In this document: positions 1-64,000 of the stretch, piece by piece
Layout of the letters: each line of letters opens with the position of its first letter
How positions within the stretch are numbered: position 1 is the stretch's first letter
NCBI RefSeq assembly: GCF_900116045.1
Contig: NZ_LT630450.1
Location: 2,690,501-2,754,500, forward strand
Source of the DNA: Desulfovibrio piger
GTDB lineage: Bacteria; Desulfobacterota; Desulfovibrionia; Desulfovibrionales; Desulfovibrionaceae
Reading direction: 5' to 3'
Length of the DNA: 64,000 nucleotides
Notes under the pieces: generated by a model
Databases searched by the model: none
Seen by the model: the letters and a program-made list of their open reading frames with translations, nothing else
Told to the model about the DNA's origin: nothing
Program-made: the position numbers and the translations under genes

Positions 1-1
1 G

Positions 2-334
2 CGTCCCGGCGGCGTCATCTTCTCCAGCCGTGATCCCATGCCGCCCCTGAGCGTGTCGCTGGGCATGGCCGAATATCCTTCCATGGAAGAGATCGAACAG
101 AAGTCCCGTACCGTGGCCAGCCAGTGCCATTTCCTGGCCTGCCGCGAGCTGGGCATCCAGGCCGGTGCCGCCCAGGCGGGCAATACCGTGCTGCTGGCCG
201 CTGTCTGTGCCTCGGGCCTGCTGCCCTTCGGCATCGACGCCCTCAAGACCGCCATCGAAAAATACCTGCCCGCCAAGTTGCAGGCCTCCAACCTCAAGGC
301 CCTGGAGCTCGGTCAGGCCGCCCTGCACATGTAA
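2..334 (+). CDS. iorB: Indolepyruvate ferredoxin oxidoreductase beta subunit, C-terminal part
   Basis: The reading frame enters from the left window edge and its last 110 codons are visible. The tail (NTVLLAAVCASGLLPFGIDA, then a helix ending in LKALELGQAAL) resembles the C-terminus of the gamma/beta subunit of 2-oxoacid:ferredoxin oxidoreductases, most like IorB. IorB works with IorA to oxidise aryl pyruvates to aryl-CoA with ferredoxin as acceptor in anaerobes. The CoA- and thiamine-binding parts lie outside the window or in IorA, so the exact substrate class is inferred. A strong hairpin terminator follows about 90 bp downstream. Confidence 0.7.
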   Translation, partial: RPGGVIFSSRDPMPPLSVSLGMAEYPSMEEIEQKSRTVASQCHFLACRELGIQAGAAQAGNTVLLAAVCASGLLPFGIDALKTAIEKYLPAKLQASNLKALELGQAALHM

Positions 335-365
335 CAGCAGCATGGCTGTGCTGTTTTGTTGAGGA

Positions 366-420
366 GCGGGGGAACCCCTCGCCTGGCGCGAGAGGTGTTC
401 CCCCGCCCCTCAAACTCCCC
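366..420. repeat. Gene-end palindromic repeat, copy A
   Basis: A long imperfect inverted repeat has arms at 366-375 (gcgggggaac) and 397-406, with a second pairing block inside. It is followed by a 15-nt tail at 406-420 (cccctcaaactcccc). The exact reverse complement of that tail occurs at 935-949 in copy B. The element lies just after the stop codon of the left-edge gene, like the other copies described in this window. Confidence 0.5.
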
Positions 421-421
421 A

Positions 422-462
422 CCCCCTCCCCAGCGCGCTTCAGCGGGGAGGGGGATTTTTTT
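422..462 (+). terminator. Rho-independent terminator after iorB
   Basis: A 10-bp perfect stem (422-431 with 445-454) encloses a 13-nt loop and is followed by seven T residues at 456-462. It should end transcription of the iorB gene on the plus strand. Confidence 0.8.
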
Positions 463-766
463 ATGGAGATAAGTATGGACGATACGTTGCAACGCTTTTT
501 GTCCAGTGCCGGAATAACGTGTTTTATCCGGGATTTTGAATGGTTTCTTGAGGCAGAACGATAGTAATGTGGCTGCGGCTCATTCCTTGCATAAGACCTA
601 TGGGTATACTGTGACAGCTTCCCAAACACGGGTTTCCAAAGCACGAAAGATCATTGCCAGCAAAATGGACCTGTACAGTTGTTTGGAATACATTTCTTGC
701 AAGGCAGGAAGAATTCCGTCAAATATTCGTGAAAAAGCACGGAGATCGTGGGAAGAGCGCCGGTAG
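463..766 (+). pseudogene. Possible frameshifted small ORF, unknown function
   Basis: Two short plus-strand frames overlap here. One runs from an ATG at 463 (or 475) to a stop at 564 and encodes about 33 residues ending in IRDFEWFLEAER. The other, in a different frame, covers roughly 536-766 and encodes SNVAAAHSLHKTYGYTVTAS and further basic residues. Joined by a single frameshift near 560 they would give a protein of about 100 residues. The stretch is visibly less G+C-rich than its neighbours. I recognise no family, and no good ribosome binding site decides a start. It may be a decayed acquired gene, or simply non-coding. Confidence 0.22.
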
Positions 767-830
767 GAACGGACGATAAGAGAGCCTTTCGGCCACGGCC
801 GAAAACAGAGTCTGCTCCTCCAAACGAAGA

Positions 831-874
831 AAGGCGCTGTCCGCATACACGGGCAGCGCCTTTGTCGTCTTTTG
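831..874 (+). terminator. Hairpin, possible terminator
   Basis: A 12-bp stem with one G-T pair (831-842 with 851-862) has an 8-nt loop and is followed on the plus strand by a T-rich stretch ending in TTTT at 871-874. It lies downstream of the possible broken ORF. Between it and that ORF there is also a perfect 8-bp palindrome at 787-804. The T-tract is interrupted, so its strength is uncertain. Confidence 0.4.
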
Positions 875-934
875 GGCAGCCTCCCTGCCTGTGCGTCACT
901 ACGATCTATCAATAAAACGCGCTGGGGGAAGGGA

Positions 935-991
935 GGGGAGTTTGAGGGGAGGGGACCCCCTTTCGCGTCAGGCGGGGGGCCCCTCCCCTCA
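935..991. repeat. Gene-end palindromic repeat, copy B
   Basis: A 12-bp perfect inverted repeat has arms at 943-954 (tgaggggagggg) and 980-991, with a 25-nt loop. It starts with the 15-nt motif ggggagtttgagggg (935-949) found inverted in copy A. It sits 12 bp after the stop of the minus-strand transporter permease. It could act as an mRNA-end hairpin but has no T-tract in that direction. Confidence 0.5.
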
Positions 992-1003
992 AGAAAAAGG
1001 AAA

Positions 1004-1675
1004 CTAGCGGTTGCCGAAGCCGGGGATGCTGTAGCGCTTTTCCAGCCAGCGCAGGCACCAGGTGGCCAGGGAGACCAGGATGAGGTAGTAGAGGCCCACG
1101 GCCAGGAAAACTTCGGTATTGCGGAAGGTGTCCGAGGCCAGCACCTTGGCTTCGCTCATGAGCTCGTTACAGGTCACGAGCATGGCGAGGGAGCTGTACT
1201 TGATGAGGTAGATGATCTCGTTGCCGCAGCCGGGCAGGGCACGGCGGGCGGCCTGGGGGATGACGATCCAGAACACCGTCTGGAAGGTGGTCATGCCCAG
1301 GGCCTGGGCGGCCTTGATCTGTCCCTGGCGGATGGAGAGCAGGGCGCCGCGGATGTATTCCGAATGGTAGGCGGCGCTGCACAGGATGAAGCTCAGCAGG
1401 GCGGCGCCGTAGGGCTCGAAATAGATGCCCATCTTGGGCAGGGCGTAATAGATCATCATCAGCTGCACGGCCAGCGGCACGCCGCGGATGATGGCGGTAT
1501 ACCAGTTGCCCAGCCGGCTGCACCAGGGACCGCCGAAAGCCCGCAGGCAGCCCAGCGCCACACCGCCCACGAAGCCCAGGATGCTGGCCGGGATGATGAG
1601 GGCGATGGACACCTTCAGGCCCTGGTTGAGGGCCGGGATGACCTCCTGGGTGAAGAAGGGGATGTCGATGACCAC
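1004..1675 (-). CDS. Polar amino-acid ABC transporter permease (second)
   Basis: This 223-residue inner-membrane protein has the His/Glu/Gln/Arg/opine-type permease organisation. It has several hydrophobic segments and the coupling loop for the ATPase (QIKAAQALGM with a following IPQAARRALPG, around residues 119-147). It would form a heterodimeric channel with the other permease gene of the operon. It is the last gene of a four-gene minus-strand operon and begins two bases after the ATPase stop. The solute cannot be told from sequence; the family usually moves polar or charged amino acids. Confidence 0.85.
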   Translation of the reverse strand: MVIDIPFFTQEVIPALNQGLKVSIALIIPASILGFVGGVALGCLRAFGGPWCSRLGNWYTAIIRGVPLAVQLMMIYYALPKMGIYFEPYGAALLSFILCSAAYHSEYIRGALLSIRQGQIKAAQALGMTTFQTVFWIVIPQAARRALPGCGNEIIYLIKYSSLAMLVTCNELMSEAKVLASDTFRNTEVFLAVGLYYLILVSLATWCLRWLEKRYSIPGFGNR

Positions 1676-1677
1676 GC

Positions 1678-2427
1678 CTAGGCCCCCATGTCCAGCAGGT
1701 GCGCGCAGAAGTCGCGGGTGCGGGTATTGCTGCCTTCGGCCAGCAGGGTCTCGGGCGCGCCCTGCTCGATGATGACGCCGCGTTCCATGAACAGGATCTC
1801 ATGGGCCAGGGCACGGGCGAAGTCCATCTGGTGGGTGGCCATGATCATGGTCATGCCGCCTCTGGAAAGGTCGCGGATGACGGAGAGCACTTCGCCCACC
1901 AGTTCCGGGTCCAGGGCGGAGGTAGGCTCGTCCAGCAGGATGACCTTGGGATCCATGGCCAGGGCACGGGCTATGGCCACGCGCTGTTTCTGGCCGCCGG
2001 AAAGCTGGGCGGGGTAGAGCAGGGAACGGCGGGCAAGGCCCACGCGGGCCAGCTCGTCCATGGCGCGTTCGCGGGCGGCCGCCGCGGACATGCCGCGCAC
2101 CTTGCGCAGGGCGATGGCCACGTTCTCTTCGGCGGTCAGGTGGTCGAACAGGTTGAAGTCCTGGAAGATCATGCCCACCTGGGCCCGGAAGGCGCAGAGC
2201 TTGGCTTTGTTGGCGAAATCCAGCTTTTCGCCTTCAAGGATGATCTCGCCCCTGTCCGGGGGGATGAGGCAGTTGATGCACTGCAAGAGCGTGCTCTTGC
2301 CCGCACCGGAAGGACCGATGAGGACCTTGAGCTCGCCGCGTTTCATGGTCAGGGAGCAATTGTCCAGGATGGACTTGCCGCCCAGGCTTTTGCTGATGCC
2401 TTTTACCTGCAAGACGATTTCGTTCAT
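1678..2427 (-). CDS. Polar amino-acid ABC transporter ATP-binding protein
   Basis: This 249-residue cytoplasmic ATPase has a Walker A motif GPSGAGKS at residues 38-45, the signature LSGGQ at 142-146, and Walker B VILLDEP with D166-E167, followed by the TSALD D-loop. It is of the GlnQ/HisP type and energises the two flanking permeases. Its ATG overlaps the end of the upstream permease by four bases, which suggests translational coupling. Confidence 0.92.
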   Translation of the reverse strand: MNEIVLQVKGISKSLGGKSILDNCSLTMKRGELKVLIGPSGAGKSTLLQCINCLIPPDRGEIILEGEKLDFANKAKLCAFRAQVGMIFQDFNLFDHLTAEENVAIALRKVRGMSAAAARERAMDELARVGLARRSLLYPAQLSGGQKQRVAIARALAMDPKVILLDEPTSALDPELVGEVLSVIRDLSRGGMTMIMATHQMDFARALAHEILFMERGVIIEQGAPETLLAEGSNTRTRDFCAHLLDMGA

Positions 2428-3251
2428 GCGTTCTTTACCCCATGCTGCGTGTTGTTGGCCATGCTGCCCACCGTGCCGGCGGAGTAGCCGGGGATCTGGA
2501 CCTTGTTTTCCAGACGGCGCAAGAGCTTGAGCACGATCAGCGTCAAAACGAAATAGATGACCCCGGCCAGGGCGAAAAATGCCAGATGTTCATGCGTGCG
2601 CTGGGCCACGGCATTGACGCGGGCCATGATCTCCATGGTGCCCAGCAGGTAACAGACGGCGGAGTCTTTGAGGAGGATGGAAAATTCGTTGGCCCAGCCC
2701 GGGATGGAAAGACGCAGGGCCTGCGGCAGGATGATGCAGGTGATGGCGGTCAGGTCGCGCATGCCCAGGGCGCGTGCGGCCTTGAGCTGCCCCTGGGGCA
2801 GGCTCTCGATGGCGCCCCGGAAGATCTGGGACTGGTAGGCCGTGCTGATGCAGCCCATGACGAGACAGGAGAGCAGGAAGGGCTGGATGATCCAGCCCAT
2901 GGAGAGGAAAAGCCCCTGGGAAAGAAAGAGCAGCACCAGGATGGGGACGCCGCGGAAAAACCAGACATACAGTCCCACCAGACGGCGTGCCAGGGCGTTG
3001 CCGTACACCTGCAGCACGGCCATGGGGACGCCCAGCACCAGCCCCATGCCCAGCGCCAGGGCCACCGAGCCCACGGTCACCAGCGTGCCGCCCATGATGA
3101 AGGGGAAGGCATCCACGATGGTGTCGCCTACGATGGGGCGCAGGACGACGGCCAGACAGAGCCAGGCCTGCATGAGGATATCCCGCAGGAAGTCCAGGAT
3201 CACGCTGAAGGGGAAGATATCGGACATGGGAAAAACGGGCTGTATGGACAT
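2424..3251 (-). CDS. Polar amino-acid ABC transporter permease (first)
   Basis: This 275-residue permease has a hydrophobic N-terminus and the family coupling loop (QLKAARALGM, then ILPQALRLSIPG). It is about 50 residues longer than its partner at 1004-1675 because of an extra N-terminal membrane segment. An internal ATG eight codons downstream (MSDIFPF) is an alternative start; neither has a strong ribosome binding site. It lies between the binding-protein and ATPase genes. Confidence 0.87.
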   Translation of the reverse strand: MSIQPVFPMSDIFPFSVILDFLRDILMQAWLCLAVVLRPIVGDTIVDAFPFIMGGTLVTVGSVALALGMGLVLGVPMAVLQVYGNALARRLVGLYVWFFRGVPILVLLFLSQGLFLSMGWIIQPFLLSCLVMGCISTAYQSQIFRGAIESLPQGQLKAARALGMRDLTAITCIILPQALRLSIPGWANEFSILLKDSAVCYLLGTMEIMARVNAVAQRTHEHLAFFALAGVIYFVLTLIVLKLLRRLENKVQIPGYSAGTVGSMANNTQHGVKNA

Positions 3252-3319
3252 GGCGAACCGCCGCGCAAGGGCGGCGGTTCACCGGAAAAAGCGGCACGGG
3301 CCGCTGTATCAGTCAGGGC

Positions 3320-4063
3320 TTACTTGCTCAGGTACTTGGCCTGCAGTTCCTTCCAGTAGGGATCGGCCTGCAGCTTGCGGAAGCCTTCGTCGATGAGGGC
3401 GCGCAGTTCCTTGTCGCCCTTGCGGATGGCCACGCCGAACTGGTCGGGCTCACCGTGCACGCCGGCCTTCTTCACGGCCTTGCCGCGGGCGATGGCGTCA
3501 CCGGCGGGCAGGGAGTCCATGAGGGCGGCGTCGATACGGCCGTTGACCAGGTCTTCCACGGCCAGCGGGCAGGATTCATAGAAGCGCAGTTCGAAGGGGT
3601 AGCCCTTTTCCTTCTGTTCCTGCTTGATGGCTTCAGCCTCGGAGGTGCCGCGCTGCACGCCCAGCTTGATGGGCTTGGACAGGATGTCGGCAGGGGTCAG
3701 CTTGGAGTCGGCAGGCACCAGGAACACGCGGGAGACTTCCCAGTAAGGATCGGAAAAGTCCACCATCTTGCGGCGTTTCTCGGTGATGCTCATGCCGGAG
3801 GCGATCATGTCGATCTGCTTGTTGGCAAGGGCCAGCACGATGCCGTCCCAGGCCACGGGCTTGTGGACGACCTTGAAGCCCATGGTCTTGGCGATCCAGT
3901 TCATGGCATCGATGTCGAAGCCGGCGGGCTGGCCGGTCTTTTCATCGACATAGGCAAAAGGCGGATAGTTGGAGTCGATACCGTTGACGTAGGTCTTCTG
4001 GGCAAAGGCCGGCACGGAGGCCAGCAGGCCGAACAGCAGGGCGCAAACAAAAAGTTTTTTCAT
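3320..4063 (-). CDS. Periplasmic amino-acid-binding protein of the ABC transporter
   Basis: This 247-residue extracytoplasmic solute-binding protein of family 3 starts with a signal peptide MKKLFVCALLFGLLASVPAFA (cut predicted after residue 21). The mature part shows the family core: YPPFAYVDEKTGQPAGFDID, then GMSITEKRR and the LGVQRGTSEAE strand. The ATG at 4063 is chosen because the signal peptide begins there and GGGAAG lies just upstream; a longer frame to 4138 lacks support. It captures substrate for the two permeases encoded downstream. It is first in the operon, as is common for the most abundant component. Confidence 0.9.
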   Translation of the reverse strand: MKKLFVCALLFGLLASVPAFAQKTYVNGIDSNYPPFAYVDEKTGQPAGFDIDAMNWIAKTMGFKVVHKPVAWDGIVLALANKQIDMIASGMSITEKRRKMVDFSDPYWEVSRVFLVPADSKLTPADILSKPIKLGVQRGTSEAEAIKQEQKEKGYPFELRFYESCPLAVEDLVNGRIDAALMDSLPAGDAIARGKAVKKAGVHGEPDQFGVAIRKGDKELRALIDEGFRKLQADPYWKELQAKYLSK

Positions 4064-4092
4064 GGTGCTTCCCTTGTAAAATGTGAGGGCCG

Positions 4093-4122
4093 GGTATAAC
4101 CTGATGCCGTATCGCGCGGCAA
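4093..4122 (-). promoter_or_regulatory. Sigma70-like promoter for the amino-acid transporter operon
   Basis: On the minus strand TTGCCG (4117-4122) and TATACC (4093-4098) are separated by 18 bp. They stand about 30 bp upstream of the binding-protein start. Confidence 0.45.
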
Positions 4123-4231
4123 CAAAATTTTTTAGCAAAAGCCGCGCACGGGCGCAAGAGAGAAGGCGTCACAAAGCCGCTCTCCCGCCCGCTCCCGCCT
4201 TTTTCTTCCTTACCTGGAGACACAACGCCAG

Positions 4232-5629
4232 ATGGAATCCTCCCGTCTTGCACAGCGCATGCTGCAGAGCCTGGGGGTGCCGCCCCGGGTCATCCTGCTG
4301 GTGTGCTGCGATTTTTTCACGCTTTGCGCGTGCACGTTCCTTGTCCTGTGCCTGCGTGCCCTGTGGGGCGGCCTGGATGTCACCAGTTACGGCTGGATGC
4401 TCTCCATGCTCCTGCTGGCCCCGGTCATGGGGCTGGCGCTGGGCCTTTACGGGGTCATCTCGCTGCCCGCCTATGTGGAGAGCCGCAAGCTCTGCGTGTT
4501 GAGCACCCTGACCTTCGGCCTCATCCTGGCCCTGCTGTTCGCGGGCAAGGCCAGCGTGGCCTATTCCCGCATCGTGCTCGTGGGGGCCTGGCTGCTGAGC
4601 ATCTTCCTGCTGCCGGTGGCGCGGCGCTTCTGCCGTCATTATTTCGGCAGGTTCCGCTGGTGGGGCACGCCGCTGGTGATCCTGGACCGCAGCAATACGG
4701 GCCGGGAACTGTGGCATTATCTCAAGCGCCATCCCTGGCTGGGGCTCTCGCCGGTGGACATCTTCACCCTGTCGCCCGACATCGAAGAGGCCGGGCGACA
4801 GCTGCGGGACGCGGAACGGCGCCATTCCGGGGCCATCGCCCTGATGCTGCAGCCATCCGATGCCGACGCGGCCCGCTATGTGCATGAGGCCACACGTTAT
4901 TTCATCAAGATCCTGGTGGTGCCCGCCCAGAGCAGCGGCGTGCGGCAGCACTGGTTCCACGCCTGCGACCTGGGCACCATGACGGGCTTCATGCTCATGC
5001 AGAACCTGCGCCGCCGCTGGCGGCAGCGCCTCAAGCGGGCCCTGGACCTGGTGCTGTGCCTGCCCGTGGTCCTGATCTGCGCCGTGCCCGGCCTGCTGCT
5101 GGGCCTGCTGATCCGTCTGGACAGCGCCGGGCCCGTGCTTTACCGGCAACGCCGCCTGGGCAAGGACGGCAAGTCCTTCGACGTGTTCAAGTTCCGCACC
5201 ATGCGCCAGGATGCGGACGAGGTGCTGGCCCGGTATCTGGAGGAGAATCCCGGCCTGCGCGAAGAGTGGGAAAAAGACCGCAAGCTGAAACATGACCCGC
5301 GCATCACGCGGGTGGGCCATTTCCTGCGCAAGAGCAGCCTGGACGAGCTGCCCCAGCTGCTCAACGTGGTCCGGGGCGAGATGAGCCTGGTGGGGCCGCG
5401 CCCCATCGTGGAGGACGAGATCGTCAAATACGGCGAGGTCTACGCGGACTACTGCCGGGTGCGCCCGGGCATCACGGGGCTGTGGCAGGTCTCGGGCCGG
5501 AACAATACGACCTATGAGGAGCGGGTCAGCCTGGACCGCTATTATGTGACCAACTGGTGCATCTGGATGGATCTGTGGATCCTGGCCCGGACCTTCCCGG
5601 TGGTGCTCACCGGTTACGGCGCATACTGA
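4232..5629 (+). CDS. Polyprenyl-phosphate sugar-1-phosphate transferase, WbaP type
   Basis: This 465-residue protein has about five membrane segments in its first 140 residues, a nucleotide-binding-like middle part and a C-terminal bacterial sugar transferase domain (about 270-465). The domain shows [10 protein letters not shown], the FKFRTM motif, [20 protein letters not shown] with SLVGPRP, and [12 protein letters not shown]. Such enzymes transfer a hexose-1-phosphate from UDP-sugar to undecaprenyl phosphate at the inner membrane. This starts O-antigen or exopolysaccharide synthesis. The sugar is not predictable here. A convergent glycosyltransferase gene follows beyond a shared terminator. 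Confidence 0.88.
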
Positions 5630-5802
5630 CGGGCCTGCCGGACGCCGGGCACAGGCCCCGGAGGGGGGTGGCCCTGCGGGATGCCGGAAGCATCGCGCCC
5701 TGGAAGGGGCCCGGTCCACACGGCACCGCTGACCGGACACGGCTGTCCGCCGTTGCGTTGCCGGGAGACGGACAGGCATGGGGACGGGACACAGGACGAA
5801 AG

Positions 5803-5837
5803 AAAAGGACAGCCGTGCGGCTGTCCTTTTGTGTTTT
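5803..5837. terminator. Bidirectional terminator between sugar transferase and GT4 genes
   Basis: The stem at 5803-5815 (aaaaggacagccg) is exactly repaired by 5818-5830. The A/T flanks give a T-tract on either strand. It separates two convergent genes. Confidence 0.85.
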
Positions 5838-5854
5838 TGGGGCTGTCCCGCCGC

Positions 5855-6949
5855 TTACAGGCGGGCCAGGGCCGCGTCCACCTCATGGCGGAAGCCGGTC
5901 AGGAAATGCTCGGTGGAGAACTTCTCCGCATGGGCATGCAGGCGCCTAGGATCGAAATCTCCTTCGCGCTGTTCGAAGCGGCGCAGGGCATCGGCCAGGC
6001 TCTCCGGGGTCTGTTCGGCAAAGAGCAGACCGGTCTCGCCGTCCACCACGGTCTCGGTGGCGCCGCCGCGTCCGTAGGCGATGACCGGGACGCCGGCCGA
6101 CATGGCCTCCACCGGGATGATGCCGAAGTCTTCCTCACCGGGGAAGAGCAGGGCCCGGCTGCGTGCCATGAGCTCACGCACGGCGGCATCGTCCTGGCGG
6201 CCCACGAAACGCACGCAGGGACCTGCCTTGGCCCTGAGCTGCGGCATCATCTCGCCGTCACCGGCCACCACCAGCGGACGGCCGAGGCGGGTGCAGACCT
6301 CCACGGCCAGGTCCACGCGCTTGTACGAGGCCAGACGGCCGAAGCAGAGGTAGTGTTCCCCGCCCGGTTCGGCCCGGGGCGTGAAGGCGTTCGTGTCCAC
6401 CGGCGGATGGACAACGGCGGCCTCGCGGCGCCAGTATTTGCGGATGCGCCGGGCCACATGGCGGGAATTGGCCACGAAGTGGTCCACCCGCTGGGCGCTG
6501 AGGAAGTCCCACTGCCGCAGGGAAGGCAGCAGCAGGCGCATGGCCAGGCGGGAGAGCCGCCCCGTGCTCCGCATGTAGGCGGGCCAGTTGTCCCACAGAT
6601 AGCGCATGGGCGTGTGGCAGTAGCAGACGTGCAGGCAGTCGGGCCGGGTGATGACCCCCTTGGCGGGCCCGGACTCGCTGGAGATGACCAGATCGTAATC
6701 CGTCAGGTCCAGCTGCTCCAGGGCATGGGGCATGAGGGGCAGGTATTTTTTGTACAGCCTGCGGCTGGCGGGCAGGCTGTCGATGAAGGTGGTGCTGATC
6801 CTGTGCTGCCGGAACCGGGGCAGGAGTTTTTCCCTGTCCACCACATGGGTGAAGATGTCCGCCTGCGGATAGAGGCGGCACAGGGCCTCCAGCACTTTTT
6901 CACCGCCGGCCATGTTGACCAGCCAGTAATGCACCAGAGCGACCTTCAT
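5855..6949 (-). CDS. GT4-family glycosyltransferase
   Basis: This 364-residue cytoplasmic glycosyltransferase has a GT-B fold. The N-terminus MKVALVHYWLVNMAGGEKV carries the glycine-rich acceptor-side loop. The C-terminal half has FGRLASYKRVDLAVE and the donor-site FPGEEDFGIIPVEAMSAGVP (E-x7-E type motif), followed by YGRGGATETV. It resembles mannosyl or related transferases of surface polysaccharide clusters. Its ATG lies one base after the fabZ stop, so it is probably translated from the fabZ mRNA. The nearby sugar transferase suggests a role in the same glycan, an inference. Confidence 0.82.
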   Translation of the reverse strand: MKVALVHYWLVNMAGGEKVLEALCRLYPQADIFTHVVDREKLLPRFRQHRISTTFIDSLPASRRLYKKYLPLMPHALEQLDLTDYDLVISSESGPAKGVITRPDCLHVCYCHTPMRYLWDNWPAYMRSTGRLSRLAMRLLLPSLRQWDFLSAQRVDHFVANSRHVARRIRKYWRREAAVVHPPVDTNAFTPRAEPGGEHYLCFGRLASYKRVDLAVEVCTRLGRPLVVAGDGEMMPQLRAKAGPCVRFVGRQDDAAVRELMARSRALLFPGEEDFGIIPVEAMSAGVPVIAYGRGGATETVVDGETGLLFAEQTPESLADALRRFEQREGDFDPRRLHAHAEKFSTEHFLTGFRHEVDAALARL

Positions 6950-6950
6950 G

Positions 6951-7415
6951 CTAGGCCTTGGGGCGGTCGCCGATGGCGGCGGTGATCTGGGCCTCGGCGG
7001 CCAGCTTGCCGTCCACGTACGCGCGGGCGTCCATCTTGCAGAGCTTGAGCTTCATGCGGATATTGTCGCAGTGCAGTTCCAGACGGTCGCCGGGCAGCAC
7101 CTGACGGCGGAACTTGACGCCGTCCAGGCCGGTGAAGAAGAAGAGCTTGTCCGACAGGTCGCCTTCCATGCCGGAGACCGCCAGCAGGGCGCCGGCCTGG
7201 GCCAGGGCCTCAAGGATGAGCACGCCGGGCATGATGGGCGCGCCGGGAAAATGGCCCTGGAAGAAGGGTTCGTTGATGGTCACGTTCTTGTAGGCCCTGA
7301 TATGGGAGCCAGGCACGCATTCCAGCACGCGGTCCACCAGCAGGAAGGGATAGCGGTGGGGCAGGATGGAAAGGATGCGCTGGATGTCCATGGTGATAGG
7401 CGTTGCGTCCGACAT
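6951..7415 (-). CDS. fabZ: (3R)-hydroxyacyl-ACP dehydratase FabZ
   Basis: This 154-residue hot-dog-fold enzyme dehydrates beta-hydroxyacyl-ACP in type II fatty acid synthesis. The active-site histidine H55 is in [14 protein letters not shown], and the catalytic glutamate E69 is in [28 protein letters not shown] is the standard FabZ N-terminus. The ATG at 7415 is supported by AAGGAG nine bases upstream; a longer frame to 7484 has no such site. It is followed directly by a glycosyltransferase gene. In many Gram-negatives fabZ lies in a bamA-skp-lpx cluster; here skp and bamA are upstream but lpx genes are absent from the window. Confidence 0.95.
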
Positions 7416-7482
7416 GGAAAAACTCCTTTGATGGGTATGATGGCGCAGTTTAGCCCGATGCCCGGCGCAAGACAAGGCGGGC

Positions 7483-7511
7483 AAAAAAAAGCCCCCTGCG
7501 GACAGGGGGCT
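7483..7511 (-). terminator. Terminator after skp
   Basis: On the minus strand a 9-bp stem (7490-7498 with 7503-7511) is followed by eight T residues (complement of 7483-7490). It separates skp from fabZ, so fabZ needs readthrough or its own promoter. Confidence 0.85.
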
Positions 7512-7534
7512 CGAGATCCGGCGGTACGGGGGGG

Positions 7535-8071
7535 CTACTTGCTGCCCTTGGCCTTTTCGTCCTTGTGCATCTTGTTGACTTCGGCCAGCACGTCCTGGGT
7601 CAGGTCCATGCTCTGGTCGGCGTAGAGGACGCCACCGGCGGTGATGTCCACCACGAAGTTGAAGCCCTTGCGCTGGGCCACGTTGTAGGTGGCATTGAAG
7701 ACCAGGGTGACCATATCCTGGCGCAGCTTGACTTCGTCCTGTTCCACCTTGCGCAGGAAGTTGCGGGTCTTCTGGTCCAGTTCCTGCTTCTTGCGGATGA
7801 AGGCCAGCTTCTTTTCATCAGAGGCCTTGGGGCCCTTCAGTTCTTCGGCGGCCTTCTTCAGGGCCTCGCCCTGCTTTTCCAGGGCGGCACGTTCCTTGCC
7901 GTACTTGCTTTCCATCTGCTTTTTGGCGGCCTGGGCAGGTTCGCTCTGGGTGGCGACGGCCTGCATGTCCACGACGCCGATCTTGGCGGCAGCAGGTTCA
8001 GCGGCATTGGCGGCAACGGCCCCCGCCATCATCAGGCAGACCGCAAGGGTCAGATACATCAGTTTGCGCAT
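7535..8071 (-). CDS. skp: OmpH/Skp-family periplasmic chaperone
   Basis: This 178-residue protein has a signal peptide (residues 1-23, ending VAANA) and then KIGVVDMQAV, the typical first strand of the Skp/OmpH family. A long charged coiled-coil region (about 50-125) would form the tentacle arms. It should hold unfolded outer-membrane proteins in the periplasm and deliver them to BamA, encoded 2 kb upstream on the same strand. AAGGGAG lies upstream of the ATG. The 106-bp gap to the amidase gene shows no obvious terminator. Confidence 0.85.
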   Translation of the reverse strand: MRKLMYLTLAVCLMMAGAVAANAAEPAAAKIGVVDMQAVATQSEPAQAAKKQMESKYGKERAALEKQGEALKKAAEELKGPKASDEKKLAFIRKKQELDQKTRNFLRKVEQDEVKLRQDMVTLVFNATYNVAQRKGFNFVVDITAGGVLYADQSMDLTQDVLAEVNKMHKDEKAKGSK

Positions 8072-8177
8072 GGAAAAAACTCCCTTTGATCGAATGCTCC
8101 GCGGATCGAGGATGCCGCCAGGCAGTGATTGTGTAGATTTTCTGGTAGCAAGAGGAGCGCCTCTTGTTTACCGCTCA

Positions 8178-10061
8178 TCACATAGCACCAGAGGCAGGGG
8201 GCGTCAAGGAATTCTGGGCCGTGCGGTTCTGCCGCACGCGATCGCGGTAGCTCAGGATGCCTTCGGCCAGCCCCTCGGCCAGGATCATGCGGTAGCGGGC
8301 ATCGAGCAGGTTGCGGGCCTCATGCGGGTTGGAGCAGTAGCCCACTTCCACCAGGACGCAGGGCATGCGCGCGCCCAGCAGGACGATGAAGGGGGCCGCC
8401 CGGGTACCGTTGTCGCGCACGGCATAGCCGCGGCGCTTCAGACGGGCCAGGGACTGTTTCTGGATATCGCCGGCCAGGCGGCGGCTCTCGTACTGGCGGG
8501 CCGTGAGCATGCTGTCGGAAAGGACCTTCTGCACCTCGCCCAGGTTCCTGTCGGTGCGGGCGTTTTCCTGGCTGGCCACACGCACGGCCCGGGGGTCGCG
8601 GGAGATGTCCAGGTAATAGGTCTCGAAGCCGTTGATGCCGCGGTCCTCGTGCGCATTGACATGGATGGAGACGAACAGGTCGGCTCCGGCCCGGTTGGCT
8701 TTGCCGGTACGGTCACGCAGGCTCACGGCCACGTCCTTGCGACGGCTGTAGATGACCTCCAGACCGTTGTCCTCCAGCAGGCGGCCCAGACGCAGGGCGA
8801 TGTCCAGGGTGATGTTGCGCTCGACCACATCGTTGTGGATGGTGCCCGGATCACGGCCGCCGTGCCCGGCATCGAGGAACACGCGCTGCACGGAAAGGCC
8901 CGGCTGTCCGGCCACCAGGTTGCCGGCCGGGACGGCCGTGCCCCTGCCGTCGGAGGCATCCGTCGGCAGGACGCCCGCAGCGGCGTCGGGGGCCAGCTGG
9001 CGGCGCAGGGCCACGGCCTGGGGGCGCATGTCGCCACGGGGATATTCCTTTTCCAGACGGGCCAGCAGGCGCACGGCCCCGGCGCGGTCCTTGAGCTCCC
9101 CGGCACTGATCTGCGCCGCCAGCAGCAGGGCATCGTCAGCCAGGGCGCTGCCGGGGAACTCTTCCGGCACCCGCAGCAGCAGGGTACGGGCCGTGCGGTA
9201 GTCGGCGGCAAGGTGGGAGCAGTCGGCCAGCGCGCGGGCACTGACACCGGCACGGAACAGGGCCGCCGCACTGATCGTGGCGCCGGGACGGCTCTGGTAG
9301 ACCTGCAGGAAATCGCCCCGCAGGTTTTCCCAGGGTTCGCGCCAGCAGGAACGGCGCTTGTCGGCACGCAGGAGCTCCATGGTCTTCTTGGCTTCCTCGT
9401 AGCGCTGCAGGGCCTGGCGGGCATCCTCCGCCGGAGGGGCGTCGGATATCTGACGGGCGGGCGGCCCGGAAGGCTGGACCGCATCCTTGCCCGGGGCAAG
9501 TTCCTGCCGCAGGCGGCGGGCCTCGGCGGCCATGTCACCGTTCGGATAGTCCCGGCAAAGCGTGTCCAGCAGCGTCAGCGCACCCCGGCTGTCCTTGAGC
9601 CTGCCGGCACGGATGCGGGCGGCGCGCAGCAGGGCGTCGTCGGCCAGGCAGCTGCTGTCGTGCCGGCGCGCCACGTCCTCGAATGTCCCGGCGGCCTTGC
9701 GGGCGTCGGCCAGGGCGAAGGAGCGGCGGGAAAGCTCTTCGTAGCATTCCGCGGCCTTGAACAAAGCCGCGGGACGGTTGGGCCAGGTGGAGGCGTCCTG
9801 GTGGATGTCCCGGAAGACGGCGGCCATCTCTTCCCAGGGGGCGCGCTGCATGCCGCGCGTGCCGTCCCGGCGCAGTCGCTCCATGTCTTCCTTGGCGGCT
9901 TCATAGCGCTGCGCGGGGGACAGCACGGCGCCATGACTGATGGTGTGGCAGAAGGCCGCCAGCAGGGAAAAGGCCAGGATGAACCCCAGGGGGGGCAGGA
10001 TACGGGCCATCATGCCGGGGGACTGGGGACGGGGAGCGGGGGTGACTTTTTTCCTGGCCAT
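8178..10061 (-). CDS. N-acetylmuramoyl-L-alanine amidase with duplicated helical repeats
   Basis: This 627-residue protein has a basic N-terminus and one hydrophobic segment (about 22-37), which would anchor or export it. Two homologous helical blocks follow (residues 53-190 and 221-358), with shared landmarks such as LADDALL, LKD and YP-GDM. The C-terminal amidase_3 domain (about 391-610) keeps the zinc and catalytic residues H400 in FLDAGHGGRDPG, E414, H467 in SIHVNAH, and E572 in VLVEVGYCSN. It would cleave the peptide from MurNAc in the periplasm during cell separation, as AmiC does. The repeats are TPR-like and may bind activators, an inference. Confidence 0.88.
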   Translation of the reverse strand: MARKKVTPAPRPQSPGMMARILPPLGFILAFSLLAAFCHTISHGAVLSPAQRYEAAKEDMERLRRDGTRGMQRAPWEEMAAVFRDIHQDASTWPNRPAALFKAAECYEELSRRSFALADARKAAGTFEDVARRHDSSCLADDALLRAARIRAGRLKDSRGALTLLDTLCRDYPNGDMAAEARRLRQELAPGKDAVQPSGPPARQISDAPPAEDARQALQRYEEAKKTMELLRADKRRSCWREPWENLRGDFLQVYQSRPGATISAAALFRAGVSARALADCSHLAADYRTARTLLLRVPEEFPGSALADDALLLAAQISAGELKDRAGAVRLLARLEKEYPRGDMRPQAVALRRQLAPDAAAGVLPTDASDGRGTAVPAGNLVAGQPGLSVQRVFLDAGHGGRDPGTIHNDVVERNITLDIALRLGRLLEDNGLEVIYSRRKDVAVSLRDRTGKANRAGADLFVSIHVNAHEDRGINGFETYYLDISRDPRAVRVASQENARTDRNLGEVQKVLSDSMLTARQYESRRLAGDIQKQSLARLKRRGYAVRDNGTRAAPFIVLLGARMPCVLVEVGYCSNPHEARNLLDARYRMILAEGLAEGILSYRDRVRQNRTAQNSLTPPASGAM

Positions 10062-10230
10062 GACACGGAACTCGCTGGATGGTGGCTGCTCCCGGGAGGG
10101 GAACCTTGCCGCAGCCTATCCTTTGCAGGTTGTGTGCCATGCGATGGATGACATGAAAGAGACAGTTTTTCCAAAGTGTTAGCTGTGCCATTTCCCGATG
10201 GACGGACGAAGGCGTCTGTTTTCCGACATA

Positions 10231-10258
10231 AAAAAAGCTCCCCGAAGGGAGCTTTTTT
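10231..10258 (-). terminator. Terminator after bamA
   Basis: A 12-bp perfect stem (10231-10242 with 10247-10258) has a 4-nt loop and A6/T6 ends. It closes the lysS-lolC-lolD-bamA run on the minus strand. Confidence 0.9.
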
Positions 10259-10281
10259 GACGCGAAGGAGACCAGCCCGGC

Positions 10282-13044
10282 CTAGAAGAACTGGCCCATG
10301 CTGAATTCCAGACGGCCCTGCTCGCGCTCGCCGTCATAGTCCTTGGAGAGGGGGTAGCCGTAGGCCAGGCGCAGGTCGCCCATGGGCGAACGCCAGCGCA
10401 GCTCCAGACCGGCGGAATAGACGATCTTGTCGTTGAGGTCGTCGGCCATGGTCTTGTGGTCGATGTTGAAACCGGCATCGAAGAAGGGCACCAGGGCAAG
10501 GCCCATGTCCTTCTGGAAGGTCCAGATGTATTCCACGTTCAGCACGCCCATGCGGTCACCGCCGATCTGGTCGCCGCCGTACTTGTCGTCGCGGGGCGAA
10601 AGGTCGGAGTAGGAGTAGCCGCGCACGGTGTCCATGCCGCCCAGCCAGAAGCGTTCGAACACGGGCACGCGGCTGCTGGTGTTCTGGAACACGCCGCCCA
10701 CGCGGGCGCGCAGGTGGAAGGTGTTCTCGGGATTGATGGACCAGAAGCCCTGCCAGTCGGCCACGGCCTTGATGAAGTTGTCGGTACCGCCCAGGCCGCC
10801 GCCGCCGTATTCGGCCCACAGGCGGGCGATGGTGCCCTTGGTGGGACGGGCGCGGTCGTCGGTGGTATCGCGCAGGATGCGGGCGGAAATGGCGCTGGTC
10901 CAGTTGGTGCCCTTGTAGTCGGAGATGTAGGGCGAGGCGTCGGCATCCACGTCATACAGGTCGTAGCGTTCCAGGCGGTAGCCCAGGCCCACGGACGTAT
11001 ATTCCCCGATGGGATAGCCGAAGCGGATGGTGTCGCCGATGGTCTCCTTGGTGAAGTCGTCCCAGTAGTCGTAAATGTAGTAGATGTCGTTGCCGAAGGA
11101 CAGATCGGTGTCGTAGACGCGCGGGTTGGTGAAGGAGAGCACGCCCGACGTGCGGCGCCAGGAGAAGAAGCCCTGCAGCTGCACCTGATAGCCGCGGCCG
11201 AAAAGGTTGCGCTCCATGATGGAGGCCGTCACGCCCACGTCATAGTAGGTGGAGTAGCCGATACCGCCCATGAGGGCGCCGGTGTTGTCTTCCTTGACCT
11301 TGATCTTGAGGTCCACTTCGTCGGGCCGGTCGGTGGGGATCAGCTCGCTGTCGATGGCGGAGAAGTAGCGCAGGCGGTTCAGGCGCTCGGCGGAGCGGCG
11401 CATCTTCTCGCCGTCGTACTGGTCGCCGTCGCCCAGGCGCATCTCGCGCAGGATGACGTTGTCACGGGTCTTGGTGTTGCCGTCGACCATCAGGCGCCGG
11501 ATGAAGACCTTTTCCTTCTTGTTGACCATGTAGCCCACGTCCACCATGGGCTCGTCGCCATCCACCTTCATGACGCGGGTATCCACTTCGGCAAAGGCAT
11601 AGCCGCGGTCGGTGTAGAAGTTGGTCAGGCGCTTGCTGTCTTCCTGCATGACGGTGATGGAGAAGTAGTCGTTGTCCTTCTTCCATTCGTCCATCTCGAC
11701 CACATCCAGCATGGCCTGCTCTTCGTCGATGATGTCACCGCCGAACTTGATGTCGTGGATCTTGTAGCGGGGGCCTTCGTGGACCTTGAAGGTCACATAG
11801 ATGCCGTCTTCCTTGTACTGCACGTCGGGAGCGGCCACCTGGATGTCCACGAAGCCCTGGTTCAGGCCGTAGGCGGCGATGGCGTTGGTGTCGCGCTCCA
11901 GGTGCTCTTCCTTGAGCACGCCGGTGCCCGTGAACCAGGAGAAGATGTTGCGGGGCTTGAGGGCCAGGTATTTGTCCATGTCGCTCTTGTCCAGCTGCTC
12001 CAGGCCCTCGATCTTCACTTCCTTGATGTAGAGCTTGTTGCCTTCTTCCACCTGGATGACCAGCACGGCGCCGCGGCCGCCGGAGCGGCTGTCCAGGCGG
12101 TAGCTGGAGCGGGCCAGGTAATAGCCTTCCTTGCGGTAGAGCTCGTTGATCTTCTGCAGGTCGTCGGCGATGAGCTGTTCGTTGAGCACGTTGCCGGACT
12201 TGGTGCCCATGGCGGCGATCACGTCCTCGGCGTCAATCTCGTGGTTGCCTTCCACGATGATGTTCTCGATGCGGGGTTTTTCCGCCACGGTGAAGACCAG
12301 CACGTTGCCTTCCATGTGGGCCTGGACGTCGCTGAAGTAGCCCAGTTCCCAGATGCGCTTGACTTCTTCGTTGATGTCATTGGCGGAGGGGGTGTCGCCC
12401 TTGCGGATGGAAAGGCGCATGAGGACCACTTCGGGGTCCATGACCTGCAGGCCGCGCACCTGCACGTCGGCCAGGGCGCCCTTGGCGGTGCCCATGGGCA
12501 CGAAGTCGGCACGGCCGATGGGGTCGGTGGGCTCGGTGCGGGGAGCGCTGCTGGCCGCAGGGGCGGCGGCACCGGCACCGGCCAGCATGCCGGACGCCTG
12601 GCCGGCCATGGCGGCGGCGCATTCGTTGAGGCTCAGCAGGGAGGGGCGGTCGAAGTTGGCGGGCCTGGCCTGGCCTTCGTTCACCGGTACCAGCAGGGAC
12701 TGCAGGGAAAAGCCTTCGCCGTTCTGCGTGAAGCTGCCGAACAGCACCAGGTCGGCTCCCGCTTTCCTGCCCAGTTCGCGGGCGGCGGCCATGTCGATGC
12801 TGCCGCCGCGGGAAGACAGCAGGCTGCGGGCCTTGTCCATGGGGATGACGGCAAGGCCGCGCTGCTGCATCTCCGTACCGATGATCTGCGGCACATCCCG
12901 GGCCGCATCGGGCATCTCGGGGCCGGCAGTGACCTGGAAGGGCAACACCAGCACCGTGTTTCCCGCGGCCTGCAGGGGGGCAGCCCACAAGGCCAGCAGG
13001 GCGAAACAGAACAGGCCCAGCCAATTACGCAAATGTTTTTTCAT
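10282..13044 (-). CDS. bamA: Outer-membrane protein assembly factor BamA with N-terminal extension
   Basis: This 920-residue protein starts with a signal peptide (1-26, ending PLQA). Residues about 30-150 are an extra globular domain (NTVLVLPFQVTAGPEMPDAA, then ADLVLFGSFTQNGEGF) resembling the TolB/CsgG N-terminal fold. POTRA repeats follow from about 165 to 560 (VAEKPRIENIIVEGN and similar), then the Omp85 beta barrel. The protein ends in the expected aromatic residue (MGQFF). It inserts beta-barrel proteins in the outer membrane. The usual BamA is near 800 residues, so the extension is notable. Its start overlaps lolD by 20 bp. Confidence 0.95.
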   Translation of the reverse strand: MKKHLRNWLGLFCFALLALWAAPLQAAGNTVLVLPFQVTAGPEMPDAARDVPQIIGTEMQQRGLAVIPMDKARSLLSSRGGSIDMAAARELGRKAGADLVLFGSFTQNGEGFSLQSLLVPVNEGQARPANFDRPSLLSLNECAAAMAGQASGMLAGAGAAAPAASSAPRTEPTDPIGRADFVPMGTAKGALADVQVRGLQVMDPEVVLMRLSIRKGDTPSANDINEEVKRIWELGYFSDVQAHMEGNVLVFTVAEKPRIENIIVEGNHEIDAEDVIAAMGTKSGNVLNEQLIADDLQKINELYRKEGYYLARSSYRLDSRSGGRGAVLVIQVEEGNKLYIKEVKIEGLEQLDKSDMDKYLALKPRNIFSWFTGTGVLKEEHLERDTNAIAAYGLNQGFVDIQVAAPDVQYKEDGIYVTFKVHEGPRYKIHDIKFGGDIIDEEQAMLDVVEMDEWKKDNDYFSITVMQEDSKRLTNFYTDRGYAFAEVDTRVMKVDGDEPMVDVGYMVNKKEKVFIRRLMVDGNTKTRDNVILREMRLGDGDQYDGEKMRRSAERLNRLRYFSAIDSELIPTDRPDEVDLKIKVKEDNTGALMGGIGYSTYYDVGVTASIMERNLFGRGYQVQLQGFFSWRRTSGVLSFTNPRVYDTDLSFGNDIYYIYDYWDDFTKETIGDTIRFGYPIGEYTSVGLGYRLERYDLYDVDADASPYISDYKGTNWTSAISARILRDTTDDRARPTKGTIARLWAEYGGGGLGGTDNFIKAVADWQGFWSINPENTFHLRARVGGVFQNTSSRVPVFERFWLGGMDTVRGYSYSDLSPRDDKYGGDQIGGDRMGVLNVEYIWTFQKDMGLALVPFFDAGFNIDHKTMADDLNDKIVYSAGLELRWRSPMGDLRLAYGYPLSKDYDGEREQGRLEFSMGQFF

Positions 13045-13708
13045 ACAGAGTCCCCGCTCTCAGTTCCAGACTGCGATTCATGGTGGCGGCCAGCTCGCGG
13101 TTGTGGGTGACAATCACGAGGGTCATGCCCAGCTCGCGGTTCAGTTCGCGCATCAGGGTGCTGACCTGCTCGCCGGTATTTTCGTCAAGGTTGCCCGTGG
13201 GTTCGTCGGCCAGCAGCACCCGCGGGCGCAGCAAAACGGCACGGGCAATGGCCACCCGCTGCCGCTCCCCGCCGGACAGGGTGGAGACCTTGCTCTCCAC
13301 ACGGTGGGCCAGGCCCACACGTTCCAGCATGGTTCGGGCATCGGGCAGCACATCGGCCCGGCAGGCACCGCCTATCAGGGCCGGCATGGCCACATTTTCC
13401 AGGGCCGAGAATTCCGGCAGGAGATGATGGAACTGAAACACGAAGCCCAGCGTCCTGTTGCGGAAGCGGGCCTTCTCGTCAGGCGTCATCCCGGACATGT
13501 CCCGGCCGTCAAAAAAGATTTTTCCACTGCTTGGAGTATCAAGAGCCCCCATAAGATGCAAGAGGGTACTCTTGCCGGAGCCGGAGGTCCCCACGATGGC
13601 CAGTGATTCCCCCTCTTCCACGGACAGATTGATATCCTTGAAGATCTCCAGGTTCTCCGGGCCGGAGAACCGCTTGCCCACATGTTCGAATTTGTAGAGC
13701 TCGGCCAT
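13025..13708 (-). CDS. lolD: Lipoprotein-releasing ABC transporter ATPase LolD
   Basis: This 227-residue ATPase has Walker A GTSGSGKST at 40-48, signature LSGGE at 144-148, and Walker B with D168-E169 in LLADEPTGNLDE. This is the MacB/LolD subclass. With the LolC/E permease encoded immediately upstream it extracts outer-membrane lipoproteins from the inner membrane. Its end overlaps the bamA start, linking lipoprotein and porin assembly in one transcript. Confidence 0.92.
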   Translation of the reverse strand: MAELYKFEHVGKRFSGPENLEIFKDINLSVEEGESLAIVGTSGSGKSTLLHLMGALDTPSSGKIFFDGRDMSGMTPDEKARFRNRTLGFVFQFHHLLPEFSALENVAMPALIGGACRADVLPDARTMLERVGLAHRVESKVSTLSGGERQRVAIARAVLLRPRVLLADEPTGNLDENTGEQVSTLMRELNRELGMTLVIVTHNRELAATMNRSLELRAGTLYEKTFA

Positions 13709-13717
13709 GATCGCTGA

Positions 13718-14950
13718 TCACTCGTAGCGCAGGGCTTCCGCGGGCTCGAGGCGTGCGGCCTGCCGCGCCGGGTACAGGGTTGCCAGGAAACAGAGCAGCA
13801 TGGCGCTGGCCCCGATGATGAGCACGTCCTGCCAGGAGATGATGATGGGCAGGTGGTCCAGGGTGTAGACGTTCTCGGGCAGCTTGATGAAGCGGTAGCG
13901 CTTCAGCGCCCAGCCCAGGCTCAGGCCCATGCCGTAGCCCAGCAGGGTGCCCACGAAGCCGATGATGGTGCCCTGGAGCATGAAGATGCGGCGGATCATG
14001 GAACGGGTGGCGCCCATGGACATGAGGATGGCGATGTCGCGTGTCTTCTCCATGACCAGCATGACCAGGGAGGTCACGATGGAGAAGGAGCCGATGAGCA
14101 CCACCATGGTCAGCAGGATGAACATGCCGATCTTTTCCAGCTTGAGGGCCGCGAAAAGGTTGGCGTTCATCTCCATCCAGTGGCGCACGTAGAAGGGGGA
14201 GCCCAGGGTGTCCTGCACGCTCCGGGCGATGGCGTCGGCCTTGTAGACGTCATCCACCATGATCTCGATGCCGGTCAGGAAACCGTCGGGCAGGCCGAGG
14301 ATGTCGCGCGCGGCCTTGAGGTCCACAAAGGCCAGGGTGGCGTCGTATTCGAACATGCCGGTCTTGAAGATGCCCACCACCTCGAAGGGGCGGATGCGCG
14401 GCGAATAGCCGGTGGCGCCCTTTTCGCCCGAGGGGGAGAGCAGGTTGACGCGGCTGCCCAGCCCGATGCCCAGACGCTTGGCCAGTTCCTCGCCGATGAC
14501 GATGCCCGGCGTGCCCTCGCGCTTCAGACCGGCCACGGAGCCGCGGCGGATCTCGCGCAGCATGCTCAGGACCCGGGGCGCGCTCTCGGGGTCGATGCCG
14601 CGCAGCACCAGGCCTTTGACGCCGCCGGCCGCGGAGAGCATGACCTCGGTATAGATGAAGGGCGTGGCGCCGCGCACATGCTCCACGGCCTCCACCCGCC
14701 GCACCAGGTCGGGGTGCTGCTGGAAGGCCGCGGGCACATAGGACATGACGATGCCGTGGGCATTGGCGCCGATGATCTTGTCGCGCATGTCGGTGGTCAG
14801 GCCGTTGTAGACGCCCAGGACCACCACCAGGGCGCCGACGCCGAGGGCGACGCCCAGGATGGACATGATGGAGATAATGTAGATGAAGGTCTGCTTGCGG
14901 CGCGAGAACAAATATCTCAGCGCCACGAACAGCTCAAAGGGCATGCGCAT
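13718..14950 (-). CDS. lolC: Lipoprotein-releasing ABC transporter permease LolC/LolE
   Basis: This 410-residue membrane protein has the LolC/E topology. The N-terminus FVALRYLFSRRKQTFIYIIS leads into the first helix. A large periplasmic domain follows (about 45-265), then three helices (near 275-300, 320-345, 370-395), ending in ARLEPAEALRYE. A single gene probably serves as a homodimeric permease, since no second LolC/E gene is adjacent. It lies ten bases upstream of lolD in the same operon. Confidence 0.9.
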   Translation of the reverse strand: MRMPFELFVALRYLFSRRKQTFIYIISIMSILGVALGVGALVVVLGVYNGLTTDMRDKIIGANAHGIVMSYVPAAFQQHPDLVRRVEAVEHVRGATPFIYTEVMLSAAGGVKGLVLRGIDPESAPRVLSMLREIRRGSVAGLKREGTPGIVIGEELAKRLGIGLGSRVNLLSPSGEKGATGYSPRIRPFEVVGIFKTGMFEYDATLAFVDLKAARDILGLPDGFLTGIEIMVDDVYKADAIARSVQDTLGSPFYVRHWMEMNANLFAALKLEKIGMFILLTMVVLIGSFSIVTSLVMLVMEKTRDIAILMSMGATRSMIRRIFMLQGTIIGFVGTLLGYGMGLSLGWALKRYRFIKLPENVYTLDHLPIIISWQDVLIIGASAMLLCFLATLYPARQAARLEPAEALRYE

Positions 14951-14956
14951 GCTTGT

Positions 14957-16543
14957 TTAGAACTCCGGACGCAGCAGCGGGAAGAGGATGACTTCGCGGA
15001 TGGAGGCGGAGTCCGTCAGCAGCATGACGAGGCGGTCGATGCCGATGCCTTCGCCGGCTGCCGGGGGCATGCCGTATTCCAGGGCGCGCAGGAAGTCCTC
15101 GTCCATGGCGTGGGCTTCGTCGTCGCCGGCCTCCTTCTCGCGCACCTGCTCTTCGAAGCGCAGACGCTGGTCCACGGGGTCGTTGAGCTCGGAGAAGGCG
15201 TTGGCCAGTTCACGACCGGTGATGAACAGTTCGAAGCGGTCCGTCAGGTCGGGATGCTCGTTGTTGCGGCGCGACAGGGGCGAGATCTCGGTGGGGTAGT
15301 GGTAGATGAAGTGGGGCTGGATCAGCTTCTCTTCCACATCCAGGTCAAAGAGCTTGGCGTGCAGCTTGGGCAGGCTCTCGCTGTCGGTGGCCTTTTCGCC
15401 GCGGCTGCGGATGTAGTCGCGCACCTTGTTGTAGTCGTTGTAGAATTCGGGGCTGTGGCCGCCGATCTTGGTCAGTGATTCGTAAAAGGACATGCGGGTC
15501 CACTTGCCGGGGGTGAGGTCGATCTCCTGGCCCTGGTAGGTGATGACCGTGCCGCCGCAGACCTTGCGGGCCAGACGGGCGAAGAGTTCTTCGGTCAGGT
15601 CCATGAGGTCATGGAAGTTGGCATAGGCCCAGTAGAACTCACAGGAGGTGAACTCCGGGTTGTGGCGGGTGTCGATGCCTTCGTTGCGGAAGTTGCGGTT
15701 GAGCTCGAAGACCTTCTCGAAGCCGCCCACCAGCAGGCGCTTGAGGTAGAGCTCGGGCGCGATGCGCATGTAGAGCTTGAGGTCCAGGGCGTTGTGGTAG
15801 GTCTCGAAGGGGCGGGCGGCGGCACCGCCGGCCACGGCCTGCATCATGGGGGTCTCCACTTCCATGAAGCCGCGCTCCTCGAGGAAGCGGCGGAACTCGC
15901 TCACGATCATGCTGCGCTTGCGGAAGATCTCGCGGGCGCGCTCGGTGACGATGAGGTCCACATAACGCTGGCGGTAGCGGGTCTCCATGTCCTTGAGGCC
16001 GTGATACTTTTCCGGCAGGGGGCGCATGGAGCGGGTGATGAGCTTGAGGTTGCGGCAGGAGATGGTCAGCTCGCCCGTCTTGGTGTGGAAAAGATGGCCG
16101 GACACGCCGACGATGTCGCCCACGTCCAGCTTCTTCACGACATTATAGACATCTGCGGGCAGCTCTTCGCGGCTGGCATAGCACTGGATGCGGCCGCTCT
16201 CGTCCATGAGGTGGAAAAAGGCCACCTTGCCGAAGGAGCGCAGCGAGACGATGCGGCCGGCGATGGCGAACACGTCCCCCTTGGCCTCCAGCTCTTCGGC
16301 GCTCAGGCTGCCGAAATTGTCCAGCACCCAGCTGACGGCATGTTCCTTGCGGAAATCATTGGGGAACAGCGGTACACCGGCATCCAGCAGGTCACAGGCT
16401 TTGACGACGCGGTTTTTGATGACTTCGTTGAGCATGTCGCGCTGGGCAAAGCCCTCAAGCATGGGCATGAAATAGGCGGCGTGCTGCGACTTGGTGTTCA
16501 GCTTGATCTTTTGCTTCTTAGGACTCTTTTCCCGGTTTTCCAC
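14957..16543 (-). CDS. lysS: Lysine--tRNA ligase, class II
   Basis: This 528-residue enzyme charges tRNA-Lys. It has an N-terminal OB-fold anticodon-binding domain (FAIAGRIVSLRSFGKVAFFH around residues 90-110). The class II catalytic core has motif 1 near FRRFLEERGFMEVETPMM, motif 2 RNFRNEGIDTRHNPEFT and motif 3 GIGIDRLVMLL near the C-terminus. A GTG start at 16543 is chosen because AGGAG lies seven bases upstream and the sequence beyond it (back to 17098) is not LysS-like. It heads the lolC-lolD-bamA group. Confidence 0.95.
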   Translation of the reverse strand: MENREKSPKKQKIKLNTKSQHAAYFMPMLEGFAQRDMLNEVIKNRVVKACDLLDAGVPLFPNDFRKEHAVSWVLDNFGSLSAEELEAKGDVFAIAGRIVSLRSFGKVAFFHLMDESGRIQCYASREELPADVYNVVKKLDVGDIVGVSGHLFHTKTGELTISCRNLKLITRSMRPLPEKYHGLKDMETRYRQRYVDLIVTERAREIFRKRSMIVSEFRRFLEERGFMEVETPMMQAVAGGAAARPFETYHNALDLKLYMRIAPELYLKRLLVGGFEKVFELNRNFRNEGIDTRHNPEFTSCEFYWAYANFHDLMDLTEELFARLARKVCGGTVITYQGQEIDLTPGKWTRMSFYESLTKIGGHSPEFYNDYNKVRDYIRSRGEKATDSESLPKLHAKLFDLDVEEKLIQPHFIYHYPTEISPLSRRNNEHPDLTDRFELFITGRELANAFSELNDPVDQRLRFEEQVREKEAGDDEAHAMDEDFLRALEYGMPPAAGEGIGIDRLVMLLTDSASIREVILFPLLRPEF

Positions 16544-16604
16544 TGCAAACTCCTGACTTCGGGCATGGCCCGGCCCGCTTTCGGGCTCAACGGTTGAATG
16601 GCTA

Positions 16605-16633
16605 GAGGTATGCCATTCAGGCCCTGCCGTCAA
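16605..16633 (-). promoter_or_regulatory. Possible promoter of lysS operon
   Basis: On the minus strand TTGACG (16628-16633) and TACCTC (16605-16610) are 17 bp apart, about 60 bp upstream of the lysS GTG. The -10 element is weak. Confidence 0.4.
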
Positions 16634-16763
16634 GGTTCCGGGCCGGGAGGGCCCGGCGGGCGGAGGGTGCCTTTCGGCCCGGAAAGTGATAAAGTAGTCA
16701 TACTTGAATTCCATTGAATCATAGTTTACCGTTTTCAAAACGTAACCCCCGCAAGGACCAAGC

Positions 16764-17327
16764 ATGAAAAAACTGACCATCTCTTTTCTCGGCCGGGACT
16801 GTCCCGGCATCGTTTCCGCGGTAAGCCAGATCCTCGGGCAGACCGGCTGCAATATTATCGAGGTCACCCAGACCATCCTTTGCGGTGAGTTCGCGGCCAT
16901 TTTCATCGTCCAGGCTCCTGAAAACGTGACGGAAGAATCCCTGCACAGCCAGCTGGCCCTGGGCCTGGTGGATGCCAAGCTCGACCTTTCGGTGCTGGTG
17001 CGCCCGGCGGTGGAAGGCCGCTGGGAAGATTCCGTGGTCAGCCAGCCCTTCGTGGTCACGGTGGACGGTCCCGACCGTCCGGGCCTCATCGCGGCCATGA
17101 GCCGCGTCTTCGCCCGTCACGGCGTCAACATCGACAGCCTCAAGGCCGTCCTGGGCCAGGAGCACAGCAACCACGCTCTGTTCGTGTTCGAAGTCAAGGT
17201 CCCCGAAAAGGCCGACCTGGGCCGCCTGCGTCGCGAGCTGGCCAGCGAGGGCCAGGCCCAGGGCCTGCGCGTCAGCGTGCAGCACCGCGACATCTTCGAA
17301 GCCGTCCACCGCATCGGCTCCTTCTAG
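16764..17327 (+). CDS. Two-domain ACT regulatory protein, GcvR-like
   Basis: This 187-residue cytoplasmic protein consists of two ACT domains, residues 3-80 (KLTISFLGRDCPGIVSAVSQ) and 93-175 (VVTVDGPDRPGLIAAMSRVF). ACT domains bind small ligands, usually amino acids. The arrangement is that of glycine-cleavage repressor GcvR-type proteins. It lies 60 bp upstream of a UPF0210 gene, a pairing seen in many bacteria. No metabolic gene nearby tells the ligand. Confidence 0.8.
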   Translation: MKKLTISFLGRDCPGIVSAVSQILGQTGCNIIEVTQTILCGEFAAIFIVQAPENVTEESLHSQLALGLVDAKLDLSVLVRPAVEGRWEDSVVSQPFVVTVDGPDRPGLIAAMSRVFARHGVNIDSLKAVLGQEHSNHALFVFEVKVPEKADLGRLRRELASEGQAQGLRVSVQHRDIFEAVHRIGSF

Positions 17328-17387
17328 GATCCTGCCCTTCCCGGGAGCGCGGCAGGGCCGCCTCCGCAAGTATCATAAGGAATATCC

Positions 17388-18770
17388 ATGCTTTCTGAAC
17401 GCGAAGTTATCAACACGCTCAACATGCTCCGCAACGAGCATCTGGACGTGCGCACCGTGACCCTGGGCGTGAGCCTGTTCGACTGCGTCAGCCACGACAT
17501 CGACCTCTTCACCGGCAACGTCAAAGCCAAGCTGCACCGCTATGCCTCCCAGCTGGTCAACGTCTGCAACGAGGTGGGCGACAAGTACGGCATCCCGGTG
17601 GTCAACAAACGTATCAGCGTCAGCCCCATCGCCGTGGTGGGGGCCCCCTTCGGCCCCGACGGCATGGTGCGCGTCTGCCAGGCCCTGGACGAAGCGGCCA
17701 AGGAAGCCGGCGTCGACTTCCTGGGCGGTTTTTCCGCCCTGGTGGAAAAAGGGTTCGCCAACGGTGACCGTGCCCTCATCGAGGCCCTGCCCGAAGCCCT
17801 GGCCACCACGGACCGCATCTGCTCCTCCATCAACGTGGCCTCCTCCCGTTCCGGCATCAATATGGATGCCGTGGCCCTGATGGGCGAACAGATCCTCAAG
17901 GTGGCCCAGGCCACGGCCGACCGCGGCGGCCTTGGCTGCGCCAAGCTGGTGGTCTTCGCCAACATCCCGCAGGACGTGCCCTTCATGGCCGGTGCCTATC
18001 TGGGCGTGGGCGAGCCCGATGTGGTCATCAACGTGGGCGTCTCCGGCCCCGGCGTGGTCAAGAAGGCCATCGACCGCGCCCTGGAGCACAGCCGCCACGG
18101 CGGCAGGCCCATGACCCTGCTGGATGTGGCCGAAGTCATCAAGCGCACGGCCTACAAGGTGACCCGCGTGGGCGAGATGATCGGTAACGAAGTGGCCCAG
18201 CGCCTGGGCCTGCCCTTCGGCGTGGCCGACCTTTCCCTGGCGCCCACCCCGGCCGTGGGCGACAGCGTGGGCGAGATCTTCCAGAGCGTGGGGCTGTCCA
18301 GCATCGGGGCGCCCGGCACCACGGCCGTGCTGGCCATGCTCAACGATGCCGTGAAAAAGGGCGGCGCCTTCGCCTCCTCGTCCGTGGGCGGCCTGTCCGG
18401 CGCCTTCATCCCTGTTTCCGAGGACTCCAGCATCGAGGCGGCGGCCACCTCCGGTCTGCTGAGCCTGGAAAAGCTGGAAGCCATGACCAGCGTCTGCTCC
18501 GTGGGCCTGGACATGATCGCCATCCCCGGTGATACCCCGGCCAGCACCATCTCCGGCCTCATCGCCGACGAGATGGCCATCGGCATGATCAACCACAAGA
18601 CCACGGCCGTGCGCGTCATCCCCGTGCCCGGCAAGGGCGTGGGCGAGGAAGTGAGCTTCGGCGGCCTGCTGGGCAAGGCGGCCATCATCCCCGTGCCCAA
18701 GGGCGACGCCAGTGCCTTCATCGGCCTGGGCGGCCGCATCCCGGCCCCCATCCACAGCCTGAAGAACTAG
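17388..18770 (+). CDS. PFL-family protein, UPF0210 (DUF711)
   Basis: This 460-residue protein matches the UPF0210/DUF711 family in length and N-terminus ([20 protein letters not shown]), with glycine-rich blocks [13 protein letters not shown] and [16 protein letters not shown]. The fold is related to pyruvate formate-lyase-like barrels, but no glycyl radical motif is seen and the reaction is unknown. AAGGA stands before the ATG. It probably forms a functional pair with the ACT protein upstream. Confidence 0.85.
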
Positions 18771-18788
18771 CCGGCAGCTGACGACAAT

Positions 18789-18827
18789 AAAAAAGGACGG
18801 GATCTTTTCCCGTCCTTTTGTGCTTTT
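18789..18827 (+). terminator. Terminator after UPF0210 gene
   Basis: A 12-bp stem (18791-18802 with 18808-18819) is flanked by A6 and TTTTGTGCTTTT. It ends the ACT-UPF0210 unit. The following spacer holds further inverted repeats, such as atgtccg/cggacat at 18854-18878. Confidence 0.85.
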
Positions 18828-19029
18828 GGGGGGAAGGAGCCCGGCTTCCCCAGATGTCCGGGCCGCTCATGCGGACATCCGGCGGCCGTTTTGCCGGCCG
18901 GTCATGCCGGGGCCCTCTCTTGCTGGCATGTCGGCAGCGGCATGGGTGACGGGAGCAGGGCATCCTCCTCCAGCCCTGTGCGGCGCGCTGGCTTTTTGTC
19001 CGTGCTGCGACATCAGGAGGAGAGGGACA

Positions 19030-19767
19030 ATGGCCGGACGAGGCCGGACAGACGAGGGAGGCAGGAGGATGCCGGAAGGGGATTTTTTCCGCTGCGATCA
19101 GGCGGCCGTGGATTATCTGGCCCGCAAGGACAAAAAGCTGGCAGCGGCCATGCAGGCCATCGGTCCGGTACGGCGGGAGGTCATGCCGGATCTTTTCCAG
19201 GCCCTGATGCATGCCATCACGGGCCAGCAGATCAGCATGGCGGCCCAGCGCACGGTCTGGGGACGTTTGTGCGGCCTGCTGGGCGAGGTCACGCCGCAAA
19301 ATTTGCTGGCCCGGCCGCAGGCGGCCTTGCAGGCCCTGGGGCTTTCCGCGCGCAAGGTGGACTACATGCGCGGCATCGCGCGGCAGGTGGTGGACGGGGA
19401 ACTGGATCTGCCGGGCATGGCCGCCCTGGAGGACGCCGAAGTCTGCCGCCGCCTTTCCGCCCTGCGCGGCATCGGCGTCTGGACGGCCGAGATGCTGCTG
19501 CTCTTCTCCCTGCAGCGGCCCGACATCCTGAGCTATGACGATCTGGCCATCCGGCGCGGCCTGCGCATGCTCTACCGGCACAAAGAGATGCCGCGGGAAC
19601 GCTTCGAGCGCTACCGCAGGCGTTTCTCTCCCTATGGTTCGCTGGCCTCGCTCTATCTGTGGGCCATCGCCGGCGGGGCCCTGCCGCAGCTGGACGATCC
19701 GGCGGAACGCGGAAAAGGCGGTGTCCGCCCTTCCGGGCGTGGCAGAGGAACGCCGGTGAAGTCCTGA
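19030..19767 (+). CDS. alkA: DNA-3-methyladenine glycosylase II
   Basis: This 245-residue base-excision repair enzyme belongs to the HhH-GPD superfamily. The helix-hairpin-helix LRGIGVWTAEMLLLFS is followed by the loop SYDDLAIRRGL, whose second aspartate aligns with the catalytic Asp of AlkA. It removes alkylated purines from DNA. The ATG at 19030 has AGGAGG about nine bases upstream. A second ATG at 19069 directly abuts another AGGAGG and is less likely. It lacks the N-terminal AlkA_N domain, like many short bacterial forms. The last 25 residues are basic and probably disordered. Confidence 0.85.
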   Translation: MAGRGRTDEGGRRMPEGDFFRCDQAAVDYLARKDKKLAAAMQAIGPVRREVMPDLFQALMHAITGQQISMAAQRTVWGRLCGLLGEVTPQNLLARPQAALQALGLSARKVDYMRGIARQVVDGELDLPGMAALEDAEVCRRLSALRGIGVWTAEMLLLFSLQRPDILSYDDLAIRRGLRMLYRHKEMPRERFERYRRRFSPYGSLASLYLWAIAGGALPQLDDPAERGKGGVRPSGRGRGTPVKS

Positions 19768-19971
19768 GCGCTGCCGCCTGTTGCGGGGGCGCACGGCCGT
19801 CCAGTCTGCGTGAACGGGGGCGTTTCGGAGGCCCGGGAACGGACGGGGATTTCGTGTCGGGCCTGCCTGCGCGCACGGAGGCTTTTTCCCTGATGGCGCT
19901 GCTGCCTGTCGTGCTCATGGCATGCACAGGGACGACTTGCGTACCGCCGCACCCCAGACCCTCCGCATACT

Positions 19972-20006
19972 AAAAAAGGCCCTGCGGCGTGTTCCGCAGG
20001 GCCTTT
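19972..20006 (-). terminator. Terminator after glcG-like gene
   Basis: A 13-bp perfect stem (19975-19987 with 19994-20006) is followed on the minus strand by a T6 run (complement of 19972-19977). It also separates the convergent alkA gene. Confidence 0.88.
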
Positions 20007-20017
20007 GCCGTACGGGG

Positions 20018-20509
20018 CTACTTGAGGGCCGCGGCGCCTGCCTTGGCCACGTTGGTGTCCTCGGCCACGCTGCCGCCGCTGACGCCGATGGCGCCCACGA
20101 TGACGTTGTCACGGACCAGCAGCTCACCGCCGCCAAAGATCACCAGGCCGCCGTTGGTGGCCTCGATGCCGAACAGCTCCTGTCCGGGCTGGGAAGCGGC
20201 GCCCAGGGTGGAGGTGGGCATGTTGAAGTAACGGGCCGTGACGGCCTTCTTGGTGGAGACGTCGATGCTGCCGATGAAGGCGCCGTCCTGACGCACGAAG
20301 GCCTTCAGGTTGCCGCCCGCATCCACGATGGCGATATTCATGGGCACGCCCTGGGCCTTGGCCTTGACTAGGGCCGCATCGAGAACCTTCTGGGCCTCGG
20401 CCAGGGTCAGGTCGCCGGGAAGCTGGGTCGCGGGGGCCTTGGTCTTGGCCTGGGCCAGACCGGCGCAGAGGACGAGAGCCAGAACGAGAGGAACGATACG
20501 CTTCAGCAT
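20018..20509 (-). CDS. Secreted GlcG/HbpS-family heme-binding-like protein (first)
   Basis: This 163-residue protein has a signal peptide (1-21, ending LAQA) and one GlcG (DUF336) domain. The domain shows LTLAEAQKVLDAAL, IAIVDAGGNLKAFVRQDGA, KAVTARYF, and the glycine-rich end GAIGVSGGSVAEDTNVAKAG. Members bind heme, cobalamin or related ligands, or act as sensors; the ligand here is unknown. The start at 20509 has AGGAG ten bases upstream. A second secreted member of the family is encoded at 55920-56429. Confidence 0.82.
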   Translation of the reverse strand: MLKRIVPLVLALVLCAGLAQAKTKAPATQLPGDLTLAEAQKVLDAALVKAKAQGVPMNIAIVDAGGNLKAFVRQDGAFIGSIDVSTKKAVTARYFNMPTSTLGAASQPGQELFGIEATNGGLVIFGGGELLVRDNVIVGAIGVSGGSVAEDTNVAKAGAAALK

Positions 20510-20718
20510 ACAGGACTCCTTTTGCCCGCAAGGGCGGTTTCCTCCTGCTCTAGCACGCTGCCGGTATGGGGGCAAGGGAGGGGGCCCGTTCCCGTGATGG
20601 TCCGGCACCGCATCATCCTCCTCCGCTGCCCGCACGGGCAGGCCCTGCGTCTGCCTCGGGCCGCCATCCCCAAAGCCGGCGGCGCATGGCTGCCGGCCCG
20701 GCATCAGGCATGGGAGGA

Positions 20719-21498
20719 TCAGGCGCCGGGCAGATGGGGCGAGATGAAGAAGCGCCAGACCAGGGTGGCCAGCAGCAGGGAGAGCGAGACCCAGAGGAAG
20801 CGGCGCACGGCCTCGGTGCCGACCTTGATGGCCAGGCGGCTGCCCAGCCAGTTGCCCGCGATGTTGGCCGCCATCATGGGCAGGCCGATGCTCCAGATGA
20901 CGGCGCCGTTCCAGATGAAGAGGATCATGGCGCCGAGGTTGGAGGCGAAGTTCATGACCTTGGACGTGGCCGAGGCTTCGATGAGGCTGATGCGCAGCAC
21001 CCAGTGCAGGGCCAGGATCAGGAAACTGCCGGTGCCGGGGCCGAAAAAGCCGTCATAGATGCCCACGATGAGGAAGCAGAGCGGCGCCAGTATCCAGTAG
21101 CGGCGGCCGGTGGTGAGCTGGGGCTTCTCCTGTTCCTTCTTGGGCATGAGGGTGGCCAGCATGGCGAAGGGCAGCAGGACCACCAGCACCTTGCCCAGCA
21201 GATCGGGCGGGATGTAGAGGGCCAGCTCGGTGCCGATGGCCGCCCCTGCCAGCGAAAAGCCCACGCCCAGCAGGGCCAGCCGCCAGAGGATGAGGTGGCT
21301 GCGGGCAAAATTGAGCATGGCCACGCCGGTGCCCAGGCAGCAGCCCACCTTGTTGGTGCCCAGGGCCAGCTGGGGCGGCAGGCCGGAAAGCAGCAGGGCG
21401 GGGATGGTGATGAGGCCGCCGCCGCCCGCGATGGAGTCGATGAAGCCCGCCACGAAGGCGGCGCAGGTGCAGAAAAGGATGACGGCCGTGCTGACCAT
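20719..21498 (-). CDS. TSUP (TauE/SafE) family membrane transporter
   Basis: This 259-residue protein has about eight membrane segments and the TSUP hallmarks FIDSIAGGGGLITIPALLLSG near the N-terminus and GIYDGFFGPGTGSFL in the second half, a repeat of the first motif. The family exports or imports sulfite, sulfonates or other small organic sulfur compounds. The substrate is not predictable here. It starts at 21498, right after the DUF486 stop codon, so the two are probably co-transcribed. Confidence 0.88.
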   Translation of the reverse strand: MVSTAVILFCTCAAFVAGFIDSIAGGGGLITIPALLLSGLPPQLALGTNKVGCCLGTGVAMLNFARSHLILWRLALLGVGFSLAGAAIGTELALYIPPDLLGKVLVVLLPFAMLATLMPKKEQEKPQLTTGRRYWILAPLCFLIVGIYDGFFGPGTGSFLILALHWVLRISLIEASATSKVMNFASNLGAMILFIWNGAVIWSIGLPMMAANIAGNWLGSRLAIKVGTEAVRRFLWVSLSLLLATLVWRFFISPHLPGA

Positions 21499-21499
21499 G

Positions 21500-21847
21500 C
21501 TACCATTCCTTGAAGATGACGTAGGCCGCCAGCACGATGAGGGCGAAGCCCAGCACATGGTTCCAGCGCAGGGTCTCGTGCAGGTAGAAGACGGAGAAGA
21601 GCGAGAAGACCGTGAGGGAGATGACCTCCTGGATGGTCTTCAGCTCCGCCGCATTGAAATAGCCGTAGCCGATGCGGTTGGCCGGCACCTGCAGCACATA
21701 CTCGAAGAAGGCGATGCACCAGCTGATGAAGATGACCAGGGGCAGGGCCATGCTCTTGTGCTTCAGGTGACCGTACCAGGCAAAGGTCATGAAGACATTG
21801 GAGAGCACCAGCAGGCCGACTGTGGCGACCGGGACGGGGATCTGCAT
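21500..21847 (-). CDS. DMT-superfamily small membrane protein, DUF486
   Basis: This 115-residue integral membrane protein has four predicted helices and the family sequence FAWYGHLKHK, then FISWCIAFFEYVLQVPANRI and YFNAAELKTIQEVISL. This is DUF486, related to small drug/metabolite transporters. AAGGAGC precedes the ATG. It forms a two-gene unit with the TSUP gene. Function is not established. Confidence 0.85.
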   Translation of the reverse strand: MQIPVPVATVGLLVLSNVFMTFAWYGHLKHKSMALPLVIFISWCIAFFEYVLQVPANRIGYGYFNAAELKTIQEVISLTVFSLFSVFYLHETLRWNHVLGFALIVLAAYVIFKEW

Positions 21848-21872
21848 GACAGGCTCCTTCGTGCAGATAAAG

Positions 21873-21899
21873 AAAAAACGCCCATGTTTCCACAGGCGT
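21873..21899 (-). terminator. Terminator of tRNA-Thr copy 2
   Basis: On the minus strand a 9-bp stem with two G-T pairs carries a GAAA tetraloop (hairpin 21878-21899) and is followed by six T residues. The same hairpin follows the other tRNA-Thr copy. Confidence 0.85.
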
Positions 21900-21908
21900 T
21901 GAAATTTC

Positions 21909-21984
21909 TGGAGCCCTTGACCAGGATTGAACTGGTGACCTCATCCTTACCAAGGATGCACTCTACCGACTGAGCTACAAGGGC
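21909..21984 (-). tRNA. tRNA-Thr(GGU), copy 2
   Basis: A 76-nt cloverleaf reads on the minus strand from 21984 with a perfect 7-bp acceptor stem (GCCCTTG/CAAGGGC). The anticodon loop TTGGTAA has anticodon GGT, the T-loop is TTCAATC, discriminator T, and the 3' CCA is encoded. It is identical to the copy at 22049-22124. Confidence 0.97.
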
Positions 21985-22008
21985 GGTCGTATATGTCCGG
22001 GTTTCCCC

Positions 22009-22036
22009 AAAAAAACGCCCATGTTTCCACAGGCGT
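22009..22036 (-). terminator. Terminator of tRNA-Thr copy 1
   Basis: The same GAAA-capped hairpin as at 21878-21899 (here 22015-22036) is followed on the minus strand by T7. It lies between the two tRNA copies, so copy 2 depends on readthrough or processing. Confidence 0.8.
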
Positions 22037-22048
22037 CGTGTTGTTTTC

Positions 22049-22124
22049 TGGAGCCCTTGACCAGGATTGAACTGGTGACCTCATCCTTACCAAGGATGCA
22101 CTCTACCGACTGAGCTACAAGGGC
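22049..22124 (-). tRNA. tRNA-Thr(GGU), copy 1
   Basis: An identical 76-nt cloverleaf to the downstream copy, offset by 140 bp, with anticodon GGT and encoded CCA. It is the promoter-proximal copy on the minus strand. Confidence 0.97.
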
Positions 22125-22141
22125 GCGCTCAACGAAGAGAA

Positions 22142-22170
22142 CTTCTACGGAAAAAGTCCGCCGGGGTCAA
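22142..22170 (-). promoter_or_regulatory. Sigma70 promoter of the tRNA-Thr pair
   Basis: On the minus strand TTGACC (22165-22170) and TAGAAG (22142-22147) are 17 bp apart, about 18 bp upstream of the tRNA. The same -10 hexamer and spacing occur in the S10 operon promoter. Confidence 0.7.
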
Positions 22171-22268
22171 GCGATTTTTTCATTTTTTGCCGAGAAAATA
22201 TCCCCTTGCCTGTAATAGGCCGGAATCCTTCACCTGACGGCCCTTCTTCGCCCGGCGGTGAAGCCCCG

Positions 22269-22817
22269 TCAGCGCTGTTCCAGCAGGCGCATGAAGCCCC
22301 GGAAGAGGGCGCGGCGGGCATGGGGCGGGCGCCGGTCATCTTCCCTGCGGGCTTCGGCCAGCAGCTTTTCCAGCTCCGGGCGCCCCGCGGCTTCGGCATC
22401 GGGCCAGGGGAAGGCGGCCAGGAGGGCATCCACGTCCGCCTCGGCAGCGGAGAGCAATTTTTCCCGCCACTGCTCGGCCAGATGCAGGCGGGCGGCATCG
22501 GCCTGCTGGCCGTTCCTGCGGGCCTCGATGGCTTCGGCCAGCGGCCCGGCGTCCACCCCGCGCATGAGGCGGCCTATGAACTGGAGCTGGCGGCGCCTGC
22601 CTTCGCGGTTGCTGATGCGGGCATACAGGCGCAGGGCCTCCAGCAGGTCGGGCGTCAGGGGCAGCCTGTCCAGCTCGCTGACGGGCAGTTTGGTCAGCTC
22701 GGCGCCCAGATCCTGCAGGGCCGAGCTCTGGCGCTTTTTGGCCGAGCGGCTGAGCTGTTCGGGGGCCTCCTGGCCGCTGGTCTCCGCATCCCATTGGTAC
22801 TGTTTCTTGCGCGGCAT
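22269..22817 (-). CDS. darP: Ribosome-associated protein DarP (YjgA, DUF615)
   Basis: This 182-residue helical, charged protein has the YjgA/DarP pattern RSAKKRQSSALQDLGAELTK, LPLTPDLLEAL and RRQLQFIGRLMR. In E. coli DarP joins late large-subunit assembly intermediates. The N-terminus (MPRKKQYQWD) is basic. It ends an apparent minus-strand unit with mqnP, whose stop lies one base upstream of this ATG. Confidence 0.88.
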   Translation of the reverse strand: MPRKKQYQWDAETSGQEAPEQLSRSAKKRQSSALQDLGAELTKLPVSELDRLPLTPDLLEALRLYARISNREGRRRQLQFIGRLMRGVDAGPLAEAIEARRNGQQADAARLHLAEQWREKLLSAAEADVDALLAAFPWPDAEAAGRPELEKLLAEARREDDRRPPHARRALFRGFMRLLEQR

Positions 22818-22818
22818 C

Positions 22819-23748
22819 TTAGAGCACCACTCCCAGGATGACGCCCACCAGCACCAGCGGCGAGATGATGCCGTTGAGGGTGAAGAAGACCATGTTCACG
22901 CGGCTGAGGTCCTGCGGGCGCATCAGATGGTGCTCCCAGAACAGAATGGCGGACACGCCGGCCCAGAGCACATACCAGGGCCAGGCCAGCCCGGCGGCGA
23001 TGCCGGTCAGGAACAGGAAGATGGACGTGACGGCATGGGAGAAACCGGCGATGGCCAGGGCCGTGTCCGGGCCGTAGACCGAGGGCACGGAGCAGAGACG
23101 GAAGGCCACGTCGAAGTCATAGTCCTGGAAGGAATAGTAGATGTCGAAGGCGCCCACCCAGAAGGTCACGGCAAAGAACAGCATGACGGGGCCCAGTCCC
23201 AGGGCCTCGGGATTCACGGCCAGGGCACCGGCCAGGGGCGCCAGGCCGAGGGTGGCCCCCAGCCAGAAGTGGCAGATGGCCGAAAAGCGCTTGGTCAGGC
23301 TGTAGGCGGCGGCAAAGAGCAGGGCGGGCACCGAAAGGACGAGGCAGACCGTGTTGATGGCCGCACAGGCCAGGACGAAGATGACCGCCATGACCAGGGA
23401 AAAGACCCAGGCCTGGCGCACGCTGATCTCGCCGGTGACCAGATGGCGGTTGGCGGTGCGGGGGTTCTCGCGGTCAAAGGGCAGGTCGAAGATGCGGTTG
23501 ATGCCCATGGCGAAGGAGCGCACGCCCACCATGGCGATGGTCAGCAGGATGAGCTTGTCCCACGGCGGCATGCCGCCGGCGGCCATGACCGAACCGGCCC
23601 AGGCATAGGGCAGGGCGAAGATGGAATGCTCGATGCGGATCATGCGGCAGAAGGAGACGAAGCCGCGGACGGAAAAGCGTCGGCACAGATCCCCGGGACG
23701 GCAGGACGGCAGGGAAAAACGGGGCAGGGTGAATCGGGGCAGTTTCAT
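22819..23748 (-). CDS. mqnP: UbiA-family prenyltransferase, probably MqnP of menaquinone synthesis
   Basis: This 309-residue membrane enzyme has about eight helices. The two aspartate motifs of UbiA prenyltransferases are present: NRIFDLPFDRENPRTANR (near residues 85-102) and DIYYSFQDYDFD (near 200-211). In a futalosine-pathway organism (mqnA, C, D and E are in this window) the matching step is prenylation of the naphthoate product, done by MqnP. That assignment comes from context; the family also includes UbiA proper. It starts just after the MogA-like gene stop. Confidence 0.82.
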   Translation of the reverse strand: MKLPRFTLPRFSLPSCRPGDLCRRFSVRGFVSFCRMIRIEHSIFALPYAWAGSVMAAGGMPPWDKLILLTIAMVGVRSFAMGINRIFDLPFDRENPRTANRHLVTGEISVRQAWVFSLVMAVIFVLACAAINTVCLVLSVPALLFAAAYSLTKRFSAICHFWLGATLGLAPLAGALAVNPEALGLGPVMLFFAVTFWVGAFDIYYSFQDYDFDVAFRLCSVPSVYGPDTALAIAGFSHAVTSIFLFLTGIAAGLAWPWYVLWAGVSAILFWEHHLMRPQDLSRVNMVFFTLNGIISPLVLVGVILGVVL

Positions 23749-23754
23749 CAGGGA

Positions 23755-24537
23755 TTAACCTCCACAGTCGGCGGGATCGCCGTGCAACTTGTCCAGCGCA
23801 TGGGGCAGGGCGGGCAGGACAGCTTCCAGATTTTCCACGACGGCCTTGCGGCTGCCGGGCAGGTTGATGATGATGCTCTGTCCCAGCACGCCGGCCACCG
23901 CACGCGAGATGGCCGCGTGGGGCGTCTTGGCCAGGCTGGCCTGCATCATGGCCATGCTGAAGCCGGGCAGGGGATAGTCCAGCACCGCGGACGTGATCTG
24001 CGGCGAGATGTCGCGCGGGCCCACGCCCGTGCCGCCGCTGGTGCAGATGATGTCATAGCCCTGGTTCAGGGCCAGATCCACCAGCAGGGCGCGCAGCTGC
24101 ACCGCGTCGTCGGGCAGCAGGAAGCCCTGGCTGTGGCACAGGGGCAGGGCGTCGGCCACCAGGGCGGCCATGGCCGGGCCGCTGGTATCGTCACGCATGC
24201 CCTGGGAGCCCTTGTCCGAAAGGGTCACCCAGGCCAGGGCGCGGCCCGTGCGCCGTGTCTCAAGGCTGATCTCGCCCACGGGCAGATCCGCCAGGGCGCG
24301 GGTCATCAGGCATTGCAGGGCGTGGCCGCCGTCATCGGCGGGCAGCCAGCAGCGGCCCGTGACGCGCAGCAGCTCCACATGGTTCGCATCATACAGGCCG
24401 GTGCCCACAGGGATGAAGGGACACTGGCGCACCAGCGGGGACGCCAGACGATGGCTGGGCATCCCTGCGACCCGGGCCACGGAAAGGGGCATGAGGCCCC
24501 CGGCGGAACAGGCGCGCAAGGCAACAGAAAGTTTCAT
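23755..24537 (-). CDS. MogA/MoaB-type molybdopterin protein with N-terminal extension
   Basis: This 260-residue protein has a C-terminal MoaB/Mog domain (about 95-255), with TSGGTGVGPRDISPQ and NLPGSRKAVVENLEAVLPAL, which bind molybdopterin and adenylate it for molybdenum insertion. The first 90 residues (MKLSVALRACSAGG onward) form an extra domain I do not recognise. The ATG at 24537 is supported by GGAGG just upstream. Mo/W enzymes such as formate dehydrogenase would need it, which fits a selenium-using anaerobe. Confidence 0.82.
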   Translation of the reverse strand: MKLSVALRACSAGGLMPLSVARVAGMPSHRLASPLVRQCPFIPVGTGLYDANHVELLRVTGRCWLPADDGGHALQCLMTRALADLPVGEISLETRRTGRALAWVTLSDKGSQGMRDDTSGPAMAALVADALPLCHSQGFLLPDDAVQLRALLVDLALNQGYDIICTSGGTGVGPRDISPQITSAVLDYPLPGFSMAMMQASLAKTPHAAISRAVAGVLGQSIIINLPGSRKAVVENLEAVLPALPHALDKLHGDPADCGG

Positions 24538-24662
24538 GCATCCTCCACAGACTGCCAAAACGGCAGATGACGGCCGCTATTGTAGCGGCAAGCACAATAA
24601 GTTACAAGGACGGCAGCCGCGGCCCGTTCCCGGTGCCCGGCAAGATCAGCAAAGGAGTTTCC

Positions 24663-25166
24663 ATGTCCACCACCCGCAGCCAGGACCAGACGCAGCACCT
24701 GCATGTGCTGGGCACCGGCAAGATGCCCGAATTGCAGGGCGGCCCCAGCACGGCGCTGCTGGAATCCTTCCCCAACCGTTATCCCCGGCGCCCGTACGTC
24801 ATCAGCATCACCTTTCCCGAGTTCACCTCCCTGTGCCCGGTGACGGGACAGCCGGACATGGGCACCATCACCGTGGAGTACATCCCGGACCAGCTGTGCG
24901 TGGAATCCAAGAGCTTCAAGCTGTACATGTTCGCCTTCCGCAACCACCAGTCCTTCATGGAGACCATCACCAACACCGTGCTGGAAGACCTGTGGACCGT
25001 GCTGGCCCCCTGCTGGTGCCGCGTCAAGGGCCTGTTCGTGCCCCGTGGCGGCACGCGCATCCATGTCTTTGCCGAGCAGTTCAAGGACATGCCCGAGGAA
25101 AAGGACGCCGCCGTCCGGGCCGCTGTCCAGGCCTGGCGTACGGAAAGCGATCCGCACAGACCGTGA
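24663..25166 (+). CDS. queF: NADPH-dependent 7-cyano-7-deazaguanine reductase QueF
   Basis: This 167-residue short-type QueF reduces preQ0 to preQ1 in queuosine synthesis. The active-site cysteine C58 lies in EFTSLCPVTGQPD with the proton donor D65. The motifs ESKSFKLYMFAFRNHQSF bind substrate and NADPH. The ATG at 24663 has AAAGGAG seven bases upstream. No preQ1 riboswitch was recognised in the 125-bp leader. Two terminator hairpins follow. Confidence 0.93.
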   Translation: MSTTRSQDQTQHLHVLGTGKMPELQGGPSTALLESFPNRYPRRPYVISITFPEFTSLCPVTGQPDMGTITVEYIPDQLCVESKSFKLYMFAFRNHQSFMETITNTVLEDLWTVLAPCWCRVKGLFVPRGGTRIHVFAEQFKDMPEEKDAAVRAAVQAWRTESDPHRP

Positions 25167-25175
25167 CGCCGCCGT

Positions 25176-25211
25176 CTCCGGCAGGGGAACGTTTCCTGCC
25201 GGAGGCTTTTT
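25176..25211 (+). terminator. Terminator after queF
   Basis: A 10-bp perfect stem (25176-25185 with 25195-25204) is followed by GCTTTTT at 25205-25211. Confidence 0.85.
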
Positions 25212-25229
25212 CGGTGTGCCGTGCGCCCG

Positions 25230-25262
25230 GTCCCGGTCCCAGCCGGTACCGGGACGTCTTTT
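25230..25262 (+). terminator. Second hairpin with T-tract before murJ
   Basis: An 8-bp stem (25230-25237 with 25248-25255) is followed by GTCTTTT. It ends 15 bases before the murJ start and overlaps its leader, so it may act as an attenuator or a back-up terminator. Confidence 0.55.
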
Positions 25263-25277
25263 ATTAAGGATGTGCCC

Positions 25278-26942
25278 ATGAGCCTTTCGCATGGCGATGC
25301 TCCCCGTCCTTCCGGCGGTGGCCGTATGGCCCGCACGGCGGGGATGCTGGCATTGTTCACCCTGTTTTCCCGCCTGCTGGGGCTGGTGCGCGACATGGGC
25401 ATGGCCTGGCTGGTGGGCTGCGGGCCGGTGGCCGATGCCCTGGTGGCGGCCCTGCGCCTGCCGCATCTGCTGCGCCGCCTGCTGGGCGAAGGCTCCCTGT
25501 CCATGACGCTCACGGCCTGGCTGGTGCGGCACGATGTCGCGCATGGCCGGGAGGAGCTGCTGCCCGCTCTGGTCTCCGGCCTGCTCCGGCGTCTCGTGCT
25601 GGCGCTGGGCGGCCTTGTCCTGCTGGGCATGCTGGCGGCGCCGCAGCTGCTGGCCTTTCTGGCCCCCGCCCTTTCCCCCGAGGCCCTGGCGGAGGGCAGC
25701 AGGCTGTTCCGGCTCTGCCTGCCCTATGTGCTGCTGGCTGGGCTGGCGGCCCTGGGCATGGCGGTGCTGCATTGCCGCGAAGTCTTCTGGCTGCCCGCGC
25801 TTTCGCCCGTCATCTTCAATGTGGTGGTCATCGGCGCCATGCTGGCGGGCTGGTGGGCGGGCGGGACGGAGGCAGTGCCGGCGGCCCTGGCCGCGGGCAT
25901 GAGCGCCGGGGGCCTGGCCCAGTGGCTGGCCCAGTGGGGCTATGCCCGCCATGTCTTTCCCGCGGCCAAGGCGAAGCGCCCGGCCGCTGTGCCCTCCGGC
26001 CGCGAGCTGTGGGGCTGTCTGGGGCGCCTGCCCCTGGGCCTGCTGGGGGCGGCCGCACCGCAGCTGGTGATGCTGGCGGCCATGGGCCTGGCTGCGGGCA
26101 GCCAGATAGCGGGCCTGTACTATGCCGAACGCCTGCTGGAACTGCCGCTGGGCCTCATCGGGGCCTGCCTGGGCATGGCCAGCCTGCCGCGTTTGAGCCG
26201 CCTGGCCGGAGAAAAGGATTTTGCCGCCTTCCGGCAGGACATGGCCCTGGCCCTGCGCTGGGCCACGCTTTTGTCCCTGCCCGCGGCGGCGGGTCTGTGG
26301 GCCGTGGGCCCCTGCCTTGTGGACGTACTGCTGCATCACGGGGAATTCGACGCCACGGGGGTGCGGCAGGTGACGCTGGCCCTCTGGGCGTACCTGCCCT
26401 GCCTGCCCGCCTGCGCGGTGAGCCGTTGCCTGCTGGCGGGCTGCAATGCCCTGGGTGACGTGCGCCTGACGGCCTTGTCCTCGCTGCTGGCCGTCGTTTT
26501 TACGCTTGCAGGCGGGGCGTGGCTGTTACATAGTATGGCAAGGGACATCTATTTCTGTTTGCCGGCCGCGGCGGCCAGCGCGGCCCTGTGGGGACAGACC
26601 CTCTGGCTGTGGCGGGGGCTGCGCCGGCGCGTGCGGCCCGTGCTGCCCGCGTGGGCGCTCCTGGACGGCATGGCCTGCCTGCGGCATGTGCTGGCCGCGG
26701 GCGGGGCGGCGGCGGGGGCCCTGGCTGTCCTGCGCCTGTGCGGCATGGCCTGCCCGCTGCGGGAGCCGTTGTCCGTCGTGCCGGTCGTGTTGCCCGGGCT
26801 GCCCGCAGCAGGGGCGCTGGCCCTGTCCATAGGGGCCGGGTGCTGTGCCTGGGGGGGCGTCCTCATCCTGCTCGGGGATGCCGATATGCGTATGCTGGCA
26901 CACAAGCTGCGCACAAAATCGCAAGGAGATTCCCGCTCGTGA
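25278..26942 (+). CDS. murJ: Lipid II flippase MurJ (MviN family)
   Basis: This 554-residue membrane protein has about 14 helices. The MurJ N-terminus is clear: FTLFSRLLGLVRDMGMAWLV, then GPVADALVAALRLPHLLRRL and LGEGSLSMTLTAWL. It flips lipid-linked peptidoglycan precursor across the inner membrane. The ATG at 25278 follows AAGGATG; a frame-open extension to 25221 lies inside a terminator hairpin. The stop overlaps the GTG of the next gene. Confidence 0.9.
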   Translation: MSLSHGDAPRPSGGGRMARTAGMLALFTLFSRLLGLVRDMGMAWLVGCGPVADALVAALRLPHLLRRLLGEGSLSMTLTAWLVRHDVAHGREELLPALVSGLLRRLVLALGGLVLLGMLAAPQLLAFLAPALSPEALAEGSRLFRLCLPYVLLAGLAALGMAVLHCREVFWLPALSPVIFNVVVIGAMLAGWWAGGTEAVPAALAAGMSAGGLAQWLAQWGYARHVFPAAKAKRPAAVPSGRELWGCLGRLPLGLLGAAAPQLVMLAAMGLAAGSQIAGLYYAERLLELPLGLIGACLGMASLPRLSRLAGEKDFAAFRQDMALALRWATLLSLPAAAGLWAVGPCLVDVLLHHGEFDATGVRQVTLALWAYLPCLPACAVSRCLLAGCNALGDVRLTALSSLLAVVFTLAGGAWLLHSMARDIYFCLPAAAASAALWGQTLWLWRGLRRRVRPVLPAWALLDGMACLRHVLAAGGAAAGALAVLRLCGMACPLREPLSVVPVVLPGLPAAGALALSIGAGCCAWGGVLILLGDADMRMLAHKLRTKSQGDSRS

Positions 26943-27937
26943 AGCGGTCCGTTCTTATTTTCCTGACCAGATACCGCCGCTGGGTGGCCCTGGCCTGCTG
27001 GCTTTTGGCCGTGCTGCTCTTTCTGTCGCAGGCGGCGTGGAACATCATGGCTGAACGCAGTGCTGCCCAGAGCCGCCTGCAGAGCGAGGCAGGCCGCGTG
27101 GCCAGCCGTTTCACCCATCTGCTGGGACTGTACGGTGAGCTCACCGCCGTTTCCACGGACGCGCTGGTGACGGGGCTCATGGAGGACCCGCGCCTGTATG
27201 CCGTGACCGTGCAGGTGGGGGACAGCCTTTTTTCCGGCCAGCGCCGCAACGCGCACTGGGAGGCGGTGCCCTGGGACGGCGAGATCACGGAGAACACCGT
27301 GCAGGGCATGAGCCCGCTGCGCCGGGAAGGACAGCCCGTGGGCACGGTGGAGGTCTATCTTGCCCGCCGTCTGGTGCAGGAAGGTTCGGACAGGGTCATG
27401 CAGCGCGAGATCTGGCGTTTCGTCATCAATACCCTGCTGCTCAGCGTCTTTCTGGCGGCCCTGTACTGGCACTGGGGCGATCTGGAGCGTTTGCGTTCCC
27501 TGGGGCGGCGGCTTTTGCGCAAGCGCGGAGAGCCGGGACGGCCGGAGGCCGGAAGCCGGGACGTGCGGCCCGGGGATGGCCCTGCCGGGGCAGGGGAGGT
27601 CCTGCCTGTGGATGCGGTCCGGGGCAGGCATTTCCAGCAGGCGAACCCCGCGAGCTGGCGCATGACCGCGGCCCTGTTCCGCCAGACCTTTGCCCATGCG
27701 CCCATGCTCATGATGCGCCTGTACGCGGAAGATGAGCTGGAAGGGCTGTGCCATCTGGGGCGGATGCTGGCTGCCGCGGCGCCCTGCCTGGGAGCCGCCC
27801 GCCTTGAGGACAGCGCCCGCGAGATGCTCGGCGCGCTGGAGGATCCCGGCTGCGAGGCCCGTGCCCTGGCCGTGGAGACCTGTGCCGCCGATCTTGAGGA
27901 AGTTTTGCGGGCCCTGAGCGGGGCCGCAGTGAAATAA
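26939..27937 (+). CDS. Unrecognised two-helix membrane protein between murJ and ftsY
   Basis: This 332-residue protein begins with GTG at 26939, overlapping the murJ stop (GTGA), with AAGGAG ten bases upstream. It has a membrane helix at about 16-34, a periplasmic region 35-159, a second helix at 160-178 and a cytoplasmic tail. The layout is that of a sensor or signal protein. The last part (about 245-326, AEDELEGLCHLGRMLAAAAP then GAARLEDSAREML) resembles a histidine-phosphotransfer helical bundle, but a conserved phospho-acceptor histidine is not in the expected position. I do not recognise the family. It is probably co-translated with murJ and lies ten bases before ftsY. Confidence 0.7.
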   Translation: MKRSVLIFLTRYRRWVALACWLLAVLLFLSQAAWNIMAERSAAQSRLQSEAGRVASRFTHLLGLYGELTAVSTDALVTGLMEDPRLYAVTVQVGDSLFSGQRRNAHWEAVPWDGEITENTVQGMSPLRREGQPVGTVEVYLARRLVQEGSDRVMQREIWRFVINTLLLSVFLAALYWHWGDLERLRSLGRRLLRKRGEPGRPEAGSRDVRPGDGPAGAGEVLPVDAVRGRHFQQANPASWRMTAALFRQTFAHAPMLMMRLYAEDELEGLCHLGRMLAAAAPCLGAARLEDSAREMLGALEDPGCEARALAVETCAADLEEVLRALSGAAVK

Positions 27938-27946
27938 GGAGAGACT

Positions 27947-30658
27947 ATGGGCTTTTTTTCCGCAGTAAAAAAGTTTTTTGGTGGGAGCGCCGAGGAGGCG
28001 AAAGAAACGCAGGCCGCGGCAGTGGAGAAGGAAACGGCCGCAACGCCTGTGGCCCCGGAGGAGCCTGCCGCTGATACCGGGAGCGCTGCAGCGGAGCCGG
28101 AAAGCGCGCCGGAACCGGAGAGCGTCCCGGCGGCTGACGAAACCGTTGCCCCTGCGGAAGACATATCTGCGGACGAGGCCCCGGAGGACGGGGCCGCTCC
28201 CGTTGCCGGGGAAACCGGGCTGGCGGAGCCTGAGGCGGAAGCCGTGGTCGCTGCTGAACCCGTGGAAGTGACTGCCGCTGAATGCGATGCTGTTGCTGCC
28301 GAGGCCCCGGAGGAGAGCAAGACCGCCGAAGCTGTCGTGGCGGCGGCGCCTGCCGGCCAGCCTGCGGCGTCCGAGGCTCCGCTGGAAGCCGGGGTCACTA
28401 CGGAGGAAGATGCGCCTGTGGCGGAAGCCGAGGGCCCGGCCTCTCTGGGCGAGTCTTCTGTGGAGGTCGAAAGCGAAGCGGCCGCCGAAGCAGAAGAAGC
28501 CCCGGCTGCTGTTGCGGAAGCGGAGATCTCGTCGGATGAGGTGCCCGCGACGGAAGCGGCTGGCGGACCTGTGGCGCCGGAAGAAACATCCGGTGATGCC
28601 GGTGCGGAAGCGGATGCGCAGGAGCGGGATGACGCCAGCGCGGACACGGCTGCCCCGGAAAACGCTGTTGCGGAAGCTGAAACTGTCGAAGTCTGCGAAG
28701 AGCCCGCCAGTGCCGTTGCGGCTCCCTCAGACACCGGGGAAGAAAGGCTTGCCGACATGGAAGAGGCCCGGCCTGAAACGGAAACTGCGGCGGTCGAGGC
28801 TGAGACCGTTGTGGAGGCTGGCCAGGAAGCGGAAGAAGGATCGCTGCCTGCGGAATCGACCGGGGCCGATACCGTCGATGCGGCTGAGGCTGCCGGTGAC
28901 GATACGGTCGCCGCCAGCTCTGCGGAAGCCGGTGAAGCTGCGGATGAAGAAGAGGCCGAAGCCGGAACGGATGCCGCGGAAGATGAGGCGGTCCGCGACG
29001 AGGTCCGCGAAGGAGCGGAAGAAAATCACGAAGCGGCGGCGCCCCGTCGCAGCTGGTGGCAGCGCATTTTCGGCAGTGACGAAGATACGGCCCGGCCGGA
29101 AGCTGAGGCCCCGGCTGCCGAAGCTGAGGACACGCCTGCTGTGCCGGAGCAGGAGGTGGACGAGGACGTCCGCCCTGATGCTGCCGCCGCTGGAGCCCAT
29201 GCGGACGAAAGCGTTGCAGCCGCCGAAAGCGCCGGGCAGGAACCTCCGCTCAAGGTGGACGAAGGCACGGAAACTGCCGCTGCCGCCTTGCCGGAACAGG
29301 ATGGGCCCGCCGCTGCGACCGCGCCGGAACAGGGCGGATCCGTCTCCGTGGCCGATGCGGCCCTTGCCGCCACTGCCGTTGCCGCGGCGGCTGCCACGGC
29401 CGAGCGTCCCACGGCGCCCGCGCTGGAGACCTGCGGTCTGGACCCGGCGCTGGCCCAGTCCCTGATCCTGCGCCTGCGCGAGGCCGAACCGCGCCTCTCC
29501 GTCTGGCTGGGCATCGTGCTGGAAGGGGTGGAGGAAGCCGGGGACGAGCTCTGGAAGCGTCTGCGCTTCCTGCTGCGTTCGCTGGATGCGCCCGCCGCCG
29601 AAGTGGATGCCTTCGTGGATGACTTCCGCGGCTGGCTGGAGCGCATGGAATATGTGCAGCTGGACGAGTTCCGCTCCGAATTGCAGTACCGCCTGACCCT
29701 GGCCCTGGACATGGAGGACGAGGAGGACGAGCGCAGCCGCCTGTTCCTCAAGATCAGCGAAGGCCTGAGCCGTACCCGCGAGCAGTTCTCCCGCCGTCTG
29801 GACAGCCTGTTCAGCAGCCACGGCGAACTCGATGAAAGCTTCTGGGAAGAGCTGGAAGAGCTCTTCATCATGGCCGACCTGGGCTACGAACCGTCGCTGG
29901 AGCTGGTGGAGCGTCTGCGTGAACGGGCCCGCAAGGAGAATGTGACCCGCGTGGAAGACGTGCGCGGCCTGCTCATGGCCGAAGTGGACGAGATCTTCCG
30001 CCTGCCGCGTCGCATCAGCGCCGTGAACCCGCCCGAAGTGGTGCTCTTCATCGGCGTCAACGGTGTGGGCAAGACCACCACCATCGCCAAGCTGGCCCAT
30101 CGTGCCCGCATGCAGGGCAAAAAGGTCATGATCGCCGCGGCCGACACCTTCCGCGCGGCGGCCATCGAACAGCTGCAGGTCTGGGCCGAGCGCGTGGGCG
30201 CGCTTTTCCATGCCCGTCCCGCCGGTTCCGATCCGGCCTCCGTGGCCTACGAGGCCATGGACCGCGCCCTGGCCGAAAAGGTGGACATCCTCTTTGTGGA
30301 TACCGCCGGCCGCCTGCAGACCAAGGTCAACCTCATGGAAGAGCTGACCAAGATCCGCCAGGTGCTGGGCAAGAAACATGAAGGTGCGCCGCACCGCTGC
30401 GTCCTGGTCATCGACGCCACCACCGGCCAGAACGCCCTGTCGCAGGCCAAGCTCTTCAAGGAAGCCGCCGGCGTGGACGAACTCATCCTCACCAAGCTGG
30501 ACGGTACGGCCAAGGGCGGCGTGGCCATTGCCGTGGCCATGCAGGAAAAGCTGCCCATCACCTATGTGGGCCTGGGCGAAAAGCTCGAGGATCTGCGGCC
30601 CTTCAACGGCGCCGACTACGCCCGCGCCCTGCTGGGCGACCTGGACCAGGGCAAATAG
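27947..30658 (+). CDS. ftsY: Signal recognition particle receptor FtsY with very long acidic N-terminal domain
   Basis: This 903-residue protein starts with an amphipathic basic helix ([14 protein letters not shown]) suited to membrane binding. Residues about 20-490 are an Ala/Glu/Pro-rich, strongly acidic, low-complexity region. A helical segment follows, then the NG GTPase domain (about 597-903), with P-loop GVNGVGKTT at 703-711, [19 protein letters not shown] and [10 protein letters not shown]. It receives ribosome-SRP complexes at the membrane. FtsY proteins are usually 300-500 residues. AAGGAGAG precedes the ATG. Confidence 0.95.
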
Positions 30659-30758
30659 CGCTGCGGTTGTCATGAGAGGCATGAGGGGGGCTTTCCGTGA
30701 GGGGAAGCCCCCCTCTCGCGTTCCTTTATGGGGGGCAGGCGTGTGATGCATGCCCGTG

Positions 30759-30786
30759 AGGTCGATGGCACGACCGTCTTTTTTAT
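30759..30786 (+). terminator. Terminator after ftsY
   Basis: A short 5-bp stem (30760-30764 with 30771-30775) is followed by GTCTTTTTT. A second, longer hairpin without T-tract stands just upstream at 30685-30713. Confidence 0.55.
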
Positions 30787-30886
30787 GACAGGCGCCTTCG
30801 GGGCCCGGCAGGCAGGATCTTTTTTCTCCCGAGGCGGGAAGGGCAGCAGGAGCGCGAAAAAAAATCCCGCCCGCTGTGAAAAAAAC

Positions 30887-30915
30887 TTGACGCATCGTCC
30901 CATTCCCGGTAGAAG
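30887..30915 (+). promoter_or_regulatory. Strong sigma70 promoter of the S10 ribosomal operon
   Basis: TTGACG (30887-30892) and TAGAAG (30910-30915) are separated by 17 bp, preceded by an A-tract at 30879-30885 that could act as an UP element. The predicted start near 30922 leaves a leader of about 510 nt before rpsJ. Confidence 0.78.
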
Positions 30916-30920
30916 GAACC

Positions 30921-31410
30921 TCGCCTTGAGCAACAAGGCTGTTCCCTGGACGGCAGGGAAGGGCAGATCGAGTCTGTCCTGATGCACCCAAAGCGGTCGC
31001 TCCGCGGCGGGTTTTGACATGTGCAGGCGTTACCAGATGCCGAGACAATGTCGAGCCGTTCCAGCCCACACAGCGGATCCCACCTGGCGATCAGGTGACC
31101 CCGGGCTGTAAAGGTAGGGGGGAATGTTCCCCCATTTGGTGACCCTGCGGGACCACCCTCGTCACTGCTTCCGTCAGTGACAGGCCTGGGCTGCGCCGGG
31201 AAGCATCACACGGATGATGCAGGCACGCTCAGGCGTCCGTACCTTCCGATATATCTGATCCTTTCAGATTCTGTGATGTGCGCTGCTTCAAGCGCTTCTC
31301 TTCCCCAAGTTGTTGCCCAGTCTCCCAACGGGTGAGGCCGACCTTCGGGCCCGTGGTTTTTTGGCCCGCGAAAAGCTGTTAAGAAACCTGCGCCGAACCC
31401 AACCGGCCAG
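30921..31410 (+). promoter_or_regulatory. Structured S10 operon leader RNA
   Basis: No convincing ORF lies in this gene-free stretch, but a series of short perfect hairpins does. They have arms at 30923-30928/30934-30939, 30942-30948/30954-30960, 30993-30996/31002-31005, 31081-31086/31092-31097, 31118-31124/31127-31133, 31161-31167/31175-31181, 31203-31208/31215-31220, 31253-31258/31264-31269 and 31280-31284/31291-31295. Near the end, a CCGA/TCGG hairpin (about 31338-31348) is followed by GTGGTTTTTT, like an intrinsic terminator. It may be an autoregulatory leader bound by a ribosomal protein, or a separate stable RNA. It lacks the recognisable SRP RNA core (GGAAG...AGCAG). Confidence 0.55.
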
Positions 31411-31435
31411 GATTTTTCAAACGGAGTAGGCAACA

Positions 31436-31753
31436 ATGACGACAGTTAGCAGTGATCGCATTCGGATCAAGCTCAAAGCCTACGATTACCGCATCCTGGA
31501 CAAGGCTGTTGCGGAAATCGTGGATACGGCGCGCAATACCGGTGCCGGTGTGGCCGGGCCCATCCCGCTGCCCACCAATATTCACAAGTACACCATCCAG
31601 CGTTCCGTGCATGTGGACAAGAAGTCCCGTGAGCAGTTCGAAATGCGCATCCACAAGCGGCTTATGGACATCCTTGAACCCACGCAGCAGACCGTTGACG
31701 CCCTCGGCAAGCTTTCCCTGCCCGCTGGCGTGGACGTTGAAATCAAGCTCTAG
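31436..31753 (+). CDS. rpsJ: 30S ribosomal protein S10
   Basis: This 105-residue protein matches S10 along its length: [20 protein letters not shown], then [20 protein letters not shown]. It is part of the 30S head and, in many bacteria, of the NusB-S10 antitermination complex. ACGGAG stands before the ATG. It is the first gene of the S10 operon. Confidence 0.98.
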
Positions 31754-31765
31754 TGAGAGGCAGTC

Positions 31766-32395
31766 ATGGCTGAGAAAATGGGAATTTTGGGTCGTAAACT
31801 TGGTATGACCCGCATTTTTGCCGGTGACGGCGCCGCTGTGCCCGTCACGGTGATTCAGGCCGGGCCCTGCCCCGTCACCCAGGTGAAGACCGTTGAGACC
31901 GACGGTTACAACGCCCTGCAGATCGCGCTGACCGAAGACAAGGAAAAGCACGTCAGCAAGGCCATGAAGGGCCACTTCGCCAAGGCCGGCACCGGCCTGT
32001 ACCGCGAACTGCGTGAGATCCGCCTGGAAAACGCCCCTGAAATGGAACCCGGTCAGGAACTGACCGTGGAAATGTTTGCTACCGGCGACGTGGTCAAAGT
32101 GACCGCCAAGAGCATCGGTAAGGGCTACCAGGGCCGTATGCGCCGTTGGAACTTCGCCGGTTCCAAGGATACGCACGGTTGCGAAAAAGTGCACCGTAAC
32201 AACGGCTCCATCGGTAACAACACCTTCCCCGGCCACGTGTTCAAGGGCCGCAAGATGGCTGGCCATTGGGGCAACGAAACCGTGACGGAAATGGGCCTTG
32301 TGATCGTTGACGTTCGTCCCGCCGACAACGTCATCCTGGTCAAGGGTTCCGTGCCCGGCCCCAAGAACGGGCTGGTGCTGGTCCGCAAGCAGTAG
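31766..32395 (+). CDS. rplC: 50S ribosomal protein L3
   Basis: This 209-residue protein has the L3 start [20 protein letters not shown] and the loop [19 protein letters not shown] that reaches toward the peptidyl transferase centre. It is an early 23S rRNA-binding assembly protein. GAGAGG precedes the ATG, 12 bases after rpsJ. Confidence 0.98.
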
Positions 32396-32408
32396 AGGAA
32401 GCACAACA

Positions 32409-33032
32409 ATGGCTACCGTGAAAGTTTATGACCAGAACAAGCAGGAATGCGGCGAACTGACGCTTTCCGCCGACGTGTTTGAAGTTGAGGCTCGTCCCGA
32501 GATCCTCAACCTCGTGGTGCGTGCCCAGATGGCCGCCAAACGCGCCGGTACCCACATGGCCAAGACCCGCGCCTTCGTTTCCGGCGGCGGCGTGAAGCCC
32601 TGGAAGCAGAAGGGCACCGGTCGCGCCCGTTCCGGCTCCAACCGTTCGCCCGTGTGGCGTGGCGGCGCCATCGTGTTTGGCCCCCAGCCCCGCGATTACA
32701 GCTTCAAGGTCAACAGCAAGGTGCGCGCCCTGGCCATGAAGATGGCCCTGTCGAGCCGTCTGGCCGCCGAAAACCTGCTGGTGGTCAAGGGCATCGAACT
32801 GCCCGAAGCCAAGACCAAGCATTTTGCCAAAGTGGCCGGTACGCTGGGCCTGAACAAGGCCCTCATCGTGACCGCCGAGGAAAGCGAAGTCCTGACCCGC
32901 TCCGCCCGCAACATCCCCGGCATCACGCTGACCACGCCTGATCGCCTGAGCGTGCTGGAGATCCTCCGCCACAAGCAGCTGGTCCTGCTGGAAGGCGCCG
33001 TGGCGCCCGTGCAGGCCCGCTTTGAGAAATAA
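32409..33032 (+). CDS. rplD: 50S ribosomal protein L4
   Basis: This 207-residue L4 has the extended loop GGGVKPWKQKGTGRARSGSN that lines the peptide exit tunnel. In E. coli L4 also represses the S10 operon by binding its leader. Whether the leader here is an L4 target is not known. The ATG at 32409 follows GAGGAAG; a longer frame from 32307 lies inside rplC and is not used. Confidence 0.97.
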   Translation: MATVKVYDQNKQECGELTLSADVFEVEARPEILNLVVRAQMAAKRAGTHMAKTRAFVSGGGVKPWKQKGTGRARSGSNRSPVWRGGAIVFGPQPRDYSFKVNSKVRALAMKMALSSRLAAENLLVVKGIELPEAKTKHFAKVAGTLGLNKALIVTAEESEVLTRSARNIPGITLTTPDRLSVLEILRHKQLVLLEGAVAPVQARFEK

Positions 33033-33044
33033 GAGGGGCAACTC

Positions 33045-33335
33045 ATGGAATTCACCCAGGTTCTTATCAAGCCCCTGCTGACGGAAAAGACCACCCTGCT
33101 GAAGGATGCGTCCCGTCAGGTGGCTTTCTATGTTCATCCCGGCGCCAACAAGCTTGAGATCAAGCAGGCCGTGGAAAAGGCTTTTGATGTGAAAGTGGAA
33201 GCGGTCAACGTGGTTCGCAAGGCTCCCTCCAACCGGGAACGCCAGGGCCGCGTGGTGGGCCGCAAGCCCGGCTGGAAGAAGGCCTATGTGACCTTGCGCC
33301 AGGGCGATAAAATCGAGTTCTTCGAGGGAGTGTAA
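33045..33335 (+). CDS. rplW: 50S ribosomal protein L23
   Basis: This 96-residue protein has [16 protein letters not shown] at the start and the L23 core [21 protein letters not shown]23 sits at the tunnel exit and is the docking site for trigger factor and SRP, both represented in this window. GAGGGG precedes the ATG. Confidence 0.97.
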
Positions 33336-33336
33336 A

Positions 33337-34167
33337 ATGGCTGTCCGTAAGCTGAAACCGACCTCCGCCGGGCGTCGTTTCCAGACGGTTTCCGACTTCG
33401 CGGAAATCACCCGGACGACCCCTGAGAAGTCGCTCACCGTGGGCCTGACCAAGAAGGCCGGCCGCAACAACCGTGGCCGCGTGACCAGCCGTCGCCGTGG
33501 CGGCGGTGTGAAGCGCCTGTACCGCATCATCGACTTCAAGCGCAACAAGTTCGGCATCGCCGCCAAGGTTGCGCACATCGAATACGACCCCAACCGTACC
33601 GCCCGTATCGCCCTGCTCCACTATGTGGACGGCGAAAAGCGCTACATCATCGCTCCTGTGGGCCTGAAGCAGGGCGACGTGGTGCTGGCCGGTGAAGGTG
33701 CCGACATCAAGCCCGGCAACGCCATGCAGATGTCCCGCATCCCGGTGGGTACCGTGATCCACAACGTCGAGCTGTACCCCGGCAAGGGCGGCCAGCTCTG
33801 CCGCGCCGCCGGCACCTATGCCCAGCTCGTGGCCAAGGAAGGCAAGTACGCCCTGCTGCGTCTGCCCTCCGGCGAAGTGCGCAAGGTCCTGGCTTCCTGC
33901 GTGGCCACTGTGGGCCAGGTGGGCAACATCCAGCACGAAAACATCTCCCTGGGCAAGGCCGGCCGCAACCGCTGGCTGGGTCGCCGTCCTCAGGTCCGCG
34001 GTGTGGCCATGAACCCCATCGACCATCCCCTGGGCGGTGGCGAAGGCCGCAGCTCCGGTGGTCGTCATCCCGTGTCGCCCTGGGGTATGCCTGCCAAGGG
34101 CTTCAAGACCCGCGACAAGAACAAGGCTTCTTCGCGCCTTATCATCAAGCGCCGCGGCCAGAAGTAG
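33337..34167 (+). CDS. rplB: 50S ribosomal protein L2
   Basis: This 276-residue L2 has [20 protein letters not shown] near the start and the highly conserved [20 protein letters not shown] near the C-terminus, including the histidine placed at the peptidyl transferase region. It begins one base after the rplW stop. Confidence 0.98.
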
Positions 34168-34176
34168 GAGTAGCAG

Positions 34177-34461
34177 ATGCCCAGATCTTTGAAGAAAGGG
34201 CCGTTCATCGACGGCCACCTGATGAAGAAGGTTGACGCCGCGGTGGCCTCCAATGACCATCGCGTGGTGAAGACCTGGTCGCGCCGCTCGACCATCCTGC
34301 CCGAAATGGTGGGCCTGACCTTTGCGGTGCACAATGGCAAAAAGTTTGTGCCGGTGTTCGTGACCGAAAACATGGTGGGCCACAAGCTGGGCGAATTTTC
34401 GCCCACCCGTACCTTCCACGGCCACGCCGCTGACAAAAAGGCCAAGGCCGGCAAGAAGTAG
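34177..34461 (+). CDS. rpsS: 30S ribosomal protein S19
   Basis: This 94-residue S19 has [19 protein letters not shown] and the conserved [18 protein letters not shown]. It binds 16S rRNA in the head with S13, encoded at 43178-43546. GGAG precedes the ATG. Confidence 0.98.
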
Positions 34462-34470
34462 GGTAGAGAT

Positions 34471-34809
34471 ATGGAATCCAAAGCTATCGCGAAATTCCAG
34501 CGCGTGTCGCCCCGCAAGACCCGCCTTGTGGCCAAGAACGTGCAGGGCAAGGGTGTGGAAGAAGCCATGAACATTCTGCGCTTCACCCCCAACAAGCCCG
34601 CCGGCGTGCTGCTGAATGTGCTCAAGAGCGCCGTGGCCAATGCCTCCCAGCTGGGCGGCGTGAACGTGGACGCCATGGTCATCAAGGAAGTCATCGTGAA
34701 CGAAGGCCCCACCTGGAAGCGCTTCATGCCCCGCGCCCAGGGCCGTGCCACCAAGATTCACAAGCGTACCAGCCACGTTACCGTTATACTCGCAGAAGGG
34801 CAGGAATAG
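34471..34809 (+). CDS. rplV: 50S ribosomal protein L22
   Basis: This 112-residue L22 has VSPRKTRLVAKNVQGKGVEE and the tunnel loop with GRATKIHKRTSHVTV at the C-terminus. The protein contributes to the exit tunnel constriction with L4. Confidence 0.97.
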   Translation: MESKAIAKFQRVSPRKTRLVAKNVQGKGVEEAMNILRFTPNKPAGVLLNVLKSAVANASQLGGVNVDAMVIKEVIVNEGPTWKRFMPRAQGRATKIHKRTSHVTVILAEGQE

Positions 34810-34812
34810 GCT

Positions 34813-35454
34813 ATGGGTCAGAAAGTTCATCCGTTTGGCTTCCGGCTGGGGTACAACAAGAACTGGCAGTCCCGCTGGTTCAGCAAGAAGGACTACCCTG
34901 CCTTTGTGTTTGAAGACAGCAAGATTCGCGCCTATGTGAAGAAGCTCCTGTATCATGCGGGGCTGGCCAAGATCGAAATCGAACGCGCCGGTGGCAAGAT
35001 CCGCCTGATCCTGTCCACCGCCCGTCCCGGTATCGTCATCGGCCGCAAGGGCGTGGAAATCGAAAAGCTGCGCGGCGACCTCCGCCAGAAGTTTGGCCGT
35101 GAGTTCTCGCTGGAAGTGAATGAAATCCGCCGTCCCGAAGTGGAAGCCCAGCTCGTGGCCGAAAACATCGCCCAGCAGCTGGAACGCCGCGTGGCCTTCC
35201 GTCGCGCCATGAAGCGCACGGTGTCCATGGCCCGCAAGTTCGGTGGCGAAGGCATCAAGGTGACCTGCTCCGGTCGTCTGGCGGGCGCTGAAATCGCCCG
35301 TACCGAATGGTACCGTGACGGTCGCGTGCCGTTGCAGACCCTGCGCGCCGACATCGACTACGGCTTTGCCGAAGCGCACACCACCTACGGCATCATCGGT
35401 GTCAAGGTGTGGATCTACAAGGGTGAAATCCTTGACAAAGAGGTTGATCAGTAA
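34813..35454 (+). CDS. rpsC: 30S ribosomal protein S3
   Basis: This 213-residue S3 has [20 protein letters not shown] and a KH domain with [16 protein letters not shown]. The C-terminal domain shows [20 protein letters not shown]. It lies at the mRNA entry site. The stop overlaps the rplP start (TAATG). Confidence 0.98.
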
Positions 35455-35867
35455 TGCTCGCGCCCAAGAAAGTTAAATTCCGTAAATGGCAGAAGGGCCG
35501 CCTGCGCGGCCTGGCCAGCCGCGGCGCCTCCATCGCCTTTGGCGATATTGGCCTGAAGGCCGTGCAGCACGGTCAGTTGTCCAGCCAGCAGATTGAAGCC
35601 GCCCGTATCGCCATGATGCGTCACATCAAGCGTGGCGGCAAGGTCTGGATCCGCGTGTTCCCCGACCGCCCCGTGACCGCCAAGCCTCTTGAAACCCGTC
35701 AGGGTTCCGGTAAGGGGGCTCCGGTGGGCTGGTGCGCTCCGGTCAAGCCCGGCCGCGTGCTGTATGAAATCAAGGGCGTCAGCCTTGACCTGGCTCGCGA
35801 GGCTCTGACCCGCGCCGCCCACAAGCTGCCCGTGAAGACCATCATCGTGGTGAGGGAGGGCCTGTAG
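35454..35867 (+). CDS. rplP: 50S ribosomal protein L16
   Basis: This 137-residue L16 has [20 protein letters not shown], and [17 protein letters not shown] holds the conserved arginine region near the A-site tRNA. It is translationally coupled to rpsC by a one-base overlap. Confidence 0.98.
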
Positions 35868-35868
35868 T

Positions 35869-36087
35869 ATGGCTGCCAAGAAGAACGAAAAAGCCGCCAT
35901 GGCCACTGCCGCCGAGCTGCGCGACATGAGCGTCGAAGAGCTGCGTGCCAAGCTGGCCGAACAGCGCGAAGAACTCATGACGGCCCGTTTCAAGCATGCC
36001 ACCGCGCAGCTTGAAAAGACTTCCGAGCTCAAGGCCATGCGCCGTCAGGTGGCTCGCATTTCCACCGTTTTGACTGAAAAGGAATAG
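35869..36087 (+). CDS. rpmC: 50S ribosomal protein L29
   Basis: This 72-residue L29 has ELRDMSVEELRAKLAEQREE and the pattern LKAMRRQVARISTVL, the two-helix L29 hairpin. It contacts L23 at the tunnel exit. It starts one base after rplP. Confidence 0.97.
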   Translation: MAAKKNEKAAMATAAELRDMSVEELRAKLAEQREELMTARFKHATAQLEKTSELKAMRRQVARISTVLTEKE

Positions 36088-36099
36088 AGGGGCTGAACC

Positions 36100-36363
36100 A
36101 TGCAAGCTCTGGAAAATCGCAAGGGCAGAACCCTCACCGGTATCGTTGTCAGCGACAAGAACGACAAGACCATCGTCGTGCGCGTTGAAACGCTGGTGAA
36201 GCATCCTCTGCTCAAGAAGTATGTGAGGCGCCGCAAAAAGTTCACGGCTCATGATCCCATGAACGAATGCGGCATGGGCGACAAGGTTAAAATCGTGGAG
36301 TTCCGCCCCATGTCGCGCAACAAGCGCTGGCATCTGGTCTCCATCATCGAAAAGGCTGTGTAG
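36100..36363 (+). CDS. rpsQ: 30S ribosomal protein S17
   Basis: This 87-residue S17 OB-fold protein has [20 protein letters not shown] and [18 protein letters not shown]. It is an early 16S-binding assembly protein. GAGGGG precedes the ATG. Confidence 0.98.
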
Positions 36364-36372
36364 GGTAGAACC

Positions 36373-36741
36373 ATGATCCAGGTAGAATCGACTCTTCAGG
36401 TGGCCGACAACAGCGGCGCCAAAAAGGTGGCCTGCATCAAGGTGCTCGGTGGCTCCCACCGCCGTTATGCTTCCGTGGGCGACATCATCGTCGTGTCCGT
36501 CAAGGAAGCCATGCCCCACAGCAAGGTCAAGAAAGGCGACGTCATGAAGGCCGTTATCGTGCGCACCGCCAAGGAAGTGCGCCGCATGGACGGCTCCTAC
36601 ATCAAGTTCGACGGCAACGCCGCTGTCCTGCTCTCCAACCAGGGCGAACCCGTGGGTACCCGTATTTTCGGACCCGTCGCTCGTGAGCTGCGCGCCGCCA
36701 ACTTCATGAAGATCATTTCTCTTGCCCCCGAAGTGCTGTAG
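36373..36741 (+). CDS. rplN: 50S ribosomal protein L14
   Basis: This 122-residue L14 has [20 protein letters not shown] and the end [20 protein letters not shown]. It forms an intersubunit bridge with 16S helix 14 and is the usual target of RsfS. Confidence 0.98.
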
Positions 36742-36750
36742 GAGATGACT

Positions 36751-37083
36751 ATGAAAACGTATCGCATCCGCAAGGACGACAAGGTGATGGTCATCACCGG
36801 CAAGGACGCGGGCAAGATCGGCAAGGTGCTCAAGGTTCTTCCCAAGAAGGACCGCGTGCTGGTGGAAAAGGTCAACGTGGCCAAGCGCCACATGCGCCCC
36901 AACCCCTACGCCCAGCAGCCCGGTGGCATCGTGGAAAAGGAAATGCCCATCCACGTGTCCAACGTGATGGTGGTGTGCTCCGCTTGCGCCAAGCCGACCA
37001 AGGTGGGCTACAAGTACATTGAGTCCGAAGGCAAGCAGAAAAAAGTGCGCTTCTGCAAGAAGTGCAACGAAGTTATGGAATAA
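36751..37083 (+). CDS. rplX: 50S ribosomal protein L24 with C-terminal zinc ribbon
   Basis: This 110-residue L24 has a KOW motif ([20 protein letters not shown]) and a C-terminal CxxC...CxxC tail with C76, C79, C102 and C105, likely a zinc ribbon. The ATG at 36751 is chosen over one two codons earlier because GGAG is then six bases upstream. L24 starts 23S rRNA assembly. Confidence 0.95.
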
Positions 37084-37092
37084 GGTGATACG

Positions 37093-37632
37093 ATGACACG
37101 CCTTGAAAAGATTTATAGAGAGAAAGTGGTTCCGGTACTGCAGAAGGAGTTCAACTACTCCTCCTCCATGCAACTGCCCGGCATCGAGAAGATCTCTCTG
37201 AACATCGGTCTCGGCGCCGCCAGCCAGAACAACAAGCTGATGGAAGAAGCCGTGGCGGAACTGACCGCCATCGCCGGACAGAAGGCCGTGGTTACCCGCG
37301 CCAAGAAGTCCATCGCTTCCTTCAAGCTGCGTGAAGGCATGCCCATCGGGGCTCGCGTCACCCTGCGCAAGGATCGTATGTGGGACTTCCTGGACAAGCT
37401 GATGAACTTTGCCCTGCCCCGCGTGCGTGACTTCCGGGGTATCCCGGACCGTGGTTTTGATGGTCGCGGCAACTTTACCCTGGGCATCAAGGAACACACC
37501 ATCTTCCCCGAAATGGAAGCTGACCGTGTGGAAAACCCCAAGGGCATGAACATCACCATTGTCACCTCGGCGACCACGGACAAGGAAGGCAAGTTCCTTC
37601 TGGACCAGCTGGGCATGCCGTTCCGCAAGTAG
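37093..37632 (+). CDS. rplE: 50S ribosomal protein L5
   Basis: This 179-residue L5 has [20 protein letters not shown], then [20 protein letters not shown], and it ends in [10 protein letters not shown]. It binds 5S rRNA together with L18, encoded at 39102-39461. AAGGTGA precedes the ATG. Confidence 0.98.
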
Positions 37633-37642
37633 GAGAAGAGCC

Positions 37643-37828
37643 ATGTCCCGTACCGCTCTTGAAGTGAAGGCTTCCCGTAAGCCCAAGTTCAGCTCCCGCG
37701 CCTACAATCGCTGCCCCATCTGCGGGCGTCCCCGGGCCTTCATGCGCCAGTTCGGCATCTGCCGTATCTGCTTCCGCAACATGGCCCTGCGCGGCGAACT
37801 GCCCGGTGTGCGTAAATCCAGCTGGTAA
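37643..37828 (+). CDS. rpsN: 30S ribosomal protein S14, zinc-binding type
   Basis: This 61-residue short S14 has C24, C27, C40 and C43 in [12 protein letters not shown] and [12 protein letters not shown], the zinc (C+) form. The ATG at 37643 follows AGGAGAAGAG; frame-open sequence upstream lies in rplE. It is the last gene before a 330-bp break in the operon. Confidence 0.97.
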
Positions 37829-37856
37829 TCCGCATCCCGGACTGATCTGAAAGATG

Positions 37857-37893
37857 GAGGGACTCCGAAAGGGGTCCCTCTTTCCGTTTACGG
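37857..37893 (+). terminator. Terminator-like hairpin between rpsN and rpsH
   Basis: A 10-bp stem with one G-T pair (37857-37866 with 37871-37880) has a GAAA tetraloop and is followed by TTTCCGTTT. It lies inside the S10-spc ribosomal cluster, where most genes are only 1-15 bp apart. Confidence 0.6.
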
Positions 37894-38056
37894 CAAAGGG
37901 CAGGGCAGGGGCCCAGGCCCCTCCCGGGGCACCGCCTTCCGTGCCCGATATATGTCCGCGGCCCTGCCCGTGCCTGCGGGCGACGGCGCTCCGGCGCCCG
38001 GCGGGTGCGGGAACGGCCCGGAAAAAGCGATTTTCAGGCCGCGGGCAAAAAAAGCA
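37894..38056. other. Non-coding gap inside the ribosomal operon
   Basis: Between the rpsN terminator and the rpsH promoter I see no coding signal. The stretch is very G+C-rich and holds short hairpins, for example near 37907-37922 (aggggcc...ggcccct). Nothing resembling an inserted gene or mobile element is visible. Confidence 0.5.
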
Positions 38057-38085
38057 TTGCCTTTTGCCGCGGCTTGGGATATGGA
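38057..38085 (+). promoter_or_regulatory. Possible internal promoter for rpsH onward (spc operon)
   Basis: TTGCCT (38057-38062) and TATGGA (38080-38085) are 17 bp apart, preceded by an A-rich block. It is placed about 70 bp upstream of rpsH, so the spc genes could be transcribed separately from the S10 genes. Confidence 0.45.
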
Positions 38086-38157
38086 CTTTCGATTGTGTGC
38101 GGGAAGTGGCGGCATGGGGCCGCTAACCCCTCACGAAACCAACCTTAGGAGCTATCG

Positions 38158-38538
38158 ATGTTGACAGATCCTATTGCGGATATGCTGACCCGTATCCGCA
38201 ACGCACATTTGGCCCTGCACAAGGAAGTGAATGTGCCGCGCTCGAAGATGAAAGAAGCCTTAGCCGCCATCCTCAAGCAGGAAGGTTACGTCGAAGACGT
38301 GGCTATCGACGACCGCAACATTACCATCACGCTGAAGTACCAAAAGGGCAAGGCCGTCATCTCCGGCCTGAAGCGCATCAGCACCCCCGGTCGCCGCGTG
38401 TATGTGGGCGCTCACCAGATCCCCAAGGTGCAGAACGGCCTCGGCATTTGCATTCTGTCCACGTCCAGCGGCGTGCTGGACGGCATGACCGCCCATGAAA
38501 AGAAGGTGGGCGGCGAACTTCTGTGTGAAATCTGGTAG
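38158..38538 (+). CDS. rpsH: 30S ribosomal protein S8
   Basis: This 126-residue S8 has MLTDPIADMLTRIRNAHLAL and the C-terminal STSSGVLDGMTAHEKKVGGE. It binds the central domain of 16S rRNA and in E. coli also represses the spc operon. TAGGAG lies eight bases before the ATG. Confidence 0.98.
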   Translation: MLTDPIADMLTRIRNAHLALHKEVNVPRSKMKEALAAILKQEGYVEDVAIDDRNITITLKYQKGKAVISGLKRISTPGRRVYVGAHQIPKVQNGLGICILSTSSGVLDGMTAHEKKVGGELLCEIW

Positions 38539-38547
38539 GGGTGCGCC

Positions 38548-39087
38548 ATGTCTCGTATCGGCAAACAGCCCATTACCGTTCCCGCTGGCGTTGAAGTCAA
38601 GATCGGAACGGATGTTGTGGAAGTGAAGGGCCCCAAGGGTACGCTGCATACCCCTGTGTGCAGCCTGCTGAAGTATGACCTCACCGACGGTGTGCTGACC
38701 CTGACCCGCGTGGAAGACGACCGTCACAGCCGTGCCCAGCACGGTCTGCGCCGCACCCTGCTCGCCAACTGCATCGAAGGCGTGACCAAGGGCTTTTCCA
38801 AGTCCCTGGAAGTGATCGGCGTGGGCTACCGCGTTGCCGTCAAGGGCAACCTGGTGGAACTGTCCGTGGGCTTCTCCCACCCCGTGCTGGTGGAACTGCC
38901 CGAAGGCATCCAGGCCAAGGCCGAAGGTCAGATCCTGACCATCAGCGGCGCCGACAAGGAACTGGTGGGCGAAATGGCCGCCAAGATCCGTCGCATCCGC
39001 AAGCCCGAACCTTACAAGGGCAAGGGTATCAAGTATACCACCGAGACCATCCGCCGCAAGGTCGGTAAGTCCGGCGGCAAGAAGTAG
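38548..39087 (+). CDS. rplF: 50S ribosomal protein L6
   Basis: This 179-residue L6 has MSRIGKQPITVPAGVEVKI, the central GVGYRVAVKGNLVELSVGFS, and PEPYKGKGIKYTTETIRRKV at the C-terminus, the standard L6 signatures. It sits near the GTPase centre. Confidence 0.98.
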   Translation: MSRIGKQPITVPAGVEVKIGTDVVEVKGPKGTLHTPVCSLLKYDLTDGVLTLTRVEDDRHSRAQHGLRRTLLANCIEGVTKGFSKSLEVIGVGYRVAVKGNLVELSVGFSHPVLVELPEGIQAKAEGQILTISGADKELVGEMAAKIRRIRKPEPYKGKGIKYTTETIRRKVGKSGGKK

Positions 39088-39101
39088 GTAGGGATTGCGT
39101 C

Positions 39102-39461
39102 ATGAAGCTTACCAAGAATGAATCCCGTCAGCGCCGCAAGGTCCGCATTCGTAAAAAGGTGCAGGGCACTGCCGACCGTCCGCGTCTGGTGGTGTACCGC
39201 TCCAACATGCACATCTACGCCCAGATCGTGAACGATCAGGAAGGCGCCACCCTGGTCGCCGCCTCCACCCTCAGCCTGGCCAAGACCGAAGCCGGTATGC
39301 ACTGCAACCTGGCCGGCGCCGAGAAGGTGGGCATGGAAATCGCCCGTCTTGCCAAGGAAAAGAACATCACCCAGGTGGTGTTCGATCGCAACGGGTACCT
39401 TTATCACGGTCGCGTGAAAGCCGTGGCCGACGGCGCCCGCGAAGGCGGCCTGGAGTTCTAA
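39102..39461 (+). CDS. rplR: 50S ribosomal protein L18
   Basis: This 119-residue L18 has [20 protein letters not shown] and the end [20 protein letters not shown]. It binds 5S rRNA. The rpsE start follows by one base after the stop. Confidence 0.98.
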
Positions 39462-39462
39462 T

Positions 39463-39975
39463 ATGCGTCAGGAAAATACCGAAACCAAACAGAACGAATT
39501 GGGCGAAATCGAAAAGATCGTCTCCCTGAACCGCGTGGCCAAGGTGGTCAAGGGCGGTCGCCGTTTCAGCTTCAGCGCCCTCGTGGTGGTGGGCGACGGC
39601 AAGGGTGGCGTGGGCTACGGCCTGGGCAAGGCCCAGGAAGTGCCCGAAGCCCTGCGCAAGGCCACTGAACGCGCTCGCAAGAACCGCGTGCAGATTCCTC
39701 TGGTGGAAGGCACCCTGCCTTACGAAGTGCTGGGCCGCTTCGGCGCCGGTCGCGTCATGCTGAAGCCCGCCTCCGAAGGTACCGGCATCATCGCCGGCGG
39801 TGCCGTGCGTGCCGTCATGGAAGCCGTGGGCGTGCGTGACGTCCTGGCCAAGGCCATCGGCACCAACAACCCCCATAACGTGCTGCGTGCCACCATGCAG
39901 GGCCTGATCTCCCTGCGCAGCGCCGACGAAGTGTCCGAGCTGCGTGGCAAGAAGCTCGAAGCCCCGAGGAAGTAG
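39463..39975 (+). CDS. rpsE: 30S ribosomal protein S5
   Basis: This 170-residue S5 has [20 protein letters not shown] and the [20 protein letters not shown] block, followed by [20 protein letters not shown]. It lies at the mRNA entrance and helps accuracy. GGAG inside the end of rplR serves as ribosome binding site. Confidence 0.98.
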
Positions 39976-39977
39976 TC

Positions 39978-40154
39978 ATGGCTGAAATTACGGTCAAACT
40001 CGTGCGTTCCCGCATCGGCACCACGCCGGCCCAGCGCAAGCTGCTGGACTCCCTTGGCCTCAAGCGCCGCGAACAGGTCAAGTCGTTCAAGGACACCCCG
40101 GCCATCCGGGGCATCATCGCCAAAGTTTCGCACCTTGTGGCCCTGGTGGACTAG
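39978..40154 (+). CDS. rpmD: 50S ribosomal protein L30
   Basis: This 58-residue protein starts two bases after rpsE and reads MAEITVKLVRSRIGTTPAQR, with LDSLGLKRREQVKSFKDTP and ending in HLVALVD. This is the bacterial L30 pattern. It is in the canonical place between rpsE and rplO. Confidence 0.97.
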   Translation: MAEITVKLVRSRIGTTPAQRKLLDSLGLKRREQVKSFKDTPAIRGIIAKVSHLVALVD

Positions 40155-40181
40155 TCCACGGCCGCAGGAGGAGTATACATC

Positions 40182-40646
40182 ATGCAACTGCACAATCTCT
40201 TTCCCTTCCCGGAAGAGCGCAAAACCCGCCGTCGTGTGGGCCGTGGTTCCGGTTCCGGCCTGGGCTGCACCTCTGGCAAGGGCAACAAGGGCCAGAACGC
40301 CCGTGCCGGCGGCGGTGTGCGTCCCGGTTTCGAAGGCGGCCAGATGCCCCTGCAGCGCCGTCTTCCCAAGCACGGCTTCAAGAACTTCCCCTTCAAGGTG
40401 ACCTATGAGGTGATCAACCTGGATCGCCTGCAGGAAGCCTTTGAAGGCAAGAGCGAGATCACCCTGGACGACATCTACGCCCGCGGCCTGGCCCGTCTGG
40501 GCGCGCCCGTGAAAGTGCTTTCCCGTGGCGAAGTGAAGTCGGCCATCAAGGTGGAAGCGCACAAGTTCAGCCAGGCCGCTGCGGAAAAGATCCGCAACGC
40601 CGGCGGCGAAGCCACCGAACTTGAAGCTGCGCAAGCGGCTGAGTAA
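40182..40646 (+). CDS. rplO: 50S ribosomal protein L15
   Basis: This 154-residue L15 has the glycine-rich N-terminus (RRVGRGSGSGLGCTSGKGNK), QMPLQRRLPKHGFKN, and a C-terminal helix domain. It binds central 23S rRNA. GGAGGAG precedes the ATG. Confidence 0.98.
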   Translation: MQLHNLFPFPEERKTRRRVGRGSGSGLGCTSGKGNKGQNARAGGGVRPGFEGGQMPLQRRLPKHGFKNFPFKVTYEVINLDRLQEAFEGKSEITLDDIYARGLARLGAPVKVLSRGEVKSAIKVEAHKFSQAAAEKIRNAGGEATELEAAQAAE

Positions 40647-40677
40647 TTATGCGCCGTGCCGGCAACGGCAGGCGGAT

Positions 40678-40716
40678 GTCTTTGACCCCGCGCCGGAATG
40701 GGCGCGGGGTAAAGAC
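40678..40716 (+). other. Strong hairpin between rplO and secY
   Basis: A stem of 16 paired bases (40678-40683 plus 40685-40694, with 40701-40716) has one bulged G and a 6-nt loop. No T-tract follows, so it is not a standard terminator. It may stabilise or process the mRNA upstream of secY. Confidence 0.6.
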
Positions 40717-40765
40717 GCTCCCGCGCATACGCGTCCCTTACAGCGTAAAAGGTAACGAGTGATTC

Positions 40766-42079
40766 ATGGCATCAGCATCGGTTAATCCCCTCGGACAATC
40801 TTCTCTGGCCAAGCGCCTGGGCTGGACCTTCCTCCTTCTGTGCTGCTACAGAATCGGGGTGCATGTGCCCATCCCCGGTGTGGATGCCGCGGCGCTCGCC
40901 GCGTATTTCAAAAGCCTGTCGGGAACGTTGTTCGACATGTTCGACATGTTCTCCGGTGGCGGCCTGTCCAACGTGTCCGTCTTCGCTCTGGGTGTCATGC
41001 CCTACATCTCGGCGTCCATCATCATGCAGCTTCTGCAGGTGGTGAGCCCCGACATCAAGCGCATGGCCAAGGAAGAAGGCCAGGCCGGACGCCGCAAGAT
41101 AACCCAGTACACCCGTTACCTGACCGTGCTCATCACCCTGGTGCAGGGCCTGTTCATCTCCATAGGGCTCGAATCCATGACCAGCCCCGACGGCACGCCC
41201 ATCGTGCTCAATGCGGGCTGGCATTTCCGCATGGTGACCATGGCCACCTTCACGGCCGGTTCCATGCTCGTCATGTGGCTGGGTGAGCAGATCACGGAGC
41301 GCGGCATCGGCAACGGCATCTCCCTGATCATCTTCTGCGGCATCGTGGTGGGCATCCCGCGCGGCATCATGCAGTCCCTGGACCTCATCAAGTCCGGCAG
41401 CATGAGCATTTTCCTCGCGGTGGTCATCGTGCTGCTCATGGCCGCCGTGCTGACGGCCATCGTGTTCGTGGAGCGTGCCCAGCGCCGTATCCCCATCAGC
41501 TATGCCAAGCGCCAGATCGGACGCAAGATGTTTGGCGGCCAGAACACGCACCTGCCCCTGCGCGTCAACACGGCGGGCGTCATCCCGCCCATTTTCGCCT
41601 CGTCGCTTTTGCTGTTCCCGGCCACGGTGGGCCAGTTCTCCACCAATGAATATGTCAGGATGGTCACGGACTTCTTTGCTCCGCACGGCATCCTGTACAA
41701 TGTGCTCTATGTTGTCCTGATCTTCTTCTTCTGCTACTTCTACACGGCCATCATCATCGACCCGAAGGACATGGCCGAGAACCTGAAGAAGAACGGCGGC
41801 TTCGTCCCCGGCATCCGCCCCGGCGAACGCACCCAGGAATACATCGACACCGTGCTCTCGCGCCTGACCCTGAGCGGCGCGGTGTACATCTCGGCCATTT
41901 CCCTGCTGCCCATGCTCATGATCGCCAAGTTCAACGTGCCGTTCTACTTTGGCGGCACCAGCCTGCTGATCCTTGTCGGCGTGGCCATGGACTTCATGAA
42001 TCAGGTCGAGTCCCACATGATCTCAACCCAGTACCAGGGGTTGATGAACAAGGCGGCCCGCAAGGGCGGCCGCATGTAA
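40766..42079 (+). CDS. secY: Protein translocase subunit SecY
   Basis: This 437-residue inner-membrane protein has about ten helices. SecY features are the plug region after FLLLCCYRIGVHVPIPGVD, YISASIIMQLLQVVSP, and GEQITERGIGNGISLIIFCG. The loop between helices 6 and 7 has ERAQRRIPISYAKRQIGRKM. It forms the SecYEG channel and receives SRP-FtsY cargo. It ends the spc gene group with map. Confidence 0.97.
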   Translation: MASASVNPLGQSSLAKRLGWTFLLLCCYRIGVHVPIPGVDAAALAAYFKSLSGTLFDMFDMFSGGGLSNVSVFALGVMPYISASIIMQLLQVVSPDIKRMAKEEGQAGRRKITQYTRYLTVLITLVQGLFISIGLESMTSPDGTPIVLNAGWHFRMVTMATFTAGSMLVMWLGEQITERGIGNGISLIIFCGIVVGIPRGIMQSLDLIKSGSMSIFLAVVIVLLMAAVLTAIVFVERAQRRIPISYAKRQIGRKMFGGQNTHLPLRVNTAGVIPPIFASSLLLFPATVGQFSTNEYVRMVTDFFAPHGILYNVLYVVLIFFFCYFYTAIIIDPKDMAENLKKNGGFVPGIRPGERTQEYIDTVLSRLTLSGAVYISAISLLPMLMIAKFNVPFYFGGTSLLILVGVAMDFMNQVESHMISTQYQGLMNKAARKGGRM

Positions 42080-42104
42080 TTCTGGCAAAGCGAGCTGGAA
42101 AGTC

Positions 42105-42899
42105 ATGAAAAAGTATCAGGGCGCATTCATCAAAAATGAGCGGGAGATCGCCTGCCTGCGCGAGGCCAACCGTATGGTGGCCAACATCCTGGATGCCATC
42201 GGCGACATCGTGAAGCCGGGCGAGACGACCATGCGCTTTGAAGAGCTGGCGCGCGACATGTGCGCCGATTATAATGTGAAACCGGCCTTTCTGGGCTATT
42301 ACGGCTACCCCTACGCCACATGCTGCTCGGTCAACGAGCAGGTGGTCCACGGTTTCCCCTCCCCGCGGCTGCTTGAGGAAGGGGACATCGTCAGCGTCGA
42401 CATGGGCGTGGTCTTTGAAGGTTTTGTGGGCGACGCTGCGCGCACTTTCCCTGTGGGCAAGGTGAGCGAGGAGGCCTGCAAGCTCATGCGCGTCACGGAG
42501 GAGAGCCTCTATGTCGGCATCGAGCAGGCGCGTGCCGGTAACGATGTCTATGCCATCGGTACCGCCGTGCAGGACTATGTGGAAGCCGCCGGTTTCAATG
42601 TCGTGCGTCAGTATGTGGGCCACGGAGTGGGCGCCAAGATGCACGAAAAGCCGGAAGTCCCCAACTATCACCCCGGTGGCCGCGGGCTGACCCTGCGCAA
42701 CGGCATGGTCATCGCCATTGAGCCCATGGTCACCGCCGGCAGCTACGAGGTGGATGTTCTGGAAGACAAATGGACTGCTGTGACACGCGACCGCCGCCTG
42801 GCTGCGCATTTTGAACACAGCGTAGCCATTACGCCGGACGGGCCCCGCATCCTGAGCATTTCGGACCGCGGCCTGAACCGGACGACAATTGGTTGTTGA
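42105..42899 (+). CDS. map: Methionine aminopeptidase type I
   Basis: This 264-residue enzyme removes the N-terminal Met from nascent proteins. Metal ligands of the pita-bread fold are seen in VSVDMGVVFEGFVGDAARTF (two Asp), GHGVGAKMHEKPEVPNY (His), and IAIEPMV (Glu), with a final Glu in AHFEHSVAI. It lacks the N-terminal zinc-finger extension. It follows secY by 25 bp, as in many Gram-negative spc operons. Confidence 0.96.
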   Translation: MKKYQGAFIKNEREIACLREANRMVANILDAIGDIVKPGETTMRFEELARDMCADYNVKPAFLGYYGYPYATCCSVNEQVVHGFPSPRLLEEGDIVSVDMGVVFEGFVGDAARTFPVGKVSEEACKLMRVTEESLYVGIEQARAGNDVYAIGTAVQDYVEAAGFNVVRQYVGHGVGAKMHEKPEVPNYHPGGRGLTLRNGMVIAIEPMVTAGSYEVDVLEDKWTAVTRDRRLAAHFEHSVAITPDGPRILSISDRGLNRTTIGC

Positions 42900-42924
42900 C
42901 AGAGCAGGTAAAGATGGATAAAGG
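42896..42924 (+). promoter_or_regulatory. Possible promoter of the alpha operon
   Basis: TTGACA (42896-42901) and TAAAGG (42919-42924) are 17 bp apart, about 125 bp upstream of rpmJ and overlapping the map stop codon. It would let rpmJ-rpsM-rpsK-rpsD-rpoA-rplQ be transcribed independently. Confidence 0.5.
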
Positions 42925-43048
42925 TTTCTGTTCCCGCTGCTGAAGGGCGGTGAGCAGCCGTATTGACCGGGTTTGTGTTGTGCTTCCGGCAGCGGCAAAC
43001 CTTGGTCACGCAAAGCCGTAGGGCTTTGCCACTCATTGGAGACGAATC

Positions 43049-43162
43049 ATGAAAGTCAGACCTTCCGTCAAAAAAATATGCCCCAAGTGCAAGGTGATCC
43101 GGCGCAAGGGTGTTCTTCGAGTTATCTGCGAAAACCCCCGGCACAAGCAGCGCCAGGGCTAG
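43049..43162 (+). CDS. rpmJ: 50S ribosomal protein L36, zinc-binding type
   Basis: This 37-residue protein reads [20 protein letters not shown] and ends HKQRQG. The zinc ligands C11, C14, C27 and H32 are all present. GGAG precedes the ATG. It lies between map and rpsM, where infA is often also found but is absent here. Confidence 0.97.
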
Positions 43163-43177
43163 GGCAGGAGACGTACT

Positions 43178-43546
43178 GTGGCGAGAATTGCAGGTGTTGA
43201 TTTGCCTCGTGGCAAACGTGTGGACATTGCGCTCACCTATATCTATGGCATCGGCCGTGCTACGGCCCTGCAGATCCTGAGCACCACCGGTGTGAACTGG
43301 GAGCGCAACATTGATGATCTTTCCGCCGACGAAGTGAACGAGATCCGTAAGGAACTCGAACAGAACTACAAGGTGGAAGGCGACCTTCGTCGCGAGATCT
43401 CTACCAATATCAAGCGCCTCATGGACATCGGCTGCTTCCGTGGCCTGCGCCACCGCCGCGGCCTGCCCGTGCACGGTCAGCGCACCCACACCAATGCGCG
43501 TACCCGCAAGGGTCCCCGTCGCGGTGTGGTGGGCAAGAAGAAGTAG
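43178..43546 (+). CDS. rpsM: 30S ribosomal protein S13
   Basis: This 122-residue S13 has [20 protein letters not shown] and the C-terminal [20 protein letters not shown]. It contacts the P-site tRNA and S19. GGAG precedes the ATG. Confidence 0.98.
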
Positions 43547-43591
43547 GGCGCATTCCTTTTCACGCGAATTTAGCCAGATTGAGGTAATATC

Positions 43592-43981
43592 ATGGCCAGA
43601 CCCAAGAAAGTGGTCAAGAAAAGAGAAAAGAAGAACGTGCCCGTGGGCATCGCCCACATCCAGGCTTCGTTCAACAATACCATCATCACCTTTACGGACA
43701 CTCGCGGCAACGCCATCAGCTGGGCCTCTTCCGGCCAGAGCGGTTTCAAGGGTTCCCGCAAGTCCACCCCCTTCGCCGCCCAGGTTGCCGCCGAAACTGC
43801 CGCCCGCAAGGCCCAGGACAACGGCATGCGCACCGTGGGCGTGTATGTGAAGGGCCCCGGCTCCGGCCGTGAAGCCGCCATGCGTGCCATTGCCGCTGTT
43901 GGCTTCCGGGTTGCTTTCATCCGCGACGTCACGCCCATCCCCCACAATGGTTGCCGGCCGCCCAAGCGCCGTCGCGTGTAG
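43592..43981 (+). CDS. rpsK: 30S ribosomal protein S11
   Basis: This 129-residue S11 has [20 protein letters not shown] and [11 protein letters not shown], and it ends in the conserved THIPHNGC-like [15 protein letters not shown]. It lies on the platform at the mRNA exit site. Confidence 0.98.
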
Positions 43982-44028
43982 TTGGCTGCCCGCGAGGCAG
44001 TGGTAATCAACGCAAGAGGATTCTTCAA

Positions 44029-44655
44029 ATGGCCAAATATACTGAAGCCAAATGCCGCATTTGCCGTCGCGAAGGCTGCAAGCTCTTCCTGAAGGGCGAC
44101 CGCTGCTTTACCGACAAGTGCGCTTATGATCGCCGTCCCTACGCTCCTGGCCAGCATGGCCGCGCGCGTAAGAAAGTCAGCGAATACGCCGTCCAGCTGC
44201 GCGAGAAGCAGAAGACCCGCCGCAGCTACGGTATCCTGGAAAAGCAGTTCCGCGGATACTTCGAAAAGGCTGAAATGCAGAAGGGCGTCACCGGTACCAA
44301 CCTGCTGGTGATCCTGGAACGCCGCCTGGACAACGTGGTGTACCGTCTCGGTTTCGCCAACTCCCGTAACCAGGCCCGCCAGCTGGTGCGTCACGGCATC
44401 TTCACCCTCAATGGCCACAAGGTGACCATCCCCTCGCTGCAGGTGCGCGTGGGCGATACCATCGAAGTGCCCGAAAAGAACCGCAAGATCCCCGTTCTGG
44501 CCGAAGCCCAGGAAGTCATCGCCCGTCGCGGCTGCCCCGCCTGGCTGGAAGCCGACGGCGCCGCTTTCAAGGGCACCGTGAAGGCTCTGCCGCAGCGTGA
44601 CGACATCCAGTTCCCGGTCAATGAACAGCTGATCGTTGAACTTTACTCGAAATAA
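44029..44655 (+). CDS. rpsD: 30S ribosomal protein S4, zinc-binding type
   Basis: This 208-residue S4 has an N-terminal zinc knuckle (C9, C12, C26, C31 in [14 protein letters not shown] and RCFTDKC). An S4 RNA-binding domain follows, with [20 protein letters not shown] and [12 protein letters not shown]. The ATG at 44029 has AGAGG upstream; the frame-open extension to 43951 overlaps rpsK. S4 starts 30S assembly and in E. coli represses the alpha operon. Confidence 0.97.
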
Positions 44656-44666
44656 GCGGGGGCTTC

Positions 44667-45710
44667 ATGCTTATCAAACAGGGCGAACGCCTTATCAATG
44701 CGCGCAACTGGAGCGAGCTCGTCAAGCCCGACCAGATCCTGCGCGACGAAGACACGGCCAGCAGCACGCACGGCAAGTTTGTTTGCGAACCGCTGGAGAG
44801 GGGATACGGCACCACCATCGGCAATGCCATGCGTCGTGTGCTGCTTTCCTCCCTGCAGGGTGCTGCCTTTGTGTCTGTGAAGATTACCGGCGTGCAGCAT
44901 GAGTTCACCACCATCCACGGCGTCCTTGAGGACGTGACCGACGTGGTGCTGAACATCAAGCAGGTGCGTCTGCGCATGGACACGGACGAACCGCAGCGCC
45001 TGACGCTTCGCGTTGACAGCAAAGGGCCTGTTACGGCCGCCCAGATTCAGGCCAATCAGCATGTGACCGTGCTCAATCCTGAACAGCACATCGCCACCCT
45101 CACCGAGGATGTGGTGCTGGAGATGGAATTTGAAGTGCGCATGGGCAAGGGCTACGTGCCTGCCGACATGCACGAAGGTCTGGCCGATGAAATCGGTTTG
45201 ATTAAGCTGGACTCCTCCTTCTCGCCGGTGCGTAAAGTCGCCTATTCCGTGGAACAGGCTCGTGTGGGCCAGATGACCAACTACGACCGCCTGATCCTGG
45301 AAGTATGGACCGACGGCTCGCTGACTCCTGAGGATGCCATCGCGTACAGCGCCAAGATCATCAAGGACCAGATCTCGGTGTTCATCAATTTCGATGAGCG
45401 TGTGTCCGGTGACATGCGTCACGGCAGCAGCGACAGCGGCGAGACCAACGAGCATCTCTTCAAGAGCATCGACGATCTCGAGCTTTCGGTGCGTGCCACC
45501 AACTGCCTGCGCAGCGCCAACATCGCGCTGGTGGGCGAGCTGGTGCAGCGCTCCGAGGCTGAAATGCTCAAAACCAAGAACTTCGGCCGTAAATCCCTGG
45601 ACGAGATCAAGGAAGTCCTGCACGACATGGGCCTTGATTTCGGCATGAAGGTTGACGGTTTCGAAAAGAAATATCAGGACTGGAAAAGGAAGCAGCAAAA
45701 TGAGGCATAG
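44667..45710 (+). CDS. rpoA: DNA-directed RNA polymerase alpha subunit
   Basis: This 347-residue subunit has the NTD dimerisation and beta-binding part ([20 protein letters not shown]). The CTD (about 260-340) has [20 protein letters not shown] and [15 protein letters not shown], which bind UP elements and activators. It overlaps rplQ by 11 bases. Confidence 0.98.
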
Positions 45711-46104
45711 CAATTCCGGCAAAAAACTTTCGCGGACGCCTGCGCACCGTAAGGCCCTGTTGCACAATCTCGCCAAGGCGCTGCTTATCCACGGCCGCAT
45801 CCGCACCACCGAAGTGAAAGCCAAGGAACTTCGCGGCGTTGTCGAGCCGCTGATCTCCCTGGCCAAGCGCAACGACCTGCACTCCCGCCGTCTGGCGTAC
45901 CGTGTGCTGTGCGACTACGCTCTGGTTAAGCGCCTGTTTGACGAAATTGGTCCCCAGTTCGCCGGTGTGCCTGGTGGCTACACCCGCGTGATGAAGCTGG
46001 CCATGCCCCGCAAGGGCGATAACGCTCCCATGGCCATCATCGAACTGACCCGCCAGCCCGAAGCCAAGACGGAAGCTCCCGCCAAGGCTGAAAGCGCCGA
46101 GTAG
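45700..46104 (+). CDS. rplQ: 50S ribosomal protein L17
   Basis: This 134-residue L17 has [37 protein letters not shown], and [20 protein letters not shown]. An acidic, Ala-rich tail follows. The ATG at 45700 is the L17 start and lies inside the rpoA end. It is the last gene of the ribosomal cluster. Confidence 0.97.
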
Positions 46105-46150
46105 TTCCGATGACCGTGTCCGGCTCTGGCCGGACGAGGGAAAAGGACAC

Positions 46151-46186
46151 AAGGGCCCCCGCAAGGGGGCCTTTTTACGTTTTTGG
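46151..46186 (+). terminator. Terminator after rplQ
   Basis: A 10-bp stem with one G-T pair (46151-46160 with 46165-46174) has a GCAA loop and is followed by TTTTTACGTTTTT. It closes the ribosomal cluster. Confidence 0.9.
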
Positions 46187-46316
46187 GAGTATGCCGGCAG
46201 GGGAGGAGGGCGACCGCCCCTTCTTCGTCACGACTTGCCAGCAGGGGGGCTTTCATGGCATGGACGGCCTGTGCCTGTGCGGCGTTCTTTCATTGTTCAA
46301 CAAAGCGAGGTTCATC

Positions 46317-47375
46317 ATGAAGTTGCTGGAAAAGGCCCGGGCTGCCGGCTGAGCGGCAAAAATGGCTCCAGGGGCCCTGGAGCAGCTTTTGCGGGGCCTC
46401 GCGCCCCGTGGATCATCGGATCTGGAACAGCGTGTCATCGCCGGACGTGCCCGCAACGAGGACGCAGTGGTGGTGCGCATGCCCGCAGGCAAGGCCATCG
46501 TGCAGACCGTGGACATCCTGGCGCCCATCGTCAACGATGCCTTCTGGTTCGGCCGCATCGCGGCCTGCAATGCCCTGTCGGATGTCTACGCCCTGGGCGG
46601 GCAGCCCTGGTGCGCCATGAACGTGGCCTTCTTCCCCGCCTGCCTCACCGAGAACGATCCCGAAAACATCCTGGCCAATATCCTGCGCGGCGGCATGGAT
46701 GCCCTGGAAGAAGCCGGGGCCGTGCTGGCCGGCGGGCATACGGTGCAGGACGACGAGCTCAAGTACGGCATGGCCGTGACCGGGGTCATCGATCCCGGGC
46801 ATGTGGCGTCCAATGACAAGCTGCGGCCCGGCCTGCGCCTGCTGCTGACCAAACCCCTGGGCACGGGCATCCTGGCCACCGGCGTCAAGGCGCGCTGGGA
46901 CGATCACGAGGAGAGCGAGGCCCTGTTGCAGCGCTGGTGCGGTCGTCTCAACCGCATCCCCGGGGAGGCCATCGCCCGCTTCCGCATCCCGGCCGCCACG
47001 GACATCACCGGCTTTGGTCTGGGCGGGCATCTGCTGGAGATGGCGCAGGCCTCGGGCGTTTGCGTGTCCCTGCAGACGGAGGCCCTGCCCCTGCTGCCCC
47101 ACGCCCTGGAGTACGCCCGCATGGGCCTCATCCCGGCGGGCAGCCATCTGAACCGGACCCACTGCGCCCCGGCCGTGGACGTGGCGCCGTCAGTGGATGA
47201 GGCGGTGGAAAGCATCGTCTTCGACGCCCAGACCTCGGGCGGCATCGTGCTGGCCGTACCGGGCGAAGCGCTGGGGACGGTGCGCGACTGGCTGGAGGCC
47301 AGGGGCGAGATGGCCGTGGAGATCGGCGAGGTGCTGGAAGCGCGTTCCGGCGGGCCGCGTCTGCTGCTGCGGTAG
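46317..47375 (+). CDS. selD: Selenide, water dikinase SelD, selenocysteine-containing
   Basis: With the in-frame TGA at 46350-46352 read as selenocysteine, the frame from ATG 46317 encodes 352 residues. The N-terminus is MKLLEKARAAG-Sec-AAKM, where Sec12 and K15 match the catalytic C17/K20 pair of E. coli SelD. The rest follows the family: RNEDAVVVRMPAGKAIVQTV, the GGHTVQDDELKYG block and ATDITGFGLGGHL. It makes selenophosphate from selenide and ATP for tRNA-Sec. GAGG lies seven bases before the ATG. Starting at the ATG 46362 would remove the catalytic residue, so the Sec reading is favoured. Confidence 0.9.
46350..46383 (+). promoter_or_regulatory. UGA selenocysteine codon and bacterial SECIS hairpin
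   Basis: The UGA (46350-46352) is followed 12 nt later by a perfect 8-bp hairpin (46365-46372 with 46376-46383). Its 3-nt loop starts with G and lies about 20 nt from the UGA. This fits the known bacterial SECIS spacing and loop rule for SelB-directed Sec insertion. Confidence 0.8.
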
Positions 47376-47559
47376 GCGGGAGAGCGCGATCCGCCGGGGA
47401 AGGCTTCGGCGCTGCCCCCTTCCCGGGCATCGGGCTCCTGCGGCAGGGGGCCCGTCCTCCGTCCTGCTGTCCCGCTTTCCGCCGGAATGGCGGCACGGCG
47501 CCGTGCCCTGATGCTGCCGGTCACGGGCCTGGCCCCGCGCAGGCCGGGGCAGGGCAAAC

Positions 47560-47588
47560 TTGCGGGGGAAAAGTGTCTGTGCTATACA
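47560..47588 (+). promoter_or_regulatory. Promoter of tRNA-Leu
   Basis: TTGCGG (47560-47565) and TATACA (47583-47588) are 17 bp apart, with the tRNA starting 11 bp later. Confidence 0.65.
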
Positions 47589-47598
47589 GGGTATCTTT

Positions 47599-47682
47599 GC
47601 GAGAGTGGCGGAATTGGTAGACGCACTGGACTTAGAATCCAGCGGTTTATCCATGCGGGTTCAAGTCCCGCCTCTCGCACCA
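47599..47682 (+). tRNA. tRNA-Leu(UAG)
   Basis: An 84-nt class II tRNA has a perfect 7-bp acceptor stem (GCGAGAG/CTCTCGC). The anticodon loop CTTAGAA has anticodon TAG, followed by a long variable arm (47643-47657), T-loop TTCAAGT, discriminator A and encoded CCA. Confidence 0.97.
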
Positions 47683-47689
47683 GAATTTG

Positions 47690-47731
47690 CAAGGACGTTC
47701 CCGGCAGGGCCGCGGAACGTCCTTGTTTTTT
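47690..47731 (+). terminator. Terminator of tRNA-Leu
   Basis: A 12-bp perfect stem (47690-47701 with 47714-47725) is followed by T6. Confidence 0.92.
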
Positions 47732-48092
47732 GCGGCCGGGCTTCCAGGCGGAACGCGTCTGTCCCGTGCCCGGCCGGGAGGCATGGCACTTCCCGGCATC
47801 CCGGGGCGCCACCCGGCCCGCGGGGCTGCCGGCAGCTCGGCGGATCCGGCGTCCTTCCGGCCCCGGCCTTCTCCGGTGTTGGCCACCCTCCGGGGAGATC
47901 GTCCTGCCCGCCCTCTCCGGGAGCGGGAGGCCGTGTCCGGCCGCTGTGCGGTCCCTTGTCCCCGATGCCCCGCTGCGGGCCGCCCGCCGTCCTTTCCCGC
48001 CTTTCCGGCAAAGGGCCCCTGCCATCTTGACCGGCACGCTTCCGTGCTTATCTTTGGCAGCAGGGAGCCGCCGGGAAGATGGCGCCGGCCGC
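47732..48092. other. Gene-free G+C-rich stretch before tig promoter
   Basis: I see no supported gene here; open frames on both strands are G+C-driven and lack start signals. It looks like an upstream spacer of the trigger factor gene. Confidence 0.5.
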
Positions 48093-48121
48093 TTGAAATC
48101 CGCCGTTCTTTGGGCTATGAG
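48093..48121 (+). promoter_or_regulatory. Promoter upstream of tig-clpP-clpX
   Basis: TTGAAA (48093-48098) and TATGAG (48116-48121) are 17 bp apart. A CTTGAAA start with CTTTGGGCTATG downstream could also suit a heat-shock sigma factor. A 7-bp inverted repeat with 3-nt loop (48138-48154, tggcgag/ctcgcca) lies just downstream and could be an operator. The start codon is 160 bp further on. Confidence 0.55.
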
Positions 48122-48283
48122 AAGCGATTGTCGCGGCTGGCGAGTCACTCGCCATGCCGGGTGATACGTGCCCTGTGCCGTGTCATCATTCAAAGAACTG
48201 CCGTGCGGCCCTGGTCGCGTGTCGTCTCCGGGTCATCCCGGGGCGCGGCGGAAAAAAGAGACTTTTCGTTAAAGGAGCGCCTC

Positions 48284-49606
48284 GTGGAATATACTGTTGA
48301 AGATTTGTCCCCGGTCAAGAAAAAGGTTGCCATCACCACTGATCCCAAGGAAGTGGAAGCCGCCATCATGGGCGCTGTCGCCCTGTACAAGACGTCTGTG
48401 CAGATTGACGGTTTCCGCAAGGGCAAGGTGCCCGCTTCCGTCATCGAACAGCGCTTCCGCGACCGCATCTACGAAGAAGCCCGCCAGGACCTCGTCAACG
48501 TGCACATCAATGAAGTGATGTCCAAGCTGGACGTGACCCCCGTCTCCGGCATCAGCATGGTGGACGGCGAGCCTGTCATGGAACGCGGCAAGGGCATGAA
48601 TTACAGCATCGAGTTCGAAGTGCTGCCCACCTTTGACCTGCCCCCCTACGAAGGCATGGAAGTGGAGCAGGAAAAGACCGTCGTGGACGACGCTGAAGTG
48701 GAAGAAGTGGTGGAGCGCATCCGCCGCGACCGCTCCAAGCTGGTGCCCGTGGACGGTGACGGCCCGGCCGTGGACGGCCAGGTGGCCAACATCGACTTCT
48801 GCGCCTACCAGAACGGCAAGCCCCTGGAAGGCATCAAGGCTGAGGGTTTCGACCTGGCCCTGGGCGAGAAGCAGGCCCTGGAAGATTTCGAAAAGCTGGT
48901 CAAGACCATCAAGCTGGGCGGCGAGGCCGAAGGCGACATCACCTTCCCCCAGGACTTCCTGGCCAAGGATCTGGCCGGCAAGACCGTGACCATGAAGGTC
49001 AAGGTGCATGCCATCAAGGAACGCCAGCTGCCCGCCGTGGATGACGAACTGGCCAAAGCCGTGGGCGTGGAAAACGTGGAAAAGCTCAAGGCCGGCATCC
49101 GCGAAAGCTACCGTTCCAGCCGTTACAACCTGAACAAGGGTTCCGCCCAGAAGTCCATGCTGGACAAGCTGGTGAAGATGGTGGAATTCGAACTGCCGCC
49201 CAGCATGGTGGACGTGCAGGCCCGCACCCTGCTGGCCGACATGCGCGCCCGCCTGGAACGCCAGGGCAAGAGCCTGGATTCCCTGGGCAAGAGCGAAGAA
49301 GAACTGCTGAAGGAAGTCCGGCCCCAGGCCGAAGAGATCACCCGCATGCAGGTGCTGCTGCTGGCCATCGCCAAGAAGGAAGGCCTGGAAGTGAGCGAGC
49401 AGGAAGTCAATGCCCAGCTCTACCAACTGTGCATGCGCAGCGGCGAGGACTTCAAGCAGGTGCGCGAAGCCTATGAAAAGAGCGGCATGATCTTTACCCT
49501 GCGTGACCGCATCCTGGCCGACAAGGCCATGGACGCCGTCTATGCCAAGGCCCAGGTGAAGGAAGTGGAGCCCAAGCCCGCAGAAAAGACTGAAGAAAAC
49601 AACTAA
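48284..49606 (+). CDS. tig: Trigger factor
   Basis: This 440-residue ribosome-associated chaperone and prolyl isomerase has the L23-binding signature GFRKGKVP at residues 43-50. The PPIase domain is near 150-240 ([20 protein letters not shown]) and the helical C-terminal arms follow. A GTG start at 48284 is chosen from AAAGGAG nine bases upstream; upstream frame-open sequence is not TF-like. It heads the tig-clpP-clpX-lon group. Confidence 0.96.
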
Positions 49607-49749
49607 GGCGGGTCATGTCTGCACCACGGTGCAGATGTTCCCCGCACCCTTCCGGCGACGCTTCGTCGTCCGCTTTTGACGTACGCCGCGGCGGTCCTCC
49701 CGTCGCGGCGGCGTCGAATTTATACGGTTTAACTCACAGAGAGGTTTTC

Positions 49750-50352
49750 ATGTCCCTCGTCCCCATGGTCATCGAAACCACGGGCCGTTCCGAACGCGCC
49801 TATGATATCTATTCCCGCCTGCTCAAGGATCGCATCATCCTGCTGGGCAGCGAAGTGAACGACACTGTGGCCTCCCTTGTCTGCGCCCAGCTCCTGTTCC
49901 TGGAATCCCAGGACCCGGAGAAGGAGATCAGCCTGTACATCAACTCTCCCGGCGGCTCCGTGACCGCCGGTCTGGCCATCTATGACACCATGCGCTACAT
50001 CACCGCGCCCGTCAGCACGGTGTGCATGGGCCGGGCCGCCAGCATGGGGGCATTTTTGCTGGCGGCCGGGCAAAAGGGCATGCGCTACGCGCTGCCCAAC
50101 AGCCAGATCATGATCCACCAGCCGCTGGGCGGCTTCCAGGGCCAGGCCACGGATGTGGACATCCATGCCCGCGAGATGCTGCGCATCAAGGAGCGCCTGA
50201 ACACCCTGCTGGCCGAAAACACCGGCAAGAGCTATGACGAGGTGGTCCGGGCCACGGAACGCGACAATTTCCTCACCCCCGAGCAGGCCCTCGAATTCGG
50301 CATCATCGACCGGGTACTGGTATCGCGCAGCGATATGACGGAGAAGAACTAG
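49750..50352 (+). CDS. clpP: ATP-dependent Clp protease proteolytic subunit
   Basis: This 200-residue serine peptidase has S98 (GRAASMGAF), H123 (IMIHQPLGG) and D172 (ATERDNF) as catalytic triad. It starts [20 protein letters not shown], after GAGAGG. Fourteen copies form the chamber that works with ClpX, encoded immediately downstream. Confidence 0.98.
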
Positions 50353-50355
50353 TCT

Positions 50356-51633
50356 ATGTCCAACAGCAAGAATTCAGGACAGGAACCGCTGCGCTGCTCC
50401 TTCTGCGGACGCAGCGAGCTGGAGGTGAACAACCTTATCGTGCAGGACAACGCCTGCATCTGCGACAACTGCGTGCGCGCCTGCGGCGACATCATCGCCC
50501 GTGACAAGGTCCAGCAGCAGGTGGAGGAGGCCGACGAGCGCCTGCTCTCGCCGCAGGAGATCAAGGCCCGCCTGGATGAATACGTCATCGGCCAGACCGA
50601 GGCCAAGAAGATCCTTTCCGTGGCCGTGCACAACCACTACAAGCGCGTCTTCTTCGCCGACGCCCTGGGCGACGACGTGGAGCTGGAAAAGAGCAACATC
50701 CTGCTGGTGGGGCCCTCCGGCAGCGGCAAGACCCTGCTGGCCAAGACCCTGGCCAAGGTGCTGCGCGTGCCCTTTGCCATCGCCGACGCCACGACCCTGA
50801 CCGAAGCCGGGTATGTGGGCGAGGACGTGGAGAACATCCTGGTGCAGCTGCTGCAGAATGCCGACTACGACATCGAAGCCGCCAGCAAGGGCATCATCTA
50901 CATCGACGAGATCGACAAGATCTCCCGCAAGAGCGACGGCCCCTCCATCACCCGCGACGTGTCCGGCGAAGGCGTGCAGCAGGCCCTGCTCAAGATCATC
51001 GAAGGCACCGAGGCCAACATCCCGCCCAAGGGCGGCCGCAAGCATCCCCAGCAGGAATTCATCCGCATGGATACCAGCAATATCCTGTTCATCGTGGGCG
51101 GGGCCTTCGTGGGACTGGACAAGATCGTGGGCTCCCGCATGAGCGGCAGCTCCATGGGCTTCGGCGCCCAGGTCTGCTCCAAGAAGGAGATGCCCCTGGG
51201 CGAGCTGCTGGAAAAGATCCAGCCCCAGGACCTGGTGAAGTTCGGCCTGATCCCCGAATTCGTGGGCCGCATCCCCATCATCACCCATGTGGACGATCTG
51301 GACGAGGCCGACCTGGTGCGCATCCTGACCGAGCCCAGGAACGCCCTGGTGCGCCAGTACCAGAAGCTGTTCGAACTGGACCACGTGCATCTGCGCTTCA
51401 CGCCCAATGCCCTCAAGGCCATCGCGGCCCGGGCCATCGAGCGCAAGACCGGCGCGCGCGGCCTGCGCAACGTCATGGAGCGCACCATGCTGGACATCAT
51501 GTTCCGTCTGCCCTCCATGCCCGGTGTCAAGGAATGCCTCATCAACCGGGCCGTCATCGAAAAGGGCAAGGAGCCGGTGCTGCTGTATGACGAAAGCGCC
51601 GAAGGCGCCGCTGCCGACGCCAGCATGAATTAG
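50356..51633 (+). CDS. clpX: ATP-dependent Clp protease ATP-binding subunit ClpX
   Basis: This 425-residue AAA+ unfoldase has an N-terminal zinc domain (C14, C17, C36, C39), then Walker A GPSGSGKT near 118, Walker B YIDEIDKI, and the IGF-like loop for ClpP binding. It recognises tagged substrates and feeds ClpP. It starts three bases after the clpP stop. Confidence 0.98.
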
Positions 51634-51743
51634 CCCGGCCTCCGGCATGGCCGCACGGCGCGGACACCGTTCCCGCCTGCGGCCGCTGCCCGGTGCGCCC
51701 GCACCATGCCGGGGCCTGCCCCCGGGCAGGCTGTCACAAGAGC

Positions 51744-51799
51744 TGAAAGGGGGGAAGCATCCGCCTTTGCCGCAGGCAAAGGGGATCCTTCCCCTTTCA
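51744..51799. other. Long hairpin between clpX and lon
   Basis: A multi-part stem-loop spans this stretch: outer arms 51744-51752 with 51791-51799, middle arms with one mismatch, and an inner perfect 8-bp stem (51764-51771 with 51775-51782) around a GCA loop. No T-tract follows. It may protect the 3' end of clpX mRNA or regulate lon. Confidence 0.7.
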
Positions 51800-51844
51800 A
51801 CGATATACAGGGGCCATCCGGCCCGGCCGTCCCGACGGCTGAGC

Positions 51845-51866
51845 GGGCCGCCCGCGCGGCCCTTTT
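51845..51866 (+). terminator. Terminator-like hairpin in front of lon
   Basis: A perfect 7-bp stem (51845-51851 with 51856-51862) has a CCGC loop and is followed by TTTT, ending 12 bases before the lon ATG. Such a position suggests attenuation or translational control of lon. Four T residues make termination weak. Confidence 0.5.
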
Positions 51867-51878
51867 ACGAGGTACACT

Positions 51879-54320
51879 ATGTCCGAATTCCAGCGCGAAG
51901 CGCGCTTTTTTGCCGAGCTGCCGGTCATGCCCCTGCGCGAAGTGGTCATGCTGCCGCGTACCATCATGCCGCTTTTCGTGGGGCGCGAGGCGTCCATCAA
52001 GGCCATCGAGCTGGCCCAGTCCGGTTACAACAAGCAGATGTTCCTGGTGGCCCAGCGCGAGCCCGATGTGGAGAAGCCCGGCGCCGATGATCTGAGCCCC
52101 GTGGGAGTCGTCTGCAAGGTCCTGCAGATGCTGCGCCTGCCCGACGGCACCATCAAGGTGCTGTTCGAAGGCCTGCACCGTGCCCGCTGGACGGAACTGC
52201 GCGAACAGGACAACTGCCTGATGGCCATGCTCTGCACGGTGCCGGAAAGCGAGAGCCGCCCCGAAGAGCGCGAGGCCCTGGTGCGCACCGTGCAGGAAGC
52301 GCTGGAAGAGTACGCCAAGAACAACAAGAAGCTGACCCAGGAAGCGCTCATGTCCATCATGGCCCTGCGTGATGCCGGGCCGCTGGCCGACGCCGTGGTG
52401 CCCCACCTCAAGGTGGATTACCGCAAGAAGCAGGAAGTACTGGAGATCGCCGACGTCACCGAGCGCCTGGAACGCGTGTACGAGCTTTTGCAGGGCGAAG
52501 TGGCCCTGGCCTCGGTGGAAAAGCGCATCAAGAACCGCGTCAAGGTGCAGATGGAGCGCAACCAGCGCGAATACTACCTCAGCGAGCAGCTCAAGGCCAT
52601 CAACAAGGAGATGGGCCGCGAGGACGATCCCCAGGCCGAAGTGGACGAGCTGGAAAAAAAGCTCGAAGGCCGCAACATGCCGCAGGAGGCCCGCGCCCGC
52701 TGCCAGTCCGAGCTGCGCAAGCTGCGCAGCATGCCGCCCTCGGCCGCGGAATACACCGTGGTGCGCAACTATGTGGACTGGCTGCTGGACCTGCCCTGGA
52801 ACGACCTCAAAGAGATCGACATCGACATCGAAAAGGCCCGCGCCATCCTCGAGGGCGACCACTTCGGTCTGGAAAAGCCCAAGGACCGCATCCTGGAATA
52901 CCTGGCCGTGCAGAAACTTTCCCACGGCCTGCGCGGTCCCATCCTCTGCTTCGTGGGCCCGCCAGGCGTGGGCAAGACCTCGCTGGCCAAAAGCGTGGCC
53001 CGGGCCACGGGGCGCGAATATGTGCGCCTTTCCCTGGGCGGCGTGCGTGACGAGGCCGAGATCCGCGGCCATCGCCGTACCTATGTGGGCGCCCTGCCCG
53101 GCAAGATCATCCAGTCCCTGAAGCGGGTCAGGAGCAGCAACCCCCTGTTCTGTCTGGACGAGATCGACAAGATGACCTCGGACTTCCGGGGCGACCCGGC
53201 CTCGGCCCTGCTGGAAGTGCTGGACCCGGAACAGAACAGCACCTTCATGGACCACTATCTGGATCTGGAGTACGACCTCTCCAGGGTGTTCTTCATCACC
53301 ACGGCCAACTCGCTGGACACCATCCCGGCCCCGCTGCTGGACCGCATGGAGATCATCGAGCTCAACAGCTATCTGGAGACGGAAAAGCGCCAGATCGCCC
53401 GCAACTTCCTGCTGCCGCGCCAGGTGAAGGAACACGGCCTGAAGCCGGAGAACATCGCGCTGTCCGACGGCGCCATCCTGGAGATCATCCGTTCCTACAC
53501 CCGCGAAGCGGGCGTGCGCAATCTGGAGCGCGAGATCGCCGCCCTGTGCCGCAAGACCGCCATACGGCTGGTGGAGGACGACGATCTGGACAAGTGCGTG
53601 AGCATCTCCCGCCAGAACCTGGCCTCCTTCCTCGGCGTCAAGAAGTACCGCCACGAGGAACGCGAGAGCGAGTCCCAGGTGGGCGTCTGCGCCGGTCTGG
53701 CCTACAACCAGCGCGGCGGCGAGATCCTGATGGTGGAGACCAGCCTCATGTCCGGTTCCGGGCAGGTGGTCATCACCGGCCAGCTGGGCGACGTGATGAC
53801 CGAGTCCGCCCGTGCGGCCCTGACCTATGTGCGTTCCCGCGCCGAGATCCTGGGCCTCGATCCGCGCTTCCACCGCAAGGTGGACATCCATGTGCATGTG
53901 CCCGACGGCGCCACGCCCAAGGACGGCCCCTCGGCCGGCATCACCCTGGCCACGTCCATCACCTCGGCCCTGCTGGGCATCCCGGTGCGCAACGATGTGG
54001 CCATGACCGGCGAGATATCCCTGCGCGGCCGCGTGCTGCCCATCGGCGGCCTGCGGGAAAAGCTCCTGGCTGCCCGCCGCAGCGGCATCAAAAAGGTCCT
54101 TATGCCGCATGACAACGAAAAGGACCTCAAGGAAGTGCCCGCCGAGGTGCTGGAGGATCTGGAGATCGTCTTCGTGGACCATGTGGACGAGGTCCTGCCC
54201 CATGCCCTGGCCGCTTCCGCGGAAGAGATCTTTTCCGGTCGCGCCACGGCCCAGCCGCTCTATCTCAGCCTGCGCGCCGGCAGGGGCGACAAGGGCAGCA
54301 GCGCCCCTGCGCCGCAATAG
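51879..54320 (+). CDS. lon: ATP-dependent protease Lon
   Basis: This 813-residue protein is a LonA-type AAA+ protease. It has an N-terminal substrate domain, central helical part, P-loop GPPGVGKT (near residue 361), and the C-terminal serine-lysine protease domain with S685 in KDGPSAGIT. It degrades damaged and regulatory proteins. ACGAGG precedes the ATG. It follows clpX on the same strand with two hairpins between. Confidence 0.97.
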
Positions 54321-54345
54321 ATGATGGCAAGGGGAGGGGATTTGA

Positions 54346-54407
54346 GCGGGGGAAACCTTTTGTGCACAAAAGGTTCTCCCCCGCACCCCCTTCCAAAAAA
54401 CTTTTTT
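54346..54407. repeat. Gene-end palindromic repeat, copy C
   Basis: A near-perfect palindrome (54346-54364 with 54365-54384, one bulged base) has the core ccttttgtgcacaaaagg. It is followed by ccaaaaaactttttt at 54393-54407. The same parts, in the same order relative to the gene, occur in copy E after mqnC. It stands 25 bp after the lon stop. Confidence 0.7.
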
Positions 54408-54416
54408 CAGGTGGGG

Positions 54417-54453
54417 CCGCAGGTCCCCGTCGCTGGACGGCGGGGACCTGCGG
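54417..54453. other. Inverted repeat after lon
   Basis: Arms of about 13 bases (ccgcaggtccccg and its complement) enclose a short loop. It lies between copy C and the terminator at 54478. No gene is involved. Confidence 0.5.
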
Positions 54454-54477
54454 CAACGGCCCGTGGACCGGAAAGAC

Positions 54478-54516
54478 AAGAAGAGGAAGGCATTTTGCCT
54501 TCCTCTTCTTGTTCTT
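54478..54516 (+). terminator. Terminator after lon
   Basis: A 14-bp perfect stem (54478-54491 with 54497-54510) with ATTTT loop is followed by GTTCTT. This is the strongest hairpin after lon. Confidence 0.8.
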
Positions 54517-54746
54517 GGTGCGTATGGCGTGCCTTGCGTGTGCAGTGTGCCCTTGAACGGATGACCATAACAAAAAAGCGGAGGGCAAACTGCCTTTCGC
54601 GTTTTATGTCATGGGCGACAGCTTTCTTTGCCAGAGAGCCGTGTTTAGTGGGGCCGTTTTGCCGGGGGACCGGCAGTGGGGACTGTCCGGCGTTATACCG
54701 GGGAGTCCATCCTCCTGCATAAAGCGCGTTGGGAGGAGGATGGGGG
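54517..54746. other. Gene-free stretch between lon and mqnA
   Basis: No supported gene. Several short inverted repeats are present. The segment separates two convergent genes (lon plus strand, mqnA minus strand). Minus-strand open frames in it are not preceded by a ribosome binding site and do not resemble proteins. Confidence 0.5.
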
Positions 54747-54868
54747 TTTGGGGGAAGGAGGGACCTTTGCGCGCGAGCCGGCGACCGAAGGCGGCCGCAG
54801 GCCGTGCCCGTTGCGACGACGGGAGCTACGGGCATCGACAGCAGGGCAAGGTCCCTCCTTCCCCCAAA
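54747..54868. repeat. Gene-end palindromic repeat, copy D
   Basis: Long arms at 54747-54770 and 54846-54868 (tttgggggaaggagggacct and its complement, one base indel) enclose 75 nt with further short hairpins. It ends in cccccaaaaaaac. It lies nine bases past the mqnA stop codon. Confidence 0.65.
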
Positions 54869-54876
54869 AAAACTGC

Positions 54877-55731
54877 TTACATATGGAAGAAGCGCAGGGG
54901 GGGCACACCGGGGATCATGCGGGCATCGGCCAGCTTGCGGTAGAAGAGGGTGAGGCCCTGCAGTTCGCGTTCGCCCAGGCTGAAGGTCAGGCCTTCGTTG
55001 TAATAGACGGTCAGTTCCTCGCGCGACAGGGGGCAGCCGTGGCCGGTGAGGTCGAGGATGACATCCATGTGGGAAAGGCCCCAGTCCCGGCCCTGGCGCA
55101 TGAGCGCGCCGGGATCGCTGTGGAAGAGCTTTTTCTGCACGGCGTCGTGGCTGACCACCCAGACGCCGAAGATGAAGGGCAGGCCGGTCCATTCCACCCA
55201 GGCATCGGCCAGGTCGAGGCGGTAGGGATAGTCGGGATGGTTGCGCAGGCGCAGGGCCTCGTCCCCGATGGCCAGGAAGGCCTCGGGGGCCCTTTCCGTG
55301 CCCAGGGTGGGCGTGACGGCGCCGGTGACGTAGCGCACGTCGCAGTGGTAGTGGTCCTTCATGAGCAGGCGCAGCAGGGCCACGGAGGTATGGGTCTCGC
55401 CGCTGATGAGGATGGTCTGGCCGTCCAGCCGCTCCACGGGGCGGCGGGACATGAGCAGCACGCTCATCACATTGCCGTGGGAGCCGATGGAAAGATCCTC
55501 CACCAGATGGTAGCGCTCGGGGCGCATGGCATATTCGAAACAGGAATTGGAGGAGATGTGCAGCTCGCCCCGGGCCATCATGTTGTTGAGGACGGCGGGC
55601 GGCCCGGAGATGATCTCGAAATCGTGGGGGATGATGCCCGCTTCCAGAGGATGATAGATGGGCAGGACATTGAGGTAGCCGATACGGCCCATACGCAGGG
55701 TATCAGCGGGCAGACCGGGTTCACTGGACAT
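54877..55731 (-). CDS. mqnA: Chorismate dehydratase MqnA
   Basis: This 284-residue protein has the MqnA/MqnD-type periplasmic-binding-protein fold: MGRIGYLNVLPIYHPLEAG, then ISSNSCFEYAMRPERYHL and GLPFIFGVWVVSHDAV. It dehydrates chorismate to 3-enolpyruvylbenzoate, the first step of the futalosine menaquinone pathway. The ATG at 55731 has AGGAGG nine bases upstream. mqnC, mqnE and mqnD are encoded 3-7 kb away. Confidence 0.92.
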   Translation of the reverse strand: MSSEPGLPADTLRMGRIGYLNVLPIYHPLEAGIIPHDFEIISGPPAVLNNMMARGELHISSNSCFEYAMRPERYHLVEDLSIGSHGNVMSVLLMSRRPVERLDGQTILISGETHTSVALLRLLMKDHYHCDVRYVTGAVTPTLGTERAPEAFLAIGDEALRLRNHPDYPYRLDLADAWVEWTGLPFIFGVWVVSHDAVQKKLFHSDPGALMRQGRDWGLSHMDVILDLTGHGCPLSREELTVYYNEGLTFSLGERELQGLTLFYRKLADARMIPGVPPLRFFHM

Positions 55732-55870
55732 GGCGTTCCTCCTGGCCGCGGCGCGGCCGTTTCTGGGTGGGCTGTCCGGGGGCAGCGGGGCGGGGAGGCG
55801 GCCGTGCGGGCGCATCCCCGGATGCTGCATAACAGGCCCACGACAAAAAGGAAAGGGCGGGAGCGGCGTT

Positions 55871-55900
55871 TTGACGTCCTTCCGCCTTCCTGTATATGAT
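55871..55900 (+). promoter_or_regulatory. Promoter of the second GlcG-like gene
   Basis: TTGACG (55871-55876) and TATGAT (55895-55900) are 18 bp apart, 20 bp upstream of the ATG. Confidence 0.65.
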
Positions 55901-55919
55901 GGGAAAAAGCAGGTGAGTC

Positions 55920-56429
55920 ATGTTCAGATGTTTTTTTCTTGTATTGCTGGCAGGGGCGCTGCTGGGAGGGGCCCCGGTCATGGCCGCCGCACTGGAGACC
56001 GAGAATGCGGGCACTGTCGTGCGCGAGCCTGTCCTGACAGGGGAACAGGCCCAGAGCATGGTCGAGGTGGTCATGCACGAGGCCCGGGAAAGCGGAAAGG
56101 CCGTCACCGTGACCGTGGTGGACCGTTCCGGGCAGATACTGGCGGTGCTGCGTGACCATGAGGCCGGTGTGCACACCATCAGCGCCAGTTACAAAAAGGC
56201 CTACACGGCGGCCTCCCAGAAGCGCGAGACGGCCATCCTCGCCCGTGGTGTGCGGGACGGCTCCATCCCGGCGGACATCCGTTACCTCGACCCCAATTTT
56301 TCCCTCATGGAAGGCGGCATCCCCATCATCCTTGAGGATGTGGTGGTGGGCGGTATCGGCGTCGGCGGCGCCCACGGCAGCGAGGACAGCCGTCTGGCCC
56401 GTATCGGCCTGCTGGTGCTGCAGCACTGA
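55920..56429 (+). CDS. Secreted GlcG/HbpS-family heme-binding-like protein (second)
   Basis: This 169-residue protein has a signal peptide (about 1-22, ending PVMAA). A GlcG domain follows, with [51 protein letters not shown] and [20 protein letters not shown]. Its sequence differs clearly from the first member (20018-20509), so they are old paralogues. It is upstream of a catalase gene, which suits a heme or oxidative-stress link. That link is inferred from position only. Confidence 0.82.
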
Positions 56430-56546
56430 GCCCGCGAGCGCCGGCCGGGCGGGGAGGCAGGCAACTGTCCTGTGCCGTCCGCGCGGATGGGGCGGGGCCC
56501 GGCGGGCAGGCGGGGTGTGCGCCCGCCAGGGAAGACAAAAAATATC

Positions 56547-56569
56547 TAAATAGTAATAATTACTATTTA
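56547..56569. promoter_or_regulatory. PerR/Fur-like operator upstream of catalase
   Basis: A perfect 11-1-11 palindrome (TAAATAGTAAT-A-ATTACTATTTA) sits in an otherwise G+C-rich intergenic region, about 97 bp upstream of the catalase ATG. Eleven of 15 positions match the PerR box pattern TTATAATNATTATAA. Confidence 0.65.
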
Positions 56570-56665
56570 CAAAAATTGCCGGTCATGGCATTTCTTGTCT
56601 GGCGATACCTCCTGGGGGGAGGCTGTCACTGCACCACCCCGGTGCGCAAACCAGGGAGAAAGCAC

Positions 56666-58123
56666 ATGACTGACAAAAACGACCGCCTGACCACCAGTGC
56701 CGGTGCGCCGGTAGCCGACAACAATCATGCCCTGACTGCCGGTCCGCGCGGGCCCATGCTGATGCAGGATGTCTGGTTCCAGGAAAAACTGGCCCATTTC
56801 GACCGTGAGGTCATCCCGGAGCGGCGCATGCATGCCAAGGGCTCCGGCGCTTACGGGACGTTCACGGTGACGCATGATGTCACCCCGTATACCAGGGCCT
56901 CGCTTTTTGCCGAGGTCGGCAAGCAGACCGAGGTCTTCGTCCGCTTTTCCACCGTGGCCGGTGAACGCGGCGCGGCGGACGCGGAGCGCGACATCCGCGG
57001 TTTTGCCGTCAAATTCTACACGGACCAGGGCAACTGGGACATGGTGGGCAACAACACGCCGGTCTTTTTCCTGCGTGATCCGCTCAAGTTCCCCGACCTG
57101 AACCATGTGGTCAAGCGCAACCCGCGCACCAACATGCACAGCGCCACGGACAACTGGGACTTCTGGACCCTGCTGCCCGAGGCCCTGCACCAGATCACCG
57201 TGGTCATGAGCGATCGCGGCATCCCGGCCTCGTACCGGCACATGCACGGTTTCGGCAGCCACACCTACAGCCTCATCAATGCGGAGAACAGGCGCTTCTG
57301 GGTCAAGTTCCATTTCAGGACCCAGCAGGGCATCAGGAACCTCACCGATGCCGAGGCGCAGGAGCTCATCGGCCGTGACCGGGACAGCCACCAGCGCGAT
57401 CTGTACGAGCATATCGAAAAGGGCGACTTCCCCCGCTGGACCCTGTACTTCCAGATCATGCCCGAGGAAGACGCCGAAAAGCTGCCCTATCATCCCTTCG
57501 ACCTGACCAAGGTCTGGTACCACAAGGACTATCCCCTCATGGAAGTGGGCGTGCTGGAACTGAACCGCAATCCCGAGAACTACTTCGCCGAGGTGGAGCA
57601 GGCGGCCTTCAATCCCGCCAACCTGGTGCCCGGCATCGGCGTCTCGCCCGACAAGATGCTGCAGGGCCGTCTGTTCTCCTACGGGGATGCCCAGCGCTAC
57701 CGCCTGGGGGTCAACCACACCATGATCCCGGTGAACCGTCCCCGCTGTCCCTATCACAGCTTCCACCGGGACGGCGCCATGCGGGTGGACGGCAACTACG
57801 GCGGCCATACCAGCTACGAGCCCAACAGCACGGGCGCCTGGCAGGAACAGCCCGATTTCAGCGAACCGCCCCTGAAGATCAGCGGCGACGCGGCCCGCTG
57901 GGACTATCCCTGCGATGACGCCGACTACTTCGAGCAGCCCGGCAAGCTGTTCCGCGTGATGACGCCGGAACAGCAGGAAGAGCTGTTCGGCAATACGGCC
58001 CGTGCCCTGGGCGATGCGCCCCGCGAGATCAAGCTGCGCCATATCCGCCATTGCGCCAAGGCCGATCCCGCCTACGGTGCGGGCGTGGCCCGGGCCTGCG
58101 GCATCCCGGAAAGCGAGATCTGA
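56666..58123 (+). CDS. katA: Monofunctional heme catalase, small-subunit type
   Basis: This 485-residue enzyme destroys hydrogen peroxide. The catalytic histidine H56 is in [13 protein letters not shown]. The [19 protein letters not shown] block, the distal Asn region [10 protein letters not shown] and the proximal heme Tyr in [14 protein letters not shown] are all present. Length fits clade 3 catalases. The ATG at 56666 follows GGAG; the upstream frame-open part is discarded. An AT-rich PerR-like palindrome upstream suggests peroxide-responsive control. Confidence 0.95.
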
Positions 58124-58367
58124 AAAAAGATTGCGGGACAGGGGGGGCGTTGCCCCGCTGCCGGTGCCCGGGGTCTCCCGTGCAGCGACGGCCCCTCCTC
58201 TTCGTCGTGACGGGTGCGGCCTGAGGGCCGGTATCCGGTGGCTCCCGGCGGGCCGATGGCCCTCCCTGTCCTCCTTTTCCAGAAACAGGCCCATGCAAGG
58301 ATGTCTTCCGCTGAAAGCGGCGCATGTCCTTGCAGACGGCCCGGAAGGATCCCTTCCCCGTGCCCCC
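58124..58367. other. Gene-free stretch after katA
   Basis: No supported gene; G+C-rich with scattered short inverted repeats such as ggaagg-at-cccttcc at 58343-58356. It leads into a longer structured segment. Confidence 0.45.
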
Positions 58368-58439
58368 GGCAGCGTCGCGTCGTTGCAGGCGTGGAAGACC
58401 CGCCGTACGCGGCGGACCTTCCGCTGACGCGATGCTGCC
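58368..58439. other. Long imperfect hairpin, possible structured RNA
   Basis: Arms at 58368-58381 and 58426-58439 pair with one G-T pair. Inside are a GGAAG/CTTCC stem (58393-58397 with 58418-58422) and a CGCCG/CGGCG tip. An intrinsic terminator begins six bases later. Together they look like a small structured transcript or the 3' end of katA mRNA. No promoter is seen. Confidence 0.5.
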
Positions 58440-58442
58440 ATC

Positions 58443-58491
58443 AAAAAAGCGGACATGACCATCAGGGTCATGTCCGCTTTTCTGTCTTTTT
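58443..58491 (+). terminator. Strong terminator downstream of katA
   Basis: A 16-bp perfect stem (58445-58460 with 58466-58481) has an ATCAG loop, A6 before and CTGTCTTTTT after. It may act for the structured segment just upstream. Confidence 0.85.
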
Positions 58492-58630
58492 CCGTCTGCG
58501 GGGATCTCCCGGCACCTGCGGGATATGCCTGCGCCCGTCGCGCCGGTGGACCGGCAGGATAGGCCGCGTTTTTTCCCGTTTCCCATGCCGGACACGATGC
58601 CCGGGCCTGCTGCATGAGACAGGCCCGGGC

Positions 58631-58708
58631 AAAGTTTTTTGGCGTGGAGGGGGAGCGCGAGGGGGAGGCCGCACCTTTTGTTCACAAAAGGGGGGCCGCC
58701 TCCTCGTC
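58631..58708. repeat. Gene-end palindromic repeat, copy E
   Basis: From the mqnC side this copy reads a palindrome with core ccttttgtgaacaaaagg (58673-58690 region), then purine-rich arms, then ccaaaaaactt (58631-58642). This matches copy C in order and spacing. It lies about 20 bp after the mqnC stop. Confidence 0.65.
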
Positions 58709-58726
58709 TCGTCCCTTTATGGTCAG

Positions 58727-59854
58727 CTAGTCTTCGGGCTGCGGGTCCACGGGGGTGTAGTTCATGGTGCGCTGCACGGGGGTGAAGCCGGCGGCACGGA
58801 TGATCTTGTGGATCTCGTGACGGGTCAGGTGGTAGGACACGCCGGCGGCGGCCACCACGTTCTCCTCGATCATGAGCGAGCCGAAGTCGTTGGCACCGTA
58901 GAAAAGGGCCAGCTGGGCCACTTCGGGGCCCATGGTCACCCAGGAGGACTGGATGTTGGCGATATTGTCCAGCACCAGGCGCGACACGGCCAGCAGGCGC
59001 AGATAGGCGGGTGCGGGCAGGGAGGCCGTCACGTTGATGCGGGTATGGGCAGGCTGGAAGGTCCAGGGGATGAAGGCCGTGAAGCCGTGGGTCCTGTCCT
59101 GCACCTCGCGCACGGCGAAGAGGTGGTCCAGACGGTGGCGGGGCTCTTCCTCATGGCCGAACATCATGGTGGCGGTGGTGCGCATGCCCTGTTTGTGGGC
59201 GCGTTCCATGACGTAGAGCCACTGGTCGGCGCTGCACTTGTTGGGCGAGACCCGGGCGCGGACCTCGTTCTGGAGGATCTCGGCGCCGCCGCCGGGGATG
59301 GAGTCCAGACCGGCGGCCCTGAGGCGGGAGATGACCTCGTCCACGCTCAGGCCGAACTTCTGCGACCAGAAGAAGATCTCCGGCGGGGAGAAGGCATGGA
59401 TGTGCAGGCCGGGCCAGGTGGCACGCATCCAGCGCAGCAGGTCTTCGTACCATTCCAGGGGCAGGTCGGGATGGTGCCCGCCCTGCAGCAGGATCTGGGT
59501 GCCGCCCAGGCGCAGGGTCTCGTCGATCTTCCGGGCCATCTCCTCGCGGGTGATGACGTAGCCTTCGCCGGATTCGGGCGCGCGGAAGAAGGCGCAGAAG
59601 CGGCAGGCGCAGACGCAGACGTTGGAATAGTTGATGTTGCGGTCGCCCACATAGGTGACGATGGGCTCGGGATGCAGGCGCAGGCGCATGGCGTGGGCCA
59701 GCCGGGCCAGCGTGTGCAGGGAGGCGCCGTAATACAGGGCTTCGGCGGCGGCGCGGTCCAGGCGCTTCCCGGCCAGGGAAAGGGCCGCGGCCTCCTTCAC
59801 TTCGGGGCTTTCATCAAAGGCGCTGTGCGCCGGACGGAACTGCTGGTCGCTCAT
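58727..59854 (-). CDS. mqnC: Cyclic dehypoxanthinyl futalosine synthase MqnC
   Basis: This 375-residue radical SAM enzyme has the cluster-binding cysteines C80, C84 and C87 in SNVCVCACRFCAFF. The GGTQILLQGGHHPDLPLEW and SWVTMGPEVAQLALFYGAND blocks are MqnC-specific. It cyclises dehypoxanthine futalosine in menaquinone synthesis. Its ATG overlaps the mqnE stop (ATGA), so the two are coupled. Confidence 0.92.
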   Translation of the reverse strand: MSDQQFRPAHSAFDESPEVKEAAALSLAGKRLDRAAAEALYYGASLHTLARLAHAMRLRLHPEPIVTYVGDRNINYSNVCVCACRFCAFFRAPESGEGYVITREEMARKIDETLRLGGTQILLQGGHHPDLPLEWYEDLLRWMRATWPGLHIHAFSPPEIFFWSQKFGLSVDEVISRLRAAGLDSIPGGGAEILQNEVRARVSPNKCSADQWLYVMERAHKQGMRTTATMMFGHEEEPRHRLDHLFAVREVQDRTHGFTAFIPWTFQPAHTRINVTASLPAPAYLRLLAVSRLVLDNIANIQSSWVTMGPEVAQLALFYGANDFGSLMIEENVVAAAGVSYHLTRHEIHKIIRAAGFTPVQRTMNYTPVDPQPED

Positions 59855-60984
59855 GCGCGGGCCTCCTCGGTCGGGACGGTATGGAAGATGGCGTTGCGCC
59901 GCACGGGCGTGAAGCCCGCTTCACGGATCATGAATTCCAGCTCCTTGAGGGTCAGGCCCTGGGCGGAACCGGCACCGGCCATATGGCCGATGTGCTCTTC
60001 CACCACGGTGCCGTCCAGGTCGTCGGCGCCGTACCAGAGGGCCGTCTGGGCCAGCTTGGTGCCCATCATGATCCAGTAGGCCTTGATGTGGGGGATGTTG
60101 TCCAGCATCAGGCGCGAGACGGCCACGGTGCGCAGCTGGTCGAGACCGCGCACGGGGCCGAGCTTTTCCTCAGGCAGCTTGAGCCTGCTGTTCTCGGTCA
60201 GGAAGGGCAGGGGGATGAAGCAGGTGAACCCGCCGCTTTTGTCCTGCTGTTCGCGCAGGCGGCAGAGATGGTCCACGCGCATGGCACAGGTCTCCAGATG
60301 GCCGTAGAGCATGGTGCAGTTGGTCTTGATGCCCAGGCTGTGGGCCTCGCCGGAGATGCGCAGCCACTCGGCGGAACCGGCCTTGTGGGGGCAGATACGG
60401 GCGCGCAGGTCTTCGTCGAAGATCTCGGCGCCGCCGCCGGGCATCATGACCAGACCGGCGTCCTTGAGGCGCTGCAGCACTTCGAGGGTGGAACAGCCTT
60501 CCATCCTGGCGAAGTGGGCGATCTCCACCGGGGTGAAGGCCTTGATGAGCAGGCCGGGATTGAGTTCGCGCGCGGCACGCAGGGTGTCCAGGAACCACTG
60601 GAAAGGACGGGTGGGATGGCAGCCGCCCACGATGTGCAGCTCGTCCAGATGCAGGGGCGTGGCATCAGCGGCGCGCAGGCGCTCCAGCACTTCTTCGGTA
60701 CTCAGGCAGAAAGCCCCCTGGTCTTCTTCGCTGTCGCGGCGGAAGGCGCAGAACACGCAGCCGTTGACGCAGACATTGGTATAATTTATTTGGCGGTTGA
60801 CCACATACGAGGTCTTGTCCCCGTGCATGCGGCAACGCGCATGGTGGGCCAGGGCGCCCACGGCGGTGATGTCGGGGCAGGCGAAAAGCGCCATGCCGTC
60901 TTCGGCGCTCAGGCGCTGGCCGGCAAGGACCTTGTCCAGAACGTCGGCAAGCCCGAGGCTTGCGTAATAGGAAGCATCCAGCAT
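59851..60984 (-). CDS. mqnE: Aminodeoxyfutalosine synthase MqnE
   Basis: This 377-residue radical SAM enzyme has C72, C76 and C79 in NVCVNGCVFCAF and the MqnE pattern ELHIVGGCHPTRPFQWFLD with IPHIKAYWIMMGTKLAQTAL. It adds the adenosyl radical of SAM to 3-enolpyruvylbenzoate, the product of MqnA. The ATG at 60984 follows GAGG. It starts the mqnE-mqnC unit and is divergent from mqnD. Confidence 0.92.
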   Translation of the reverse strand: MLDASYYASLGLADVLDKVLAGQRLSAEDGMALFACPDITAVGALAHHARCRMHGDKTSYVVNRQINYTNVCVNGCVFCAFRRDSEEDQGAFCLSTEEVLERLRAADATPLHLDELHIVGGCHPTRPFQWFLDTLRAARELNPGLLIKAFTPVEIAHFARMEGCSTLEVLQRLKDAGLVMMPGGGAEIFDEDLRARICPHKAGSAEWLRISGEAHSLGIKTNCTMLYGHLETCAMRVDHLCRLREQQDKSGGFTCFIPLPFLTENSRLKLPEEKLGPVRGLDQLRTVAVSRLMLDNIPHIKAYWIMMGTKLAQTALWYGADDLDGTVVEEHIGHMAGAGSAQGLTLKELEFMIREAGFTPVRRNAIFHTVPTEEARA

Positions 60985-61029
60985 AATGGGTATCCTCAGA
61001 TGATGATTGGCCGAAGGCCGGAACAGCGC

Positions 61030-61059
61030 AATATATGTTCCAGCCTCGCTGCCTGTCAA
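61030..61059 (-). promoter_or_regulatory. Promoter of mqnE-mqnC
   Basis: On the minus strand TTGACA (61054-61059) and TATATT (61030-61035) are 18 bp apart, near-consensus, about 45 bp upstream of mqnE. Confidence 0.7.
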
Positions 61060-61094
61060 ACTGTTGTGCCGGATCAAACAAAGAGAGGTGTCCC

Positions 61095-61925
61095 GTGGCG
61101 GAGAACATGACGCTGGGCCTTTCGCCCTGTCCCAATGATACCTACATTTTCCATGCGCTGCTGCACCGGCTGGTGCCGTCCCCGGCGCATTTCACGCCGC
61201 ACATGGCCGATGTGGAGGAACTCAATGCCCTTGCCCGGCAGAAGAAACTGCCGGTGACCAAGCTCTCGCTGGGCGTGGTGCCCTACATCATGGACGATTA
61301 CGCCATCATGGCCTCGGGCGCCGCCCTGGGCTGGGGCTGCGGCCCGCTGGTGGTGGCCCGCGAAGACCTGCCCGAGGAAAAATGGAAAACGGCCCGCGTG
61401 GCCGTGCCGGGCCTCATGACCACGGCCAACCTGCTGCTGACCCTGCACGGCGGCTTCCAGGGCCCGCGTGAGGAGATGCTCTTCAGCGATGTCATGGACG
61501 CGGTGCTGGACGGTGAGGCGGACATGGGCGTCATCATCCACGAGGGCCGTTTCACCTATGCCGAGCGCGGCCTGGTGAAGCTGCTGGACCTGGGGCAGTG
61601 GTGGGAGGCCACCTATCATGCGCCCCTGCCGCTGGGCGCCATCGCCGTGCGGCGCGACGTGCCCGTGGAGCTGGCCCGCGCCATCGAGGCGGCCATCACA
61701 GCCAGCGTGGATTATGCCAATGCCAACCCGCGCGCCTCGGCGGACTTCATCCGCGAACACGCGCAGGAGCTGGCCGAGAGCGTGACCTCGGCCCACATCA
61801 GGACCTTCGTCACCGAATACAGCCGTGATCTGGGCGATACGGGCCGTCAGGCCATCGCCCGTCTGGTGGAGACCGCGGCCAGGATGCAGGGCCTGCGCCT
61901 GCCCGAGGCGGGGCTCTTCCTGTAG
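61095..61925 (+). CDS. mqnD: 1,4-dihydroxy-6-naphthoate synthase MqnD
   Basis: This 276-residue protein has a binding-protein-like fold and the MqnD start LGLSPCPNDTYIFHALLHRL, then LSLGVVPYIMDDYAIMASGA and ADMGVIIHEGRFTYAERGL. It turns the cyclic futalosine product into the naphthoate. A GTG start at 61095 is supported by AGAGAGG six bases upstream; ATG at 61107 is the alternative. It is divergent from mqnE. Confidence 0.92.
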   Translation: MAENMTLGLSPCPNDTYIFHALLHRLVPSPAHFTPHMADVEELNALARQKKLPVTKLSLGVVPYIMDDYAIMASGAALGWGCGPLVVAREDLPEEKWKTARVAVPGLMTTANLLLTLHGGFQGPREEMLFSDVMDAVLDGEADMGVIIHEGRFTYAERGLVKLLDLGQWWEATYHAPLPLGAIAVRRDVPVELARAIEAAITASVDYANANPRASADFIREHAQELAESVTSAHIRTFVTEYSRDLGDTGRQAIARLVETAARMQGLRLPEAGLFL

Positions 61926-61997
61926 GGCAGGCCGCGTCAGGCCCCATGCCTTGCTGTACCTGTCCGGGCCTCGTGCGGCATGCCGCCGGGGCCTTTT

Positions 61998-62040
61998 CAG
62001 GGCCGCCCCGCAGGGGGCGGCCCTGTTGTTGCCTTTTCCG
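61998..62040 (+). terminator. Possible terminator after mqnD
   Basis: A 12-bp perfect stem (61998-62009 with 62014-62025) with GCAG loop is followed by TTGTTGCCTTTT. It ends just before the MATE gene start, so it may also be a leader hairpin for that gene. Confidence 0.55.
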
Positions 62041-62046
62041 CGGAAC

Positions 62047-63471
62047 ATGATGACCAGGAACAGATTCTTTTCCCTCAGTGAGGCCCGCCGCTTCCTGGCG
62101 CTGGGCCTGCCCGTACTGGTGACGCAGATCGCCCAGATGGGCATGAACTTCGTGGACACGGCCATGACCGGCCGGGCCAGTACGGCGGACATGGCCGCCG
62201 TGGCCGTCTCGGGCTCCATCTGGGTGCCTGTTTCCCTGCTGGGCATGGGCTGTCTTCTGTCCCTGCCCGCCATGATGGCCCATCTGGTGGGCGGCGGCGA
62301 GCAGCGGCGCACCCCGCATCTGCTGCGGCAGGGCCTCTGGCTCTCGGGCCTGCTCTCGCTGGTGCTGATGGGCGTGTTCGCCTTCCTTTCCCTCCATCTG
62401 GAGCTGTTCGGCCTGGATGCCGAGCTGGCGCCGCTGGCGGCCGGGTATCTGCGGGCCATGCTCTTCGGCCTGCCGGGCATGATGCTGTTCGTCAATGTGC
62501 GCGGCTTCCTGGAAGGCTATGCCCGCACGCGTCCGGCCATGCTGGTGGGCCTGCTGGGGCTGGCGCTCAACGTGCCCTGCAATTATGTGCTCATCTACGG
62601 CAAGCTGGGCCTGCCCCGGCTGGGGGCCGTGGGCTGCGGTGTGGCCACGGCCCTGTGCTACTGGTTCATGGGCCTGACCCTGGCCCTGTATGCCCGGCGC
62701 GAGGCGCGCTGCCGCAGGCTGGGGCCGCTGTTCCTGCCCCTGCTGCTGCCGCGTGCGGCCGGGGAGGGCGGCGGTGCCCGGCGGGTTGACTGGCCGCTGG
62801 TCCGGCGCATCTTCCGCATCGGCCTGCCCGGCGCGCTGGCCGCCTGCTTCGAGGCTTCGCTGTTCGCGGTCACGGCCCTGCTGCTGGCGCCGTTGGGCAA
62901 GGTGGTGGTGGCCGGGCACCAGATCGCCATGAACTTTTCCAGCATCGTCTACATGCTGCCCCTGTCGCTGAACATCACCGTGGCCATCCGGGTGGGGCAG
63001 AACCTGGGGGCCGGCCGTCTGGAACGGGCCCGCCTTTCGGCCCGCACGGCCCTGTGCCTGGGGCTGGGCCTGGCCCTGCTGACCATGACGGCCACCCTGT
63101 GCCTGCGGCCGCAGATCGCCCGGATCTACAACGCGGACCCCGCCGTGCTGGAGCTGGCCGTGCTCCTGCTGGCCTTCGCCGCCGTCAACCAGATACCGGA
63201 ATCGTTGCAGACGGTGAGCATCGGTGTGCTGCGCGCCTACAACGATACCCGCTACATCCTGGGCGTCTGCCTGTTCTCCTACTGGATCGTGGGGCTGGGC
63301 ACGGGCTGGGCCCTGGCCCGTACGGACTGGCTGGTGCCCGCCCTGGGCGCCCCCGGCTTCTGGACGGGCTACGGCCTGGCCCTGTGGGTGAGCTTCGTCC
63401 TGTACCGTTTGCGCACGGGCCGTCTGCACCGTCTGGATGCGGCGGCCGTGCGGCAGCGCATCCGCCGCTGA
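62047..63471 (+). CDS. MATE-family multidrug efflux protein (first)
   Basis: This 474-residue membrane protein has about 12 helices and two MatE repeats. Typical parts are [40 protein letters not shown] and, in the second half, HQIAMNFSSIVYMLPLSLNI. It exchanges drugs or toxic organic cations for Na+ or H+. The ATG at 62047 is followed by a second ATG at 62050; ribosome binding is weak for both. A very similar gene starts at 63826. Confidence 0.87.
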   Translation: MMTRNRFFSLSEARRFLALGLPVLVTQIAQMGMNFVDTAMTGRASTADMAAVAVSGSIWVPVSLLGMGCLLSLPAMMAHLVGGGEQRRTPHLLRQGLWLSGLLSLVLMGVFAFLSLHLELFGLDAELAPLAAGYLRAMLFGLPGMMLFVNVRGFLEGYARTRPAMLVGLLGLALNVPCNYVLIYGKLGLPRLGAVGCGVATALCYWFMGLTLALYARREARCRRLGPLFLPLLLPRAAGEGGGARRVDWPLVRRIFRIGLPGALAACFEASLFAVTALLLAPLGKVVVAGHQIAMNFSSIVYMLPLSLNITVAIRVGQNLGAGRLERARLSARTALCLGLGLALLTMTATLCLRPQIARIYNADPAVLELAVLLLAFAAVNQIPESLQTVSIGVLRAYNDTRYILGVCLFSYWIVGLGTGWALARTDWLVPALGAPGFWTGYGLALWVSFVLYRLRTGRLHRLDAAAVRQRIRR

Positions 63472-63510
63472 CCGGAGGCCCCGGGCGGCCTTTGCCGGAT
63501 GCGCGCGGGG

Positions 63511-63541
63511 AAGGGGAGGCATGGCAGGGCCTCCCTTTTTG
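63511..63541 (+). terminator. Terminator after first MATE gene
   Basis: A 7-bp stem (63514-63520 with 63529-63535) is followed by TTTTTG. The rest of the 350-bp spacer to the second MATE gene shows no gene. Confidence 0.7.
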
Positions 63542-63825
63542 CGTGGCTGAAGGCCCCATCTTCACGGACATGCCTGCCGTGACGGATGACGTTTTGTCCC
63601 TGCAGGGCAGGGGCGTTGCGGACAGTCGGCGGAGGGGCCCCGCCGCTTGTCCGGGAACGTCTTTCCCCGATAGGGCGCGGGCTTGTCATTCAGGGGGGGA
63701 GCAGGTATAGGAGGAGCGCGGACCGTACCCTGCCACGGCTGTGCCGGCAGGCTGCCCCGCCTGCCTCCGGCCCGGCATGAGGGCTTGTCTTGTCACCGGA
63801 TCGTTCCGGCTGCGGATGGGAGACC

Positions 63826-64000
63826 ATGCAGAACCCGTTCTTTTCGTTGTCCGAGGCCCGGCGCTTTGTGGCTCTGGGCCTCCCTGTATTTGTGGCCCAG
63901 ATGTCCCAGATGGGCATGAACTTCGTGGACACGGCCATGACCGGTCAGGCCAGCACGGCGGACATGGCCGCCGTGGCCGTGGCCGGTTCCATCTGGAACC
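63826..64000 (+). CDS. MATE-family efflux protein (second), truncated by window edge
   Basis: The first 58 codons of a gene continuing beyond the right edge: [20 protein letters not shown], then [20 protein letters not shown]. These match the first MATE protein at nearly every position. GGGAG precedes the ATG. Tandem duplication is the likely origin. Confidence 0.85.

Follow-up and report, generated by a model that had tools for sequence, protein, structure and literature searches.

In the part of the 2006 survey of selenoproteins drawn on here (PMC1794560), SelD, the selenophosphate synthetase, is listed in Table 3 among the selenoproteins of Desulfovibrio vulgaris and D. desulfuricans, FdhA and SelD are given as the most widespread bacterial selenoproteins, and changes of selenocysteine (Sec) to Cys in SelD are described together with remnant SECIS-like structures past some of the Cys codons. 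The SPS/SelD proteins are classed according to which residue stands in the place of the UGA in the corresponding section of PMC4561486, where the bacterial SECIS element (bSECIS) is also named. The constraints on such an element, as set out in the available portion of a 2026 review (PMC13188914), are an apical loop of 3-9 nt on an upper stem of 4-16 bp, a G within the first two loop positions that is mostly followed by G or U, a distance of 16-37 nt from the UGA to the apical loop, and a minimum free energy of -7.5 kcal/mol or lower.

The window analysed here is a stretch of 64,000 nt of Desulfovibrio piger (contig NZ_LT630450.1), and the genome carrying it is a single contig of 2.81 Mb. One of its genes encodes SelD, in which a UGA at the position of the catalytic Cys is very probably read as Sec, likely under the direction of the hairpin that lies downstream. 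Compared with the D. vulgaris and D. desulfuricans proteins in the consulted part of PMC1794560, this would be the same selenoprotein of the same genus, again beside predicted FdhA selenoproteins, and the difference found is that of the species. The in-frame UGA in the SelD of D. piger is a correct observation and an ordinary one, of a kind already known and in a known genus.

The selD gene and its UGA codon

The frame runs from the ATG at 46317-46319 to the stop codon at 47373-47375, with no other in-frame stop besides the UGA (Table 1), which bears out the preliminary description of a UGA within a full SelD; its count of an ATG followed by eleven codons was one too many, the UGA being codon 12 and the eleven codons upstream including the ATG. 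The protein scored 313.6 bits with the TIGR00476 selD model of NCBIfam (cut-off 125), and both Pfam domains, AIRS and AIRS_C, were detected in it; with two other SelD models it remained under the cut-off (NF002098, 269.2 against 299 bits; NF010705, 130.2 against 291 bits). In the alignment, U12 and K15 fall on Cys17 and Lys20 of the solved SelD chain 3u0o, which we take to be the E. coli enzyme with these two as the catalytic residues required for activity, so that the placing of the UGA three residues before the Lys, at the Cys/Sec position, proved right as well. U12 also falls on a Cys of the solved SelD chain 2yye. Both chains belong to the same family by sequence, the motifs GCGCK and GCAAK aligning with GUAAK here, and they differ in that the crystallised chains have Cys where the D. 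piger protein has U12; the native Aquifex SelD (2yye) presumably contains Sec.

Table 1. Features of the selD locus of D. piger, with positions counted in the window
Feature	Position	Strand	Basis
selD, selenophosphate synthetase, 352 aa with UGA as Sec	46317..47375	+	TIGR00476, Pfam AIRS/AIRS_C, translation
In-frame UGA, predicted Sec codon (U12), catalytic Cys position	46350..46352	+	translation, alignment, codons of relatives
Lys15 codon, 3 residues past the Sec codon	46359..46361	+	translation, alignment, relatives
Internal ATG (Met16), start in the standard ORF list	46362..46364	+	table-11 ORF list
GAGG, Shine-Dalgarno-like, 6 nt upstream of the ATG at 46317	46307..46310	+	read off the sequence
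Predicted bacterial SECIS hairpin, 8-bp stem, loop GGC	46365..46383	+	fold, published constraints, pair counts in relatives

The table-11 ORF list begins selD at the internal ATG and gives 337 aa, with the active site lost, just as had been foreseen for a usual gene caller. A promoter scan from 46090 to 47620 returned no promoter, and the terminator-like match of the same scan on the minus strand (46383-46365) is the palindrome of the hairpin itself. The closest named SelDs among the matches listed, from which the window's own record may be missing, were those of two Desulfovibrio piger assemblies, with 95 and 96% identity. The gene upstream of selD in the window is presumably rplQ, and rplQ-like sequence lies near selD at 15 of 30 loci of relatives, the window's own included.

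The hairpin downstream of the UGA

Positions 46365-46372 pair with 46376-46383 around the loop GGC (46373-46375), the stem beginning 12 nt past the UGA, in agreement with the 8-bp hairpin and G-starting loop noted beforehand. When the bSECIS model in the available part of PMC13188914 is taken as the measure, all of its features fit: a loop of 3 nt on a stem of 8 bp, a loop opening with GG (the first G being invariant in a 79-sequence alignment), a UGA-to-loop distance of 20 nt, and an energy of -14.7 kcal/mol for the 21-nt piece (-27.3 for 56 nt); no difference from the model as given there was found. Single-sequence tests were less telling, in that 16 of 200 dinucleotide shuffles folded equally well or better (z -1.26), a stem of at least 8 bp at an allowed place arose in 102 of 5000 synonymous codon resamplings, and an energy as low in 223 of 2000. 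Taken alone, the hairpin is weak evidence and only moderately unusual, single-sequence energy tests being too weak to decide.

It is the conservation among relatives that lifts the hairpin beyond chance. For the pair count, 10 named UGA loci of other groups were set aside in advance; the 84 UGA loci from genomes of the order and the 11 remaining named loci collapse to 79 distinct stretches of 45 nt. In these 79 relatives, 95.6% of the 632 hairpin cells are paired and both partners vary in four of the eight pairs, while sliding the partner by 1-3 columns leaves only 18.7-51.1% paired; the covariation score of 0.181 (0.103 when shuffled) was reached by none of 500 shuffles, which kinship among sequences can beat without structure. 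A stem of at least 6 bp stands in the same register in 90 of 106 UGA loci versus 3 of 62 Cys loci, counts that include identical sequences, the window's own and possibly one assembly named twice. Among the 16 UGA loci off this register (less than 6 bp), 12 have a fitting stem of at least 6 bp elsewhere, and the remaining four (L030, L137, L158, L166) only one of 4-5 bp; the folds of L030 (-2.0 kcal/mol) and L035 (-4.4 kcal/mol) are too weak for the published energy limit. With synonymous resampling at 5%, the test was not beaten by 39 of 93 distinct UGA sequences and was beaten by 14 of 60 Cys sequences. On its fit to the published constraints and the both-side pair changes, the hairpin is a predicted SECIS, as the preliminary description had proposed, and would be bound by SelB.

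Some single loci deserve mention. L166 (genome G027) has a UGA-SelD without the standard hairpin, though selB and selC are present, and its best fitting perfect stem is of 4 bp with the loop GUU, one nt further on. L129 and L130, with the Cys codon TGT, are, when paired by hand, two of the three Cys loci that keep the register stem, and their hairpin is mostly retained, a single mismatch and a single G-U pair apart; these look like SECIS remnants of a Sec-to-Cys change.

Selenocysteine machinery of the genome

The preliminary description had called for a search for selA, selB and selC and had staked its reading on the presence of the latter two; all three were found in the genome. The gene selC scored 84.5 bits and was called tRNA-SeC by ARAGORN, the other match over the selC family cut-off being a tRNA-Ser; selB scored 323.3 bits, or 343.7 with its in-frame neighbours (cut-off 242.25), and selA (584.4 bits) and SelU/YbbB (345.2 bits) were above their curated cut-offs. 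Two FdhA (formate dehydrogenase) genes have a UGA in ARxUHxPT (ARVUHSPT and ARLUHGPT), and the large subunit of a NiFeSe hydrogenase has one in DPUxxC, both of which we take to be known Sec positions. Because selA, selB and selC occur together with these UGA-containing motifs, the D. piger genome would, as far as can be judged from sequence, decode Sec for further proteins too.

The genes selD, selB and selC are far apart in this genome; in three others (G018:C64, G033:C27 and G060:C139) they lie within about 3.2 kb. The Rfam search of the window at gathering thresholds found only three tRNAs. Two tRNA-Thr(GGT) with equal Rfam scores lie 64 nt apart on the minus strand (21909-21984 and 22049-22124).

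Distribution across the order

The genome sample comprised 149 genomes, namely the window's own and others of the same genus, family and order, and a SelD match at E <= 1e-20 was obtained in 116 of them; a selC count required more than 65 bits, which drops tRNA-Ser-like matches (of the 126 genomes above the Rfam cut-off, 8 fall away), and a selB count required a score above its own cut-off. The SelD has one in-frame UGA in 108 genomes, the position of which is among those read in all but 24, no stop at the position in six, and is unclear in two (G129 with many stops, G107 with the N-terminus missing). The codon was read in 90 related loci as TGA in 84, TGC in four and TGT in two, which supports the earlier reading of the UGA as Sec; the motif of Sec or Cys and then Lys is present in all 90, and the stretch upstream of the UGA stays SelD-like. 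Among the matches listed, at most 80 loci that have short patterns in common with the query in its Cys form and hence no census, 77 named loci comprise 21 with UGA and 56 with Cys.

Among the 108 UGA-SelD genomes, selC was detected in 104, selB in 103 and both in 101; the four without detected selC and the five without detected selB make seven genomes altogether, six of which are 77-89% complete and one of which (G016, without selB over the cut-off) is 99% complete. The six Cys-SelD genomes comprise one with both selB and selC (G017) and five with neither, and the 33 genomes without a SelD match comprise 19 with neither, nine with both, three with selB alone and two with selC alone.

The five Cys-type SelDs without selB and selC are those of G008, G062, G035, G086 and G046 (L129, L130, L155, L176 and L184), the last being a distant form with 33% identity. 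In these genomes no selC above 65 bits, no selB over the cut-off and no SelU match was detected, and their SelD would be an orphan with no detected user of selenophosphate. In G017 the SelD is of the Cys type (L168) and the genome retains selB and selC as well as an FdhA frame containing a single TGA, which looks like a Sec-to-Cys change with Sec decoding not lost.

A renewed search with the SelD family in the 11 genomes that have selC and lack a SelD match gave no match over the cut-off. Three genomes (G024, G074 and G088; L199, L200, L202 and L207-L218) are 99-100% complete and have selC and selB over the cut-off and no SelD above the family cut-off, and each has an FdhA-family frame with one internal TGA, recorded as present irrespective of its place in the frame. 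Searches with the SelD neighbourhood of L118 matched on the tRNA-Leu side in G024 and G088, where the contig continues without SelD, and gave no match in G074, where the missing SelD may be an assembly gap; two more stretches of G024, around selB and selC, gave a SelD match at chance level only.

Other readings of the UGA

If the UGA were a true stop, translation would start at the ATG at 46362 and yield a SelD without the catalytic residue and Lys15, and precisely this frame appears in the standard ORF list. Such an internal start is nevertheless very improbable, since the stretch before the UGA is SelD-like in relatives, with the Sec or Cys and the Lys kept at every locus read, and since GAGG precedes the ATG at 46317, whereas by eye no clear Shine-Dalgarno sequence stands before the ATG at 46362, which directly abuts the hairpin stem. 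The Cys that other SelDs have at the position of U12 would suit a decoding of the UGA as Cys, Trp or another residue by near-cognate suppression, independently of SelB; yet in the order as a whole UGA-SelD is found together with selB and selC, and the hairpin register is kept far more often in UGA loci (90 of 106) than in Cys loci (3 of 62), so that suppression is hardly to be expected at all.

Sequencing error or gene decay has the in-frame stop in its favour and nothing else, and its probability is close to nil, given the single in-frame UGA in the SelD of 108 of the 149 genomes (position read in 84), the UGA also in two named D. piger assemblies (L018 and L019), and a selD frame that is otherwise open. 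All three alternatives, an internal start, read-through without Sec and an error in the sequence, were thus rejected.

Proposed mechanism and significance

For the UGA read as Sec, the mechanism is inferred from the established selenocysteine pathway, to which the steps of SelB, SelA and SelD belong. SelB with GTP and Sec-tRNA(Sec), the product of selC, would bind the SECIS hairpin and deliver Sec at the UGA; SelA would convert Ser-tRNA(Sec) with selenophosphate into Sec-tRNA(Sec), and SelD, whose active site would include Sec12 and Lys15, would use selenide and ATP to form selenophosphate. As SelD makes the selenophosphate for Sec, its synthesis would therefore depend on its own product, and its translation would end after 11 residues when Sec is not inserted. 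The product likely also feeds tRNA selenouridine synthesis, because the SelU/YbbB gene is present. With translation past residue 11 dependent on the product of SelD itself, a positive feedback through Sec-SelD might make the selenium pathway an all-or-none switch governed by selenium supply, from which Sec-losing lineages would escape by a change of the UGA to a Cys codon, an idea that we consider improbable.

For annotation, the locus means that a standard gene caller loses the active site of SelD. The published pattern is extended to many genomes of one order, in which a UGA-SelD is accompanied by selB and selC and a Cys-type SelD mostly by the absence of both, and the Sec-to-Cys pairs within one genus lend themselves to tests of the contribution of Sec to SelD.
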